Shown here: one piece after another, positions 1 through 64,000 of the stretch
Layout of the letters: each line of letters begins with the position of its first letter
Numbering within the stretch: position 1 is the first letter of the stretch
From: Agrobacterium cucumeris
Lineage (GTDB): Bacteria; Pseudomonadota; Alphaproteobacteria; Rhizobiales; Rhizobiaceae
Assembly: GCF_030036535.1 (NCBI RefSeq)
Contig: NZ_CP080388.1
Location: 868,001-932,000 of the forward strand
Length of the DNA: 64,000 nt
Direction of reading: 5' to 3'
Position numbers and translations under genes: made by a program
Notes under the pieces: model-generated
What the model was told of the DNA's origin: nothing
What the model saw: only the letters and a program-made list of their open reading frames with translations
The model's database searches: none

Positions 1-751
1 GCAGGAAAGCGCCATCAGTCACATCGAATGACGGATGATGGGTGACAGCGAATGTACCCTTCAGCGGGCCTTCCAATATGGCCGCAAGCAGATTGCCGTC
101 CGCATCGATACTCTTTTCAGCCACCACGACAAGAGCGCCAGCGAGCGGCGAACTGGCCGGCGAAACCGCCAGGGCCTCCATGCCGCCATTATGGCGCAGT
201 TCATTATTGGGGATGAGATGTGGCAGGCGGCTGAGTGGCTTTGCTGTTGCAAAACCCGGATCCGGATAGATATCGATCCTGTGCCGCTGCTCGTAGCTGA
301 CGAACACCTGGCCGTCGCGCAGCGCCAGCCCTTCCGCATCCATTTCCATCTTGCGCGGCGGTTCGCGGCCACTCATGTCCAGCATGGGGGTGATGCGGGC
401 ATCGGCAAGCCCCGACAGCGCGCCGGCAGCACCACGCGTAATCCTGCCCGTCAGCCAGTGGCCGGTATCCAGCACAGCGATAAATTCCTCACCATCGGGG
501 CGGAAGCGGATGGAGGATATCGCCCCGAACAGCTTTTCCGGGGCGCTCATCACCATGCCGCCGATAAATTCCAGCTTGCCGAAACGTTTTGCGCTGGTGC
601 CGACTTCGAAACCCGACAGCAGGCGAACGCTCACCGGTACATCGATGGTCGATGCGCCGATGGGAATGGGAAACAGCGAAGCCGCCGCAAGCACAGCAGC
701 GACCGCCAGAGACTTGCAGGAAAAGGCTACCCGGCCCCGCTTATCCGGCAC
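1..751 (-). CDS. Esterase-like activity of phytase family protein (3' end beyond window)
   Basis: Reading the minus strand gives an open frame from a GTG at 751 to the window edge with no stop, so the C-terminus is missing. The first 35 or so residues look like a signal peptide: a basic start, then a run of Ala/Val/Leu ending near IGA. The mature part has the [11 protein letters not shown] and [12 protein letters not shown] segments typical of the 'esterase-like activity of phytase' beta-propeller family, so a secreted or periplasmic protein is likely. Its true substrate is unknown. The start overlaps the cobT stop by 11 bases, which suggests translational coupling. Another in-frame GTG lies 30 bases upstream, so the exact start is uncertain. 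Confidence 0.72.
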
Positions 752-2645
752 GGCGGACCCTGCGGGACGAACCGGAGGCACTGCTCGTATCTTCGAAGAG
801 AGCAGCAAGCTGCTCGGTCATCGCGCCGGCAAGCTCATCCGCATCAACGATGGTCACGGCACGGCGGTAATAACGGGTCACGTCATGGCCGATACCGATT
901 GCCAGCAGTTCCACCGGCGAGCGCGTCTCGATCTGCTCGATGACCGCGCGCAGGTGCCGCTCCAGATAGTTGCCCGGATTAACCGACAGGGTCGAATCAT
1001 CCACCGGCGCGCCGTCGGAGATCATCATCATGATCTTGCGCTGCTCGGGGCGGCCGATCAGGCGGTTATGCGCCCACATCAGCGCTTCACCGTCGATATT
1101 TTCCTTGAGAAGTCCCTCGCGCATCATCAGGCCGAGATTGCGCCGGGCGCGCCGCCACGGGGCATCCGCCGACTTATAGATGATGTGGCGCAGATCATTG
1201 AGACGACCCGGCGAAGCGGGCTTGCCATTGGCGAGCCACTGTTCGCGCGATTGTCCGCCCTTCCAAGCCTTGGTGGTGAAGCCGAGAATTTCGACCTTCA
1301 CACCCGAACGTTCCAGCGTGCGCGCCAGAATGTCGGCGCAGGTGGCTGCGACCGTGATCGGACGGCCGCGCATCGAGCCGGAATTGTCGATGACCAGCGA
1401 AACCACGGTATCGCGGAATTTGGTGTCGCGTTCCTTCTTGAAGGAGAGCGGCTGCATGGGATCGATGATGAGCCGGACGAGGCGCGCCGGATCTAGATAA
1501 CCCTCTTCCAGATCGAAATCCCAGGAGCGGTTCTGCTGCGCCATCAGGCGGCGCTGCAGACGGTTCGCCAGGCGTCCGACCGCACCCTGAAGATGCGCGA
1601 GTTGCTTGTCGAGAAAGGCGCGCAGCCGGTCAAGCTCGGCCTCGTCACACAGTTCCTCGGCGCGGATTTCCTCGTCGAATTCCTCGGTGAAGATGCGGTA
1701 GTCGACCTTCTCGTTAAAATCATCGAAGGGGCTGTTGGGGCGGCGGGTCTCACCGGGCGTTTCGGAGTCCTCGTCGAGATCGTCGGACATTTCTTCGTCC
1801 GACATCTCGGCGCCGTCCATCTCGCCTTCTTCCATTTCCTCCTGCGAGGCCTCGTTTTCATCGGCGGGCGTCGCATCGGAGCCGGCCTCTTCCTCGACCT
1901 GCTCTTCCTCGGTCTCGTTGGTGCGCGGCTGGTCCTCATTGGATTCCGCTTCCTGGCTTTCCGGCTCGTTATCCTCGTCGCCGAAATCTTCCGCCATCTG
2001 CATGGAGGTCAACATCTTGCGCACCAGCCGCGAGAACGCCTTCTGGTCGGTAATGACGCGGGAAAGGTCGTTGAGGTCGCCTGCGGCCTTGTCTTCGATG
2101 AAGTCGCGCCAGAGATCGAGAACCTTGCCGGCGCTCGCCGGCGGCTTTTCGCCGGTCAGTTTCTCGCGCACCAGAAGCGCCACAGCCTCGGCGAGCGGTG
2201 CGTCATCCTTATTGTTGATGCCGGAGAAATTGGCCTTGGCGTATTTTTCCGTATTCATGGCCTTGATATTGGAGGCCATGCCCGGCATGCGCAGCGCGCC
2301 GATGGATTCCACCCGCGCCTGTTCGACGGCATCGAAAACCAGCTGCGCTTCGGCGCCATGCGGCGACATCATCGCATGCGTGTCCGCATCGTGGCAGGCG
2401 AGACGCAGCGCCATGGAATCGCCGAGACCACGCGTGATGGCGATCTCCTGCGCCGTGGGTTTCTTGGAAATTTCCGGCAGGCGCATGCGCTCACCGGCAA
2501 GGCCCGGCCGCTCATTGGCGAAGACGACCTCGACCTCGGCATCACCGGCAACGGATCGCACGCATCCGGCAATCGCCTGACGCAACGGCTCCGTATCGAC
2601 CGCCGTACCCGGTTTCGCTCTGGAATTGTCGCCGCGCCCTGCCAT
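741..2645 (-). CDS. cobT: Cobaltochelatase subunit CobT
   Basis: CobT is the large partner of CobS in the ATP-dependent CobNST chelatase, which inserts cobalt into hydrogenobyrinic acid a,c-diamide in aerobic cobalamin synthesis. The 634-residue product has the family layout: an N-terminal helical domain, a strongly acidic Glu/Asp-rich linker in the middle, and a C-terminal von Willebrand A domain with a MIDAS motif DNSGS near residue 418. I chose the ATG at 2645, giving [13 protein letters not shown], because AGGAAAG lies just upstream; an ATG 36 bases earlier is possible but lacks family resemblance. It lies just downstream of cobS on the same strand. CobN is not in this window. Confidence 0.95.
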
Positions 2646-2750
2646 TGTCTTTCCTGTCAGTTGCCGACGCCTGCGGCCCACCCATCAGAGGATGCGCGGC
2701 CGCCGGCGTCTTCAAGTCATCGGTGATCTTCTCCGGAAAACCGGGGATGA

Positions 2751-3740
2751 TCAGGCGCTGAGAACGATGTTCGCGGCGCTTTCTTTGAGCTCAACGCCAA
2801 AGGCACGCTGATACTGCTCGGCTACCAGGGTACGCTCAAGCTCGTCACACTTGTTGAGGAAGGTCACACGGAAGGCAAAGGCGAGATCGCCGAAGATTTC
2901 CGCATTTTCCGCCCAGGTGATGACGGTACGCGGGCTCATCACCGTGGAAAGGTCGCCATTAACAAAGGCCGAACGGGTCAGATCCGCCACGCGCACCATC
3001 TTGGAGACGGTTTCGCGACCCTTCGGATTGTCGAGGCTCTTCACCTTGGCGGCAATGATGTTCACTTCCTGCTCATGCGGCAGGTAGTTCAGCGTGGTGA
3101 CGATGGACCAGCGGTCCATCTGCGCCTGGTTGATCTGCTGCGTGCCGTGGTAGAGGCCGGTCGTATCACCAAGGCCGACAGTGTTGGCGGTCGCGAAAAT
3201 GCGGAAGGCGGGGTGAGGACGGATGACACGGCTCTGGTCGAGCAGGGTCAGGCGGCCGGAGGATTCCAGTACGCGCTGGATGACGAACATCACGTCCGGG
3301 CGGCCGGCATCATATTCATCGAAGACCAGCGCGACATTGTGCTGGTAGGCCCAGGGCAGAATGCCGTCCTTGAATTCGGTAACCTGCTTGCCGTCCTTCA
3401 GGACGATGGCGTCCTTGCCGACGAGGTCGATACGGCTGACATGGCTGTCGAGGTTGACGCGCACGCAGGGCCAGTTGAGGCGGGCAGCCACCTGCTCGAT
3501 ATGGGTGGACTTGCCGGTGCCGTGGAAACCGGAAACCATGACACGTCGGTTATGAGCAAAACCGGCTAGGATCGCGAGGGTCGTATCGCGGTCGAAAAGA
3601 TAGTCGGGATCGAGGTCCGGCACATAGGCGTCGCCCTGGGAATAGGCGGGAACCCGCAGATCCGTATCAATGCCGAAAACCTCCCGCACGGACACAGTCG
3701 TGTCGGGCAGGTTGGAAATATCAAGGTCGATTTTGCTCAT
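2751..3740 (-). CDS. cobS: Cobaltochelatase ATPase subunit CobS
   Basis: CobS is the AAA+ subunit that drives cobalt insertion with CobT and CobN. The 329-residue protein has a Walker A motif GFHGTGKS at residues 71-78 and a Walker B stretch ALVFDEYD, followed by the sensor region TANTVGLGD. The start at 3740 gives [23 protein letters not shown], the conserved CobS beginning, and is preceded by GGAGAC. An ATG 27 bases upstream adds residues not expected in the family. The 105-base gap to cobT and the shared direction fit one operon. Confidence 0.96.
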
Positions 3741-3808
3741 CACGTCTCCAAGGCGGGCGGCAGCCACCCGGCCACATCATCAATCAGGCGGTAAACACGT
3801 AAGTTGGC

Positions 3809-4444
3809 TTAGCAGAAACCTGACTGCTTTAACAATTGATATGCTTGAACAACAGCCCGAAAACGTTCTTCCGAACCACGATCGCCACCATTAGCATCAG
3901 GATGGTGCTTTTTGACAAGCTCCTTATAGCGCCTTTTTATCTCTTCCTGCTTCGCACTGGCAGAAAGACCGAGCGTATCGAAGGCTTTCGCCTCCAGCGT
4001 CTTCAGCTTGCGGTCCTGCTGCATGCGCTGTCCACCGGCCTTTGCGCCACCCGCAAAACCGCCGGCGAAGCCGAAGGGATCGCGAATGCGGGCATTGCCG
4101 CTCGCGGTGCCGGATCGAAGTGTGGAATGCAAAGGGCTGTCGCGCGCCGTCTTGTTGACGCCCACCGTCCAGGTCGGACGGTGACCGGTGATCGCCTCCT
4201 TCTGGTAACGGGCGATCTCGCCGTCTGAGAGGCCGGAGAAGTAATTATAGCCCTTGTTGTATTCCTTCACATGCTCAAAACAGAACAGGAAGAATTGCCC
4301 CTCGGCATTGCGGCCGACAGGTGCGCGGTGAACGCCCGGTTTATCGCATCCGTCCCACTGGCAGGTAGGAGCCTGAACCTCAGGTTCCCGCTCCCTTTTC
4401 CGGCGCGTGCGGATGCGGTCGAAATATTTCGAATCCAGTTTCAT
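3809..4444 (-). CDS. J-domain (DnaJ-like) co-chaperone
   Basis: The 211-residue protein carries its J domain at the C-terminus (about residues 152-211), with the catalytic HPD tripeptide at 181-183 after the helix RRYKELVKKH. This is opposite to classical DnaJ, where the J domain comes first. There is no Gly/Phe-rich or zinc-finger region of the DnaJ type, but Cys28, Cys33 and Cys55 in the N-terminal part could bind metal. Similar proteins sit beside cobS in rhizobia. The likely role is stimulating an Hsp70 ATPase for a particular client, which cannot be named. The ATG at 4444 begins MKLDSKYFDRIR. The gene is divergent from the BolA-family gene. Confidence 0.88.
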   Translation of the reverse strand: MKLDSKYFDRIRTRRKREREPEVQAPTCQWDGCDKPGVHRAPVGRNAEGQFFLFCFEHVKEYNKGYNYFSGLSDGEIARYQKEAITGHRPTWTVGVNKTARDSPLHSTLRSGTASGNARIRDPFGFAGGFAGGAKAGGQRMQQDRKLKTLEAKAFDTLGLSASAKQEEIKRRYKELVKKHHPDANGGDRGSEERFRAVVQAYQLLKQSGFC

Positions 4445-4558
4445 GATGCCCTGATTATGGAGTGCGAAAAGCCGCACAACAAGAATTGACAAAGCGGAAT
4501 GTTGCTGGCTTTTAGGTAACCCCCTTCAAGACCAGCCAACAGGAATGGAGCCCTTCGC

Positions 4559-4840
4559 ATGTCCCTGCGAGAACGTATAGAAACGAAGCTCCGTGAGAGC
4601 TTTTCACCAGAGCGCCTGAAAGTCGTCGATGAAAGCCAGATGCATGCGGGCCACCAGCCGGATATAACCGGCACGGGCGAAACACATCTGCGTGTTCAGA
4701 TAGTGTCGGAAAGCTTCTCCGGCAAGTCTCGCGTCGAACGCCACCGGGCGATCAATGCCGTTTTGAAGCCCGAGCTCGACGCGGGCCTGCATGCGCTCGC
4801 GATCGAGGTGGCGGCACCGGGGGAAACGGTGCGGTTTTGA
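4559..4840 (+). CDS. BolA family protein
   Basis: The 93-residue product matches the BolA fold: a short alpha/beta domain with the conserved segments VVDESQMHAGH, GETHLRVQIVSESFSGKSRVERHRAIN and a C-terminal ALAIEVAAPGE strand. The HAGH and RHR residues are typical ligands or partner-contact residues in BolA proteins that act with monothiol glutaredoxins in iron-sulfur cluster handling. No glutaredoxin gene is nearby. The gene is divergent from the J-domain gene, with a 114-base shared upstream region. A role as a DNA-binding regulator has been proposed for some BolA proteins and cannot be judged here. Confidence 0.92.
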   Translation: MSLRERIETKLRESFSPERLKVVDESQMHAGHQPDITGTGETHLRVQIVSESFSGKSRVERHRAINAVLKPELDAGLHALAIEVAAPGETVRF

Positions 4841-4869
4841 TTGGGGCTGCCATCAAGACCGAGAGCAAG

Positions 4870-4948
4870 CCCCCTCCATCCGGCCCTTCGGGCCACCTTC
4901 TCCCCGGCCGGGGAGAAGTGCCGGAGCGAAGCGAGGCGATGAGGGGGG
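4870..4948. repeat. Rhizobial-type palindromic intergenic repeat
   Basis: Between the BolA gene and aroB lies a GC-rich mosaic. A perfect 22-base palindrome occupies 4897-4918 (CTTCTCCCCGG and its complement), and flanking arms CCCCCTCCATC (4870-4880) and GATGAGGGGGG (4938-4948) are complementary in most positions. This looks like the RIME/RPE type of short repeat scattered between genes in Rhizobiales. It may also fold as a hairpin between the two convergent genes. Confidence 0.7.
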
Positions 4949-4973
4949 CCTCACCGTACTCCTCGGTGCCAGC

Positions 4974-6107
4974 TCACCCCGGATGCTTCTCCGACAGGAA
5001 CGACTGCACCTCCGACGACGCCACATCATCCGCCACAAAAGACTGGCCAATGCCGTGGGTGAGGATGAAGGTGAGCTTGCCGCCCTTGACCTTCTTGTCC
5101 TGCGCGATCGCCGTCATCAGCGTCTCGACCGGCGGCAATTCGCCCGGAATATCCTTCATCGTTGTCGGCAGGCCGACCGCCTTCAGATGGGCTTCGACGC
5201 GCGCCGCATCATCAGGGCTTGCAAGGTTCATGCGAGCGGAGAACTGGTGCGCCAGCACCATGCCGATCGCCACACCTTCACCGTGCACCAGCCGCTTGCT
5301 GTCGTAATTGGTCGCCGCCTCCAGCGCGTGGCCGAATGTATGGCCGAGGTTCAAAAGGGCGCGCACGCCGTTTTCCTTCTCGTCGGCCACAACAACATCG
5401 GCCTTGGCCTGGCAGCTGGTCGCAATCGCCTCTATGCGGGCGGGGCCGCCGGTTCGGATTTCATCCCAATTCTTTTCGAGCCAGAAGAAGAAATCCGGCT
5501 TGTCGATCAGCCCGTATTTAACCACTTCGGCATAACCGGCGCGGAATTCGCGCGGGCTCAGCGTATCCAGCACCGCCGTATCCGCCAGCACCAGATCCGG
5601 CTGGTGGAAAACGCCGATGAGGTTCTTGCCGTGGCGGCTGTTGATGCCGGTCTTGCCGCCAACCGAGGAATCAACCTGCGCCAGAAGCGAGGTCGGTATC
5701 TGCACGAAGCGCACGCCCCGGCGCACGATGCCCGCTGCAAAACCGGCGAGATCACCGATCACGCCGCCGCCGAGCGCGATCACCGCATCGTTGCGCTCCA
5801 CCCTTGCCGCCAGAACCGCATCGCAAACGGTGACCAGATGTTCGAAGCTCTTGGTCTTTTCGCCGGCCGGCAGGGTCAGCGAGACGGCCTCGATGCCATC
5901 CGTCTGCAGCCCGTCCATCAGGCCTTCGAGGTAAAGCGGCGCGACATGTTCATCGGTGATGATGGCCGCGCGCCGGCCCTTCAGCCGCGCCGAAATCTCG
6001 CCGCCCGCCCGGCCGATCAGGCCCGGCCCGATCAGAATGTCATAGGCGCGCTCGCCGAGCGGCACATGGACGAGACGTTCATCGGCGTGGATTTCGGAAG
6101 GCGTCAT
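4974..6107 (-). CDS. aroB: 3-dehydroquinate synthase
   Basis: AroB converts DAHP to 3-dehydroquinate, the second step of the shikimate pathway, using NAD and a divalent metal. The 377-residue protein shows the hallmark stretches ALGGGVIGDLAGFAAG (NAD site), PTSLLAQVDSSVGGKTGIN, EVVKYGLI and LNLGHTFGHALE, the last containing a metal-binding His, with another metal ligand in LVHGEGVAIGM. The frame stays open upstream, but the family begins at MTPSEIHADERLV, so the ATG at 6107 is chosen. It starts five bases after the aroK stop, so the two shikimate genes are surely co-transcribed. Confidence 0.97.
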   Translation of the reverse strand: MTPSEIHADERLVHVPLGERAYDILIGPGLIGRAGGEISARLKGRRAAIITDEHVAPLYLEGLMDGLQTDGIEAVSLTLPAGEKTKSFEHLVTVCDAVLAARVERNDAVIALGGGVIGDLAGFAAGIVRRGVRFVQIPTSLLAQVDSSVGGKTGINSRHGKNLIGVFHQPDLVLADTAVLDTLSPREFRAGYAEVVKYGLIDKPDFFFWLEKNWDEIRTGGPARIEAIATSCQAKADVVVADEKENGVRALLNLGHTFGHALEAATNYDSKRLVHGEGVAIGMVLAHQFSARMNLASPDDAARVEAHLKAVGLPTTMKDIPGELPPVETLMTAIAQDKKVKGGKLTFILTHGIGQSFVADDVASSEVQSFLSEKHPG

Positions 6108-6112
6108 GGGGA

Positions 6113-6694
6113 TCAGTCTTTCTGTTCGATGCCTGCAATGGCGGCCAGCACTTCTGTCACGATGATTTCCTTGCGGACATCGCGGGATTCGATGGTCAGA
6201 TCCGCTTCGGCATAGATCGGATAGCGCTTCTCCATCAGGGCCGCGAGCGTGGCCTTGGGGTTTTCGGTCTTGAGAAGCGGGCGGTGGTCGCGCTTGTTGA
6301 CCCTCTCCCACAAAACCTCGAGATCGGCCTTCAGCCACAATGAAATGCCGCCGCGCGTGATGTGCCGGCGGGTGTTGTCGTTGATGAAGGCGCCGCCGCC
6401 GGTGGAGATGACCTTGGGGCCGCCGCGCAGCAGCCGCTTGATGACCCGTGTTTCCAGCGCCCGGAATTCCTCCTCGCCATAAGTGGCGAAAAGTTCGGCT
6501 ATCGTCATGCGCGAAACCCGCTCGATTTCGACATCCGTATCGATGAAGGAGACCTTGAGCTGCTGGGCGACCATGCGGCCTATCGCGGATTTTCCAGCCC
6601 CCATCAGCCCGACAAAGACGATGTTGCGCCGTCCGAGCTTTGCCCGCGCTTGTTCCCCGAGTGTGGCCGGGACGGATAAATTCGTTTCATTCAT
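6113..6694 (-). CDS. aroK: Shikimate kinase
   Basis: AroK phosphorylates shikimate at the 3-OH with ATP. The 193-residue protein has a Walker A P-loop GLMGAGKS at residues 29-36, the shikimate-binding segment FIDTDVEIERVSRMTIAELF, the ISTGGGAF loop and the lid KRDHRPLL. It is the first gene of the aroK-aroB pair. A promoter is expected in the 189-base region up to the divergently transcribed small membrane protein gene at 6884. Confidence 0.97.
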   Translation of the reverse strand: MNETNLSVPATLGEQARAKLGRRNIVFVGLMGAGKSAIGRMVAQQLKVSFIDTDVEIERVSRMTIAELFATYGEEEFRALETRVIKRLLRGGPKVISTGGGAFINDNTRRHITRGGISLWLKADLEVLWERVNKRDHRPLLKTENPKATLAALMEKRYPIYAEADLTIESRDVRKEIIVTEVLAAIAGIEQKD

Positions 6695-6883
6695 AAATTT
6701 GAAAGCCCGTTTGGCATGGATATCTGCAAATGTTTACGAAGCGTCAAGCCAAATTGCTGACTGAATTGCGTTGAATCACAATCAACGCCGCATGCGGCGC
6801 GGAGTAGACGTCGGCTTTTTGATCTTGCTGCCGCTATCGCCGCACCGCATATAAGTTTCGACCGCCACCTTCACGGAGCCGCC

Positions 6884-7057
6884 ATGCCCACCCTCTTCCG
6901 CTTCACGATGATACTGGCGACCATTGCGGGGCTGATCTATGGCGGCATGGTGCTGCTTGTCATGTTCGTTCAGCCGCGCGACCGCGAAGTGACGGTGCGC
7001 ATTCCTTCCGAGCGGCTGAACCCGCCGGCGGCTGAGCCGGCCAGGCGCACCCCATGA
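6884..7057 (+). CDS. Small single-span membrane protein upstream of xerD
   Basis: A 57-residue frame starts at the ATG at 6884 (GGAG at 6875-6878) and ends in TGA at 7055-7057, sharing ATGA with the xerD start. It encodes [21 protein letters not shown], then a hydrophobic stretch through about residue 30 and a basic, proline-rich tail, which fits one transmembrane helix with a short hydrophilic end. I do not recognise a named family. Stop-start overlap and good ribosome-binding spacing argue that it is real. Its function is unknown; co-translation with xerD does not prove a role in recombination. Confidence 0.68.
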
Positions 7058-8049
7058 ACGCTCAGGCGGCAGGAGGGCGCGATGGCGCGCGGCTGGAAAG
7101 CTTTCTGGAAATGATGAGCGCCGAGCGCGGCGCCGCCACAAACACACTCTCTTCCTATGAGCACGATCTTTCCGATCTGCGCGAATTTCTCGGCCAGCGC
7201 GGCCAGTCTTTGACGGAAGCGGGCACCCCGGACCTTTCCGCCTATCTGACCCATCTTTCCGCTCAGGGCTTTGCCGCCACTTCACAGGCAAGACGCCTGT
7301 CCTCCATGCGGCAATTCTATCGTTTTCTCTATTCGGAAGGGCTGCGCAGTGACGATCCGACCGGCATCATCGACGCCCCGAAAAAAGGCCTCACCCTGCC
7401 GAAAACAATGAGCGTCGACGATGTGAACAGGCTTCTTGCCCTTGCCGCGCAGGAAGCCGCCACATCCGGTCCCGGCCAGCTTGCCCGCATCCGCATGCAT
7501 CTGCTGCTCGAGCTTCTTTATGCCACCGGCATGCGTGTCAGCGAACTCGTCTCGCTGCCGGTTAAGGTGCTGCGTCAGGAAGGCCGCTTCCTGATGATCC
7601 GCGGCAAGGGCAACAAGGACCGCATGGTTCTTCTTTCCCGCGCCGCCATCGAGGCGATGGAAAAATACGAGGCTGCCAGAAAGGCGCTCGCGCCGGAGAA
7701 AAGCAGGGCGGCCGCTTCGCAGAAAAAACCGGAGACACAGGAGAGCCCGTGGCTGTTTCCTTCGAACAGCAAGGAAGGTCACCTGCCCCGCCAGGTCTTT
7801 GCCCGCGACCTCAAGGATATTGCCATTCGTGCGGGTCTGATCCCATCTGCGGTATCACCGCACGTCCTGCGTCATGCCTTTGCCAGCCACCTTTTGCAGA
7901 ACGGCGCTGACTTGCGCGCCGTGCAGGAACTGCTGGGCCATTCCGACATTTCCACGACACAAATCTATACACATGTGCTGGAAGAACGCCTGCAAGAGCT
8001 GGTACAAACACATCACCCCCTTGCCAAACAGGGCAAAAACCTTGATTAG
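7054..8049 (+). CDS. xerD: Site-specific tyrosine recombinase XerD
   Basis: XerC and XerD resolve chromosome dimers at dif. This 331-residue recombinase has an N-terminal core-binding SAM-like domain (about 12-105) and a C-terminal catalytic domain with the full set of active residues: Arg161 (ATGMRVSEL), Lys185 (RGKGNKDR), His270 and Arg273 ([11 protein letters not shown]), His296 (LLGHSDIS) and Tyr305 (TQIYTHV). XerD is preferred over XerC because of the aroK-xerD-accA neighbourhood, which is typical of rhizobia. An insertion of about 25 Lys/Ala/Glu-rich residues at 205-230 is longer than in enteric XerD. Confidence 0.93.
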
Positions 8050-8111
8050 AGCGACCGGAACCGCCGGATAATCCGGTCAAACCTTGCGCAAAACGATCGG
8101 AAACGGATCTC

Positions 8112-9065
8112 ATGCACAATTATCTCGACTTCGAAAAACCTATCTCGGACCTTGAGGGCAAGATCATCGAGCTGAAGAAGCTTGCCGATGAAGACGAGAG
8201 CATAGACACCTCGGAGGAGATCAACCGCCTGGAATCGCGCGTCAACGATGCGATGCAGGACATCTATTCCAAGCTGAACGCCTGGCAGAAAACGCAGGTC
8301 GCGCGCCATCCGCAGCGCCCGCATTTCGTCGATTACGCCAAGGCGCTGTTCACCGATTTCACGCCGCTTGCCGGCGACCGCAAATTTTCCGAGGACGCGG
8401 CTATTCAGGCGGGCCTTGCCCGCTTCAACGGTCAGCCCGTCGCCATCATCGGCCAGGAAAAGGGCAACGACACCAAAAGCCGCCTGAAGCACAATTTCGG
8501 CAGCCCGCGCCCGGAAGGTTACCGCAAGGCGATCCGCGTGCTGGAACTGGCTGACCGTTTCTCGCTGCCGGTCATAACCCTAATCGATACGGCAGGCGCC
8601 TATCCGGGCGTCGGCGCGGAAGAGCGCGGCCAGGCCGAAGCCATCGCCCGCTCGACGGAAATGTGCCTCAACGTCAAGGTGCCGATCGTCTCCGTCGTCA
8701 TCGGCGAAGGTGGTTCGGGCGGCGCAATCGCGATTGCCACCGGCAACCGCGTCTACATGCTCGAACATGCGATCTATTCGGTGATCTCGCCAGAAGGTGC
8801 AGCCTCCATTCTCTGGCGCGATTCGACCCGCGCCAAGGAAGCTGCAACCAATATGAAGATCACCTCGGAAGATCTGAAATCGCTTGGCGTTATCGACGGA
8901 ATCATTCCCGAACCGATCGGCGGCGCACACCGTGCTCCGGAAACCGTGATCGGTGCGACCGGCGATGTGATCGCCAAGGCGCTGGCCGATCTGTCCCAGC
9001 GTTCCGGTACACAGCTGCGCGCTGAACGCCGCCAGAAGTTCCTGGATATTGGCCGGAATCTCTAA
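8112..9065 (+). CDS. accA: Acetyl-CoA carboxylase carboxyltransferase subunit alpha
   Basis: AccA and AccD together transfer the carboxyl group from biotin to acetyl-CoA, making malonyl-CoA for fatty acid synthesis. The 317-residue protein begins [18 protein letters not shown], as is usual for the family, and has [21 protein letters not shown], the [14 protein letters not shown] oxyanion-hole region and the [16 protein letters not shown] segment. It stands alone here, as accA normally does in proteobacteria. It lies 62 bases after xerD, so some read-through is possible. Confidence 0.98.
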
Positions 9066-9256
9066 CGCCGGCCTTATTTTCCTTGAATATCGCCCCAACT
9101 CGGCCATAGTCCGGTCACATCAAAAGATGTATCGGCGGCCGCGGGGCGGGTCCGATTTGAGTTAAGAAGATGTAAACGGTTAATACCGTATTTAAAATAC
9201 ACACGTGCTGGTGTAAAACTTGCGCCGCTTCGTGCCATCGTCTTTCGGATCAGATC

Positions 9257-10555
9257 ATGCGTTTGACACATTTTGCCCTTCTCGCCTGCACCGCGCTCAT
9301 TCTCACCGGTTGCAACGATACGCTCGAAACCGTGGAACGCGACGTTTCCCACGTCAAGAACAAGGTCGATTACCCGCTGTCTCCGTCCATTCTGGCCGAG
9401 ATCGACAAAAGGGGCATGGACCGCACCTCGCCGATCATGATCCGCATCTTCAAGGAAGAAGGCGCCTTGGAAATCTGGAAGGCCAGACGCGACAACCGCT
9501 TCGAGAAGATCGCCGGTTACGAGATTTGCGCATGGTCCGGAAAACTCGGCCCGAAGGTGAAGGAAGGCGACCGGCAGGCGCCGGAAGGTTTCTACAACCT
9601 GACGCCCGCGCACCTTAATCCAAACTCGAAATATTATCTTGCCATCAATACCGGCTTCCCGAACCGCTACGATGCCGCCAATGGCCGCAACGGCACCAAT
9701 CTGATGATCCATGGCGCCTGCTCATCGTCAGGCTGTTATTCGATGACGGATGCGCAGATTCTTGAAATCTACGGTTTTGCCCGTGACGCCTTCAAGGGCG
9801 GCCAGAAGACCGTGCAGCTGCAGGCCTTCCCGTTCCGCATGACGGCGGAGAACATGGCCCGCCATCGCCAGAGCGAGCATCTCGAATTCTGGAAGATGCT
9901 GAAGGTCGGTTACGACAATTTCGAAGTCACCAAGCGCCCGCCGGAGGTGAATGTCTGCGAGAAGAAATATGTCTTCAACCAGCAGACGGCAGGCGGCAGC
10001 TTCAACGCCTCCGCGCAGTGCCCGGGCATGAGCACGCCGCCCGCACTGGTCAGCGCGCTTTCGAGCTACGAAAAGACCTATGATCTCGCCTATGAAAAGG
10101 CGATGAAGAAATATGACGGCATGGCCTGGTACGACCCGAGCGAGGCGGAGCGCAAGGCGCTGGTCGCCGAAAAGCGCAAGGGACGCGAACCCGCCTATGC
10201 CCCGACCGGCTCGGCACTGAAGGCCGGCAAGCTGATGAAGGAAACGGAATTTGCCGCGCTGATGGAGAAGAAGCCGCAGCAGGTGACGTCGTCCTCCCCG
10301 GCAACCGCAGCCACCGCCTCATCCCTGCGTGGCCCACGCACCTCGACGCCCCAGCCAACCGCCCCACAGTCGAACCCGGCGCCTGCCGCTCCGACCATGG
10401 TTGCCACAGCCACCCCCGCGCCTTCGGCCAACGGCCAGAGCGGTGCGGCCGCACAGGGCATCCCGGTTCCAGCCCTCAACCCGCTTGCCTATTCCGCACC
10501 GGCACCGGAAGCGCCGGAGAAGAAGCCCTTCTGGAAGTTCTGGGCCAAGGAATGA
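9257..10555 (+). CDS. L,D-transpeptidase (YkuD domain) lipoprotein
   Basis: This is a probable periplasmic cross-linking or anchoring enzyme for peptidoglycan. The N-terminus is a lipoprotein signal with lipobox LTGC, making Cys19 the lipidated residue. The YkuD catalytic domain lies around residues 55-195 and contains the motif IHGACSSSGCYSM, with His152 and catalytic Cys160. It most resembles the YafK/ErfK branch. The C-terminal 100 or so residues are rich in Pro, Ala, Thr and Ser and end in a charged KKPFWKFWAKE, suggesting a flexible linker plus anchor. Multiple L,D-transpeptidases are known in polar-growing Agrobacterium; which one this is cannot be stated. Its stop overlaps the TusA-like start. 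Confidence 0.9.
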   Translation: MRLTHFALLACTALILTGCNDTLETVERDVSHVKNKVDYPLSPSILAEIDKRGMDRTSPIMIRIFKEEGALEIWKARRDNRFEKIAGYEICAWSGKLGPKVKEGDRQAPEGFYNLTPAHLNPNSKYYLAINTGFPNRYDAANGRNGTNLMIHGACSSSGCYSMTDAQILEIYGFARDAFKGGQKTVQLQAFPFRMTAENMARHRQSEHLEFWKMLKVGYDNFEVTKRPPEVNVCEKKYVFNQQTAGGSFNASAQCPGMSTPPALVSALSSYEKTYDLAYEKAMKKYDGMAWYDPSEAERKALVAEKRKGREPAYAPTGSALKAGKLMKETEFAALMEKKPQQVTSSSPATAATASSLRGPRTSTPQPTAPQSNPAPAAPTMVATATPAPSANGQSGAAAQGIPVPALNPLAYSAPAPEAPEKKPFWKFWAKE

Positions 10556-10788
10556 GCAACGCGACCGAGATAATTTACGATTTGAGGGGGCTTAAATGCC
10601 CCCTTCCGGTTTTAAGAAGCCGCAAGAAGCTTGCTGCGCTGAAAGCGGGCGATGTTTTGACTGTCGAAACGACGGACCCGCTGGCTGTCATCGATATTGC
10701 GCATATGTGCAATGAGGATGGGCATAGTCTGGTTGAGACCGTGGCAGTGGGTAACGGGCATCGGTTTCGGATTGTGAAGGGGGCGTAG
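10552..10788 (+). CDS. TusA-like sulfur-carrier protein
   Basis: The 78-residue product has the TusA/SirA fold signature LRGLKCPLPVL, with the CPxP cysteine at residue 16 that would carry a persulfide, followed by LKAGDVLTVETTDP and DIAHMCNEDGH. Such proteins pass sulfur to tRNA thiolation, molybdenum cofactor or other pathways. The ATG shares ATGA with the stop of the L,D-transpeptidase gene. mnmA, a tRNA 2-thiouridylase that could use such sulfur, lies 33 kb away and is not evidence of partnership. Confidence 0.9.
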   Translation: MSNATEIIYDLRGLKCPLPVLRSRKKLAALKAGDVLTVETTDPLAVIDIAHMCNEDGHSLVETVAVGNGHRFRIVKGA

Positions 10789-10805
10789 AGCGCTCACTGC
10801 GGAGG

Positions 10806-10854
10806 TTACCCCCCTCTGTCCTGCCGGACATCTCCCCCTCAAGGGGGGAGATCG
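10806..10854 (+). repeat. 49-bp intergenic repeat, copy A
   Basis: The 49 bases from TTACCCCCC to AGATCG recur in reverse complement at 10932-10980 with two mismatches. Each copy contains an internal hairpin (ATCTCCCCC/GGGGGAGAT). Rhizobial palindromic repeats of this kind are common between convergent genes. Confidence 0.85.
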
Positions 10855-10931
10855 GGTGAGGCCGCCCCCATTCCCTCGCAAGTCTGTCACATGGCTTGAG
10901 ATGCAGATAGAGTTCGGAGCAAGCCGCTTGT

Positions 10932-10980
10932 CGATCTCCCCCCTTGAGGGGGAGATGCCCGGCAGGGCAGAGGGGGGTAA
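10932..10980 (-). repeat. 49-bp intergenic repeat, copy B (inverted)
   Basis: This is the inverted partner of the copy at 10806-10854, differing at two positions, with a 77-base spacer between the copies. The pair lies between the convergent TusA-like and COG0523 genes. Together the arms could form a very stable cruciform or an mRNA stem that would act as a two-way transcription barrier. No coding frame was supported in the spacer. Confidence 0.85.
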
Positions 10981-11015
10981 ACCCCACCCACAAACTTACC
11001 CGCCGCCTTTTACCC

Positions 11016-12179
<1,164 letters not shown>

Positions 12180-12289
12180 GCCTTGCCTGTATGGTTGAGG
12201 GCCGCTCCGGCAGATCGTTGAACGATGTTCGAGCCGGAACCGCGCGATAAAACAGAAATCGCCCAAGGCCTGAAGGCAATGGGCGAGAC

Positions 12290-12304
12290 TGTAATATCAT
12301 AACA
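12290..12304 (-). promoter_or_regulatory. Candidate Zur/Fur-type operator upstream of the COG0523 GTPase
   Basis: On the minus strand the sequence TGTTATGATATTACA is an imperfect dyad (TGTwAT...ATwACA, 10 of 15 positions symmetric). It resembles the AT-rich Zur boxes of rhizobia. It lies about 110 bases upstream of the start codon in a region with no other gene. Assignment rests on resemblance only. Confidence 0.4.
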
Positions 12305-12372
12305 GATCAGAGCTGCGAATAGCCAATCCGCAGGCGCACTCGCCCTTCATCACTGAAGAGCGATCAAGCCAA

Positions 12373-13542
12373 TCAGAATGTCGGGCGTGGGATCGGGATC
12401 GGCACGTTGGCCAGTTCGCCCTTGGCCGCAGCCCCCTTGGTCGTGTTGACAGCCACGGTCTCGCTGCCCGGGATAAGACCGGCGAAGGAATATTCCGGCG
12501 GGCGGGTCATCTCCGTCACATAAGGCGAATGGATGACCATACGGCCGGCTTCATCGCGGCCCTCGCTACGCACCTTTGCAGCCTTCGGATTGCAGATTTC
12601 GGCGCTGACATCGTTCACATCGCCGGTATCGCCATAGGGCGCCAGCGAAGCAAGCGAAACGCCCTGCCCGGAAGGCGCCGTCAGCCCCATCTGCAGCAGG
12701 TCTGCAGACTGGTCGGTTCGTCCGGCAAGGCTGTCCGCGCCCAGTACTACGGTGATGACGGAGCGGCCGTTGCGCACGGCAGACGACACCTGGTTAAAAC
12801 CGGAGGCACAGATGAAGCCGGTCTTCATGCCGTCAGCGCCATCAAAGCGGCCGACCAGCATATTGAAGTTGGCATAATTCTTCTTGCCGGTGGTGACGCC
12901 TTCCAGCGAGAAATAGTGGGCATATTCCGGGAATTCGCGCTTGATGATCAGCGCCAGCAGCGCCAGATCCCGCGCGGTCGTATATTGCCCCTTGCCGGGC
13001 AGGCCGTTGGCATTCACGTAATGGGTGGAGCTCATGCCCAGCCGCTGCGCCTGTGCATTCATCTGCGCCACAAAATTATCGGACGTGCCACCGATCGTCT
13101 CGGCAATCGCCACGGCAATATCATTGGCGGATTTGATCAGCAGCAGCTTCAGCGCGCTGTCCATCGTCAGCTTCTGGCCGGGCTTAAAATACATTTTCGA
13201 GGCCGGCTGGTCGGCGGCCTTCTTGCTCATCACCACTTCCGTCTGCGGGCTGAGCTTGCCGGCCTTCATCTGCGAAAAGGCGATATAGGCGGTCATCAGC
13301 TTGGTCAGCGACGCCGGATACCACTTGCGGAAGGCTTCCTGATGGGAAATCACCTTGCCGGTTTTAACATCCACCACCATTTTCGGATTGGCATTGGCCA
13401 CGGGTGCTGCGGCAACGAGGCCTACGGTCATGATGGCAACGGCTGCGGAGAGCCGCCGGGCGGCGTTTGGCGATTTAACTGTCTGTGGCAAGGCTTGTCC
13501 TCGAATTCCCGTCTTCGGTCGGGGAATGGCAATATTCACCAT
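12373..13542 (-). CDS. D-alanyl-D-alanine carboxypeptidase (PBP5/6-like, S11 family)
   Basis: This class trims the terminal D-Ala from peptidoglycan stem peptides in the periplasm. The 389-residue protein has a signal sequence (hydrophobic AAVAIMTVGLVAAAPVANA, about 33-51) and the three penicillin-binding motifs: SLTK at 78-81, SAN at 137-139 and KTG at 239-241. The C-terminal part diverges from the PBP5 beta domain and ends in IPIPRPTF without an obvious amphipathic anchor. The ATG at 13542, with AGGA six bases upstream, is preferred to the ATG 27 bases earlier, which lacks a ribosome-binding site. It is divergent from the M20 gene. Confidence 0.92.
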   Translation of the reverse strand: MVNIAIPRPKTGIRGQALPQTVKSPNAARRLSAAVAIMTVGLVAAAPVANANPKMVVDVKTGKVISHQEAFRKWYPASLTKLMTAYIAFSQMKAGKLSPQTEVVMSKKAADQPASKMYFKPGQKLTMDSALKLLLIKSANDIAVAIAETIGGTSDNFVAQMNAQAQRLGMSSTHYVNANGLPGKGQYTTARDLALLALIIKREFPEYAHYFSLEGVTTGKKNYANFNMLVGRFDGADGMKTGFICASGFNQVSSAVRNGRSVITVVLGADSLAGRTDQSADLLQMGLTAPSGQGVSLASLAPYGDTGDVNDVSAEICNPKAAKVRSEGRDEAGRMVIHSPYVTEMTRPPEYSFAGLIPGSETVAVNTTKGAAAKGELANVPIPIPRPTF

Positions 13543-13655
13543 ATATGTCCTAGCAATGGCAAAGTACATTGATTACGTCAATTATGCGGCGCACTATCCA
13601 CCATGGAGGATGGCTTTTACCACACGCCGCACCGATGAACCCAGGAATGAACGAA

Positions 13656-14819
13656 ATGCCGATTTTGAACAGAGCCGCCGAACTTCAACAGGAAGTCAGC
13701 GAATGGCGGCGTCACCTGCACGAAAATCCTGAGATTTTGTATGATGTCGACAACACCGCAGCCTTCGTTGCGGACAAGCTGAAATCTTTCGGCGTTGACG
13801 AAATTGTGACCGGTCTTGGCCGCACGGGTGTGGTCGGCATCATCAGGGGCAATCTTGCCGGTGAACGCACCATCGGCTTTCGCGCGGATATGGACGCCTT
13901 GCCCATTCTCGAGGAAACCGGCAAGCCCTGGGCATCGAAAACAGCAGGTGCGATGCATGCCTGCGGCCATGACGGCCATACCGCCATGCTGCTCGGCGCA
14001 GCCAAATATCTCACCGAGACCCGCAACTTCGCCGGCTCGATCGCCGTCATCTTCCAGCCCGCCGAAGAAGGTGGCGCTGGCGCGCTCGCCATGGTCGAGG
14101 ACGGCTTGATGGAGCGTTTCGGCATTAACGAGGTCTATGGCATGCACAATATGCCGGGCATTCCTCTCGGCGCCTTCGCCATCCGCAAGGGCGGCATCAT
14201 GGCGGCACCGGACAAGTTCTCCATCACCGTCAAGGGCCGGGGCGGCCATGCGGCACAGCCGCACCGCACCATCGACCCCATCACCATCGGCGCACAGATT
14301 GTCGGCAACCTGCAGATGATCGCTTCGCGCAATGCCGATCCGATCCGTTCGGTCGTCGTGTCCGTCACCCGCTTTCACGCCGGCTCCAGCCACAACATCA
14401 TCCCCAACGAGGCGCTGATTGCCGGCACGGTGCGCAGCCTCGACGAAACGGTGCGCGATCTCGCGCAGGACCGCATCAAGCAGATGGCGGAAGGCATAGC
14501 CCTTGCCAATGGCGCCGAAGCCGAAGTCGTCTATGAGCGTTATTGCCCGGTGACCTTCAACCACGCCGCCGAGACCGACCACGCCATCCGCGTCGCCCGC
14601 GATGTGGCGGGAGACCACAATGTCGATCCCGATGTCGATCCCTCCATGGCCGGCGAAGATTTTTCCTTCATGCTGAAGGAAAGGCCGGGCGCCTTCATCT
14701 TCCTCGGCAATGGCGATTCGGCCGGGCTTCATAATCCCGGCTACGATTTTAACGACGACGCCATCGCCTACGGCATTTCCTACTGGGTGAAGCTGGCTGA
14801 ACAGCGTCTCACGAGCTGA
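13656..14819 (+). CDS. M20 family amidohydrolase/carboxypeptidase (hippurate hydrolase-like)
   Basis: The 387-residue enzyme has the M20D metal-site signature MHACGHDGHTAM (100-111), EEGGAGALAM, the dimerisation-domain GRGGHAAQPH and a C-terminal DPSMAGEDFSFM. Family members hydrolyse N-acyl or N-aminoacyl amide bonds such as hippurate, indole-3-acetyl-amino acids or N-acetyl amino acids. The exact substrate cannot be read. The start at 13656 (MPILNRAAELQQEV) has AGGA upstream; in-frame ATGs further upstream run into the dacA-like promoter. No signal peptide is seen, so it is probably cytoplasmic. Confidence 0.92.
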   Translation: MPILNRAAELQQEVSEWRRHLHENPEILYDVDNTAAFVADKLKSFGVDEIVTGLGRTGVVGIIRGNLAGERTIGFRADMDALPILEETGKPWASKTAGAMHACGHDGHTAMLLGAAKYLTETRNFAGSIAVIFQPAEEGGAGALAMVEDGLMERFGINEVYGMHNMPGIPLGAFAIRKGGIMAAPDKFSITVKGRGGHAAQPHRTIDPITIGAQIVGNLQMIASRNADPIRSVVVSVTRFHAGSSHNIIPNEALIAGTVRSLDETVRDLAQDRIKQMAEGIALANGAEAEVVYERYCPVTFNHAAETDHAIRVARDVAGDHNVDPDVDPSMAGEDFSFMLKERPGAFIFLGNGDSAGLHNPGYDFNDDAIAYGISYWVKLAEQRLTS

Positions 14820-14852
14820 TTGCCGGCGAGCGCAAAGAAAGCCGAGGAACAG

Positions 14853-14882
14853 ATCAACCGCGATAAAGAACGCGGTTGATCC
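14853..14882. terminator. Hairpin after the M20 gene
   Basis: An 11-bp perfect inverted repeat, GATCAACCGCG (14853-14863) and its complement (14872-14882), has an 8-base loop. It lies 34 bases after the M20 stop and 33 bases before the tRNA. There is no T-run, so it may be a factor-assisted terminator or a processing signal. Confidence 0.45.
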
Positions 14883-14914
14883 GCAGGCATCGTCAGGTTA
14901 AAGAGCAATTCAGT

Positions 14915-15231
14915 GTCCACGTAGCTCAGCAGGATAGAGCACAGGATTCCTAGTTGATAATTGGGGGCTGCGGTCCGAAAGGCTGTAGTCGATCTGCTCA
15001 AATTCGGGGAACGCTTAGCTGGGCTTCCAGCATGCCAATCCCGAGCCAAGCTTCAGGCGAAAGCCTGTTGAAGGTGTAGAGACTGGTAGGGCAGCGCCTA
15101 AAGGCCGCAAGGTCCATGGTGAAGGGACAGTCCAGACCACGAACGCCCTGCCTATTTTCGGCGGGACGGCGGTTAAAGCCGAAGTGGTATGAATCCTGGG
15201 GTCGGAGGTTCGAATCCTCTCGTGGACACCA
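14915..15231 (+). tRNA. tRNA-Arg(CCU), interrupted by a group I intron
   Basis: Two exons, 14915-14951 (37 nt) and 15192-15231 (40 nt), join to a canonical 77-nt tRNA. The acceptor stem GTCCACG pairs with CGTGGAC, the D-arm is GCTC/GAGC, the anticodon stem CAGGA/TCCTG holds the loop TTCCTAA with anticodon CCT (14949-14951), the T-arm is GGAGG-TTCGAAT-CCTCT, and the CCA end is encoded. The break falls exactly after the third anticodon base. Without splicing the anticodon loop cannot form. An intron-bearing tRNA-Arg(CCU) is a published feature of Agrobacterium. Confidence 0.97.
14952..15191 (+). ncRNA. Self-splicing group I intron in tRNA-Arg(CCU)
   Basis: The 240-nt insert follows group I rules. 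The 5' exon ends in U (CCT) and the intron ends in G. A GGGGG internal guide (14963-14967) can pair with the exon UUCCU to form P1 with the expected U-G wobble. P- and Q-like elements AAATTCGGGGAA (from 15000) and AATCCCGAGCC (15037-15047) pair as P4. GACTG (15081-15085) and CAGTC (15128-15132) form P7, the guanosine-binding helix. A GAAA tetraloop closes CAGGC/GCCTG near 15053-15066. No reading frame for a homing endonuclease is present, so it depends on RNA chemistry alone. Confidence 0.93.
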
Positions 15232-15351
15232 TTTTCCTGTTTTATCCGCCGTTAAGATACAGACCCTGCTCTGCAATCAGAACGGCCAAAACCTCTCGGA
15301 CCGACATGGCCTGTCCGAAAGGTCGATTTCCAGCACGGTCTGCCGCGCGTT

Positions 15352-16515
15352 TTACACCGCCACCGGCGTGATCCAGCGCGGAGCGGCGCTTTCGGCACTA
15401 TCCACAACCGCTTCCACAAAGGCCACACCCTTCAGCCCGTCATAGGCAAGCGGAATGTTGCGGCCAATCGCACCCGTCTCACGGCCCGCCTTGCGGGCAC
15501 GGATGGCTTCCGCGAAACCGGCATAGAGGTTGGCGAAGGCCTCCAGATATCCCTCCGGGTGGCCGGGCGGAGTGCGGGTTCGAACCTTCGCATCTTCGGA
15601 AAGATCGTCCGCGCCGCGCTTGATGGTCTGCACACGCCCGTTAAGCGGCGTATAGACGAGTTCGTTCGGCTGTTCCTGAAACCATTGCAACGAACCGGTC
15701 GCGCCGAAAACCCGCAGACGCACGCCGTTGGAATTGCCGAGCGCCACCTGCGACGACCAGAGGAGCCCCCGCGCGCCGCCCTCATAACGCATCATCACAT
15801 GGGCATTGTCATCCAGCGCCCGCCCCACCACGAAAGTGGCGAGATCGGCGGTGAGCGACTGCAGTTTCAGCCCGGTCACGAAGCCGGCCAGATGATAGGC
15901 ATGGGTGCCGATATCGCCGATGGAGCCGCCGCGGCCGTTCTTCTTCGGGTCGGTGCGCCATGCCGCCTGGGCATTGCCCTGCTGTTCGATGGCCGTTGCC
16001 ATCCATTCCAGCGGATATTCCACCTGCACGGTGCGAACCTCGCCGATCTCACCCGCCGCGACGCGCGCACGCGCTTCATGCACCATCGGATAGCCGGAAT
16101 AGGTGTAGGTCACCCCAACGAAGCGGCCGCTTTCCCGCGACAGCTTTTCCAGAGCGATGGCATCCTCCAGCGTCGCGGTCAGCGGCTTTTCGCAGATCAC
16201 GTCGAAACCTGCCTCGATCAGCGCCTTCGCGATCGGATAGTGGGTGAAATTCGGTGTGCAGATCGCAACCGCATCGACACGATCCTCACGGGCAGCCTCG
16301 CCGGTAATCAGCTCCTGATAGCTGCCGTAACTGCGGGCCGGGTCAAGCCCTTCATTGATCGCAAAGGCGCGGCCCCTTTCGGGATCGACATCAAAGGCCC
16401 CGGTCACAAGCACCCATTTGCCGTCAAGGCGTGCGGCAAGACGGTGGATATTGCCGATATAGGCTCCCTGGCCGCCGCCGATCATGCCCAGACGAAGTGG
16501 TCTTTCGATAGTCAT
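15352..16515 (-). CDS. Gfo/Idh/MocA family oxidoreductase
   Basis: The 387-residue protein has an N-terminal Rossmann fold with GMIGGGQGAYIG (about 9-20) and the family's catalytic Lys in ICEKPL, followed by the C-terminal alpha/beta domain with IGDIGTHAYHLAGF, carrying the usual Asp/His pair. These enzymes oxidise or epimerise sugars and cyclitols, for example at C3 or C2, with NAD(P). It is the last gene of the leftward iolD-iolE-SDR-isomerase run, and its ATG overlaps the preceding stop by four bases. The pairing of a Gfo/Idh/MocA enzyme with a TIM-barrel isomerase is typical of 3-keto-sugar chemistry, but the substrate here is inferred only as cyclitol-related. Confidence 0.9.
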   Translation of the reverse strand: MTIERPLRLGMIGGGQGAYIGNIHRLAARLDGKWVLVTGAFDVDPERGRAFAINEGLDPARSYGSYQELITGEAAREDRVDAVAICTPNFTHYPIAKALIEAGFDVICEKPLTATLEDAIALEKLSRESGRFVGVTYTYSGYPMVHEARARVAAGEIGEVRTVQVEYPLEWMATAIEQQGNAQAAWRTDPKKNGRGGSIGDIGTHAYHLAGFVTGLKLQSLTADLATFVVGRALDDNAHVMMRYEGGARGLLWSSQVALGNSNGVRLRVFGATGSLQWFQEQPNELVYTPLNGRVQTIKRGADDLSEDAKVRTRTPPGHPEGYLEAFANLYAGFAEAIRARKAGRETGAIGRNIPLAYDGLKGVAFVEAVVDSAESAAPRWITPVAV

Positions 16516-17573
16516 TGTTCCTCCAGCCCCAGCATGGTGCGGTTGGCATTGCGGTTCGCGCCGGATTTGACGAAATCGTCAAAGGCGCGGTCCGAAACAC
16601 GGATGATGTGATCGGCGATGAAACGTGCGCCTTCAGACGCACCGTCCTCGGGGTTCTTGACGAAACATTCCCACTCCAGCACCGCCCAGCCATCAAAGCC
16701 GTAGGTCGTCAGCTTGGTGAAGATCGCCCCGAAATCAACCTGCCCGTCGCCGGGGCTGCGGAAGCGCCCGGCCCTTTTTGACCATGGCTGATAACCGCCA
16801 TAGGCGCCCGATTTTCCGTCTGGACGAAACTCGGCATCCTTGACGTGGAAGGTTTTTATCCGCTGGTGGTAATGGTCGATGAAGGCGAGATAATCCATTC
16901 CCTGCAGAACGAGATGCGAGGGATCATACATCAGGTTCGCCCGGGGATGTTCCTTGACCTTGTCGAGAAACATCTCCCAGCTGTGGCCGTCATGCAGGTC
17001 TTCGCTCGGATGGATTTCATAGCAGACATCCACGCCATGGGCGTCGAAATCATCAAGAATCGGCGTCCAGCGGCGGGCAAGCTCGTCAAAGCCTTCCTCC
17101 ACCAGCCCTTCCGGCCATTGCGGATAGGGATAAAGATACGGCCATAAAAGCGCCCCGGGGAAGGTCACATGGCGGTCGATGCCGAGGCGCTTTGAGGCGC
17201 GGGCGGCAAAGCGCAGTTGTTCCTCGGCCCATGCCCGACGCTTTGCGGGATTGCCGCGCACATGTTCCGGTGCAAAACTGTCCATGATCGCATCATGGGC
17301 GGGGTGCACCGCCACAAGCTGCCCGGTGATGTGCGAGGCGAGTTCGGTGATCTCCAGCCCATGCTCGCCGAGCATGCCCTTCAGATCACCGCAATAGGCA
17401 TCGCTTTCCGCCGCCTGTTTCATGTCGATCAGGCGCGTATCCCAGGTGGGAATCTGCACGCCCTTGAAGCCCTTCGCCGAGGCCCACGCCGCCAGCGAGG
17501 CAAGCGAATTATAGGGCGCCTCATCGGCCGCGAACTGTGCCAGAAAGACACCCGGCCCCTTGATGGTTCGCAT
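16512..17573 (-). CDS. Sugar phosphate isomerase/epimerase-type TIM barrel protein
   Basis: The 353-residue protein belongs to the xylose-isomerase-like/AP endonuclease 2 superfamily. Metal-site candidates can be seen in VCYEIHPSEDLHDG, NLMYDPSHLVLQG, TFHVKDAEFRP and a C-terminal WAVLEWECF Glu. The start at 17573 gives MRTIKGPGVFLAQF; the frame is open 54 bases further upstream without a ribosome-binding site. It starts five bases past the SDR stop and overlaps the next gene, so it is translationally coupled inside the iol operon. Members act as isomerases, epimerases or lyases of keto-sugars; the exact reaction is unknown. Confidence 0.88.
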   Translation of the reverse strand: MRTIKGPGVFLAQFAADEAPYNSLASLAAWASAKGFKGVQIPTWDTRLIDMKQAAESDAYCGDLKGMLGEHGLEITELASHITGQLVAVHPAHDAIMDSFAPEHVRGNPAKRRAWAEEQLRFAARASKRLGIDRHVTFPGALLWPYLYPYPQWPEGLVEEGFDELARRWTPILDDFDAHGVDVCYEIHPSEDLHDGHSWEMFLDKVKEHPRANLMYDPSHLVLQGMDYLAFIDHYHQRIKTFHVKDAEFRPDGKSGAYGGYQPWSKRAGRFRSPGDGQVDFGAIFTKLTTYGFDGWAVLEWECFVKNPEDGASEGARFIADHIIRVSDRAFDDFVKSGANRNANRTMLGLEEQ

Positions 17574-17577
17574 AGGC

Positions 17578-18390
17578 TTATTCCTCCAGCTTTTTCGCCG
17601 GCACCGGCGCGTCGTCGTAACCGCCATAGACCGACTGATCGAAGGGGATCACCGCGCCCGTCATCATGCCGCTGTCTTCGGAGGACATCCACAGGATGGC
17701 GCGGGCCACTTCGCGCGGATCGAGGATGCGCCCGAACGGCTTGGCCGCCGCCGCGCGGTCGATGAAATCGGGATCGCCGGTCTCGGAAAGGACAAGCTTG
17801 CGCTCGTGATCGGAATTCATCCAGCCGATATCGAGCTGGTTCACATGGATACGGTGGCGCATCAGCGAAAAGCCGGCATGGCGGGTGACGGTGGCAAGCG
17901 CGCCCTTGGACGCCGCATAGGGCGCAAGGAAAGGCTGGCCTGTCAGACCCGACATTGATCCGACATTAACGACCCGACCCTCGATCCCCTCGCGGATCAT
18001 CACCTTTGCCGCATCCTGAATGAGAAAGAATGGCGCACGCGTGTTGACCGCGAACATCCGGTCGAAAAGCTCGGGCGTTGTGTTGAGCATGTTGCCGCGA
18101 TCCGTCAGGCCCGCCGCGTTAACGAGGATATCGACCCGACCGAAGCGTTTGTCCGTCGCCGGAATGATGCTGCGGACATCATCGATATCGCCGAGATCGG
18201 CCGCCACCATCTCAACCGGCACGCCTGATTTCTGCGTGATGGCATCCGCGACAGCCTGTCCTTTTTCCACACCGCGCCCGACAATGACGATCCCCGCCGC
18301 GCCCGCCTGCGCAAACACCTGCGCAACCGCTGCGCCCAGACCCTGGGTTCCGCCGGTAACAACGGCGATCTTTCCTTCAATACGGTTCAT
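17578..18390 (-). CDS. Short-chain dehydrogenase/reductase
   Basis: A classical SDR of 270 residues with the TGGTQGLG cofactor motif (12-19), DLGD, NAAG, the catalytic Ser of NVGSMSG and the YAASK Tyr-Lys pair. The cofactor is probably NAD(H) or NADP(H); after the second strand VGRG follows, and the residues do not settle which. It sits between iolE and the TIM-barrel isomerase and shares ATGA with the iolE stop. A role in oxidising or reducing a cyclitol or a ring-opened intermediate is inferred from context only. Confidence 0.9.
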   Translation of the reverse strand: MNRIEGKIAVVTGGTQGLGAAVAQVFAQAGAAGIVIVGRGVEKGQAVADAITQKSGVPVEMVAADLGDIDDVRSIIPATDKRFGRVDILVNAAGLTDRGNMLNTTPELFDRMFAVNTRAPFFLIQDAAKVMIREGIEGRVVNVGSMSGLTGQPFLAPYAASKGALATVTRHAGFSLMRHRIHVNQLDIGWMNSDHERKLVLSETGDPDFIDRAAAAKPFGRILDPREVARAILWMSSEDSGMMTGAVIPFDQSVYGGYDDAPVPAKKLEE

Positions 18391-19280
18391 TTCACGACCT
18401 CATATCCAGCGGCGTCCATCACGCGCAGCAATTCCCTGTGCCCCTTTCGGGCCATGTCCAGCGGCGGGTTCCTGATCGGGTCCTGCTCCGCCTCGACCAC
18501 GAACCAGCCCTCGTAACCTTTCGACGCCAGCGCCTTGACGATCGCCCCGAAATCCAGGCTGCCATCACCCGGCACGGTAAAGGCGCCCTTGATGACGGCA
18601 TCGAGGAAACTCTCCCGGCTCCTGTCCAGCCCGTCGACAACCTCACGCCGGATATCCTTGGTGTGGACATGGGTAACGCGTGCATGGTGGTTTTCGATGA
18701 CACGCATGACATCGCCGCCCGCAAAGGCCATGTGCCCGGCATCAAACAGCAGGGGCACGGAGGAGTGCTTCATGAAGAAATCAAGTTCCGGCTCGGTCTC
18801 CACCACGGCCGCCATATGGTGATGGTAGGAAATCGGCATGCCCTTCGCCGCGCACCAGTCGGCAAAGTCGGACATCTTGCGGCCATAGGCCGCCATGCCC
18901 GCCTCGTCGAGCCGGGGCTTCGTGGCAAGTGGTGCGGAGCGCACGCCCTGAATGGAGCGCGCCGTTTCACCATAAACGATGCAGGGCGCGCCGGCGGCGA
19001 TGAAGAATTCCATCTGCTGCGCGATGCGGTCTTTCTCCGCCTCGATGTCACCATCCAGCAGCAGGCCGGAAAACCAGCCGCCGCATACCGATATGCCGTA
19101 ACGGTCGAGGATCGGCCCAAGCTCCGCCATATCCATCGGAAACCGGCGCCCGGTCTCCATTCCGGTAAAGCCGGCTTCGCTTGCCTGCCGCAGGCATTCC
19201 TGAAGGCTCACATCATCGGAAAGCTCGGCAAGATCATCATTCCACCAGGCGATCGGCGCGATACCAAGTCTTGCTTTCAT
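18387..19280 (-). CDS. iolE: Myo-inosose-2 dehydratase (IolE)
   Basis: IolE removes water from scyllo-inosose (2-keto-myo-inositol) to give 3D-(3,5/4)-trihydroxycyclohexane-1,2-dione, the IolD substrate. The 297-residue TIM-barrel protein begins MKARLGIAPIAWWNDDL, matching the IolE N-terminus (GIAPI.W.NDD), and carries metal-site stretches GMETGRRFP, SYHHHMAAVVE, PLLFDAGHMAFAG and THVHTKDIR. The start at 19280 is one base after the iolD stop (TGAgATG). The upstream in-frame extension is not family-like. Confidence 0.93.
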   Translation of the reverse strand: MKARLGIAPIAWWNDDLAELSDDVSLQECLRQASEAGFTGMETGRRFPMDMAELGPILDRYGISVCGGWFSGLLLDGDIEAEKDRIAQQMEFFIAAGAPCIVYGETARSIQGVRSAPLATKPRLDEAGMAAYGRKMSDFADWCAAKGMPISYHHHMAAVVETEPELDFFMKHSSVPLLFDAGHMAFAGGDVMRVIENHHARVTHVHTKDIRREVVDGLDRSRESFLDAVIKGAFTVPGDGSLDFGAIVKALASKGYEGWFVVEAEQDPIRNPPLDMARKGHRELLRVMDAAGYEVVK

Positions 19281-19281
19281 C

Positions 19282-21153
19282 TCAGACCCCCACTCGCTGC
19301 GCCTTGCGGATGTTTTCCTGCGCAGCGCGGGCGGCACGCACTGTCTCGAAACTGGAGACGGAGGGAACACCGACATCCCAGTCGGCATCGCCCGGCACCC
19401 ATTTCCAGGCATCGGAAACGATGGAGATGACGGTCACGCCGTCATTGCCCTGCGCCCAGATCATCGCGTCTTCAAGATCGGCAAGGCTCTCGGCCCTGCG
19501 CGCATGGGCGCCCATGGCTTCCGCATGCTTGACGAAATCGACATGCAGCGGATTTTCCCTGTCCCTGACGCGGCAATCTGCCAGCAGATTGTTGAAGCCG
19601 GGAACGCCCTTGGCCTGCTGCAAACGGTTGATGACGGCATAGCCGCCATTATCGCAGACCACCACGATCATCCGGTGCCCGGTAAGCGCGGCTGAATAGA
19701 TATCCGAGTTCATCATCATGTAGGTGCCGTCCCCCAGCATGACGATTGGAACGCCGCCGGTACCGCCCGGCCCTTCCTGCGCCATGGAGCAGCCCCAGCC
19801 GGCAGCGATTTCATAACCCATGCAGGAAAACCCGAATTCGCAATCGAACGTATTCGGGTTCTTGACCCGCCAGCCCTTGGTCACCTCACCCGGCGTTCCG
19901 CCCGCCGCCGCAATCAGCGTATCTTCGGGCCGCGCAACCCGGTTCAGCACGCCAACCACCTGCGCATAGGAAGGAACCGGCGCATTGGTGATGCGCTGGT
20001 GTTCGTCGAGCAGATTGTCCCATTCGGCAAACAGCGTTTTGGCCCGCTGCATATGGGTGGCATCGGCCTTATAGGCGCCGAGCGCGTGGTCCAGCTCGTC
20101 GATCGTCTCAAGCGCATCGCCGACCACGGAAAGCGCCCGGTGTTTCACCGCATCGAAGCGGGCGGCGTTAACGGAAATGAACTGCGCATCGCGGGAGAAA
20201 GCCGTCCAGGAACCCGTGGTGAAATCCTGAAGCCGGGTACCGATCGCCAGCACGACATCCGCATCCTTGGCCAGCGCATTCGCCGAAGTTGATCCGACGA
20301 TGCCGATCGGCCCGGCATGGACCGGATGGTGATGGGTGAGCGCGCCCTTGCCGGCGATGGTTTCGACCACGGGAATGCCGCGCTTTGCAGCGAAATCGGC
20401 AAGGCGCTCTTCCGCCAGCGAATAACGCACGCCACCGCCGGAAATGATGAGCGGACGTTTCGCCTGCGCCAGCAGCCGGGCGGCGGCCGCCGCAGCGTCA
20501 CGGTCAGGACGCGGCCGAGGAATTTTCCAGACTTTCGGTTCAAAGAAGACCGCCGGATAATCGAAAGCGATTTCCTGCGTATCCTGCGCAAGACCGATAA
20601 AGGCCGGGCCGCAATCGGCCGGATCGAGCATGGTGGCGACCGCCTGCGGCAGCGATTGCAGCAATTGTTCCGGCAGCACGATCCTGTCCCAGTAACGCAC
20701 CACGGATTTGAACGCGTCATTAACGGTGAGTGTCGGATCGCCGAAATGCTCGACCTGCTGCAGAACCGGGTCCGGCAGGCGGCTTGCGAAAGTATCACCT
20801 GCAAGGAGGAGAACGGGCAGCCGGTTGGCCATGGCGACGCCGGCGGCAGTGACCATGTTCAACGCCCCCGGCCCGATCGAAGTCGCAGCGACCATGATCT
20901 GCCTGCGCCGCTTTGCCTTGGCAAAGCCGATTGCGGCAAGCGCCATGGATTGTTCATTCTGCCCGCGCCAGGTCGGCAACTGGTCCTGCACCGTCTCCAG
21001 AGCTTCGGAAAGGCATGTGACATTGCCGTGCCCGAAAATGGCGAACACGCCCGCGAACAAAGGAACGCGCTCTCCGTCGATCTCGGTAAACTGGTTGCAC
21101 AGGTAACGTACTAGCGCCTGGGCCATGGTCAGGCGTAAGGTCTTCGCGGTCAT
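19282..21153 (-). CDS. iolD: 3D-(3,5/4)-trihydroxycyclohexane-1,2-dione acylhydrolase (IolD)
   Basis: IolD is a thiamine diphosphate enzyme that opens the cyclohexanedione ring to 5-deoxy-glucuronate. The 623-residue protein has the three ThDP-enzyme domains: an N-terminal PYR domain with the catalytic-type Glu region GQNEQSMALAAIGFAKA, a central Rossmann-like domain (SGGGVRYS, DVVLAIGTRLQDF) and a C-terminal PP domain with the cofactor motif VMLGDGTYMMMNSDIYSA. The start at 21153 (MTAKTLRLTMAQALV) has a strong GGAGGAGG upstream. It leads the leftward operon and is divergent from iolG across a 105-base region with candidate operators. Confidence 0.95.
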   Translation of the reverse strand: MTAKTLRLTMAQALVRYLCNQFTEIDGERVPLFAGVFAIFGHGNVTCLSEALETVQDQLPTWRGQNEQSMALAAIGFAKAKRRRQIMVAATSIGPGALNMVTAAGVAMANRLPVLLLAGDTFASRLPDPVLQQVEHFGDPTLTVNDAFKSVVRYWDRIVLPEQLLQSLPQAVATMLDPADCGPAFIGLAQDTQEIAFDYPAVFFEPKVWKIPRPRPDRDAAAAAARLLAQAKRPLIISGGGVRYSLAEERLADFAAKRGIPVVETIAGKGALTHHHPVHAGPIGIVGSTSANALAKDADVVLAIGTRLQDFTTGSWTAFSRDAQFISVNAARFDAVKHRALSVVGDALETIDELDHALGAYKADATHMQRAKTLFAEWDNLLDEHQRITNAPVPSYAQVVGVLNRVARPEDTLIAAAGGTPGEVTKGWRVKNPNTFDCEFGFSCMGYEIAAGWGCSMAQEGPGGTGGVPIVMLGDGTYMMMNSDIYSAALTGHRMIVVVCDNGGYAVINRLQQAKGVPGFNNLLADCRVRDRENPLHVDFVKHAEAMGAHARRAESLADLEDAMIWAQGNDGVTVISIVSDAWKWVPGDADWDVGVPSVSSFETVRAARAAQENIRKAQRVGV

Positions 21154-21190
21154 CTCGCCTCCTCCTGCGGATGGTTGTTGATATGTTTTT

Positions 21191-21204
21191 GGAATACATA
21201 TTGA
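21191..21204. promoter_or_regulatory. Candidate iol operator, degenerate copy (iolD/iolG)
   Basis: GGAAT-ACAT-ATTGA matches the GCAAT-N4-ATTGC dyad at 8 of the 10 arm positions. It is centred 29 bp from the perfect copy at 21220, in the iolD/iolG divergent promoter. Confidence 0.5.
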
Positions 21205-21219
21205 CAAATTCGGTACTTT

Positions 21220-21233
21220 GCAATGATTATTGC
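21220..21233. promoter_or_regulatory. Candidate iol operator, perfect copy (iolD/iolG)
   Basis: GCAAT-GATT-ATTGC has perfect 5-base inverted arms, 26 bases upstream of the iolG start codon. The same arms occur immediately before the RpiR-type regulator gene and upstream of the ABC importer, so binding by that regulator is the simplest reading. Confidence 0.62.
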
Positions 21234-21258
21234 CAAATACCTCGGGAGGAAAATTTCA

Positions 21259-22260
21259 ATGCTGAGAATTGCAGTGCTTGGCGTGGGCCGTATCGGCCGC
21301 ATGCATGCGGAAAACATCGTCGCTCATCCACGCGCGACATTGGCTGGTATCTTTGATGTATACGAGCCCTCGGCGAAAGAAGTTGCCGAAAAGCTGACAC
21401 GATTTGAGTCGGCCGAGGCGGTTTTTGCCTCGCCTGAGGTCGACGCCGTGCTGATCGCAACCTCAACGCCCACCCATGCGGATCTGCTGGAAAAGGCGGT
21501 TGCCGCCGGAAAACCGGTGCTTTGCGAAAAGCCCATCGATCTCTCCCTCGACCGCGTCAACGCCTGTGCAACAAAAATTGCCGGCAGCGATGTACCGATC
21601 ATGCTCGGCTTCGTCCGGCGTTTTGACAGCGGACACCGCGCCGTGCGTGAGGCCGTCGAAAACGGAACGATAGGCGATCTGCATCAGGTCGTCATCACCT
21701 CGCGCGACCCCGGCATGGCTCCCGCCGCCTATATCGAAATGTCGGGCGGCATTTTCCGCGACATGACGATCCATGATTTCGACATGGCCCGCTTCATTCT
21801 GGGTGAAGAGATCAGCCAAGTCTCGGCCACCGGTTCGCGGCTGGTCGACCCGGCGCTGATGGAAAAATGCGACGACTACGACACCGTGACCGTGGTGCTG
21901 AAAACCGCTTCGGGCAAACAATGCACGATCAGCAACTCTCGGCGCGCGGTATATGGCTACGATCAGCGGGTGGAAGCCTTCGGAAGTGCCGGCATGGCGA
22001 TTTCCGAAAACCGGACGCTCAATCACCTGCGTCTCCACACCGAAACCGGTACCGACCGGGCAGCACCGCTGATGAACTTCTTCATCGACCGTTATGCCGA
22101 TGCTTTCGCAGCGGAAATCAGCGCCTTCGTCGATGCGGTGGAACAGGGCAAGGCACCGGAGGTCGGCTTCGAAGACGGCCGGCTGGCATTGCTTCTGGCC
22201 GAAGCGGCGATCCGCTCTGTCGCCGAGGGGCGCACCGTCAACACAAGCGAGATCGGGTAA
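21259..22260 (+). CDS. iolG: Inositol 2-dehydrogenase (IolG/IdhA)
   Basis: IolG oxidises myo-inositol to scyllo-inosose with NAD, the first step of inositol breakdown. The 333-residue Gfo/Idh/MocA protein has GVGRIGRMHAENI near the N-terminus, Lys91 in CEKPIDL, and the inositol-dehydrogenase hallmark SGGIFRDMTIHDFDMARF with the catalytic Asp/His pair, then ISNSRRAVYGYDQRVE. This pattern is that of rhizobial IdhA. The ATG at 21259 follows GGGAGGAAA; a longer frame from 21223 would run through the operator. It heads the rightward operon. Confidence 0.93.
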   Translation: MLRIAVLGVGRIGRMHAENIVAHPRATLAGIFDVYEPSAKEVAEKLTRFESAEAVFASPEVDAVLIATSTPTHADLLEKAVAAGKPVLCEKPIDLSLDRVNACATKIAGSDVPIMLGFVRRFDSGHRAVREAVENGTIGDLHQVVITSRDPGMAPAAYIEMSGGIFRDMTIHDFDMARFILGEEISQVSATGSRLVDPALMEKCDDYDTVTVVLKTASGKQCTISNSRRAVYGYDQRVEAFGSAGMAISENRTLNHLRLHTETGTDRAAPLMNFFIDRYADAFAAEISAFVDAVEQGKAPEVGFEDGRLALLLAEAAIRSVAEGRTVNTSEIG

Positions 22261-22263
22261 ACC

Positions 22264-23694
22264 ATGTACGCGAATTTTGGACTTTTCATAGATGGACGCT
22301 GGCTTGCCGGTGCCGCAACCGGCGAGGTTGTCTCTCCAGTCACCGGCGCTGCGCTCGGCAAGGTGACGCTTGCCAACGCCGATCAAACCCGCGATGCGAT
22401 CGACGCGGCGGCAGCCGCCCTTCCGAAACTGCGCGCCATGGGCGGCTTCGCACGCGCCGAGGCGCTACACCGGGCCGCCGACGAAATGCTGCGCCGTGCT
22501 GACGAAGGCGCAACGATGATCTCGCTGGAGACCGGCAAACCGATTGCCCAGGCGGGTCGCGAATGGACGCTTTCCTGCGACCAGTTCCGCTGGTTCGCCG
22601 AAGAAGCACGCCGCATTTATGGCCGCATCGTCGACAGCCGGGTGCCCGGTGGTCGATTTGAGGTGACCCGCGAAGCAGTCGGCATCGTCGGCGCTTTCAC
22701 CGCCTGGAATTTTCCGGCCGCCCTTCCGGCCCGCAAGCTCGCCCCCGCGCTCGCCGCCGGATGCCCCGTCGTGCTGCGCCCCTCATCCCAGACGCCCGGT
22801 GTCGCCATGGTCATGGTCGACTGCCTGAGGGCCGCCGGCTTTCCCGATGGCGCCGTCAATCTGGTTGTCGGTTCGACCGCCGATACCTATGGCCCGATCA
22901 TGGCGGACAAGCGGGTGCGCAAGGTGTCGCTGACCGGCTCCACCCGCGTCGGCCAGCAAATGATCCGTGACGCCGCTGAGACCGTGAAGAAGGTCTCTAT
23001 GGAACTGGGCGGCAATGCGCCCCTCATCATTTATGACGATGCGGATCTCGACAACGCGCTCGACCTTGCCGTGCCCACCAAATTCGCCAATTGCGGCCAG
23101 GTCTGCGTCACGCCGGATCGCATCTTCGTCCACGAGAGCCTGCACGACGCCTTTGTCGACGGTTTCGTGGCCCGCGCGGCGAAGATCAGGCTTGGTGACG
23201 GGCTTGATGCCGATACCGGAATGGGTCCGCTCATCAATGCCGGTCGCCTTGAGGACATCGAGGCGGTAGTCGCCGACGCCGTGCGCGCCGGTGCAAAAAT
23301 CGCCCATGGCGGCAAACGCCCCTCACACCTGAACCACGGTTTCTTTTTCGAGCCCACCGTGCTGACCGGCGTGACGGACACGATGAAGGTTTTTGCCGAA
23401 GAAAATTTCGGTCCGATTGCCGCAATCACCCGCTTCAGCACCGAGGACGAGGTTCTGGAGCGGGCCAACGCCTCCGACATGGGCCTTTCCGCCTATGCCT
23501 TCACCCGTTCTCCGGACAGGGCACGGCGAACGGTAGCGGCACTGAAATCCGGCATGGTCGGCATCAACAGCTTCGCGCTCGCCGCATCCGAAGCGCCTTT
23601 CGGCGGCACCAACCATTCCGGCATGGGGCGTGAGGGTGGTATCGAGGGGATAAGCGATTATCTCGAAACCAAACTCGCCCAGATCGTCTTTTAG
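22264..23694 (+). CDS. NAD(P)-dependent aldehyde dehydrogenase (SSADH-like)
   Basis: A 476-residue aldehyde dehydrogenase with the general-base Glu247 (MELGGNAP) and the nucleophile Cys281 (NCGQVC). The cofactor-binding loop reads LRPSSQTP, where most relatives have a Lys instead of Arg172, so cofactor handling may be altered. The overall sequence is closest to succinate-semialdehyde dehydrogenases. It is not the CoA-acylating IolA type (methylmalonate semialdehyde dehydrogenase). It starts three bases after the iolG stop and is therefore co-transcribed. In the locus it may oxidise an aldehyde released by the downstream aldolase. Confidence 0.9.
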   Translation: MYANFGLFIDGRWLAGAATGEVVSPVTGAALGKVTLANADQTRDAIDAAAAALPKLRAMGGFARAEALHRAADEMLRRADEGATMISLETGKPIAQAGREWTLSCDQFRWFAEEARRIYGRIVDSRVPGGRFEVTREAVGIVGAFTAWNFPAALPARKLAPALAAGCPVVLRPSSQTPGVAMVMVDCLRAAGFPDGAVNLVVGSTADTYGPIMADKRVRKVSLTGSTRVGQQMIRDAAETVKKVSMELGGNAPLIIYDDADLDNALDLAVPTKFANCGQVCVTPDRIFVHESLHDAFVDGFVARAAKIRLGDGLDADTGMGPLINAGRLEDIEAVVADAVRAGAKIAHGGKRPSHLNHGFFFEPTVLTGVTDTMKVFAEENFGPIAAITRFSTEDEVLERANASDMGLSAYAFTRSPDRARRTVAALKSGMVGINSFALAASEAPFGGTNHSGMGREGGIEGISDYLETKLAQIVF

Positions 23695-23695
23695 A

Positions 23696-23792
23696 GCATT
23701 TCCAGTAAAAGTGCGCAGCGGTTTTACGTCCGGAAAATGCGGAAAAACAAAGGGCTAGAGCACATCCGACGATTCCGTTTACGTGCTCTAGC
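23696..23792. repeat. Rhizobial intergenic repeat with 10-bp hairpin
   Basis: The gap before the aldolase gene holds a common Agrobacterium-type intergenic sequence (AGAGCATTTCC...AAAAGTGCGCAGCGG...). It ends in a perfect inverted repeat, GCTAGAGCAC (23754-23763) and GTGCTCTAGC (23783-23792), with a 19-base loop. It interrupts an otherwise tightly packed operon and may attenuate or process the transcript. Confidence 0.7.
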
Positions 23793-23818
23793 GACAGACA
23801 ACCTTGCAGGAGAATCCC

Positions 23819-24631
23819 ATGCGGAAAAACAAGTTGAAGGAAATCTGGGCCGAGGGACGTCCGGTGCTGCATGGCTGGCTGTCCATTGCCAGCCCGTTCA
23901 GCGCCGAAATCATGGCGGCGCAGGATTACGACGCCATCTCCATCGACATCCAGCACGGCGCGGTCGACTACAAGGACGTGCTCGGCATGTTCCAGGCAAT
24001 GCGCGCTTCCGACAAGGTGCTGATGGCGCGGGTGCCCTGGCTCGACCCGGCGTGGATATCCAAGGTTCTGGATGCCGGGGCCTACGGCATCATCTGCCCG
24101 ATGATCAACAACCGGGCGCAGGCCGAGCAATTCGTTCGTTACATGCGCTACCCGCCGCTCGGGGAGCGCAGCTTCGGCCCCACCCGCGCCGTTTACGCCG
24201 CCGGCGGCAATTATGCCGCGGAAGCCAATGACGAAATCCTCGCCTTTGCAATGATCGAAACGGCAGAGGCGATGGACAATCTCGAAGAGATTGCCTCCAC
24301 CCCCGGCCTCGACGGGATTTATGTCGGCCCCGCCGACCTGAGTTTCTCGCTCTCTAAAGGTCAATTGACGCCTGCCTTTGACCGCGAGGAGCCCGAGGTC
24401 ATCGGCGCCATCAAGCGCATCCTCGATGCCTGCCACCGCAACGGCATCAAGGCGGCCCTCCATTGCGGCACGGCGGATTACGCGGCACGCGCGGTGGAAT
24501 GGGGTTTCGACATGACCACAGTGTCAGGCGATTCCCGCCTGCTGGCCGCCGCAGCGACGGAATCGACCGCGACGTGGCGCAGGCTGGTAGAAAAGACCGC
24601 CAAAAAAACCGATGGCAAAGGGGGGTATTGA
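23819..24631 (+). CDS. HpcH/HpaI family class II aldolase
   Basis: The 270-residue protein is a metal-dependent aldolase/citrate-lyase-like barrel with the family segments GWLSIASPFSAEIMAAQDYDAISIDIQHGAVDY, PWLDPAWISKVLDAGAYGIICPMINN, AFAMIETAEAMDN and GIYVGPADLSFSL. The conserved Glu and Asp of the metal site lie in METAEA-like and GPADLS positions. Relatives cleave 2-keto-3-deoxy acids to pyruvate plus an aldehyde. The ATG at 23819 follows GCAGGAGA; a TTG 15 bases upstream is rejected. The stop is directly abutted by the next ATG. Confidence 0.9.
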   Translation: MRKNKLKEIWAEGRPVLHGWLSIASPFSAEIMAAQDYDAISIDIQHGAVDYKDVLGMFQAMRASDKVLMARVPWLDPAWISKVLDAGAYGIICPMINNRAQAEQFVRYMRYPPLGERSFGPTRAVYAAGGNYAAEANDEILAFAMIETAEAMDNLEEIASTPGLDGIYVGPADLSFSLSKGQLTPAFDREEPEVIGAIKRILDACHRNGIKAALHCGTADYAARAVEWGFDMTTVSGDSRLLAAAATESTATWRRLVEKTAKKTDGKGGY

Positions 24632-25600
24632 ATGCCGAACCTTCTCGTGGCCGGAAAACTTCATCCTTCCGGCGAGGCCATGCTGCGTGACCTGCCGGCC
24701 CTCGGCTTCTCCGTCCGCTATATCGAAGACGTTTCCGAAGCCTCCTACGCGCCTTTCATCGAAGAAGCGGATGCCATCATCATTCGCACACAGCCGCTTT
24801 CGGCAGCCACCATTGCCAGGGCCGGACGGCTGAAAGTGGTGTCCCGCCATGGGGTGGGTTACGATAGCGTCGATCTTGCCGAACTCAACCGGCGCAACAT
24901 CGCACTCACCATCGTCGGCGATGTCAATTCCGTCTCCGTCGCCGAACATGCGATGATGCTGCTGCTGGCGGCGGCAAAGCGGGCCATACTCGCCGACCGC
25001 GCTGTCCGGGAGACCGGACAGTGGAGCTGGCGCAACAGGCTGGAGCAGCAGGAAATATCGGGCAAGAACCTGCTCATCCTCGGTTATGGCCGGATCGGGC
25101 GGCATCTCGCCAGAATGGCTTCGGGTTTCGGCATGCATATCCGCGCCTATGACCCCTACCTGCTGCAATCGGGATGGCCCGAGGGGCCGACAAGACCCGT
25201 ATCGCTGGAAGAGGGCCTGCCCTGGGCCAACTATATTTCCGTGCATATTCCCAAAGGGCCAAGCCCGGCAATCGGAGCCGCCGAAATCGCACTGATGAAA
25301 CCCGGTGTCGTCCTGTCAAACACGGCCCGTGGCGGTGTCGTTTGTGAAAAGGCACTCAGCGAAGCGCTTGCCTCGGGTCATGTCGGCGCGGCCGGGCTTG
25401 ATGTCTTCGACGACGAGCCGCCGGAAAGCTCCTCCCCGCTGCTGTCGCAGTTCAACACCGTCCTGTCGCCGCATATTGCCGGGCTTACGACGGAATGCGG
25501 GGAGAGGATGGCCATCGCGTCCATCCAGAATGCCGTCAACTACCTGAAAGGGACGATCGATCCCGGCCTCATCGTCAATCCGGAATTTGCCCATGTCTGA
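24632..25600 (+). CDS. D-2-hydroxyacid dehydrogenase (PGDH-like)
   Basis: A 322-residue member of the D-isomer-specific 2-hydroxyacid dehydrogenases. It has the NAD-binding GYGRIGRHLARM at about 150, and the catalytic triad pattern of Arg in NTARGGVV, Glu in FDDEPPE and His in LSPHIAG. It lacks the ACT regulatory domain of the serA protein at 48 kb, so a catabolic role is likely. It starts on the base after the aldolase stop and overlaps the following gene by eight bases, so translation is coupled. The substrate is unknown. Confidence 0.9.
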   Translation: MPNLLVAGKLHPSGEAMLRDLPALGFSVRYIEDVSEASYAPFIEEADAIIIRTQPLSAATIARAGRLKVVSRHGVGYDSVDLAELNRRNIALTIVGDVNSVSVAEHAMMLLLAAAKRAILADRAVRETGQWSWRNRLEQQEISGKNLLILGYGRIGRHLARMASGFGMHIRAYDPYLLQSGWPEGPTRPVSLEEGLPWANYISVHIPKGPSPAIGAAEIALMKPGVVLSNTARGGVVCEKALSEALASGHVGAAGLDVFDDEPPESSSPLLSQFNTVLSPHIAGLTTECGERMAIASIQNAVNYLKGTIDPGLIVNPEFAHV

Positions 25601-26717
25601 AAAACCCGTTCTACGCGTCGGCCTCATCGGCACCGGCTTCATGGGCAAAGCCCATGTCTTCGGTTTCGCCTCTGCCCAGAAGGTCTTCGACCTCCCCTAC
25701 CGGATCGAACTGCACACCGTTGCCGACATCACCGAAGATGCGGCTGCACGGGCAGCTGCGGATTTCGGCTTCGCCCATTCCACGGCGGACTGGCGCAGCA
25801 TCATCGCCGATCCGGATATCGACCTCGTCGACATCACCGCGCCGAACGCCCTGCACAAGGAAATGGCGCTTGCCGCGATTGCCGCCGGCAAACACGTCTA
25901 TTGCGAAAAACCGCTGGCGCCGCTTGCTGCGGATGCCGGCGAGATGGCGGCAGCCGCGGCTGCGCGTGGCGTCAAAACACAAGTGGGCTTCAACTATCTC
26001 TGCAATCCCATGCTGCGGCTGGCGCGGGAAATGGTGGCGGCAGGCGAACTCGGCAAGATACGCGGTTATCGCGGTCTGCATGCCGAAGATTATATGGCTG
26101 ACGCCGCAGGCGCCTTCACCTTCCGCCACGATCCGGCCGGCGGCGGTGCGCTTGCCGATATCGGCTCTCACGCGCTTGCCACAGCCGAATTCCTGCTCGG
26201 CCCGATAACCGAAGTGATGGGGGATTGCGTGACGCTGATTGCCGAGCGGCCGGATGGCAAGGGCGGCACACGCAAGGTGGAAGTGGACGATGTGGGGCGC
26301 GCCTTCCTGCGTTTCGCCAATGGCGCGCAGGGCTCGGTCGAAGGCAACTGGATCGCCACCGGCCGCAAGATGCAGCATGATTTCGAGATCTACGGCGACA
26401 AGGGTACACTTTATTTCACACAGGAGCGGTTCAACGAGCTACATTTCTATTCCGCTGCCGATCCGGCCGGCCGCCGTGGCTTCCGCAAAATAGAGGCCTC
26501 TCCTGACCACGCACCCTATGGCCGCTTCTGCGTCGCGCCCGGCCATCAGCTCGGCTTCAACGACCTGAAAGCCATCGAAATCGAAGGTTATCTCCGGGCG
26601 ATCGCGGGACAGGCACCAGAGCCTTTCGGCTTCGCCGCCGGCCTGCGCATCCAGCGCCTGGTCGAGACGATCCAGCGCTCGTCATCGGCACGGCAATGGA
26701 TGGATGTCGCTGCCTGA
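25593..26717 (+). CDS. Gfo/Idh/MocA family oxidoreductase
   Basis: The 374-residue protein has GLIGTGFMGKAHVFGF at the N-terminus, catalytic Lys in YCEKPLAPL and the C-terminal GGALADIGSHALATAEFLLG with the Asp/His pair. It is the third member of this family in the locus and differs from IolG, lacking the RDMTIHDFDM signature. It may act on a different inositol isomer or on an inositol derivative. The start at 25593 overlaps the stop of the hydroxyacid dehydrogenase. It is followed, after a 75-base gap with an operator, by the regulator gene. Confidence 0.9.
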   Translation: MSEKPVLRVGLIGTGFMGKAHVFGFASAQKVFDLPYRIELHTVADITEDAAARAAADFGFAHSTADWRSIIADPDIDLVDITAPNALHKEMALAAIAAGKHVYCEKPLAPLAADAGEMAAAAAARGVKTQVGFNYLCNPMLRLAREMVAAGELGKIRGYRGLHAEDYMADAAGAFTFRHDPAGGGALADIGSHALATAEFLLGPITEVMGDCVTLIAERPDGKGGTRKVEVDDVGRAFLRFANGAQGSVEGNWIATGRKMQHDFEIYGDKGTLYFTQERFNELHFYSAADPAGRRGFRKIEASPDHAPYGRFCVAPGHQLGFNDLKAIEIEGYLRAIAGQAPEPFGFAAGLRIQRLVETIQRSSSARQWMDVAA

Positions 26718-26767
26718 AATCCCGGATTAAGCGGCGGGCTGCGGACCTTCATGCCTCTTGGAAAACC

Positions 26768-26781
26768 GCAATAAATATTGC
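26768..26781. promoter_or_regulatory. Candidate iol operator before the RpiR-type regulator
   Basis: GCAAT-AAAT-ATTGC has perfect arms and ends 11 bases before the regulator's ATG, where bound protein would block initiation. It carries the same arms as 21220-21233, pointing to autoregulation. Confidence 0.6.
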
Positions 26782-26792
26782 AAGATCATGCC

Positions 26793-27677
26793 ATGAAGCA
26801 ACAACCGCAGCCCGTCGACCCTCCGAAAGATTACGAAGAACTGATCCGCCTCATCCATGATCGTCATGACCAGATGAGCAAGACCTATCAGCGGATCTCC
26901 GTTTATCTGACGCAGAACCCCAATGAAGTCGCAGTGCATTCGGTCAATACCATTGCCGAGCGGCACAACATCCACGCCTCCAGTTTTGTGCGGTTTGCGC
27001 AGTCGCTGGGTTACAAGGGGTTCAAGGAACTCCAGGCGCTGTTCCAGAAACGGCTGGCGACGGCGGCTCCGGGTTTCGAGGCGCGCGTGCGCGCGCTCGA
27101 CGATGAATTGCAAAGCCGCGAGGACCGTTCGGAATACGGTTTCCTTCACGATCTGGTCGTCAGGGATATCGCCTCCCTTCAGGACCTGCTCGAACGCATC
27201 AGCGCCGAACAGCTCGGCACCGCCGCCGATCTGATCGAGGCCGCCGGTACAGTCTATCTTGTCGGCCAGCTGCGCTCCGCACCGGTGGCGGAGCTGCTGC
27301 GTTACATCCTCACCATGCTCGGCAAGCAATGTATCCTTCTCGATCCCGGCGGCGGGCTCGCCACCCATATGGCGCGGACGATGAAGACCGGTGACGTGCT
27401 GATCGCGGTGTCGTTCCGATTTTACGCGACGGAAGTGGTGAATATCGTCGAGGAGGCGGAAAAGATCGGTGTGCCGACCGTGGCGATTTCCGACAGTACC
27501 CTGTCGCCGCTGGCAAAATCGGCAAAGGTCCTGTTCTCGGTCCCCGAGCATGATTACAGCTTTTCCCGGTCTCTGGCCGCGCCGATGTGTCTTGCGCAGG
27601 CTCTGGCCGTCGCCGTTGCCGCCCGTGTTCAGAAGAACGAAACAGCGCCGCGCATTCCGACGGTGACCGGCCTCTAG
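26793..27677 (+). CDS. MurR/RpiR family transcriptional regulator, probable inositol repressor
   Basis: The 294-residue protein has an N-terminal HTH of the RpiR type (about 20-95, with VHSVNTIAERHNIHASSFVRFAQSLG as recognition region) and a C-terminal SIS sugar-phosphate-binding domain (about 130-260: GTVYLVGQLRSAPVAELL, TGDVLIAVSFRFYATEVV). RpiR-type IolR proteins repress inositol genes in several bacteria and respond to an inositol-derived phosphate. Its place between the two halves of the locus, with the operator 11 bases before its start, supports that role. The ATG at 26793 is chosen; a TTG at 26778 lies inside the operator. Confidence 0.9.
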   Translation: MKQQPQPVDPPKDYEELIRLIHDRHDQMSKTYQRISVYLTQNPNEVAVHSVNTIAERHNIHASSFVRFAQSLGYKGFKELQALFQKRLATAAPGFEARVRALDDELQSREDRSEYGFLHDLVVRDIASLQDLLERISAEQLGTAADLIEAAGTVYLVGQLRSAPVAELLRYILTMLGKQCILLDPGGGLATHMARTMKTGDVLIAVSFRFYATEVVNIVEEAEKIGVPTVAISDSTLSPLAKSAKVLFSVPEHDYSFSRSLAAPMCLAQALAVAVAARVQKNETAPRIPTVTGL

Positions 27678-27687
27678 GCACCCTCAC

Positions 27688-28449
27688 TCAAAGCCCTGTC
27701 ACGCCGTCCCAGATAAGCTTCACCGCCACCAGCGCCACGGACACATAGGTCAGTGGATAAAAGATCGAGGCGCGCATGTGGCGCACCGTCCAGGCGCCAA
27801 GCCATGTGGAGACGATAGCCAACGGCACCATCAGGGCGGCGCGGCCGAGATTTTGCGCGCCGAAACCGCCGAGAGCCGCATAAGGCACGAGCTTCAGCAC
27901 ATTGGTGATGGCAAAGAACATCACATTGGTGCCGGTGAAAACCTTCGGGTCCATGCGAAGCGGCAGCAGGTAGACCTGTAGCGGCGGCGCGCCGGCATGG
28001 GCGACAAAACTGGTGTAACCCGCAAGCAGGCTCCAGAATCGCCCCGCCATTGGCCGCTCCTTCGCAACCGTCACCAGGACGCCCCTTGAAAGCACGACGC
28101 GCAGCACGAACACGGCCGAGACAAGGCCGACGATCAGACGCACCACGGCATCCGAGGTGATCTCGGCGGTCATCCATCCAAGCCCGATGCCGAGAACGGC
28201 TGCCGGCAGAAGCTGGCGCATGATCCGCCAGTCGACCCATTTGCGCCAGGCGGCCACGCCGACCATGTCCATGACCACCAGAATGGGCAGCAGGATGGCG
28301 GCCGCCGTGACCGGTGACATCACCAGCGCCATCAGCGGCACGCCAAGCAGGCTCATGCCGCCGAGCCCGCCCTTGGAAAGCCCGACCAGCACGACGGCAA
28401 GCACGGTGACGCCCAGTTCCAGAGGAGAGTTGAATAGGTTCAAGTGCAT
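27688..28449 (-). CDS. TSUP (TauE/SafE) family membrane transporter
   Basis: The 253-residue protein has about seven to eight hydrophobic helices and the family's GLSKGGLGGMSLLGVPLMALV and FVAHAGAPPLQVYLLPL repeats. TSUP proteins export or import organic or sulfur-containing anions such as sulfoacetate and sulfite. In this locus it might move an acidic by-product. A start at the ATG at 28449 places the ribosome-binding GAGGAG against it with no spacer, so the TTG six bases downstream is a possible real start. It lies downstream of the ABC genes on the same strand and converges with the regulator. Confidence 0.87.
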   Translation of the reverse strand: MHLNLFNSPLELGVTVLAVVLVGLSKGGLGGMSLLGVPLMALVMSPVTAAAILLPILVVMDMVGVAAWRKWVDWRIMRQLLPAAVLGIGLGWMTAEITSDAVVRLIVGLVSAVFVLRVVLSRGVLVTVAKERPMAGRFWSLLAGYTSFVAHAGAPPLQVYLLPLRMDPKVFTGTNVMFFAITNVLKLVPYAALGGFGAQNLGRAALMVPLAIVSTWLGAWTVRHMRASIFYPLTYVSVALVAVKLIWDGVTGL

Positions 28450-28500
28450 CTCCTCGGCATTGCCGCCGGCACCCCTGCCGGGGCACCGCGCGCATGAATA

Positions 28501-29514
28501 TCAGCCCTTCCTGAGCCGGGCTTTTTGACGGTAGACATCAGCGACGACCGCGCTGACGATGATCAGTCCCTTGACGATCTCCTGATAGTAAGCATCCACA
28601 CGCAGAAATGTGAAGCCCGACATCATCAGACCGAGGATCACCGTGCCGATAACGGTGCCGAAAATGCGTCCCCGCCCGCCGGAAAGGGATGTGCCGCCGA
28701 TGACCGCCGCAGCGATGGCGTCGAGTTCATACATCATGCCCATACCGGCCTGCGCCGTTTCCGCACGGGCAGCGGTGACGATGCCGGCGAGGCCCGCGAG
28801 CAGGCCGGCAATGGCATAGACCTTGACCAGATGCACCTGGACATTGATGCCGGACACCCGGGCCGCCTGCATGTTCGCGCCGATCGCATAAGTGAACTTG
28901 CCATAACGCGTATAGCGCAGGGCAATGTGGAAGGTGACGGCGACGAGCAGGAAGATGACGACAGGCCATGCGCCCGAGCCGATCGACGCGAAGCTCTCGG
29001 TCGGGAAGGAGATCGGTTGCCCCTTCGTATACCACTTGGCGATGCCGCGCGCAGTCACCATCATGCCCAGCGTGGCGATGAAGGGCGGTATTCCCGTGAC
29101 CGCGATGAGCATGCCGTTGACGATGCCGGCGATCAGGCCGAGACCGAGGCCGACGACCAGCGGCACCACCACGGGCATATCGGTGAGCGCCGGATAGATC
29201 GCCCGCGCGAAATCGCTGCTTTGCGCAAAACTCATGGCGATCATGGCCGTCATCGCCACCACCGAGCCCGAACTGAGGTCAATGCCGCCGGTGATGATGA
29301 CCTGGGTGACCCCGACGGCGATGATGCCGACGACGGAGACCTGCAGGATCATGATCGTCAGGCGCTGCGGACTGCCGAGAAAGCTCTGCCCCTGCACGAA
29401 CCAGCCGAGCAACTCAAACACAAGTGCGACGCCGATCAGCACGGTCAGAATATTCAGTTCCTGCGGCAGCTTGCGCCTTTTCCGTTCGACCGGTTCGGTC
29501 TGTACGCTATCCAT
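28501..29514 (-). CDS. Sugar ABC transporter permease (RbsC/IatP-like)
   Basis: The 337-residue integral membrane protein has multiple helices and the BPD_transp_2 signature GGIDLSSGSVVAMTAMIAM in the middle and TSLSGGRGRIFGTVIGTVILG near the C-terminus, as in ribose and inositol permeases. A strong GGGGAGGA precedes the ATG at 29514. It is the third gene of a binding protein-ATPase-permease operon. Myo-inositol is the expected substrate because of the neighbouring catabolic genes, but ribose- or galactose-type sugars cannot be excluded by sequence. Confidence 0.93.
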   Translation of the reverse strand: MDSVQTEPVERKRRKLPQELNILTVLIGVALVFELLGWFVQGQSFLGSPQRLTIMILQVSVVGIIAVGVTQVIITGGIDLSSGSVVAMTAMIAMSFAQSSDFARAIYPALTDMPVVVPLVVGLGLGLIAGIVNGMLIAVTGIPPFIATLGMMVTARGIAKWYTKGQPISFPTESFASIGSGAWPVVIFLLVAVTFHIALRYTRYGKFTYAIGANMQAARVSGINVQVHLVKVYAIAGLLAGLAGIVTAARAETAQAGMGMMYELDAIAAAVIGGTSLSGGRGRIFGTVIGTVILGLMMSGFTFLRVDAYYQEIVKGLIIVSAVVADVYRQKARLRKG

Positions 29515-29549
29515 GATTTTTCCTCCCCGGCATTGCCGCCGTCGCAGCC

Positions 29550-31085
29550 TCAGCGGGCCGCCAGTTCCATGATTTTGACTTGGTCCGCTTCGGCGCGATC
29601 GAGAATCCCGGTCATATGCCCCTCATGCATCACGACAATCCGGTCGGACATGCCGAGAACCTCCGGCAGTTCCGACGAGATCATGATGACGGCGACACCT
29701 TCCTTCGCCAGACTGGAAATCAGGCGATGGATTTCCGCCTTGGCGCCGACATCGATGCCGCGCGTCGGTTCGTCGAGAATGAGGATTGCCGGTTTCGTCA
29801 GAAGCCAGCGGGCGATCAGCACCTTCTGCTGGTTGCCGCCGGACAGGTTTTCGATCCGCTCGTCGAGATCGGGCGTCTTGATGCGCAGCGCCTTCTTCAT
29901 GTCGTTGCACAGCACCGTCAAACCGCGCTCATCGACATAACCCATCGCCGCATGACCATTCTGGAGGGCTGCGATCTGCATGTTTTCAAGGATCGAAAGC
30001 GGCAAAAAACAGCCGGTTGCCTTGCGGTCCTCCGTCAGCAGCGCCATGCCCCTGCGCATCGCATCCGCCGGCGAGTGGATCGTGACCGGAGCGCCGTTGA
30101 TGCGGATGGTCCCTTCGCTCGCCGGCACCACCCCGAAAATCGCCTCGGCGACGTTGGAACGGCCGGATCCCACCAGTCCCGCCACGCCGAGGATTTCACC
30201 ACGATGCAGATCGAAGGAAATACCGCGGAAAACACCGGACAAGCCGAGATCGCGGACCTCGAGAACCACGTCGCCGATCGATGCCTCCTGCTTGGGAAAC
30301 ATGTTGGTGATCTCGCGGCCGACCATCATTTTTATGATGTCGTCGCGCGTGACATCGGTGCTCGCATGGGTTCCGACATATCGCCCGTCGCGGAACACCG
30401 AAAACTCGTCGGCGATCTCGAACAGTTCGTTCATCTTGTGGGTGATGTAGACGATGCCGATATTGCGTGACCGCAGATCGCGGATGATATCGAAAAGATG
30501 CGCGACCTCGGACTCCGTGAGGGCCGATGTCGGCTCATCCATGATGAGCACGCTGGACTGGTAACTGACGGCCTTGGCGATTTCGACCATCTGCCGCTGC
30601 GCCACCGTCAGTGTGCTGACCTCCGCCGCCGGATCGATATTGATCTTCAGCTGGTTAAACAGCGCCTGCGTCTCCGCCAGCATTTTCGCATGGTCTATGA
30701 GGCCGAGACGGTTTTTCGGTTCGCGGCGGATCCAGATGTTCTCCGCCACGCTCATCCAGTCCATCAGCGCCAGTTCCTGATGGATCATGGCGATGCCGCG
30801 CTCCAGCGCATCCCGCGGACTTTTGAGGCGGACGTCTTCTCCCCGCAGCCTGACGGTGCCGGCATCCGGGCTGTAAATACCGGCGATGATCTTCATGAGC
30901 GTCGACTTGCCAGCGCCATTTTCGCCCATCAGCGCGTGCACGGAACCGGGGCGCAGCCGAAACTGCACATCATCCAGCGCGACGACACCCGGGAATTCCT
31001 TGCGCACCCCCTCGATTTCGAGAAGGTATGGGCCGGCGGCCTGCTTGAAGCGTTCGATCGCCTCTAAGGTGGTTGTGGAAATCAT
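29550..31085 (-). CDS. Sugar ABC transporter ATP-binding protein (RbsA/IatA-like)
   Basis: The 511-residue protein has two fused ATPase domains. The first has a canonical Walker [10 protein letters not shown] (54-62), [16 protein letters not shown] signature region and Walker [12 protein letters not shown]. The second has the degenerate Walker [10 protein letters not shown] and a canonical LSGGNQQKV plus [12 protein letters not shown]. This arrangement is typical of the CUT2 class of importers for ribose, galactose, xylose and inositol. It starts 86 bases after the binding-protein stop. Confidence 0.95.
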
Positions 31086-31171
31086 ATCTCACCCGTCCTT
31101 TATCCGGTCAGCGGCCGGGCCGTGATTTGCTGTGCCGGCGACCGAGGCAATGCCCGGTCGCCGGCCACAAA

Positions 31172-32101
31172 TCAGTTGTTGGACTTGTATTGAGCAACAT
31201 TGGCGGGGGTGACGAGTTCAAAGGGCACATCGACCTTGTGCTCGAATTTTTCGCCACGCGCGATTTTGAGGACGGTATCGAGCGATCCTTCGCCCTGACC
31301 CTTGGCAGACTGGTAGACCGTGACGTCAAGGTCGCCCGCTTCCATCGCCGCCAGCGCATCCTGCGTTGCATCAACACCGGCGACGATGACATCCTTCATG
31401 CCGACACCGGATGATTTCAACGCCTGGATCGCGCCGAGCGCCATCTCGTCATTGTTTCCAAGCACGATGGTCGGCTTCATGCCGGATGTGATCCAGTTCG
31501 TCATCAGGTCCATGGCGGGGGTACGCATCCAGTTCGCGGTCTGCGCGTCCAGCACCTTGATGTCCTTGCAGGCATCGCTTTTGAGGACACGTTCAGCCGC
31601 CGCGGTGCGGCCGCGCTGGCCGGTGGTGCCGAGTTGCCCCATGAGAATGACCGCATCGCCCTTGCCGCTGGCAAGCTTGCAAACCTCGGTTGCCTGCAAT
31701 TCGCCGGCCTGCTCCTCATTGGAACCGACCCATGCCTGCTTTTCCGGGAATTTTTCCATATTGGCCGGCAGCATGTTCACGAAGACCAGTGGAATACCCG
31801 CCTGATCAGCGATCTTCGACATCGCCCTGCCGGAATCCGCATCCACCAGCATGGTGATGATGCCATCAACGCCAGCCGCCACGAAGTTTTCGATCTGCGA
31901 CTGCTGGCGGGCGATATCGCCCTGCGCATCTTCCATCTGGACTTCGACGCCGAGGTCCTTGGCATGGCGCTGAATGTTGTGACGCAATACGGTGAGATAA
32001 TTGTCGTCGAAAAGCGACATTGCCACGCCGATCTTCTCGGCATAGGCAGCGTTTGCCATCAGGGCGCAGAATGCGGTTGTGATTACGATTTTTTTGATCA
32101 C
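31172..32101 (-). CDS. Periplasmic sugar-binding protein of a CUT2 ABC importer (IbpA-like)
   Basis: The 309-residue protein begins at a GTG at 32101 (VIKKIVITTAFCALMANAAYA), which is a clear signal peptide with cleavage near AYA. AGGAGGAGAAAA lies just upstream. The mature part is a two-domain periplasmic-binding fold with DDNYLTVLRHNIQRHAKDL, DIARQQSQIENFVAAGVDGI, VGSNEEQAGELQATE and GNNDEMALGAIQALKSSG, as in ribose/inositol-binding proteins. It is the first gene of the importer operon. Inositol specificity is inferred from the locus. Confidence 0.93.
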   Translation of the reverse strand: MIKKIVITTAFCALMANAAYAEKIGVAMSLFDDNYLTVLRHNIQRHAKDLGVEVQMEDAQGDIARQQSQIENFVAAGVDGIITMLVDADSGRAMSKIADQAGIPLVFVNMLPANMEKFPEKQAWVGSNEEQAGELQATEVCKLASGKGDAVILMGQLGTTGQRGRTAAAERVLKSDACKDIKVLDAQTANWMRTPAMDLMTNWITSGMKPTIVLGNNDEMALGAIQALKSSGVGMKDVIVAGVDATQDALAAMEAGDLDVTVYQSAKGQGEGSLDTVLKIARGEKFEHKVDVPFELVTPANVAQYKSNN

Positions 32102-32358
32102 GAGATTTTCTCCTCCTCTTTTCCCCGCACGTGACGAATGTGTGCGATCACCCAAACCGGTGCCTCCCGGCCGTCTCCAGGCATGGCTTCGCCGGTGACG
32201 GATGCAGCAGCAAAATCCGCCTCAAGCGAAGTCATGTCCTGTCGATCAGTCGAAACGGCAGCACTGTTTGCGCGCAGCTTTAGTGCTGCGCCCGTCTCTC
32301 CCATGCGACCGGGTATTTTCCGGGCGCAGTTTCAACATAGCGGGATGGAACAGGATTC
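32102..32358 (-). promoter_or_regulatory. Long leader upstream of the binding-protein gene
   Basis: About 250 bases separate the operator pair at 32359-32400 from the GTG at 32101, and no reading frame on either strand is convincing. A hairpin with 7-bp arms, GCGCAGC/GCTGCGC, lies at 32272-32291. If transcription starts near the operators the mRNA leader is long. I see no known riboswitch in it. Confidence 0.4.
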
Positions 32359-32372
32359 GCAACAAAAATTGC
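32359..32372. promoter_or_regulatory. Candidate iol operator upstream of the ABC importer
   Basis: GCAAC-AAAA-ATTGC matches the iolG/regulator dyad at 9 of 10 arm positions. Confidence 0.5.
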
Positions 32373-32386
32373 AGAATTTCTATACG

Positions 32387-32400
32387 GCAATAAAATTTCC
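32387..32400. promoter_or_regulatory. Candidate iol operator, half-degenerate copy
   Basis: GCAAT-AAAA-TTTCC keeps one perfect arm. It is centred 28 bp from the copy at 32359, a spacing nearly equal to the 29 bp seen in the iolD/iolG region. Confidence 0.4.
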
Positions 32401-32554
32401 AAAATCTTGCTGCGGGGCCATCTGCCGACATTCGTCCCGAAGGTAAAAAAGGATCGACAGAACCCGCGCCCTGCGACTTTGCGCGCCGCGCGCTAAAGCT
32501 ATGCTTGTTTTTGGGAAGAACGGACGCAAAGAGCGGCTGGCACGCCGCAAAGAT

Positions 32555-34633
32555 TCACTCGACGAAAATCCGCACGCTCGAGGCGCGGCCATCGGCATCG
32601 ATCACCGTGAGGGTGGAAAACCCTTGCCCCTCGGGTCGCCACTCGCTGTTGCGGCGATGGGAAGCGTCGGGCAGAGGCATGCCATTCGCGAGCCAGCGGA
32701 AGGGAGCGCGCCCGCCTTGCAGCTTCAGCACCAGCGGTGAAATGCCCGACTGGCCGGAAAGCTCAACCCTTGCTCCTTCCGGCGGATAAACGATGCGCGG
32801 GGCGCTTTCGCGTCTCGAGGCTGAAAGCAGGCCGCTTGCGGTTAGGGTGAAACGCCGCTGGTTGGCGGGAAGGTCGGTGACGGCAACGCGCGCCACACCG
32901 GAGGGTGCGCCGGGCATCGGCGTGATTGCCACACCGGATTTTGCGAAGGCCTCGAACAGGATCGGGGCCGCTGTCGCGTAACCGGCAATACCCGGCACCG
33001 CGCCATTATCAGCCCGGCCGACCCAGACGCCGATGACGTGCCGCCCGTCATAGCCCACCGACCAGGCATCACGATAACCGTAACTCGTGCCTGTCTTGTA
33101 GGCGATTCCGCGCTGTTTCATACCGAGCGGCGGCAGCACGCCGGAAAGTATGTCAGAGACATTCCAGATCGCAGCATCGGAAAACAGCCGGTCACCGGCA
33201 AGGCGCTCAGGGACTGACCGGACGCCGTCGCCCAACCGCACGGGATCACCGCTGCCGGCAAGCCCGGCATAAAGCTGCACCAGATCAACAAGCGAAATAC
33301 CCGCCCCGCCAAGCGCAATGGCAAGTCCGGGCGCCTCGCTTGACGGCAGCACCAGCCGGACGCCCGCCCGCCGGAACCGCACCATCAGCGCCGATGGGCT
33401 GACCGCATCCAGCAGCTTGACGGCGGGTACGTTGAGCGACAGTTGCAGAGCCTGCCGGATGCTGACATCGCCCTGATAATGCATATCGAAATTGCGCGGT
33501 CGATAACCGGAAAAATCCGCCGGGCGATCCTCGATGATGGTTTCCTGCCCGACAAGACCGTCTTCAAAGGCAAGGCCATAGATGAACGGCTTGAGGGTGG
33601 AGCCCGGTGAGCGTATCGCCCGGCTCATCTCAACGAAACCACGCCTCGCGGTATCAAGATAATCCGCCGAGCCGACCTCTGCGAGAATATCGCCGGTCTG
33701 CGCGTCGGCCATGACGATGGCGACGGAAACCTTGTCGCCAAGCTTTTCCGCCGCATGGCGAGCAACCCCCTCGAGCTCCCGCTGGATCGGCAGTTTCAGC
33801 GTCGAGCGCGCCTCTGTGGTATTCGGAAATTTCGCCCGCGCGGCGACGGCCATATGCGGCGCATAGGCCGGCAGGTCGCGCCGGCTGGCGGGCACGGCGG
33901 AAAGAGACGCCCGCTCCGCTTCCCCTTCGCCCACCACGCGTTCGACGGCAAGCCGTTGCAGCACCCGCTCGCGCGCCTGCCTTGCCGCTTCCGGAAAACG
34001 GTCCGGACGACGTTTCTCCGGCAGCTGCGGCAGCGCCACCAGCAGGGCCGCCTCCGCCGTATCGAGCCGGCCCGGCTCCTTGCCGAACCACGCGAGGCTG
34101 GCGGCCCTGACGCCTTCGAGATTGCCGCCATAGGGCGCGATATTCAGATAGAGATCGAGGATATCAGCCTTGTCGAGCCGTCTTTCGATCTGGAGCGCCC
34201 GCATGGCCTGCAGCAATTTTGCCGAGAATGAGCGGTCGGCACGCGGCTCGATCAACCGCGCCACCTGCATGGAAAGAGTCGAGGCGCCTGAGACGATCCG
34301 ACCGTTGCTGGCCAGTTGCCAGGCGGAGCGCATAAGCGCCCATGGGTCGACCCCGTGATGATCGTAGAACCGCTGGTCCTCATAAGCGACCAGCATACGC
34401 AGGAACTGTGGATCGACCTCGGCTGCAGTCGTTTTCAGCCGCCAGCGGCCATCCGCTGTCGCAAAGGCGCGCAACAGCTTGCCGTCGCGGTCCAGCACCT
34501 CGAAGGATCGTTGCTGCGCAGCCTCCAGCGGCGGCGGATAGGCCTTGTCCAGTGCATCAAGACCGAAGGCCGCGCCGCCGAGAAGCAGCGCGGCTGACAC
34601 GATGCCGACGATGATCGCCTTCCGTCGCCTCAT
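32555..34633 (-). CDS. pbpC: Penicillin-binding protein 1C
   Basis: The 692-residue bifunctional enzyme has an N-terminal membrane anchor (about 6-26), a glycosyltransferase domain with EDQRFYDHHG at 85-94 and TLSMQVARL, and a transpeptidase domain with SPGSTLKPF (nucleophile Ser of STLK near 345), SLNVP and KTGTS near 512. The C-terminal 80 residues form the BiPBP_C domain of PBP1C. Its start overlaps the alpha-2-macroglobulin stop by four bases, the usual partnership of these two genes in proteobacteria. PBP1C is thought to repair damaged peptidoglycan, with the macroglobulin acting in the periplasm. Confidence 0.96.
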   Translation of the reverse strand: MRRRKAIIVGIVSAALLLGGAAFGLDALDKAYPPPLEAAQQRSFEVLDRDGKLLRAFATADGRWRLKTTAAEVDPQFLRMLVAYEDQRFYDHHGVDPWALMRSAWQLASNGRIVSGASTLSMQVARLIEPRADRSFSAKLLQAMRALQIERRLDKADILDLYLNIAPYGGNLEGVRAASLAWFGKEPGRLDTAEAALLVALPQLPEKRRPDRFPEAARQARERVLQRLAVERVVGEGEAERASLSAVPASRRDLPAYAPHMAVAARAKFPNTTEARSTLKLPIQRELEGVARHAAEKLGDKVSVAIVMADAQTGDILAEVGSADYLDTARRGFVEMSRAIRSPGSTLKPFIYGLAFEDGLVGQETIIEDRPADFSGYRPRNFDMHYQGDVSIRQALQLSLNVPAVKLLDAVSPSALMVRFRRAGVRLVLPSSEAPGLAIALGGAGISLVDLVQLYAGLAGSGDPVRLGDGVRSVPERLAGDRLFSDAAIWNVSDILSGVLPPLGMKQRGIAYKTGTSYGYRDAWSVGYDGRHVIGVWVGRADNGAVPGIAGYATAAPILFEAFAKSGVAITPMPGAPSGVARVAVTDLPANQRRFTLTASGLLSASRRESAPRIVYPPEGARVELSGQSGISPLVLKLQGGRAPFRWLANGMPLPDASHRRNSEWRPEGQGFSTLTVIDADGRASSVRIFVE

Positions 34634-37600
34634 GGGTTTGCCGAGCGCACCTCCATGCGGCCGGTTGCCGTGCGGGCGGCAAATTGCGGCCGATACATAT
34701 CTTCAACAGAGGCTGCCGGATGGTCATAGGTGCCCGGAGTAACGGCGCGGACGACATAGGCAAGCGTGATCTCCGAACTGTCGCCGGCCGAGCGGTCGAA
34801 GGCCGCCACGAAGCGGTCGTAGCGGAATTCGGTATGGGCCGCTTCCGTTTCCGGCAACCAGTCGAAATTCGAAAGCGCTGCCGAATTGACGAGGCTCGGA
34901 TTGTCGATTTCGAAACCGGAGGGCAGCAGATCCGTCACGAGAATGCGCGACTGCCAGTTATTTTGCGGCACGACGTTCAGCACCGCGACATAACGCTCGT
35001 TTTGCGTGACCTCGCTCGGGTTCACCTCCTCGCCATCCATGGAATAATAGGTGCGGGTGATGGTGAAGCCTTCGCCGCCCGCCGCAAGCGGTTGCGCCGG
35101 CGGCGCGACCGTGGTGACAACAGCCGTGACCGGATCGGCCGAGGCATTGGCGATCTTCAAGGGAGCGGCCAGCAATTCATCGCCGCTCATCCGCTTGCCG
35201 AAACCGCCGGTCTGCAGGTCGCCGTTCACGTCGAGGCGGATATCCTTGTCCTCGCCTTTGACGGCACGGGCGGCCAGCAGCATCCAGGCCTGTTCCTGGG
35301 TGCTGGTATAGGGCTTCTTTTCCCATTCCTTGGCCACCGCACCGGCAAGCTGCGGCACGACGGCCGGAACCGGACGACTTTCGGCCGCAAGCGCCAGTGT
35401 CGCCGCGCCGTCACGCAGCGCAGAGCCATAATCTGCCCGCGCCAAGCTGACATTGGTGGCACGGCTTGCCATATCGAGCGAAGCGCCGAACACACTCTTC
35501 GAACGGGCCTGATCGCCATAAAGCGAAAGCGCGGCGGCAACCTGCGCCTTGGCAAGCGGCGTCGGGAAATCGGCAAGCGCCGTATCCGCGTAATAACGCA
35601 GATCGTTGATCGCCGCCTTGCGGTTGCGTGCCAGCACATAAAGCGAATAGGCGATCTCGTTACCGCGATCCTTGACGTTGCTGTCATAGGAAAGGCCGTT
35701 CTGCAGATTGTTCAGCGCCTGCACCATGGCCGCTTCGGGAACATCATAATTCTGCTCGCGGGCGCGGGTCAGGAAGTCGCTGATATAGGCATCGAGCCAT
35801 AGATCGCCATAACCCGGCGACCAGAGGCCAAAACTTCCGGAACTGGACTGGAAGGACAGCACCCGGTAAATCGCCTCCTGCACCCGCTTGCGGGTATCGG
35901 GGTCTTCGGCCATGCCACTATCCTTCGTCAGCTCCGAAAGATAGAGCAACGGCAAAGCGCGGCTCGTCGTCTGCTCGGCGCAGCCGTAAGGATATTTGTC
36001 CAGCATCATCACCAGCGCCGGAATATCAAAGGCGGGCGAGCGCGTGACATTGACGGCGACCGAAGAGCCGAGCAGCATGCTGTCGGCCAGAAGATCGCCG
36101 TTGATCGTCAGGCTGCTGTTCGGCGCAATCTTGATTTCGCGCCGCGTTGTGACAGGCAGAACGGCCGGGCGCACCGGAACATTCAGAACCTGCTCCAGCG
36201 AGACACCCGCAGCATTGGAAACCTTGATGGTGATTGCGCCATTGCCGGGCTGTTCGCCCGTCAGCGGAACCGTCAGCGACGACTTACCGCCCTTTTGCAG
36301 CGCCAAGGTCTGCGACATCTCGCCCTGATCGACCGTCAAGGCCGTGTTGCTTGTGACATCCAGCCGGTAATCGCCAGCCTCGCCATCGGTATTGGCGATA
36401 TCGAGCCGCAACTGCGAGACATCGCCGGGCGCGAGGAATTTCGGCGCGCTGGCCGTGACCACGACGGGATCGCGGATGACGGCATCGGAGACAGCATGTC
36501 CCACGCCCGTCTTCGTCCAGGCCACCGCCATGATGCGCGCTGTACCGTTGAACTGCGGAATATCGAAGCTAACCGTCGCCTTGCCGTCACCGTCGAGTTC
36601 GACCGGACCGGCAAAGAAGGCCACCAGCTTTTCGGTGGGCGGGCTGCCCTGAAGGGCGGCGCCTGCGCCATCACCGCCGGTGCGCAACCGGCCGGTGGTA
36701 CCAAGCGAACCGTCAATCAGGCGGCCATAAAGGTCGCGGATTTCCAGCCCCAGCCGGCGCTGGCCGAAATACCATTCATCCGGCTTCGGCGGTTCATAGC
36801 GGGTGAGGTTCAGGATGCCGACATCCACGGCCGCAACGATGGCATAGGCCTTTTCGCCGACACCAGCGCCCGCAACCGTGATCGGAATTTCAAGCGGCTG
36901 GCGCGGCAGCGTCTTCTGCGGCGCGCCGAGGGTGACGGCAAGCTTGCGCTCGGCCGGATCGACGGCAAGCCATTTGATGCCGATGGCGCGCATCGGCATG
37001 CGGCTTTCCTGCGCATCGCCGGGCCGGAACAGCGTGGCCGTGACGTAAGCGCCCGCACCCCATTCCTCGGTGACCGGAATGTCGATCTCGCCGCCATCCG
37101 CGCCTATCTCGGCATTCTGAACGGAAATCAGCTTCTCGGAACCGGACGTGATCATCAGCTCACCGGCAAAACGTGAGGAAACCTTGAGTTTCGCCGTATC
37201 GCCGATCTTGTAGCTCTGTTTGTCCAGCGCAATTTCCAGCGCATCCGGCGTTTCCGTCGAGCTTGCCTCAACATAAAAACCGGCATCGAATTCAACGCTG
37301 GAGACCGGTGCGCCATTACCGGCACCCTCCACTTCCAGCCGGTAGCGGCCCCAGGTGACCGGCACGGAAACCTCGCCGCCATTGGCATCGACGGACAAGC
37401 TGCCGGCTTCCTGCTGCTTGGTGTATTCCACCGGCTCGTAACGCCAGGAATTGCCCTGACGATACCATTGATAGTTCCGCTCGACCTTGATGAGCTTCCA
37501 GTTGAGGCCGCTCATCGGCTGTTTCACGCCATCGGCGCTGACGCCGATGATGTGGAAACGGCCAACGGAATTCTGGGCGAGATCGCCGGAAAATTGCGGC

Positions 37601-40083
37601 TTGATGCCGATAACAGGGGCTTCCGCCTTGATAGGCAGCGTCAGCGAGCGCTCCACGGCACGTCCACCCGCCTCCTGCATGCGCACGGTGATGTTGGCGG
37701 AAAGCAGCTGCGTGGTGGAGGGCAGATCGGTCAGATCGACATTAAAGCTCGCCTTGCCCTCTTCATCCAGAACCGGCAGATCGGCAAGCGTGGTGCGGTT
37801 TTCCTCTTCGCTTTCCTCATCGGCCAGACCAAAGAAATAACCTTCGAAATCGGCGCTGGTGCGCGTCGGCTTGATCGCGACCTCGCCTTCCAGCGTCAGG
37901 CCGGCAGCGGGCGCGCCATAGAGATAACGGCCATCGACGTCGATTGCCGTTTCCGCAGCCGGGTCGATCTGTTTTGCCTTGCTGGAAAGATCGAACTCGG
38001 TGCGATCAGGCACGAAATCATCGACGAGGAAGCTCTTTTCGCTGATGGCAGCCGTCTTCGGGTCGGTATGGATGCGCATCGTCCAGGTGCCGCGCATGGC
38101 ATTTGCCTGCAACGGCAGATCGACCGCATGGCCGCCCAGCGCCTTGCCGTCGCTGACGAAACGCCGGTCCTCGACACCGTCAGGGCGCGAGAAGATGAAA
38201 GTGAGCGGAAGATCCTCGATTGCCTTGCCGTCGACGTCGCGGGCAAGCGCTGCGGCATGCACGGTCTCACCGGCGCGGTAGATGCCGCGTTCGGTCCAGC
38301 TGAACACATCGATCGCGCCGGGTGCTGCACGTCCCGTCACGCCGCGATCCGAGAGGTCGAAGCCGGCGCGGGTCATGTCGAGGAACACGTAGTCCTTGTC
38401 GCCGTTGCGTGCGGTGAGGATTGCGGGCGCCTGCGCAGCCGTGCCGCGCATCAAGCCGGCGGAAAACACCGCGCGGCCGTCCGCATCGGTCTTAGCCGTG
38501 CCAAGCACCTCATTATTCTTGGCAAGCAGCTGCAAATCCACGTCCGCGAGCGGCTTGGCGCTGCCAAGGGCGCGGACGAAGACATTGAGCCCATCGGTTC
38601 CGGCATAGGTCGTGATGCCGGTATCGGATACGAGGAACCATTGCGTGGCGCGGGAATCCCATGTTTCCGGCGCGGTGCCGGGCGGCACGGCTGTCAGCAC
38701 ATAGATGCCAGGTTTCCGCTCCGGCAAAGCTTCATCCACCGGGAAGCTCGTCACCACATCCTTGTTGAGATCCGGCTGGATATCGATCGCGCCCTGCCAG
38801 ACGAGTTCGCCGATTTCATTTTCGATGCGGTCGGCGTTGTAACCGTCCATCTGCGTCAGAAACTGCGAATTGGAAAGCAGCGCGGTGATGTTGCGATCAC
38901 CGACGCGATAGAGCTTCAGATCGGCCTTGTCGGCATTAACGGAGACGATCGGAATGCCGCGGCGCGCAGTACCCGGCAGTACGAAATTTTCACCCGTGAA
39001 GCGCACGCTGGCGGCGCGGTCACGCACATAAATATCGAGATTGACCTGCTTTTCCAGAGGCTCTTCCACCGAAGACGGCAGGCCGGCGCGCAGCGCTATC
39101 TTGTAGCGCTGGCCATGGGTCAGGCCTTCCACGCAGATCTCGCTGCCCTTCGCTTCGATGGCCTTGGGGGCTGCCCCATCCAGCGTGATGAAGGAGGAAT
39201 AATCGACGCCGTTCTTCACCAGCGGTTCGGAAAACTGCACGCAGGCGCGCGGGCTGACGCTATCGGTATCCACGGTGTTGTTGATGACGCGGAAACCCTG
39301 ACGCGTGCGCAGATCGGCATAGGCCGCCGTTGTCTGTGCGTTGTCGGTGAGCGCAAGGCTCTCCTTATAGGAATTGAGTGCCGCGCGATAATTCTGGGTT
39401 CGCTCAAAAGCCTTCGCCAGCCGGTTCAGGGCCTCGGTGCGGGCGCTGACCGTGCGGCTCAGCTGATAGGCGTTGATGGCGGCAGACGCCGCCTGCCCGG
39501 CAATCGAATAATTATCCTTGACCTGCGCCGCCTTTTCCGACAATTCCGCCCAGAGCGCACCGTCATCAGGCGTGATGGCTAGAGCCTGTTTATAGGTCGT
39601 GACCGCATCGGCAACATTGCCTGCGGCTGCCTGTTGCCGCGCCGTCTGCACAAGGGCTTCCACGCCCTGTTCGTCACCGTCACTGGCAGCAAGGCCGGAT
39701 TTCAGCCGGCGGGCTTCCTGCTGCAGGCTATCCGTCACGAAGGAAAGGCGTTGCGGCGCACCGATATCGGCTTCCGTCGCCACTTCCACGATCTTGCCGG
39801 CAACCGCGCCGGGGAAAGCGTTCAGCTGGTTGAAATCCGATTTGAGGAAGCACCATTTCACCTTGGGATTGTAGGTAAAGGCCTTGCAGGCAGCGTCGCC
39901 GACGCAAATCTCGCCGCATTGTTCCAGCGAGACATTCTGCTCCGTCCGAAGATCGAAGCCGAAATAATCGCCGTTTTGCGTGGTTACCACTTTCCGCGAA
40001 GGTTCGGCCGCCGTGGCCGGGAGAAAAATCAGGGCGGTAGAGACCGCAACCAACGAAATCCGGACGAGCGCGCGCAACGACAT
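34630..40083 (-). CDS. Bacterial alpha-2-macroglobulin with N-terminal PAN-like domain
   Basis: A 1817-residue periplasmic protein, the largest in the window. It begins MSLRALVRISLV and has a signal peptide ending near ATAA. Residues about 30-95 form a cysteine-rich PAN/Apple-like module (LEQCGEICVGDAACKAFTYNPKVKWCFLK). The next 100 residues resemble TPR helices. MG-type beta domains follow, and YGCAEQT near residue 1370 is the intact thioester motif CxEQ. No lipobox is present. Such proteins trap invading proteases or modulate cell-wall repair. The ATG at 40083 has GGGAGAA upstream; an earlier ATG at 40146 lacks a signal-compatible start. It is translationally coupled to pbpC. Confidence 0.94.
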   Translation of the reverse strand: MSLRALVRISLVAVSTALIFLPATAAEPSRKVVTTQNGDYFGFDLRTEQNVSLEQCGEICVGDAACKAFTYNPKVKWCFLKSDFNQLNAFPGAVAGKIVEVATEADIGAPQRLSFVTDSLQQEARRLKSGLAASDGDEQGVEALVQTARQQAAAGNVADAVTTYKQALAITPDDGALWAELSEKAAQVKDNYSIAGQAASAAINAYQLSRTVSARTEALNRLAKAFERTQNYRAALNSYKESLALTDNAQTTAAYADLRTRQGFRVINNTVDTDSVSPRACVQFSEPLVKNGVDYSSFITLDGAAPKAIEAKGSEICVEGLTHGQRYKIALRAGLPSSVEEPLEKQVNLDIYVRDRAASVRFTGENFVLPGTARRGIPIVSVNADKADLKLYRVGDRNITALLSNSQFLTQMDGYNADRIENEIGELVWQGAIDIQPDLNKDVVTSFPVDEALPERKPGIYVLTAVPPGTAPETWDSRATQWFLVSDTGITTYAGTDGLNVFVRALGSAKPLADVDLQLLAKNNEVLGTAKTDADGRAVFSAGLMRGTAAQAPAILTARNGDKDYVFLDMTRAGFDLSDRGVTGRAAPGAIDVFSWTERGIYRAGETVHAAALARDVDGKAIEDLPLTFIFSRPDGVEDRRFVSDGKALGGHAVDLPLQANAMRGTWTMRIHTDPKTAAISEKSFLVDDFVPDRTEFDLSSKAKQIDPAAETAIDVDGRYLYGAPAAGLTLEGEVAIKPTRTSADFEGYFFGLADEESEEENRTTLADLPVLDEEGKASFNVDLTDLPSTTQLLSANITVRMQEAGGRAVERSLTLPIKAEAPVIGIKPQFSGDLAQNSVGRFHIIGVSADGVKQPMSGLNWKLIKVERNYQWYRQGNSWRYEPVEYTKQQEAGSLSVDANGGEVSVPVTWGRYRLEVEGAGNGAPVSSVEFDAGFYVEASSTETPDALEIALDKQSYKIGDTAKLKVSSRFAGELMITSGSEKLISVQNAEIGADGGEIDIPVTEEWGAGAYVTATLFRPGDAQESRMPMRAIGIKWLAVDPAERKLAVTLGAPQKTLPRQPLEIPITVAGAGVGEKAYAIVAAVDVGILNLTRYEPPKPDEWYFGQRRLGLEIRDLYGRLIDGSLGTTGRLRTGGDGAGAALQGSPPTEKLVAFFAGPVELDGDGKATVSFDIPQFNGTARIMAVAWTKTGVGHAVSDAVIRDPVVVTASAPKFLAPGDVSQLRLDIANTDGEAGDYRLDVTSNTALTVDQGEMSQTLALQKGGKSSLTVPLTGEQPGNGAITIKVSNAAGVSLEQVLNVPVRPAVLPVTTRREIKIAPNSSLTINGDLLADSMLLGSSVAVNVTRSPAFDIPALVMMLDKYPYGCAEQTTSRALPLLYLSELTKDSGMAEDPDTRKRVQEAIYRVLSFQSSSGSFGLWSPGYGDLWLDAYISDFLTRAREQNYDVPEAAMVQALNNLQNGLSYDSNVKDRGNEIAYSLYVLARNRKAAINDLRYYADTALADFPTPLAKAQVAAALSLYGDQARSKSVFGASLDMASRATNVSLARADYGSALRDGAATLALAAESRPVPAVVPQLAGAVAKEWEKKPYTSTQEQAWMLLAARAVKGEDKDIRLDVNGDLQTGGFGKRMSGDELLAAPLKIANASADPVTAVVTTVAPPAQPLAAGGEGFTITRTYYSMDGEEVNPSEVTQNERYVAVLNVVPQNNWQSRILVTDLLPSGFEIDNPSLVNSAALSNFDWLPETEAAHTEFRYDRFVAAFDRSAGDSSEITLAYVVRAVTPGTYDHPAASVEDMYRPQFAARTATGRMEVRSANP

Positions 40084-40201
40084 CAGTATTCTCCCGCAAC
40101 AGACATGTCGGGCGGGACTCTGGTCAAATCCACGCATGGTTGTCAACGCATCTTCGTCAATTCACAACAGGAGGATGCGTGGAGGCCAGCAGACGGGGAG
40201 G

Positions 40202-40390
40202 CTAGTCTTCTATTTTACGCGCTTCGGAAATCAGCATGATCGGCACGCCGTCGCGGATCGGGTAAGCGAGCCTTGCGCTTTCGGAGATGAGCTCGTTGTG
40301 GGTCCGGTCATAAGAAAGACGCCCCTTGGTCAAAGGGCAGACCAGCAGCTCCAGGAGCTTCGGATCGACATTGCTCATTCTGTCGTCCAT
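40202..40390 (-). CDS. Trm112 family protein
   Basis: A 62-residue protein with the Trm112 core [22 protein letters not shown]...[21 protein letters not shown]. Trm112-like proteins can activate methyltransferases, although the bacterial role is less well defined. The ATG at 40390 is listed; an internal ATG at 40378 (MSNVDPKLL) fits equally well. The gene follows the LON-domain gene by nine bases and is probably co-transcribed. Confidence 0.9.
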
Positions 40391-40399
40391 GGGGCGATC

Positions 40400-41071
40400 C
40401 TATTGCAGCACGGTGCCGCCCTCGCCCGACCCCTGGGCAAGAACGATCTCGGTGATGGCAATCAATGTTTCGGCCCGTGTCTTCAGGTCGGGGGCTTCAA
40501 GCAGCGCCTGTTTTTCGGCCGGACCGAAGGGAGACATCATGGAAAGGGAATTGACGAGGACACGATTGCCCGCCCTTTCCACGCTTTCCCAATCAGCCTC
40601 CAGCTGGTTTGCGTCCAGAAACGCGCGAAATACCCGGAGCAGATTTTCGCGATCCACCGCTTCCTCGTCATATTCGCCGGAAAGATCGGCAATGAAAGGC
40701 GCGTGACGGAAGCTGCGATAGGGCTTGCCTGCCTCCACCTCTTCCAGCAAGCGGAAACGGCAGACACCGGTGAGAGAGATGACGTAACGGCCATCCCCGG
40801 TTTCCGAAAAGGAGGTAATTCGGCCGAGACATCCGACCGCGCTCAAAGGCCCGCCTTCAATCCCCGCCTCAATGACATTCAGGGCCGGCTGCACCATGCC
40901 GATGACACGGTGGCCAGCCAGTGCCATGTCGATCATGGCGAGATATCTCGGCTCGAAAATATTGAGTGGAAGATGGCCTTCCGGTAGCAGCAGGGCACCC
41001 GGCAAGGGAAATACCGGCACGGTTTCCGGCAGATCGTCATTCTTCACATATCTCGCATTTCCGACATGCAT
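40400..41071 (-). CDS. LON substrate-binding domain protein
   Basis: The 223-residue protein has only the Lon N-terminal (substrate-binding) domain: VPVFPLPGALLLPEGHLPLNIFEPRYLAMIDMAL, then GCLGRI and the RFRLLEE segment. There is no AAA+ or protease part. Such stand-alone LON-domain proteins are widespread in alphaproteobacteria and of unclear function. The ATG at 41071 has an AGGGGG nine bases upstream; a GTG 21 bases earlier is possible. Confidence 0.92.
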   Translation of the reverse strand: MHVGNARYVKNDDLPETVPVFPLPGALLLPEGHLPLNIFEPRYLAMIDMALAGHRVIGMVQPALNVIEAGIEGGPLSAVGCLGRITSFSETGDGRYVISLTGVCRFRLLEEVEAGKPYRSFRHAPFIADLSGEYDEEAVDRENLLRVFRAFLDANQLEADWESVERAGNRVLVNSLSMMSPFGPAEKQALLEAPDLKTRAETLIAITEIVLAQGSGEGGTVLQ

Positions 41072-41139
41072 GGGATCAAGCCCCCTGTTCACTGCTGCCC
41101 TGCCTGCAGATCAACCGCCGCGGCCGGGATATGCCCGCA

Positions 41140-42108
41140 TTACGAAAACAATATTGCCGAAAGCTTCCGGCGGCCGGCGACGGTTGCCGGGTCCTTGAAG
41201 CCCCAGGCCTCGAAAAACTCCAGAAGCTGCCGGCGCGCGCCGTCATCATCAAAGGTCCGGTCCTTGCGCATGACATAGAGCAGATGGTCTGCCGCTTCAT
41301 CGCGCCGCCCTTGAGCGTTCAGCACCTTGGCGAGCTTCACCCGCGCCTCGTGATGATCGGGATTGAGCGCCAGATCGCTTTCCAGCGCCACCGGATCTCC
41401 GATCTTTCGGGCTTCCTCATATTGCGCGATCTTTTTCAGAACGAGCTGAATGCCCGCATCTTCGTTGAGCTCCGCAGGCAGGGAGGAGAGCAGTTCGCTA
41501 GCCCGTTCATACTGACCGGCAGCAATCATGCATTCGGCAATACCGGCAATCGCCGCGGGGTTTTCCGGATCGGCCTGCATGACGGCGCCGAACAGCTGTG
41601 CTGCGCCGTTAAAATCGCCATCCGTCAGAAGCTGTTTCGCCTCGGTCAGAGCCGCCTCGATTTCGGCTTTGGGATCACCCGCATCCGGGCCGGCAATCTT
41701 GTCGATGAACTGCTTGATCTGGCTTTCCGGCACCGCGCCCATGAAGCCATCCACCGGCCGGCCATCGGCAAAAGCGACGATGGCGGGGATGGACTGGATG
41801 CCGAGCTGGCCCGGAATGGACGGGTGATCGTCGATGTTCAGCTTCACAAGCTTCACACGGCCATTCGCCTCGTTGATGACCTTTTCGAGCACCGGCGTCA
41901 GCTGCTTGCACGGGCCGCACCAGGGCGCCCAGAAATCCACCAGAACCGGCTGGCGGCGCGATTCCTCAAGAACATCCTTGGAGAAAGCAGCCGTCGTTGT
42001 GTCCTTGATGTGACCGGAGGCTGCGCCATTCAGCTCGCCGTTGTGATGCGCGCTTGCAGACATCTGCCCGCCATAGGAACCGCCGTAAGGATTATTGGTG
42101 TCGCTCAT
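41140..42108 (-). CDS. Thioredoxin-TPR chaperone (CnoX/YbbN-like)
   Basis: The 322-residue protein has a thioredoxin domain with active-site WCGPC at residues 63-67 and a C-terminal TPR region (about 160-320). This is the architecture of YbbN/CnoX, a holdase that hands clients to chaperonins under oxidative stress. The start at 42108 gives MSDTNNPYGGSYGG with GGGAGACC upstream. The 30-residue Gly/Ser-rich N-terminal extension is variable. It runs with the LON and Trm112 genes. Confidence 0.93.
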   Translation of the reverse strand: MSDTNNPYGGSYGGQMSASAHHNGELNGAASGHIKDTTTAAFSKDVLEESRRQPVLVDFWAPWCGPCKQLTPVLEKVINEANGRVKLVKLNIDDHPSIPGQLGIQSIPAIVAFADGRPVDGFMGAVPESQIKQFIDKIAGPDAGDPKAEIEAALTEAKQLLTDGDFNGAAQLFGAVMQADPENPAAIAGIAECMIAAGQYERASELLSSLPAELNEDAGIQLVLKKIAQYEEARKIGDPVALESDLALNPDHHEARVKLAKVLNAQGRRDEAADHLLYVMRKDRTFDDDGARRQLLEFFEAWGFKDPATVAGRRKLSAILFS

Positions 42109-42161
42109 GCCGGTCTCCCGCAATTTCTGTCGCATGTCTCAGTTGAAGCAAAGATCGTATC

Positions 42162-42671
42162 TCACTCGCTGACTTTCAAGACAAGCGGCGCATGTCCGGT
42201 CGCCTCCAGAAAGCGGATAAGATCCTTCGACGCGATCGTCGTCGTCTGGTCGTTGGAAAGCGGATGGCCATTGACCAGTTCGTTTTCCAGAAGATCACTG
42301 TCGAGCACGAAGGTGACCTGCCTGCCAGTGTCGTTGATCGCCCCGAAGACCGTTACCGATCCCGGCACGACGCCCAGATATTCAAGCATTTTTTCCGGCC
42401 TGCCAAAGGATACGCGGCTTGCAGCACCTATCGTCTTGTGAACGCTTTTGAGATCGACAACGGCATTTTCTTCGACAGTCAGAACAAAATATTGATCCTT
42501 CTTGTCCTTCACGAAAAGGTTTTTCGTATGGCCGCCGGGAATGAGATCGCGCAGCGACTGGGCTTCGGCAACGGTAAACACCGGTTCGTGCTGTTTCGTG
42601 GTATGAGAAATGCCGAGCCCATCCAGAAACTGGAAAAGCTCCGTTGCCGTTCTGGGAGAATTCTCCGCCAT
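42162..42671 (-). CDS. Prolyl-tRNA editing deacylase (ProX/YbaK-like)
   Basis: A 169-residue stand-alone editing domain of the YbaK/ProX superfamily, which clears Ala (or Cys) mischarged on tRNA-Pro. It shows the conserved Lys-containing segment GGHTKNLFVKDKK, the VLTVEENAVVDLK strand and the C-terminal GRQVTFVLDSDLLENELVNGHPLSNDQTTTI motif with its Asp/His residues. Whether this is ProXp-ala or another member cannot be decided. Confidence 0.9.
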   Translation of the reverse strand: MAENSPRTATELFQFLDGLGISHTTKQHEPVFTVAEAQSLRDLIPGGHTKNLFVKDKKDQYFVLTVEENAVVDLKSVHKTIGAASRVSFGRPEKMLEYLGVVPGSVTVFGAINDTGRQVTFVLDSDLLENELVNGHPLSNDQTTTIASKDLIRFLEATGHAPLVLKVSE

Positions 42672-42926
42672 ATTCCGCCGCCGCCTCTGCCGATTCCAAT
42701 ATTATTGCATTCCTGATTAAGGGGGCAACCGGCGCTTGGCAACGCCGGAAAAAACGCAAAGATGAAAAACCGCCAATCATTTCCGTCGCTTGTCGCATTT
42801 TTCAAAGAAATTTTCGCGTTTTTGTCATTTCCCTGTTGCATTCCAAAAACGATTGAGCGATATAGCGCCCGTCGCCGCAACGTGGTGACCCACGGTTCAG
42901 CGACTACCCCGGACCGGTGGATTTGA
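42672..42926. other. Gap between the deacylase gene and tRNA-Gly
   Basis: A 255-base AT-rich stretch in which no protein gene, RNA or repeat could be supported. It should contain the promoters of the leftward deacylase gene and of the rightward tRNA. Confidence 0.5.
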
Positions 42927-43001
42927 GCGGGTGTAGCTCAGGGGTAGAGCACAACCTTGCCAAGGTTGGGGTCGAGGGTTCAAATCCCTTCGCCCGCTCC
43001 A
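42927..43001 (+). tRNA. tRNA-Gly(GCC)
   Basis: A 75-nt cloverleaf: acceptor GCGGGTG with CGCCCGC, D-stem GCTC/GAGC, anticodon stem CAACC/GGTTG with loop TTGCCAA (anticodon GCC), T-arm with TTCAAAT loop and an encoded CCA. Confidence 0.97.
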
Positions 43002-43319
43002 AATTTTCCCAGAGACGTAATCTCCCAACGGAATAATGAATTTCAGACCAGTCGGATTGTGCTAGGTTATGCGGTTTGGCACTCAAGAGTTCGTCATTCT
43101 GCCTTTTCAGAACAACGGCGAAATTATCGGACGAATGGAACTTCCGTCAGAAATGGTCGTTTCAGATGCGAGGCTCCTAACCTCGGTTCCCCTCTGAATT
43201 GCCCGCCATGAGCGGGCATTTTTTTGGCATCTGCCGCCAAAATATAAATCTTCCCATCCGGAACATCGCCCGTATAGAGGGCGTTTCCCTGTGTTGATCA
43301 ACACCGGGGGGAAACACCC
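43002..43319. other. Gap between tRNA-Gly and small secreted protein gene
   Basis: No protein gene is supported. The stretch ends in a strong terminator at 43201-43225, which lies about 200 bases after the tRNA. The tRNA transcript may simply end there, or the stretch may encode a small RNA. The last 90 bases before 43320 must hold the promoter of the secreted protein gene. Confidence 0.4.
43201..43225 (+). terminator. Rho-independent terminator
   Basis: GCCCGC (43201-43206) and GCGGGC (43212-43217) form a hairpin with a 5-base loop, followed by A and seven T residues on the plus strand. Confidence 0.8.
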
Positions 43320-43616
43320 ATGTCCGCAATTTCGAAAACTCTTTTGATTGCAGCACTCGCTGCCGTGACGATGCCGGCCGCCTCATTCGCGGCAGACATG
43401 GTCGTTTATGGTCAGGATCAGCCTTCACGGCACAGAGACCATTATCAGTCACACCGGGCTGAGAACACCTATTCGAATCGCGCCGAAATGCGCTGCTCCG
43501 AGAACATCGTCTCCTATCAGGCGCCTTACCAGCGGCACACGGAACTGGTCACACTGTGCCATCCGCCACTAAATTGGCGAACGGAGCCGTCCACGGCAAC
43601 AATATGGTCGCCATGA
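43320..43616 (+). CDS. Small secreted protein of unknown function
   Basis: A 98-residue frame with a clear signal peptide (MSAISKTLLIAALAAVTMPA then SFA) and cleavage near ASFA-ADM. The mature part of about 75 residues is His/Arg/Ser-rich with two cysteines (RCSEN and TLCHP). GGGGGGAAA precedes the ATG at good spacing, and a terminator follows at 43683, so it looks like a single-gene unit. I do not recognise the family. Confidence 0.65.
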   Translation: MSAISKTLLIAALAAVTMPAASFAADMVVYGQDQPSRHRDHYQSHRAENTYSNRAEMRCSENIVSYQAPYQRHTELVTLCHPPLNWRTEPSTATIWSP

Positions 43617-43682
43617 TCTTGCCATAATTCATTTGATGTGCTTTTGTGCAGCCGCCCTTGTGGGAGGGGGTAGAGGTCGAGA

Positions 43683-43725
43683 CCCGCTGGCTGCATTTTG
43701 GCAGCAGGCGGGTTTCCCTTTTTTT
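43683..43725 (+). terminator. Terminator after the small secreted protein gene
   Basis: Arms CCCGCTGGCTGC (43683-43694) and GCAGCAGGCGGG (43701-43712) pair except for a central 2x2 mismatch, followed by TTTCCC and seven T residues. Confidence 0.75.
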
Positions 43726-43833
43726 GGCGACCGCTATGGGCCAATACGCTGCTGTAGGCACTTTCCGGCCTTGGCCAGACGGCAAAAAACAGGCGCACAA
43801 GGCGCTTATTTAATTTTGTACTTTGGATGAAAG

Positions 43834-43910
43834 TGGTAGCGGGAGAGGGACTTGAACCCCCGACACGCGGATTATGATTCCGCTGCTCTAACCACCTGAG
43901 CTACCCCGCC
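43834..43910 (-). tRNA. tRNA with CAT anticodon (tRNA-Met, elongator-type)
   Basis: A 77-nt minus-strand cloverleaf: acceptor GGCGGGG with CTCCCGC-type pairing, D-arm GCTC...GAGC, anticodon stem GCGGA/TCCGC with loop ATCATAA (anticodon CAT), T-loop TTCAAGT and encoded CCA. It lacks the initiator's triple G-C anticodon-stem pairs. A tRNA-Ile2 whose C34 is modified to lysidine by TilS has the same anticodon, and I cannot exclude it. Confidence 0.93.
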
Positions 43911-44045
43911 ACAGGGGAAACGTGACAGTCATGTGACTGGCCGCTCCATCAGGATGAGCGGCTTATAAGGTGCCGCTCCCCAAAGTGTCAAGCGCAAGAT
44001 GCGCAAAAAATTCGCTTTCCACCTCGCGGCAAAAAGCGAACTGTT

Positions 44046-45254
44046 TCAGGCCGCAACCGGCTTTTCCAGAAGTGCCTTCAGCGAAGCCTCGGCTTCCACC
44101 GAGCGTTCCGAACGTTCGATGAAACCACCACCGTAAACGCGGGCATCCGCGCCCGGCGCTGAATAGAGCACGCAGGCCTGGCCCGGGGCGACGCCGGCTT
44201 CGCCGGTCATCAGATCCACATAGATGCCATTTTCGTCGGCATGCAGCACCGCTTCGGTTGGTGGGCGCGTGGAGCGCACTTTGGCGAAGCAGGCAAAACC
44301 CTGCCCGGCGTCGACAGCCAGTTCGCCGTCACCCAGCCAGTTCATGTCACGCAGATAGACGCGGCGGGTTTCCAGCGCTTCGCGGGGGCCAACAATAACA
44401 CGGCGGCCACGCGCATCGAGATGCACGACGTAGAGAGGCTCCCCGGTGGCAACACCGATGCCACGACGCTGGCCGATCGTATAATGCACGATACCATCAT
44501 GGCGGCCGAGCACACGACCATCCAGATGCACGATATCGCCGGCCAGAGCCGCATTCGGCTTCAGCTTGTTGATGATATCGGTATATTTGCCCTGCGGCAC
44601 GAAACAGATGTCCTGGCTGTCGGCCTTCTTGGCAACGACGAGCCCCATATCTTCCGCCAGCGCCCTCGTTTCGGCCTTGGAGAGGCCACCCAGCGGAAAG
44701 CGCAGATAGTCGATCTGCTCCTGTGTGGTGGCGAACAGGAACCAGCTCTGGTCGCGGTCGCTATCGATCGGGCGATAAAGCGCTCGGCGGCCCGGCTGGC
44801 CAGACACGGGATTGGGGCGTGAGCGGATATAATGGCCGGTTGCCAGCGCATCAGCGCCGAGTTCCTGCGCTGTGGCGAGCAGATCGGCAAATTTTACCGT
44901 CTGGTTGCAGGCAACGCAGGGGATCGGCGTTTCTCCCATTGCATAGGCTTCGGCAAAAGGATTGATGACGGTTTCACGGAACCGCGCTTCGTAATCCAGC
45001 ACATAATGCGGAATACCCAGCGTTTCGCAGACCCTGCGCGCATCATCAATATCCTGCCCCGCGCAACAGGAACCGGCGCGGTGCACGGCAGCACCATGGT
45101 CATAGAGCTGGAGCGTAATGCCAAGGACATCATAGCCCTCGCGCTTGAGGATACCGGCCACAACCGAAGAATCGACGCCACCGGACATGGCGACAACGAT
45201 CCGGGTATCTTCCGGCCTCTTGTCAAAATCGAGCGTATTCACGTTTTTTCCCAT
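44046..45254 (-). CDS. mnmA: tRNA-specific 2-thiouridylase MnmA
   Basis: MnmA makes 2-thiouridine at U34 of tRNA-Glu, -Gln and -Lys, using ATP and sulfur passed along by a sulfur relay. The 402-residue protein has the PP-loop SGGVDSS (24-30), the catalytic cysteines in PCVACNQ (Cys113/Cys116) and DSQDICFV, and the C-terminal domains typical of the enzyme. Its ribosome-binding site is weak. It lies upstream of the CAT-anticodon tRNA on the same strand and follows a 197-base gap after opgC. Confidence 0.97.
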
Positions 45255-45396
45255 CGTCAGTCATAACGGGGGTAAAGGCCCCGCCGCCTGTCGGTCATCC
45301 GCCGCGTGGGCATCAGCCGGAAAAACCGGACTGTCCTGCGCCGCCATCCTGCGGATTTAAGGGCTGCATATAGAAAGGAATGGCCGCGCACGCAAG

Positions 45397-45420
45397 TACG
45401 GGGCGGAAAACCGCCCCGTA
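45397..45420. terminator. Perfect GC-rich hairpin after opgC
   Basis: TACGGGGCGG and its complement CCGCCCCGTA enclose AAAA. It lies 32 bases past the opgC stop (minus strand) and precedes mnmA; it has only a weak T tract. Confidence 0.5.
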
Positions 45421-45451
45421 AAGCCCTCAGACACCGGAAATAGTGGTGGTG

Positions 45452-46642
45452 TTAAGCGCCAGCCGTTTTCTGGCCGCTGCTGCCGATCCACTTGTCGCGC
45501 TCCCGCCACAGAGCCGGCAACGCCAGCAGTCCGATGGCCGTGAAGGCAATCAGCGTCTTGCTGACCTGCGACAGTTCCGCCGTGCGGCCATCAAGATAAT
45601 AGACGCCGTAGACGATCGCCACGTGCCAGACATAGACCTGCAGCGAATGGCGGCCGAGCAATTGCAGGAACTTCAACGACAGCACCCAGATCACGCCTTC
45701 GGCAATGGAGCGCACGAGCGGGTTGTGATGCTTCGGGCCGGCAATCACCAGCCAGGTCAGGCCGACGCCGACGGCGAGGAAGTTGATGAGATAGACGGGG
45801 CCGAAATCGGCGCGGATTTCCATGGTGGAGAACTTGCCCATCATGAATTCCGGCATCAGGCCCCATGCCGTGGCGATGCGCAGCGGCAGGAAGAACAGGC
45901 AGATAAGCAGCGCGGCCTTAGGCAACCACGTATGCTGCGGCGAGAAGATCGCCTTCCACGGAATACGGTTCTGCGCCGTCATCGCACCCATCACCAGTGC
46001 CGAATAGAACACCAGCTGCCAGCCCAGCAGGTTGAAGCTGACGCGAATGCCCTGCTCATCCGCACCCTTGACGAGTTCGTTGAGCGGCGTCGTGACGATC
46101 TGCTGCAGGCCAAGCTGGCCAGCCATCCAGACCAGCAGGGAGCCGGCCATGACATAAGCCCACTTGCCATCAAGGCAGAGCTTCACGAGGATCGGCGCAA
46201 ACAGCATGTAGACGATGTACTGCGGCAAGATATCCATGAAGGTCGGCTGGAAGAGGAATGTCGCAATGGCAGCGAGACGCAGCGGATCGTCGAAGGTCGT
46301 CATGCCGAGCCAGTTGTACCAGATGTAAGGCGCATGCGGGATGACCATGCGGAAGAACAGCACGGCAATGACAAGGCCCATCGCGTAGCGATAAAGCTCC
46401 ATCGCCCGGTTCCAGATCATCTGCTTGCCGGCGTCATAACCATATTTCATCATCTTGCGGGCATAGACCATGCCGATCAGGAGACCGGACAGGAACACGA
46501 AGCCCTGCGCGTCCTCGACAAAGGCAAACTGCCGGTGATTGACTTCCACCAGCCAGAAGCCGCCGGCAAACACCAGATGGTTGATCAGCATGAAAACGAG
46601 GAAGTAACCACGCATCCCGTCGATCAGGTCAAAGCGTTTCAT
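45452..46642 (-). CDS. opgC: OpgC-type membrane acyltransferase (glucan succinylation)
   Basis: OpgC adds succinyl groups to osmoregulated periplasmic glucans, in rhizobia cyclic beta-1,2-glucan. The 396-residue protein has about ten transmembrane helices and begins MKRFDLIDGMRGYFLVFMLINH, as in OpgC. HSLQVYVWHVAIVYG, near the C-terminus, is a conserved segment. The start at 46642 has GGAGAG upstream; a longer frame is soluble and proline-rich and is rejected. A gap of about 500 bases separates it from the next gene. Confidence 0.93.
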   Translation of the reverse strand: MKRFDLIDGMRGYFLVFMLINHLVFAGGFWLVEVNHRQFAFVEDAQGFVFLSGLLIGMVYARKMMKYGYDAGKQMIWNRAMELYRYAMGLVIAVLFFRMVIPHAPYIWYNWLGMTTFDDPLRLAAIATFLFQPTFMDILPQYIVYMLFAPILVKLCLDGKWAYVMAGSLLVWMAGQLGLQQIVTTPLNELVKGADEQGIRVSFNLLGWQLVFYSALVMGAMTAQNRIPWKAIFSPQHTWLPKAALLICLFFLPLRIATAWGLMPEFMMGKFSTMEIRADFGPVYLINFLAVGVGLTWLVIAGPKHHNPLVRSIAEGVIWVLSLKFLQLLGRHSLQVYVWHVAIVYGVYYLDGRTAELSQVSKTLIAFTAIGLLALPALWRERDKWIGSSGQKTAGA

Positions 46643-47080
46643 CTCGATAGCTCTCCGTTCTCTCACAGGGCCTGCGTTGCCCGGCCACCCAGCCCGGCGT
46701 GCGGGAGGCGGGCCGGGGATTGGATTGTCAACGCTGTTTTGCGGCTGAGGTTCCCTTTCCAAAGCGGTTTAGAACCGACGCGAAAAGTCACATTGACGTG
46801 TATGCCCCGTGGTAGGACGCGCGGACTGAATGCCGGATGAATGAAAAAAGGCGATTCCGTGGAAGCACCGAGCCATGCGCAGACACGATGCCTTGGCAGT
46901 GAGCACGCAAACCCTTGCATGGCAGGGCGAGAGGCCAAGTCCGGATTTGTGGGTGCGGCAGATATCACCCGTTAGATTTATCAGCCTTTTTTTTGTGCCC
47001 CTGCCCTGCCCCCATCTGCGCCCGGGGCACAACCCGAATCAACGCCGAAATCGGCGATATCGCTGATCCTGACAAACGAA
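46643..47080. other. Gap between Tim44-like gene and opgC
   Basis: About 440 bases with no frame, tRNA or recognised RNA that I can support. It includes a run of eight T residues near 46984 and a GC-rich stretch near 46685-46720. The left part should hold the opgC promoter. A small RNA is possible because of the low coding potential, but nothing specific supports it. Confidence 0.4.
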
Positions 47081-47107
47081 AGCCCGGAGGTTGGTAACCT
47101 CCGGGCT
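47081..47107 (-). terminator. Terminator after the Tim44-like gene
   Basis: AGCCCGGAGGTT and AACCTCCGGGCT form a 12-bp perfect stem with a 3-base loop; on the minus strand it is followed by TTTCGTTTG. It lies 31 bases past the stop at 47139. Confidence 0.85.
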
Positions 47108-47138
47108 GTTCAGTCTAGAAATGAAACTCGCTCTCGCC

Positions 47139-48218
47139 TCAGGCGGCGGCCTGAATGGCGGCGACCTGCCAGTTGTCGTTGCCGCCACGGCGCACGAAGG
47201 TCCACATTTCCACCGCTTCGGAAGGCTTGTGCTCGTCACCCTCGATAACCTTGCCCGAGGTGCGATCGCGCATGATGTCGATGGCGGAGTAGCGCATGGC
47301 CACCGTCGCATAGTCCTGGCCTTCTTCGTGCCAGGCTTCGGCAACATCGCCCTGCAGTAGTGTCACGTCGCGGACGTCGTTTTTCACACCGCTCGTGGCA
47401 TTGTCGCTCAGTTCCTCGGCGAGATAGGACATGGCTTCCGGCGTCGTCAGCTTGCGCAACGTGCCGTAATCCTCTGCAGCATAGGCGGACTGGACGTCTT
47501 CCAGCATTTTCTGGAAGGTTTCGAGGTCGCCCTGGGTGATGCCGATCTCGTCACCTTCGGAAACGGCGTTCTCGTGCGCCACCGGCTTGGCCGCTGCCGC
47601 TGTGACTGCCGCCGCACCGCCCGTAGCACCGGCGAGAGCGCCGATCTTCGGGATTTTGAACGAGGATGCGGAAGGACCTGCCTGCGAGCCACCATTAAAG
47701 GACGAACCGGAATGATCCGTGCGCTGCGAGCCGCCGGCTGCACCGTAAGCGGGCTGGCCCTGACGGCGCGATGCGAAGAAACGCATGGCGAGCATCACCA
47801 GACCACCGATAAGCAGTACCTGCATCAGCATGCCGAAGAAACCGGCCATACCGCCAAAACCGCCGCCCATCAGCATGCCGAACAGGCCGCCCATCAACAG
47901 GCCGCCCATAAGACCACCCATCATGCCGCCAAACAGGCCACGGCTCTGCTGCGGGGCCGCCTGCGCACCGGGGCGCGCCGGCTGGGCAGCGTTGGGCGCC
48001 GCCTGGTTGGTATTGGGGGTCATGCTGCGATTAATTGGCGCGGTCTGGCCCGGCGCAGTGGTGGTCGCAGGTGGTGCGGAGTATGTCCGCGTACCACGGC
48101 TGCCGAAACCACCGCCGGCACGGCGTGCCTCGGCCATATCAACCGCCACGAAAGACACCGCGATACCAAGTGCGGCGACTGCGAACAAACCCTTGAAGCG
48201 CCGAAAGGCAGCAAACAT
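47139..48218 (-). CDS. Tim44-like domain membrane protein
   Basis: The 359-residue protein has an N-terminal signal or membrane segment (MFAAFRRFKGLFAVAALGIAVSFVAVDMAEA), a Pro/Ala/Thr/Gln-rich region, a striking Gly/Met-rich hydrophobic block of about 45 residues (RGLFGGMMGGLMGGLLMGG onward) followed by a helix FGMLMQVLLIGGLVMLAM, and a C-terminal Tim44/MmsF-type domain (ITQGDLETFQKMLEDVQSAYAAEDYGTLRKLTTPEAMSYL). Its role is unknown; the bacterial Tim44-like domain is thought to act in membrane assembly. The start at 48218 has AGGAG upstream. Confidence 0.9.
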   Translation of the reverse strand: MFAAFRRFKGLFAVAALGIAVSFVAVDMAEARRAGGGFGSRGTRTYSAPPATTTAPGQTAPINRSMTPNTNQAAPNAAQPARPGAQAAPQQSRGLFGGMMGGLMGGLLMGGLFGMLMGGGFGGMAGFFGMLMQVLLIGGLVMLAMRFFASRRQGQPAYGAAGGSQRTDHSGSSFNGGSQAGPSASSFKIPKIGALAGATGGAAAVTAAAAKPVAHENAVSEGDEIGITQGDLETFQKMLEDVQSAYAAEDYGTLRKLTTPEAMSYLAEELSDNATSGVKNDVRDVTLLQGDVAEAWHEEGQDYATVAMRYSAIDIMRDRTSGKVIEGDEHKPSEAVEMWTFVRRGGNDNWQVAAIQAAA

Positions 48219-48379
48219 CACTATCTCCTGTTGGCCGCCCTCCCATGAGCAGCATCTCAGCAGGCGATATAGCAACTCATGATCATCATTTTTAGACCAC
48301 TCGGCTTAAATTTTTCGTGATATGCAACCGAAACGCGAGACAGACGCGTATTGCCATAAAATCCGTGGCCGAAAAACCG

Positions 48380-48412
48380 AAAAACCCGGAACAGGGTTTC
48401 CCCTGAACCGGG
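48380..48412 (-). terminator. Terminator of the serC-serA unit
   Basis: CCCGG...CAGGG TTTC CCCTG...CCGGG is a hairpin with a 2x2 internal loop; on the minus strand it is followed by TTTTTCGGTTTTTCGG. It lies 32 bases past the serA stop. Confidence 0.8.
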
Positions 48413-48443
48413 CCTTATTGTCCCCTTGGGAGGAACGATAAGA

Positions 48444-50039
48444 TCAGTCGACGTTGAACATCAGCGGCTTGACCTGGCGGATCGCCGGGTTGGCGCGCAG
48501 CTTGTCCAGCACCGTTTCGGAAACCGGACCATCGACATAAAGCAGCGCGATGGCGTCACCGGCTTCCTTTTCACGGCCGAGCTGGAAGTTGGCGATGTTG
48601 ACGCCAGCCTCGCCGAGCGTGGTGCCCATGAAGCCGATCATGCCGGGAACGTCGGTGTTGGTGATGTAGATCATGTGCGATCCGACATCGGCATCCATGT
48701 TGATGTTCTTGATCTGGATGAAGCGCGGCTTGCCATCCGAAAACACCGTGCCGGCAACCGAGCGGATCTGGTTTTCCGTCTTGACCGTCAGCTTGATATA
48801 GCCGTCGTAAACGCCGGTCTTGTCGCGCTTGACTTCGGAAAGGATGATGCCCTTTTCCTTGATCATGACAGGAGCCGAAACCATGTTCACGTCAGCCACC
48901 TGGCTGCGGATCAGGCCGGCCAGCAATGCACTGGTCAATGCCTTGGTGTTCATGTTGGCGGTTGCGCCATCATAGAGGATTTCGATTTCCTTGGTGGCGC
49001 TTTCCTGCACCTGACCGACGAAGGAGCCGAGAACATCCGCAAGACGGATGAAAGGCCTCAGGCGCGGCGCCTCATCAGCCGTGATCGACGGCATGTTGAT
49101 GGCGTTGGAGACGGCACCCTTGACGAGATAATCCGACATCTGCTCGGCAACCTGCAGGGCGACATTTTCCTGTGCTTCCGTGGTCGAAGCGCCGAGATGC
49201 GGCGTGCAGACGACGTTTGGCAGGCCGAAAAGCGGGCTTTCAGTGGCTGGTTCGACTTCGAACACGTCGAAACCGGCACCGGCGACATGGCCGGACTTGA
49301 TGGCTTCGGCAAGCGCTGCTTCATCCACCAGACCGCCACGGGCGCAGTTGACGATACGAACGCCCTTCTTGGTCTTGGCAAGGTTTTCAGCGTTGAGGAT
49401 GCCGCGTGTCTTGTCGGTCATCGGCACATGCAGGGTGATGAAGTCGGCCTGCGCCAGCAGCTCGTCCAGCTCGACCTTGGTGACGCCCATTTCCTGCGCG
49501 CGCTCCGGCGAGAGGAAGGGGTCGTAGGCCAGAACATGCATCTTCAAGCCCAAGGCACGCGAGCAGACGATGCCGCCGATATTGCCGGCACCGATGACGC
49601 CGAGCGTCTTGCCGGTGATTTCGACACCCATGAATTTCGATTTTTCCCACTTGCCGGCCTGCGTGGAGCTATCGGCTGCCGGAAGCTGGCGCGCGACTGC
49701 GAACATCAGCGCAATCGCATGTTCGGCCGTGGTGATGGAGTTGCCGAACGGCGTGTTCATGACGATGATACCGCGGCGCGAGGCTGCCGGAATATCGACA
49801 TTGTCGACACCGATGCCGGCGCGGCCGATGACCTTGAGGTTGGTCGCAGCCTCGATCAGCTTTTCTGTCGCCTTGGTGGCGGAGCGGATGGCCAGGCCAT
49901 CGTAATTGCCGATGATTTCGGCAAGCTTGTCCTTGTCCTTGCCGAGCTTCGGCTGGAAATCGACTTCGACGCCACGATCACGGAAAATCTGGACGGCGGT
50001 TTCCGACAGTTCGTCGGATACGAGTACGCGAGGTGCCAT
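48444..50039 (-). CDS. serA: D-3-phosphoglycerate dehydrogenase
   Basis: SerA oxidises 3-phosphoglycerate, the committed step of serine synthesis. The 531-residue protein has a NAD-binding motif (GVIGAGNIGGIVCSRALG), the catalytic Arg in NCARGGLV, Glu in FEVEPATES and His in CTPHLGAST, then an ASB domain and a C-terminal ACT domain (TDVPGMIGFMGTTLGEAGVNIANFQLGR). It follows serC by about 85 bases on the same strand. Confidence 0.98.
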   Translation of the reverse strand: MAPRVLVSDELSETAVQIFRDRGVEVDFQPKLGKDKDKLAEIIGNYDGLAIRSATKATEKLIEAATNLKVIGRAGIGVDNVDIPAASRRGIIVMNTPFGNSITTAEHAIALMFAVARQLPAADSSTQAGKWEKSKFMGVEITGKTLGVIGAGNIGGIVCSRALGLKMHVLAYDPFLSPERAQEMGVTKVELDELLAQADFITLHVPMTDKTRGILNAENLAKTKKGVRIVNCARGGLVDEAALAEAIKSGHVAGAGFDVFEVEPATESPLFGLPNVVCTPHLGASTTEAQENVALQVAEQMSDYLVKGAVSNAINMPSITADEAPRLRPFIRLADVLGSFVGQVQESATKEIEILYDGATANMNTKALTSALLAGLIRSQVADVNMVSAPVMIKEKGIILSEVKRDKTGVYDGYIKLTVKTENQIRSVAGTVFSDGKPRFIQIKNINMDADVGSHMIYITNTDVPGMIGFMGTTLGEAGVNIANFQLGREKEAGDAIALLYVDGPVSETVLDKLRANPAIRQVKPLMFNVD

Positions 50040-50124
50040 GGTTTACGGGCTCCTTGGAGGAAACGATTGAGATGTGCGAATGGAGAATGCGCGGCCCTGC
50101 ATCAGCGCAGGGCCGGTATCAAAA

Positions 50125-51303
50125 TCAGGCGGCAGCCTTGGAAAGTGCTGCCTTCTGCGTCTGGTAAGCCCAGGCGAGCCAGGGCATGACGGCTTCCATA
50201 TCGGCCGTCTCGATGGTGGCGCCGGCCCAGATGCGCAGACCGGACGGTGCGTCACGGTAAGCGCCGATATCGAGCGCGACATTTTCCTTCTCGAGCAGGG
50301 CAACAACGCCCTTGGCGAAGTCGGCCTGTGCGGCCGCATCCAGCGCCTGTACCTCGGGATCGACGATCTTCAGGCAGACGGAGGTGTTGGAGCGGGTTTC
50401 CGGCTTGACGGCCAGGTTGGCGATCCAGTCATTCTTCTCGATGAAGTCGTAGATGACCTTGGCATTGGCATCGGCACGGCCGATCAGCGCCTTAAGGCCA
50501 CCAAGGTTCTTCGCCCACAGCAACGCATCAATATAGTCTTCAACGCAAAGCATGGACGGCGTGTTGATGGTTTCGCCGGTGAAGATGCCTTCGATCAGCT
50601 TGCCGCCAGAGACCATGCGGAAGATTTTCGGCAGTGGCCATGTCGGCGAATAGCTCAGCAGGCGCTCAACAGCACGGGGCGAAAGGATGATGACGCCGTG
50701 GCCGCCTTCACCGCCCAGAACCTTCTGCCAGGAGAAGGTGACGACGTCGAGTTTCGTAAAGTCCATGTCCTGTGCGAAGGCCGCCGAGGTGGCGTCGCAG
50801 ATCGTCAGGCCCTTGCGGTCAGCAGGAATGAAATCGGCATTGGCAACGCGGACGCCCGATGTCGTGCCGTTCCAGGTGAAGACGACATCACGGTCGAAAT
50901 CGACTTCGGCAAGGTTCGGCAGCAGGCCGTAATCGGCCTCGAATTTGCGGACGTCCTTCAGCTTCAGCTGCTTGACGACGTCGGTGACCCAGCCGGCGCC
51001 GAAGCTTTCCCAGGCGAGCATATCGACGCCACGTTCACCGAGCAGCGACCAGAGCGCCATTTCAACAGCGCCGGTATCGGATGCAGGAACGATGCCGATA
51101 CGATAATCGGCGGGGACGTTTAGAATTTCACGGGTAAGATCGATGGCCTGCTTCAGCTTGTCTTTGCCAACCTTGGCGCGATGCGAGCGACCGAGCGGTG
51201 CATCGGAGAGAGCATCTAGCGACCAACCGGGACGCTTCGAGCAGGGACCAGAAGAGAAATGCGTATTGCCCGGACGGAGGTCCGGCTTCACTATATCTGT
51301 CAT
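50125..51303 (-). CDS. serC: Phosphoserine aminotransferase
   Basis: SerC converts 3-phosphohydroxypyruvate to phosphoserine with PLP. The 392-residue enzyme begins [21 protein letters not shown], with the [11 protein letters not shown] opening of this alphaproteobacterial branch and the PLP Lys in [17 protein letters not shown]. serC-serA is a common rhizobial operon. Its upstream region carries a probable structured leader. Confidence 0.96.
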
Positions 51304-51361
51304 TTGACTACCCTTTCAGATAGGCGCTCCACGTTAGGGTGGAGTGTCCTGACGCCGTTGC
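51304..51361 (-). promoter_or_regulatory. Probable serC-motif RNA leader
   Basis: On the minus strand, just before the serC ATG, an 18-nt hairpin CTCCAC-CCTAAC-GTGGAG is enclosed by GGCG (51353-51356) and CGCC (51323-51326), and the region ends in CTGAAAGGGTAGTC, which contains the AGGG ribosome-binding site. A 'serC motif' RNA was described upstream of serC in alphaproteobacteria; position and shape match, but I identified it from memory and cannot align it. Confidence 0.55.
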
Positions 51362-51459
51362 TATTCCTGTCATCGACCTCAGTCAAGCGGAATATGTCGC
51401 TACGCATGGAAATTTTAGTCCATATGCGTCACGCACCGCGTCAGATGCCGCCAAAAAAA

Positions 51460-51486
51460 CCGCCCGCACCTGAAGGATGCGGACGG
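51460..51486 (-). terminator. Terminator after the outer-membrane protein gene
   Basis: CCGTCCGCA and TGCGGGCGG arms (one G-T pair) enclose a 9-base loop; seven T residues follow on the minus strand. It lies 28 bases past the stop at 51514. Confidence 0.9.
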
Positions 51487-51513
51487 TTTGAAACTAGCAG
51501 TCTGGCGTGACGT

Positions 51514-52359
51514 TTATTTATAAACGGCAGGCTGCAGCGGAATATCGGCAGGCGGCATGTATTGTGCCGTATCGCAACCGTTGAAGACATAACGGCCGCC
51601 AACACGCACTTCATGCGAATAGAGACCCTTGTCACGGCCCGGACCGCCGCCGTTCTCATAACCGAACATGTCGCCCTTGTTGATGTGGCGGAAACGGTAA
51701 CCGATATCGGCCTTCAGGTTACAGGTGACGTCGATCGACGCACCTGCCATCAGGGCGTAAGCGAAGCGCCACTTGCCCTTGCCGCCGTGCTCGGTGGTCG
51801 GGTCGCAGCCGAGGCCATTAACGCTGCACGATGTGTTGCGCAGCTTATCCCACTTGACGTAAGAGCCACCGATACCACCACCGACATAAGGTGTGACACG
51901 GCCATAAGTGCCGAGATCGACATAGGCGTTGGCCATCAGCGTATAGGCTCTCAGCGAGCTCAGATCAGCCGAAACACAGCGACCGGGAACGGAGCCGCAG
52001 AAACCGCTTGTGGAGCCGCGGAAATCCGATTTTCCCATATAGTCGAAGGTTACGTCGCTGCGGAAATAGTTGTTGAACTGGTAACCGACACCGGCGCCAA
52101 CGACATAGCTGTCCTTGATATCAGCCGTATCAAAATCCTGCAGATAACCGCCAGGGCCGCCCTGATAATAGTGGGCACCGCGCAGTTTGTTGAAAGAATA
52201 GCCGACGTCGCCGCGCAGATACCAGCCGCTAGACTGCGTGATCTGAACTTCCGGCGCTTCGACATAGGCGGGTGCTGGTTCGGCTTGATAAAGGTCGGCG
52301 CCGACGGCGCTTGTGCCGGTCAGCAGAACGGCCAGAAATCCGGCCAGGGCGTTTTTCAT
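51514..52359 (-). CDS. Outer-membrane beta-barrel protein (Omp25/Omp31-like)
   Basis: The 281-residue protein has a signal peptide (MKNALAGFLAVLLTGTSAVGA, cleaved before DLYQAE) and alternating beta-strand segments (GWYLRGDVGYSFNK, DSYVVGAGVGYQFNNYFRSDVTFDYMG, TPYVGGGIGGSYVKWD, HEVRVGGRYVF) typical of rhizobial and Brucella Omp25/31-type porins. Unusually, it contains several cysteines (FCGSVPGRC, SCSVNGLGC) that could form disulfides in extracellular loops. GGAGTGGAAG precedes the ATG at 52359. Confidence 0.92.
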   Translation of the reverse strand: MKNALAGFLAVLLTGTSAVGADLYQAEPAPAYVEAPEVQITQSSGWYLRGDVGYSFNKLRGAHYYQGGPGGYLQDFDTADIKDSYVVGAGVGYQFNNYFRSDVTFDYMGKSDFRGSTSGFCGSVPGRCVSADLSSLRAYTLMANAYVDLGTYGRVTPYVGGGIGGSYVKWDKLRNTSCSVNGLGCDPTTEHGGKGKWRFAYALMAGASIDVTCNLKADIGYRFRHINKGDMFGYENGGGPGRDKGLYSHEVRVGGRYVFNGCDTAQYMPPADIPLQPAVYK

Positions 52360-52494
52360 GACTTCCACTCCAGAAGAGGCACGTGCGTTGCGGCAGCTGC
52401 CAGTGAACTGTTCAGTTCTGGAGAGTGGCGTAAAATGGTTAAGTCCCGATTAACCACGATCATTCACTATATTTATTAGCAAATACTCAAAGAA

Positions 52495-52520
52495 AAAGCC
52501 GGCTGGGAGGCCGGCTTTTG
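52495..52520 (-). terminator. Terminator after glmM
   Basis: AAGCCGGC and GCCGGCTT form a perfect stem with a short loop, followed by T residues on the minus strand; it lies 24 bases past the glmM stop. Confidence 0.85.
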
Positions 52521-52543
52521 TCTTTCGTTACTGTCGCGATAAC

Positions 52544-53896
52544 TCACGCGGCCGAGCGGGCGCTGGAGATGACGCCGACCAGATCGTTGACGATCTTTTC
52601 CACTTTCGCACTGTCGTCACCCTCCGCCATGACGCGGATCAGCGGCTCGGTGCCGGAAGGACGGATGACGAGGCGGCCATTATTGGCCAGCGCGCTTTCC
52701 GCATCGGCGATCGCCTGCAGCACGACCGGATTTTCCAGCGGCTTGCCGCCAGAAATGCGCACATTTTTCAAAAGCTGCGGCACCGGCTCGAACTTGCGGC
52801 ATACTTCGCTGACCGTGCGGCCGGAGCGCTTGACCTTGGCGAGAACCTGCAATGCCGCGACAAGACCATCACCGGTCGTGCCGTAATCCGACAATACGAT
52901 ATGGCCGGACTGCTCACCACCAACGTTGAAATTGTGGTTGCGCATATGCTCGACCACATAACGGTCGCCGACCTTGGTGCGGGCAAGGGTGAGGCCCTTG
53001 TCGCCGAGGAACCGTTCCAGGCCAAGGTTGGACATGACGGTTGCGACAATGCCGCCGCCGCGCAGCGTGTTATCGTCAGCCCAGCTATCGGCGATGACAG
53101 CCATCAGCTGGTCGCCGTCAACGATCTCACCGCGTTCATCGACGATGATGACACGATCCGCATCGCCATCGAGCGCGATGCCGATATCGGCCCGCACCTC
53201 ATGCACCTTTTTCTGCAGGGCTTCCGGATGGGTGGAGCCGCATTCGAGGTTGATATTGATGCCATTCGGCTCGTTGCCGATGGTGACCACCTCAGCGCCG
53301 AGTTCCCAGAGGGCGGCGGGAGCCACCTTGTAAGCTGCGCCATTGGCGCAGTCGATGGCGATCCGCAGGCCACTCAGCGTCACATCGCGCGGCAAAGTCC
53401 GTTTGACGAATTCGATATAGCGGTAAATATCGCCATCCACGCGCTTGGCGCGGCCGATTTCGCTCGGCTTCGCCAGCTGTGCGTAGATATCCTTGTCGAG
53501 AAGATCTTCGATCTCCAACTCCAGCTCGTCGGAAAGCTTGTATCCGTCAGGTCCAAAAAGCTTGATGCCATTATCGGAGAAGGGATTGTGCGATGCCGAG
53601 ATCATTACACCGATATCAGCGCGCAGCGACCGGGTGAGCATGGCGACGGCAGGCGTCGGAATAGGTCCGAGCAGGAAAACATCGAGGCCGGCTGCGGTGA
53701 AACCGGCAACCAGTGCGTTTTCCAGCATATAACCGGAAAGGCGGGTATCCTTGCCGATGACGACGCGATGGCGATGATGGCCACGGCGGAAGATCGTGCC
53801 GACCGCAATGCCCACACGCATCGCCAGATCCGGCGTCATGGGGAAGACGTTCGATTGTCCGCGGATACCATCGGTTCCGAAATAACGGCGTGCCAT
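52544..53896 (-). CDS. glmM: Phosphoglucosamine mutase
   Basis: GlmM interconverts glucosamine-6- and -1-phosphate for UDP-GlcNAc and cell-wall synthesis. The 450-residue protein begins [16 protein letters not shown], has the phosphoserine loop MISASHNPF with Ser102, the metal loop DGDADRVI and the sugar-binding GEQSGHIV. The C-terminal [15 protein letters not shown] binds phosphate. The start at 53896 has GGAGTT upstream. It follows ftsH, an order known from many bacteria. Confidence 0.98.
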
Positions 53897-54028
53897 TTGA
53901 ACTCCAAATCTTTCGAGCATTCCGGCAAATGTGAAAACAGCCGGAAGCGTTTTTGGCTAGATGCCACAAACCACGATAAACAGCACGTAAATTACCGCGA
54001 AAATGGCTTATATCTTGTTACCAAACTG

Positions 54029-54060
54029 AAAAGGCCACCCAGATTACCGGATGGCCTTTT
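54029..54060 (-). terminator. Terminator after ftsH
   Basis: AAAAGGCCAYCC arms pair on the minus strand and end in a TTTT tract; 25 bases past the ftsH stop. Confidence 0.8.
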
Positions 54061-54085
54061 ACAATAGCTTGCCTGATACAGGCGA

Positions 54086-56050
<1,965 letters not shown>

Positions 56051-56204
56051 CGAACTCCCCGAACTCACACGGACATATCTGCTGCCCGCTATTATGTGCC
56101 CCTAACATAAGGACGACATCTGCCGTTGCCAAGGCGAACGGCGTTATCTGATGCGTTTTGGTGTAAAAAGTATTCCAAGGCAATTCACGAAAAAGAGGCC
56201 CGAT

Positions 56205-57536
56205 TTAAACCGGGGGCTGTGGATATGCCTGGCGACCGAATAAAATTGCGATTGCATTCGCCAACTCAAGGTCGAAACGCGGCAGGAAAAGATCAAATGG
56301 TGCAAGCCGTGTCGTAATCTCGACGCCTCCCGCAAAGGAGGCCGATCCGGCTGCGGCGATTTGCGGCAGGCCCGCCATCGCCGATTTTGCCACCCCGGGC
56401 GGCACCGACGGAAAAAGCCTGGCCGCTTCCAGAGCATCACCCACCCTGCCTGCCGCAACGCGGATCGGAAATGTGGACCCGTTCCTCACTGAAAAACGAT
56501 CGTCCCACAGTCCCTCTTCGGAAGCCTCGAGACGAAGCTCCGGCAGGTTTCGCTGCTCACGGAAAATATAAAGCCCATCTCGTCGACGATCGAGCAGGAC
56601 GCGACCGACCGTCATCCGACCGTTTTCACCGGTTTTGAGAAATTGCAGAACCCGCGCCATGCTGCTCGCAGCCGGGAAATAGGCCCTTCCGCCAAGCGCG
56701 GCGATGAGCGCCGCCAGCCCGTGCCGGAATTCGGGGTGATCGACCAGCTTGCTGTCCACCGGCAATCTGGCGATTGCGGCCTGAAATATCTGCGCGTGCC
56801 TACGCAGGAAATCGGCGCTTTTTTCAGAAAGCGCCTGCCTTTTCGCGGCGGCCTCCGCATCAGGCTGCATCGGAAAATCGGGAAGCGTCTGCCGCACGCG
56901 CACGCGCTCATATTTTGTATTCTCGTTGCTCGGATCGTCAAACCAGCCATGCGAGCGGGATGACACGTAGTCGCGGATTGCCTGCCTCTCACATTTCAGG
57001 AACGGCCGCATGATCCAATAGCGCCCATCGTATAATACCGCGTCCGCCATGCCCGAGAGGCCGAGATTGTCAGCCCCCGCGCTGCGGGCGGCACGCATCG
57101 CCACGGTTTCCCGTTGGTCGCCGATCGTATGCCCGGTCACGACAAGATCAGCGCCGACCTCCTGGGCAACCCCGGCGATCAGGCGGTAGCGGGCAAGACG
57201 GGATGCTTCGGAGATGCCGGCCGCCGGCTTGATGCCGCCCCATCGGCGCGTGGCATGAAAGATATTCAGTTCGGCACAAAGCGCGGCAACCTTGGGGGCC
57301 TCATCGGCGGATTCCGCTCTCAGCGCATGGTCGACCGTAATGGCGGAAATCCGCAATCCGTCGCGATCCGCCTCCGTCATTACCTGATGTAATGCCAGCA
57401 ACAGGCCGGTGGAATCACTGCCGCCGGAGATTGCGACGAGGATATGGGCGGGTTTGCGGAGGCTTTCGATGAAAGACCTTGCCGCCGCAAGCGGCGCAGC
57501 TGTGTTGTCGCTTAGAATGCGGGCATCAACCGGCAT
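56205..57536 (-). CDS. tilS: tRNA(Ile)-lysidine synthase
   Basis: TilS converts C34 of the CAT-anticodon tRNA-Ile2 to lysidine, giving Ile decoding of AUA. The 443-residue protein has the PP-loop SGGSDS (37-42), the [22 protein letters not shown] segment of the ATPase domain and a C-terminal TilS substrate-binding region. It lies 30 bases after cpoB on the same strand. It would act on a CAT tRNA such as the one at 43.9 kb if that one is tRNA-Ile2. Confidence 0.96.
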
Positions 57537-57566
57537 GGAAAGACCGCCACCATGGCAGGAAAAAGA

Positions 57567-58583
57567 TCAGCAGCTCAGCCGCTTCTGTTCGCTTGCAACC
57601 TTGTTCAGTACGGTCTTCGACGCACTGGGATAACGCTTCGGCACCTCGCGCAGCGTGGCGCAGGCGGTTTCGGTATTGTCGAGAGCTGCAAGCGACATGC
57701 CAAGCTTCATCAACATTTCCGGAGCCTTGGGAGATTTGCCATAGGCCTGGTGACCATTGAGGAAGGTTTTCGCCGCCTCGTTGAACTTGCCCTGCGAATA
57801 TTGCGCCTCACCCAGCCAGAAGCTTGCATCCGCTGCCTTGGTGCCTTTGGGATAGCCCTGCAGGTACTGCTGGAACCCCTGCTCCGCCAGCCTGTAATCG
57901 CCAGAAAGAACATGGCCGTAAGCGGCCTGATAAATATCGCTTTCGCTGGTCAGCGCCGCCGTGTTGACGGGATCGGTCGTCTTGCGCGGCGTATTGCCGG
58001 TGGTCACACCGGGAAGACTGCCGGAAGAATTGTTGGCACCCTGATTGAGCGTCCCACCGATCGGCATTCCCTTGGAATCAAGCTCGATCGAGCCGAGCGT
58101 CGTCTCTCCCGGTGCACCTGCCGGTGCATTGGATGGAGCAGACGGCGAAACGGAAGCGCCACCCTCGGGTGGCGTTTCGATGATCGTTGCAACGTCGTCT
58201 GTCGGCGGCGTGCCCGGACTGACCGGACTGGCTTCCGCCTTCTTTTTCGGCGCCGTAGGACTTGCGCCCTTGCCGCCGGCATTACCACTTTCCAGCTCCT
58301 GGAAGCGGAATTCATTGTCTTCCTGCGCCTTGCGGATCGTTTCCTGCATCTGCAGAAGCTGGAAGCTCATTTCCTCGATACGGCCGTTGAGCTGCCGAAT
58401 CTGCTCTTCAAGCTGCTGAACCCGATAGGCTTCGTTGGCCTGAACCCGGATGACCGGGGCCTGCTGAGAGTTGATCGTGCCGAAGCTACCCCCCGCACCG
58501 AACAGCGGACCCGAAACGGCGATGCCGCTCAGGCCGGTGCAGGCTGCAAGCCCCAGCATTCCCGCCACGACAAGTTTCTTCAT
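57567..58583 (-). CDS. cpoB: Tol-Pal system coordinator CpoB (YbgF)
   Basis: CpoB links peptidoglycan synthesis to the Tol-Pal machine at division. The 338-residue periplasmic protein has a signal peptide (MKKLVVAGMLGLAACTGLSG, with a lipobox-like AACT whose Cys is C-terminal to a small residue but not confirmed), a coiled-coil (YRVQQLEEQIRQLNGRIEEM, about 50-105), a low-complexity Pro/Ser/Thr linker and three C-terminal TPR motifs (IYQAAYGHVLSGDYRLAEQGF onward). It is the last gene of the tol cluster before tilS. Confidence 0.93.
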   Translation of the reverse strand: MKKLVVAGMLGLAACTGLSGIAVSGPLFGAGGSFGTINSQQAPVIRVQANEAYRVQQLEEQIRQLNGRIEEMSFQLLQMQETIRKAQEDNEFRFQELESGNAGGKGASPTAPKKKAEASPVSPGTPPTDDVATIIETPPEGGASVSPSAPSNAPAGAPGETTLGSIELDSKGMPIGGTLNQGANNSSGSLPGVTTGNTPRKTTDPVNTAALTSESDIYQAAYGHVLSGDYRLAEQGFQQYLQGYPKGTKAADASFWLGEAQYSQGKFNEAAKTFLNGHQAYGKSPKAPEMLMKLGMSLAALDNTETACATLREVPKRYPSASKTVLNKVASEQKRLSC

Positions 58584-58689
58584 CTCATTCGTCCTGCCTT
58601 AACTGATTTGCACCGGAATGGCGCAAGCCGGATTTTTTCCATATCAACCAAAAAAGCAACTTAACTTCGGCCAAACTATGAAAAAAACG

Positions 58690-58711
58690 AAAGGCGGCCC
58701 GAAGACCGCCT
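58690..58711 (-). terminator. Terminator after pal
   Basis: AAGGCGG and CCGCCTT pair around an 8-base loop on the minus strand and are followed by TTTCGTTTTTTT; 31 bases past the pal stop. Confidence 0.85.
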
Positions 58712-58741
58712 TCCATTCAAGATCACAATAACGTCAGGCAA

Positions 58742-59272
58742 TCACATGCCCGCGCCACCAAGAACTGTCACGGCGCGGCGGTTCTGCGACCAGCACGAGA
58801 TGTCGTCACAAACGGCGACCGGGCGTTCCTTGCCGTAGGAGATCGTCTTCATGCGGTTTGCCGGAACGCCCTGGGAAGCCAGGAAGTCACGGGTCGAAGC
58901 CGCACGACGGGCGCCGAGCGCCAGGTTGTATTCACGCGTACCGCGTTCGTCGGCATGGCCTTCGACGGTGATGGCGTAGTTCGGGTAACGGGCAAGCCAC
59001 TGGGCCTGGCGCTGCAGGGTCTGCTGCGCATCGGCGCGGATCGAGGTCGAGTCCGTATCGAAGAAGATGCGGTCGCCGACATTGACCGTGAAGTCCTGCT
59101 GGGAGCCCGGCGTTGCGGAACCTGCGCCACCAAGACCGAGTTCACCGGCATTGTTCGGCATGTTCTTCTTCGCGCAGCCTGCAAGGGCAAGTGCGAGCGT
59201 CATGGCGATAACAGCCGGGTTACGGGCCAGTTTCTGCATCGGGCTGAGTGCCGAAATGTGTGTACGGCTCAT
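58742..59272 (-). CDS. pal: Peptidoglycan-associated lipoprotein Pal
   Basis: Pal binds peptidoglycan and anchors the outer membrane to it as part of the Tol-Pal complex. The 176-residue product has a lipobox LAGC (Cys33) and an OmpA-like C-terminal domain (FFDTDSTSIRADAQQTL, GHADERGTREYNLALGARRA). It starts at 59272 with AAGGAG upstream; a longer in-frame start would disrupt the lipoprotein signal. Confidence 0.97.
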   Translation of the reverse strand: MSRTHISALSPMQKLARNPAVIAMTLALALAGCAKKNMPNNAGELGLGGAGSATPGSQQDFTVNVGDRIFFDTDSTSIRADAQQTLQRQAQWLARYPNYAITVEGHADERGTREYNLALGARRAASTRDFLASQGVPANRMKTISYGKERPVAVCDDISCWSQNRRAVTVLGGAGM

Positions 59273-59440
59273 CGCCGGTCTCTCCTTGGAAATTTCAATA
59301 ACGTTGCCAGACACTAACTGATCGCGGTTAATAGCCGGCAAACGCTTATGGTTAACAGAAAGGAAATGTCCCACTTTTTTGCTCCCTCACAACACTTTGC
59401 GGCAAGAAAGAGGCATTTTCCCGTGTGGCATGCGTAAAAC

Positions 59441-59471
59441 ATGACGGCGCCGGAGTTACCGGCGCCGTCAT
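59441..59471 (-). terminator. Hairpin between tolB and pal
   Basis: ATGACGGCGCCGG and its complement form a perfect 13-bp stem with the 5-base loop; it lies just past the tolB stop and may reduce or separate tolB and pal transcripts. Its T tract is short. Confidence 0.6.
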
Positions 59472-59482
59472 GGCAGTTAATA

Positions 59483-60790
59483 TCAGTCCAGAAGCGGCGA
59501 CCATGCCGGGTCCGAAGCAAAGGTTGGCGTCTTGATGAGCTGTTCATTGTAGCCCGTCAGGTCGATCGAATAGAGCTGCGGACCGCCCGCACCGGCGTTC
59601 TGGCGGAAGAACATCAGCACGCGGCCATTCGGTGCCCAGGTGGGACCTTCATTGTGGAAGCCGCTGGTCAGAATGCGCTCACCCGAACCGTCGGTCTTCA
59701 TCACGCCGATCGAGAACTTGCCGCCCGACTGCTTGGTGAAGGCGATCAGATCGCCGCGCGGCGACCAAACCGGGGTGGAATAGGAACCGTCGCCGAAAGA
59801 AAGACGCTGCTGGCCGGAACCATCGGCATTCATCACGTAAATCTGCTGGCGGCCGCCACGGTCGCTTTCAAAGGCGACGCGCTGGCCATCCGGCGAAAAT
59901 GACGGCGCCGTATCGATCGCCGATGTGTTCGTCAGGCGGGTCGTGGTGCGCGAACGCAGATCCATGGTGTAGATATTGGCGTTGCCATCCTGCTGAAGGC
60001 TCATGATGACCTTCTGTCCATCCGGCGAGAAGCGCGGCGAGAACGTCATGCCGGGGAAATTGCCGACCACTTCGCGCTGTCCGGTTTCCAGCTGCAGCAG
60101 GTAAACGCGCGGCTGCTGGCCTTCGAAGGACATGTAGGTCACTTCCTGACGGTTCGGCGAGAAACGCGGCGTCAGAACGATGTCGTTCGAATTGGTTAGG
60201 TTGCGGACGTTGAAACCGTCCTGGTCCATGATCGACAACTGGCGCTTGCGAGCTGTCTTCGGGCCGCTTTCAGAGACAAAGACAACGCGGGTGTCGAAAT
60301 AACCCTTTTCGCCGGTGATCCGCTCATAGATCGCATCCGCGATGATGTGGGCGACGCGACGCCAGTTTTCCGGCTGGGTGAAGAATTGCTGGCCGGTCAT
60401 CTGCTGGCCTGCGAAAGTATCCCACAGGCGGAACTCGGCGCGCAGGCGACCATCGCTTTCGCGCGTCACACGGCCAGTCACGAGCGCCTGTGCGTTGATG
60501 ACCTTCCAGTCTTCGAAACGTGGCTGCTGGTCCGGACTGGTAATCTTTTCGATGAAGGCGCTCTTGTTGACCGGCGCGAAAAGGCCGGAACGCTGCAGGT
60601 CGGCGGCGATGACCGCCGAGACCTGTGCGCCGATACCGTCGCTCGACATGAAGTCGGTGATGGCGATGGGCAGCGGCTCGACGTTACCCTTGTTGATGTT
60701 GATTTCCACCCGCGCAAAAGCCGGTGCGGAGAAAACCGACATGAGGGCCGCGACAGCGAGCACCAGCCGGATCGGCGAAAATATCTTCAT
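59483..60790 (-). CDS. tolB: Tol-Pal system beta-propeller TolB
   Basis: TolB is the periplasmic partner of Pal. The 435-residue protein has a signal peptide ([26 protein letters not shown]) and a N-terminal domain followed by a six-bladed propeller (repeats such as [44 protein letters not shown]). The ATG at 60790 is chosen; an ATG at 60814 shares ATGA with the tolA stop and would add eight residues before the signal peptide. Confidence 0.96.
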
Positions 60791-60810
60791 GTTGCCAGGC
60801 CTTTCAGCAT

Positions 60811-61980
60811 TCATAGCAATTCACTGGGATCGAAGTTCACAACGACTTCGTTCCATGCGTCATATTTGTCGGCAGGAAGGTTCGTGAACGGAGCAGAACG
60901 CATGATGGCGCGATAGGCTCCGCCGGAAAGAGCACGGCGCGTTCCTTCGGAACCACCCGTCGCCTCGATCTCGGGCCGACCGATGATGGTTCCATCACGG
61001 TCGAGCTTCATGGTGACCCGGACGCGAACGTCCGAGGCATCCGCCATGCCGGGAATGATCTGCCAGTTCTTCTGGATCGCGCCACGCAGCGCATCCATTT
61101 CAGTCTGGCTGAGCGTAGAGCCGCCCGTTGTTTTCTTGCCGCCAAGCGACGCCGTCTGCGTCGACCGCTTCGCCCCGCCACCGGATGGCGCCTGCTTGTT
61201 CAAAAGCGCGGCGATATCGTCGGCGTTGAAATCGCTTTCCTTGGACGAAGCGGATTTCGCCGTCTCCTGCTTCTTTTCGCCCGGCTTCTTGTCAGAAGGT
61301 TTGTCGGTGGACTTTGCCTGATCGGGCTTGGTCTCGGCCGGCTTTTCAGCGGGCTTCTGCTCTGCAGGCTTGGTTTCCGCCTGCTTCGGCTCTTCCGGCT
61401 TCGGCGGTTCGGGGCGGGAGTTCGGGCGCGGCACGTTCTGCGGCACGGGGATTTCGGCCGGCTCCTGCGTGGCCGGCGGCGGTTCTTCCGCCTTGGTTTC
61501 CTGCGGCGGCGGTTCCGTCTTCGGCTGCGGCGCGATTTCCGGCTTGGTCTGCGGCAAGGCGGCCATTTCCTGCGGCTTCGGAGCCGAGGTTTCTTCCTTG
61601 ACGATTTCCTTTACTTCATTCGCCTTGGTATCGACGACCGGCTGCGGCTTTTCCTGCTTTGGCGGGGCAGCTGCGCTGATATTGTCATTGGGCTTTGTCG
61701 TCGGCGTCGGCGGCGCTTCTATATCGGCCGTGTTATTACCGATATTCTGGGCGTTTTCAATGATGTCAGGGCGTGTGGTCGGAACAGGAGCCGATTTTTC
61801 GGCCTTCGGAGCGTTCTTGTCGCCCTGCTGGATCTGGGTCAATTCCTCGATAGGCACCAGTTCCACCGGCAAGGCCTCGGCCTGCGACACGTCGAGCGGT
61901 TCCGGCGAGCCCAGGGAAACCAGGGCGAAAGCCAGAAGCGACGCATGCACGATCGCGGATGTGGTGATGCTGCCCTTCAT
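60811..61980 (-). CDS. tolA: Tol-Pal system protein TolA
   Basis: TolA spans from the inner membrane to the outer membrane to energise Pal. The 389-residue protein has one N-terminal membrane helix (about 7-25), a long low-complexity Pro/Glu/Lys/Ala-rich middle (about 50-270) and a C-terminal TonB-like domain ([25 protein letters not shown]). The middle is proline-rich rather than the long Ala/Lys helix of enteric TolA, as in other alphaproteobacteria. It starts ten bases after the tolR stop. Confidence 0.93.
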
Positions 61981-61989
61981 CGTTTTACG

Positions 61990-62451
61990 TCAATTGTCCT
62001 GTTTCTGCTGGGTCACAAGGCCGATATTCTTGAAGCCCGCCGCCTGGATACGTGCCATCACATCGGCGACGACGCCGTATGCGGCAACGGAATCCGCGCG
62101 GACGAAGATACGTTCGTTATAACCTGTCGTGGCGATTGCCTGCAGCTTGTCGGCCACCTCGGCCGCCTGGATTTCGGTTTCCTGCAAATGAATCTGGCCA
62201 TTGGCATTGACGGAAATCGTGATCGGCTGCGTGTCCGAATTCAGCGCATTGGCGGATGTCTGCGGCAGATCGATCGGCACGCCGACCGTCATCATCGGTG
62301 CCGCCACCATGAAGATGATAAGCAGCACGAGCATGACGTCGACCAGCGGCGTTACGTTGATCTCGCTGATCGCGCCGCCTTTGCGCCGTCCGCCGCGCCC
62401 ACCCCGGCGTCCACCGGAACCGCCGCCGCCGCCACCTGCTGACATACCCAT
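61990..62451 (-). CDS. tolR: Tol-Pal system protein TolR (ExbD family)
   Basis: TolR forms the proton-driven motor with TolQ. The 153-residue protein has a Gly/Arg-rich cytosolic start, then EINVTPLVDVMLVLLIIFMVAAPM, which is the single transmembrane helix with the essential Asp, and a C-terminal periplasmic domain. GGAGTAAAAACT precedes the ATG at 62451. Confidence 0.97.
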   Translation of the reverse strand: MGMSAGGGGGGSGGRRGGRGGRRKGGAISEINVTPLVDVMLVLLIIFMVAAPMMTVGVPIDLPQTSANALNSDTQPITISVNANGQIHLQETEIQAAEVADKLQAIATTGYNERIFVRADSVAAYGVVADVMARIQAAGFKNIGLVTQQKQDN

Positions 62452-62512
62452 AGTTTTTACTCCATTTTGCCTTGCGGCAAATCACTGCACAGCATGCAAG
62501 TTGCGCGGCCGC

Positions 62513-63232
62513 TTATTGGGCGGCCTGCCGTGTCTGAAGTTTTTCATCGATCTGGCGCGACAGGATCGCGGAGAACTCGTCGGCGAAACCTTCCATGCGA
62601 GCGGAAAGCTTGTGCGCATCAGCCGTGAACTTGTTATAGGCGATAACCGCGGGAATAGCCGCGACAAGGCCGATGGCCGTTGCCAGAAGCGCTTCGGCGA
62701 TACCGGGCGCCACGACCGCAAGGTTGGTCGACTTCGAACCGGCAATCGCCTGGAACGAGGTCATGATACCCACAACCGTACCGAAGAGGCCGATAAAGGG
62801 ACCGGCCGAACCGATGGTGGCCAGCGAACCGAGGCGGGCCTCATATTGTTCGCCTTCACGCGCAATCGTCACGTCCATTGCCCGGTCGATGCGCATCTGC
62901 AGACCAATGGGAGAACGCGCGCCGCGCTCGAATGATTTTTTCCATTCCCGCATGGCGGAAACGAAAATAGCCGCAAGACCGCCATTCTGGCGTTCCGCCA
63001 GCGTGCGATAAAGCTCCTCAAGCGACTGGCCCGACCAGAACACCTGTTCGAACTGGTCGAACTGGCGCTTTGCCTTGCCGAAGCTCACATATTTGTCAAA
63101 GACGATCGCCCACGTCCAGACCGAGGCGGCGATAAGTCCGATCATCACGAGCTTCACGATGAGGCCCGCCTGCATAAACAGTGCCCAGAGACTTACATCG
63201 TGTGTCGCCGCTGCCAAACCTGCCTGTTCCAT
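62513..63232 (-). CDS. tolQ: Tol-Pal system protein TolQ (ExbB family)
   Basis: TolQ is the membrane motor partner of TolR. The 239-residue protein has three transmembrane helices (about 18-42, 130-155, 170-195) and the family segments GLFGTVVGIMTSFQAI and APGIAEALLATAIGLVAAIPAV. The ATG at 63232 (MEQAGLAAATHDVSLWALF) fits the family; the longer frame to 63370 adds an unrelated segment. Confidence 0.96.
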   Translation of the reverse strand: MEQAGLAAATHDVSLWALFMQAGLIVKLVMIGLIAASVWTWAIVFDKYVSFGKAKRQFDQFEQVFWSGQSLEELYRTLAERQNGGLAAIFVSAMREWKKSFERGARSPIGLQMRIDRAMDVTIAREGEQYEARLGSLATIGSAGPFIGLFGTVVGIMTSFQAIAGSKSTNLAVVAPGIAEALLATAIGLVAAIPAVIAYNKFTADAHKLSARMEGFADEFSAILSRQIDEKLQTRQAAQ

Positions 63233-63493
63233 AAATATCCAATCCCCGAATCCAAACGCCCGGTACGGGACCGGGCGATTCAAACGCGTGTTAACGCTCG
63301 AAGTCATGCGGCCGCAGCCGTTAACCCCTTTGCCATACCCCGATACTTGCCAGTAAGCCTTACTTGCCAATAAATTTGGTGAAAGGAAGGCGTGCGCCGC
63401 ACAAATGCCAGTTGCTAAAGTAAGACACCATTATGGTTAAAGGAGTGTTACAACCGGGGCACGCCGGGTGGATTTACTGAACCGGGCCGCCAA

Positions 63494-63934
63494 TTACTTC
63501 AGGAATTTTTCCGCCACCGTCTCCGGAAGACGCCTTGGCCGGCCGTTGGCATTGATGACGGCGATGATGACCTTGGCCGCGACCAGCAGGGTTTCACCAC
63601 GCCGTATTTCCTGATTGAGCACCATTTTTGCGCCACCAGCCTTTTCGGTCACAGTGGTGATTGTCAGCACATCATCCATCCGCGCCGGTGTCTTGAAATC
63701 GATCTCCATGCGATGAACGACGAAGACAAGGCCCTCCTCGTCAGCGGTCAAAAGCGCGCTCTGCTCACAGCCGAGGCAACGCAGGTAATCGGTACGGCCG
63801 CGCTCGAGAAAATGCAGATAGCGCGCGTGATACACGAGGCCGGAAAAATCCGTGTCCTCATAATAGACGCGTTGTGTCAGGCGGTGCCCATGTTCGATGA
63901 GTTCGCCGGAAAGCGAAACCACAAGCTCGCTCAT
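63494..63934 (-). CDS. ybgC: Tol-Pal-associated acyl-CoA thioesterase
   Basis: A 146-residue hotdog-fold thioesterase with the 4HBT signature RVYYEDTDFSGLVYHARYLHFLERGRTDYLR, whose Asp is the catalytic residue. YbgC is usually encoded with tolQ and acts on short-chain or acyl-ACP-related thioesters. A 261-base gap to tolQ may hold the tol promoter. It overlaps the previous gene's stop by four bases. Confidence 0.95.
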   Translation of the reverse strand: MSELVVSLSGELIEHGHRLTQRVYYEDTDFSGLVYHARYLHFLERGRTDYLRCLGCEQSALLTADEEGLVFVVHRMEIDFKTPARMDDVLTITTVTEKAGGAKMVLNQEIRRGETLLVAAKVIIAVINANGRPRRLPETVAEKFLK

Positions 63935-64000
63935 AATGTCTCCTTGGTAAGTGCGTCCGCATCGATACCACCTTCGCGGACGATGAGATGTTCGTGGCGC
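63931..64000 (-). CDS. C-terminal end of an unidentified protein
   Basis: The frame in the window edge reads RHEHLIVREGGIDADALTKETL followed by stop, and its TGA overlaps the ybgC ATG (ATGA). Only 22 residues are visible. It does not match the C-terminus I would expect for RuvB, which lies near ybgC in many bacteria. No function can be given. Confidence 0.6.
   Translation of the reverse strand, partial: RHEHLIVREGGIDADALTKETL

Follow-up and report, generated by a model that had tools for sequence, protein, structure and literature searches.

A group I intron in the tRNA-Arg(CCU) gene of Agrobacterium cucumeris and its relatives in other bacterial tRNA genes

The interrupted gene and the fold of its insert

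The stretch of 64,000 nt of Agrobacterium cucumeris DNA analysed here (the window) raises the question of what interrupts the anticodon loop of one of its tRNA genes and whether growth depends on the removal of the insert. An earlier note, made from the sequence alone, had described a tRNA-Arg(CCU) whose two exons rejoin into a 77-nt molecule and whose intron lies directly after the anticodon. ARAGORN run without introns yielded only tRNA-Gly and tRNA-Met in the window. With introns allowed, it returned a complete 77-nt tRNA-Arg(CCU) at positions 14915-15231, with a 240-nt intron that follows U36, directly 3′ of the anticodon. An exhaustive join test gave several CCU solutions with introns of 240 nt, among which 14952-15191 is the one with U ending the 5′ exon and G ending the intron. 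ARAGORN, which makes its placement freely and demands neither a U before the intron nor a G at its end, set the boundary after U36 with a terminal G in all 26 distinct Arg loci. The arms of the joined tRNA are paired and its CCA is encoded. The split tRNA-Arg(CCU) is confirmed, right to the base (Table 1). Promoter and terminator patterns near the split gene did not rise above chance.

Table 1. Features of the split tRNA-Arg(CCU) gene and its neighbours (window positions)
Feature	Positions	Strand	Basis
M20-type peptidase, upstream neighbour	13569-14819		
5′ exon of tRNA-Arg(CCU), ends at U36	14915-14951	+	sequence, ARAGORN
P1: exon UCCU (14948-14951) with guide GGGG (14963-14966), U-G at splice site	14948-14966	+	sequence
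Group I intron, 240 nt	14952-15191	+	Rfam match, ARAGORN, covariation
P2 hairpin, loop GAAA 14977-14980	14967-14990	+	sequence
P3 5′ strand CUGCUC, partner GGGCAG 15089-15094	14994-14999	+	98.8% paired, both-side changes in 3 of 6 pairs
P4 5′ strand, partner 15039-15044	15004-15009	+	100% paired, invariant
P5 and P5a	15013-15035	+	comparative alignment
P4 3′ strand	15039-15044	+	comparative alignment
P6 and P6a	15045-15075	+	comparative alignment
P7 5′ strand GACUG, partner CAGUC 15128-15132; guanosine-binding helix, crosses P3	15081-15085	+	100% paired
P3 3′ strand	15089-15094	+	comparative alignment
P8	15095-15121	+	both-side changes in both halves
P7 3′ strand	15128-15132	+	comparative alignment
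P9 region: ACCAC (15136-15140) with GUGGU (15184-15188), encloses P9.1 and a hairpin	15136-15188	+	sequence
Terminal G of intron	15191	+	sequence; alike in 26/26 ARAGORN-placed Arg loci
3′ exon of tRNA-Arg(CCU), encoded CCA	15192-15231	+	sequence, ARAGORN
Gfo/Idh/MocA-type oxidoreductase, downstream neighbour	15352-16515	opposite to tRNA	

The splice-site features named in the earlier note, a U-G pair within P1 at the 5′ splice site and a G as the last intron base, can both be read directly in the sequence. Through the guide AUU-GGG(G) the intron can pair both with the 5′-exon CCU, placing U-G at the cut, and with the 3′-exon AAU, as a possible P10 (14960-14962 with 15192-15194); P1 is extended by AGUU pairing with AAUU. 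The same note had also proposed the P4 and P7 pairings. We examined these in 27 aligned cores, covering P3 to P8 with the P3/P7 pseudoknot (38 pairs, 994 cells; the row of locus L043 is off by one base in P3). Standard pairs filled 95.6% of the cells and 21 of the 38 pairs varied on both strands, levels of pairing and covariation that no shuffle out of 500 attained. Pairing fell to 31-44% when partners were slid by 1 to 3 columns, a control over which the structure is favoured, having been derived from the same 27 sequences. Changes on both sides occurred in P3, P5, P5a, P6a, P8 and one P7 pair; one P3 pair varies among CG, UA and GC, and the last P7 pair among GC, AU and UA. Both proposed pairings held throughout. 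P4 and four of the five P7 pairs are invariant and so neither support nor oppose the structure, while the fifth P7 pair covaries. The folding energy of the bare insert was no better than that of shuffles (z -0.49) and thus provides no evidence.

The identification as a group I intron rests on this covarying P3-P8 core and on a match to the Rfam Intron_gpI model (RF00028), and it stands, although the Rfam result is two-sided. In a 451-nt stretch the model matched 14942-15143 with a significant E of 1.8e-4, and in the whole genome the same place was the only match at E ≤10 (E 5.5e-4); its 25.3 bits, however, lie below the gathering score of 50 bits, and for this reason a default Rfam scan of the window omits the intron. 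Such scores are common among its relatives, since 19 of 20 scanned member loci fall below the gathering score and one passes it. In subgroup IC3, GNRA loops of P2 and P9 dock into receptors. The window intron, which probably belongs to this subgroup, has GAAA in its P2 loop and UAAA in its P9 hairpin loop (15174-15177). Across 54 Arg introns the P9 hairpin loop is GAAA in 45, GGAA in three, UAAA in five (the window's included) and AAAA in one; with UAAA instead of GAAA, the tertiary contact may be weaker.

Relatives in the family and in other tRNAs

A DNA search matched 183 of 199 genomes of the family, many of them, among the matches listed, through tRNA exon pieces alone, and covariance model R1 matched 68 of 394 family genomes. 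The eight genus genomes listed in the family sample, the window's own included, all matched R1 and all carry the intron in tRNA-Arg(CCU). The 69 loci taken from the own, genus and family genomes comprise 45 in Arg(CCU), 22 in Leu(UAA) and two without tRNA assignment. Over its whole length the split gene is 98% identical to that of another species of the genus, and uninterrupted tRNA-Arg(CCU) alleles occur in two genomes from other genera of the same family (loci L204 and L205). At nine other Arg-intron loci the M20 peptidase gene likewise lies upstream, and one of them also has the downstream oxidoreductase; most flanks compared were at most 1.5 kb, so that a neighbour missing elsewhere says little. 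The retention of these neighbours fits inheritance of the whole locus, and the intron appears to have been inherited with it in this part of the family.

Several observations were made in passing. In one genome of the genus (G120), the initial 28 bases of the 5′ exon occur a second time (L011:1198-1225), some 300 bp upstream of the intact gene with its intron, perhaps as a trace of recombination or integration. The window's genome encodes a telomere resolvase (135.5 bits). Window positions 15400-23000 hold inositol catabolism genes (iolD, iolE, iolG and others, named from matches) with about 80% DNA identity to Paracoccus replicons, and an Rfam serC leader lies at 51303-51354 on the minus strand.

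Beyond the family, strictly filtered scoring with R1 gave matches in 50 of 385 class genomes and 41 of 398 phylum genomes, two overlapping samples in which the window's own genome is included. We studied 166 loci, repeat copies of one place having been excluded beforehand. Of these, 144 were placed by a script whose requirements are the acceptor, D, anticodon and T arms, a U before the intron and a G at its end, so the constancy of U and G in this set is built in. Relaxed rules, ARAGORN and reading by eye raised the number to 156, and none of these approaches recovered a tRNA at the other ten. The hosts assigned are Leu(UAA) (63), Arg(CCU) (60), Lys(UUU) (7), Leu(CAA) (7), Thr(GGU) (5), Met/Ile(CAU) (5), Lys(CUU) (4), Thr(CGU) (2), Arg(UCU) (2) and Thr(UGU) (1); assignment is less sure for Arg(UCU) (L128, L184) and for all five with CAU. 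Insertion points range from 33/34 to 36/37, although placements at 33/34 are weak because in five of the seven introns placed there no guide was found in the first 32 nt. Three Leu(CAA) introns from outside the class (L129, L181, L183) seemingly have C rather than U ahead of the 5′ splice site, and in two CAU loci (L175, L185) the intron end is unlike the others. The Thr(UGU) relative (L043:1897-2224, site 36/37) resides on a 1.26-Mb plasmid of Tritonibacter mobilis. With the alphaproteobacterial tRNA-Arg(CCU) introns the window intron shares its host tRNA, site 36/37 and a homologous core.

The guide sequences differ between the two main hosts. Of the 54 Arg(CCU) introns, 53 have the motif AUUGGG and one has GAGU or GAGC, the alternative that suits a Leu exon ending in CUU; of the 62 Leu(UAA) introns, 61 have GAGU or GAGC and one has AUUGGG. 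These counts separate Arg from Leu, yet shared ancestry contributes to them too. By a crude score, an intron's own exon fitted at least as well as every foreign one in 70 of 144 introns (32/54 Arg, 32/62 Leu(UAA) and 6/28 others). A tree of the cores (144 rows, 148 columns) left 74 of 139 inner branches open and had 18 changes of host label, against 66 in shuffles. In this weakly resolved tree 51 of 54 Arg introns group together (SH-aLRT 82). A single clade was not rejected for all 54 Arg introns (p-AU 0.936, in a test that left out ten long-branch rows of other labels) or for Leu(UAA) (p-AU 0.84). If the family is one lineage, its presence in many tRNAs means that shifts between them must have happened.

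How the intron could move was also touched on by the earlier note, which saw no endonuclease frame and concluded that mobility would have to come from elsewhere. The window intron indeed contains a single 41-aa frame on each strand, longer frames running past its ends, and mobility from elsewhere fits this copy; but one relative does carry a frame inside the intron. This is a 693-nt Leu(UAA) intron of the family from a genome of the class (L100:661-1440), with an antisense frame of 154 aa that matches HNH weakly (E 5.2e-4, under the Pfam cut-off) and sits, by eye, in the P6 region.

A split tRNA-Leu(UAA) on plasmids

Searching PLSDB by blastn with the window gene gave matches on 1271 plasmids, with 71-75% identity in the intron core among the matches listed. 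On pCTX-M3 (NC_004464.2; L041:3934-4235) the match proves to be a complete tRNA-Leu(UAA) gene that a 213-nt intron interrupts after U34; it adjoins an AAA ATPase frame and aac(3)-IId. With this tRNA-Leu gene as query, 1257 of 72,556 PLSDB plasmids held at least 80% of it, and 1277 of 1280 matching records were at least 99% identical to it. The same coverage was found in 624 of 5426 complete E. coli genomes, where 589 of 670 places are on plasmids and 81 on the chromosome. On 1141 PLSDB plasmids the gene is joined to an aac(3)-II gene, counted with a query that runs from upstream of the tRNA into aac(3) at 80% coverage, so that neither end is dispensable; aac(3)-II-like genes overall occur on 2328 plasmids. 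The split tRNA-Leu was unannotated in all four records inspected; as PLSDB tables omit RNA genes by design, it is the two RefSeq records among them that carry this point.

An exact 27-nt junction pattern occurred in nine stretches of genome contigs. Its alphaproteobacterial carriers are Enterovirga, Devosia and Pseudochelatococcus; the remaining six records come from Acinetobacter (five) and Kluyvera (one) and include two named plasmids. In Acinetobacter and Kluyvera, long matches show 99-100% identity with the plasmid block. Identity to the plasmid DNA is 90.6% across 468 nt in Pseudochelatococcus and 92-93% across 353 nt in Devosia and Enterovirga; these alphaproteobacterial matches end at the 3′ end of the tRNA, without the resistance block. 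Such near-copies on alphaproteobacterial contigs make an alphaproteobacterial origin of the plasmid split tRNA-Leu likely, a conclusion that covers the tRNA and does not extend to aac(3)-IId.

Decoding of AGG, competing explanations and known systems

According to the earlier note, growth depends on self-splicing because this tRNA is needed for AGG codons. A genome search with the joined tRNA found no second tRNA-Arg(CCU), in line with the note's premise; besides the two halves, it matched Arg(CCG), Arg(ACG), Pro, Asn and Pro tRNAs. AGG makes up 40 of 14,675 codons (2.7 per 1000) in the 32 long frames of the window chosen by length and GC3, and is commoner there than AGA. As AGG is used, splicing may help growth. 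Dependence on splicing is plausible but is not established, because the genome also has an intact tRNA-Arg(UCU) (on G000:C1), and its U34 may read AGG by wobble. Strict dependence, with tRNA-Arg(CCU) as the only tRNA able to read AGG, draws on the uniqueness of the gene and on the frequency of AGG; set against the UCU tRNA and its wobble reading, we regard it as rather unlikely. Separately, the 3′ part of the tRNA-Arg(UCU) gene is repeated 1.86 kb downstream of the intact copy (G000:C1:1575641 and 1577501; L039, L040), an arrangement resembling the att repeat of a small integrated element.

We are highly confident that a small group I intron of the bacterial tRNA type interrupts the sole tRNA-Arg(CCU) gene found in the genome, between U36 and the next base. 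This explanation draws on the 77-nt tRNA obtained on joining, the Intron_gpI match, the covarying helices, the U and G at the ends in all 26 loci, the division of guide motifs between Arg and Leu, and the common Arg(CCU) host in all eight listed genus genomes. The empty alleles, the shared upstream peptidase gene and a homologue in Bartonella that splices (PMC7717549) add to it, while an Rfam score of half the gathering value, the ordinary folding energy and the UAAA loop of P9 weaken it. The precursor would fold into P1-P9, free guanosine, the presumed cofactor, would bind in P7, and the RNA would be cut after U36; CCU would then be joined to AAU, with the last G of the intron at the second cut, to give an ordinary tRNA. 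Judged from these sequence features, the 240-base RNA probably cuts itself out. It has no mobility frame of its own and would have been passed on with the locus.

The low Rfam score and the altered P9 loop would equally fit a decayed intron that has lost splicing and left AGG to the tRNA-Arg(UCU) present in the genome. Core helices, splice-site bases and guide motif are retained, however, both tRNA halves are intact with CCA encoded, and the near identity to the other genus species spans the entire split gene, all of which makes decay very improbable. An unrelated insertion in a tRNA pseudogene, be it a mobile element, a repeat or a protein-spliced intron, could explain why default scans show neither tRNA nor intron here. 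Yet the group I core covaries, 156 of the 166 loci with the same core were placed in tRNA anticodon loops, and no repeats of at least 14 nt were found around the site as traces of insertion; we consider such an insertion hardly credible.

The group I intron reading also agrees with known systems. The alphaproteobacterial tRNA-Arg(CCU) intron family has been known since 1992, and the window intron is a further, ordinary member of it. Reinhold-Hurek and Shub in 1992 and Paquin et al. in 1999 are said to have described the intron in Agrobacterium tumefaciens and other alphaproteobacteria; in A. tumefaciens it reportedly measures 249 nt, occupies the same insertion site and has no endonuclease. 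By these descriptions, the two introns are alike in host tRNA, site and lack of endonuclease and similar in size (240 against 249 nt). The intron of Azoarcus tRNA-Ile(CAU), likewise small and inserted after the anticodon, differs in its host. That of cyanobacterial and plastid tRNA-Leu(UAA) lies after U34, a site shared by many of the relatives found here; by description it is, like the window's, a group I intron in a tRNA anticodon loop, but in another host tRNA and at another site. According to PMC7717549, the tRNA-Arg(CCU) group I intron was first found in A. tumefaciens, and BbgpI of Bartonella bacilliformis, a different genus, splices in vivo and in vitro; by that description BbgpI shares with the window intron the tRNA-Arg(CCU) host and flanking CCT repeats. 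The available parts of other reports record tRNA introns in cyanobacteria and in alpha- and betaproteobacteria (PMC3984707, PMC4033280, PMC8450103), among them the cyanobacterial and plastid tRNA-Leu(UAA) group I intron (PMC4033280) and tRNA-Ile2 introns in Acidovorax and Burkholderia (PMC8450103), and those parts make no mention of Lys or Thr hosts or of plasmid tRNA introns. By title and abstract, the open-access literature, which lacks most subscription papers, gave no reports of Lys, Thr or plasmid tRNA group I introns.

Taking the family as a whole, we give about an even chance to the following history: through changes in its guide, and in nearly all cases with no endonuclease encoded within it, a single lineage of small tRNA group I introns would have moved among some ten tRNA species in Pseudomonadota. 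Enclosed in the split tRNA-Leu(UAA) next to aac(3)-IId, it would also have left its alphaproteobacterial hosts, and about one ninth of complete E. coli genomes would carry an unannotated, possibly self-splicing tRNA as a result. As both tRNA and intron escape standard annotation, tRNA tables and codon studies of such bacteria can miss genes. Because the same family occupies neighbouring anticodon-loop positions in several tRNAs, the survey makes the change of site by endonuclease-free introns more testable. The DNA beside aac(3)-IId gives a hint of alphaproteobacterial ancestry, and the plasmid copy amounts to a natural experiment on the spread of such an intron into new hosts.
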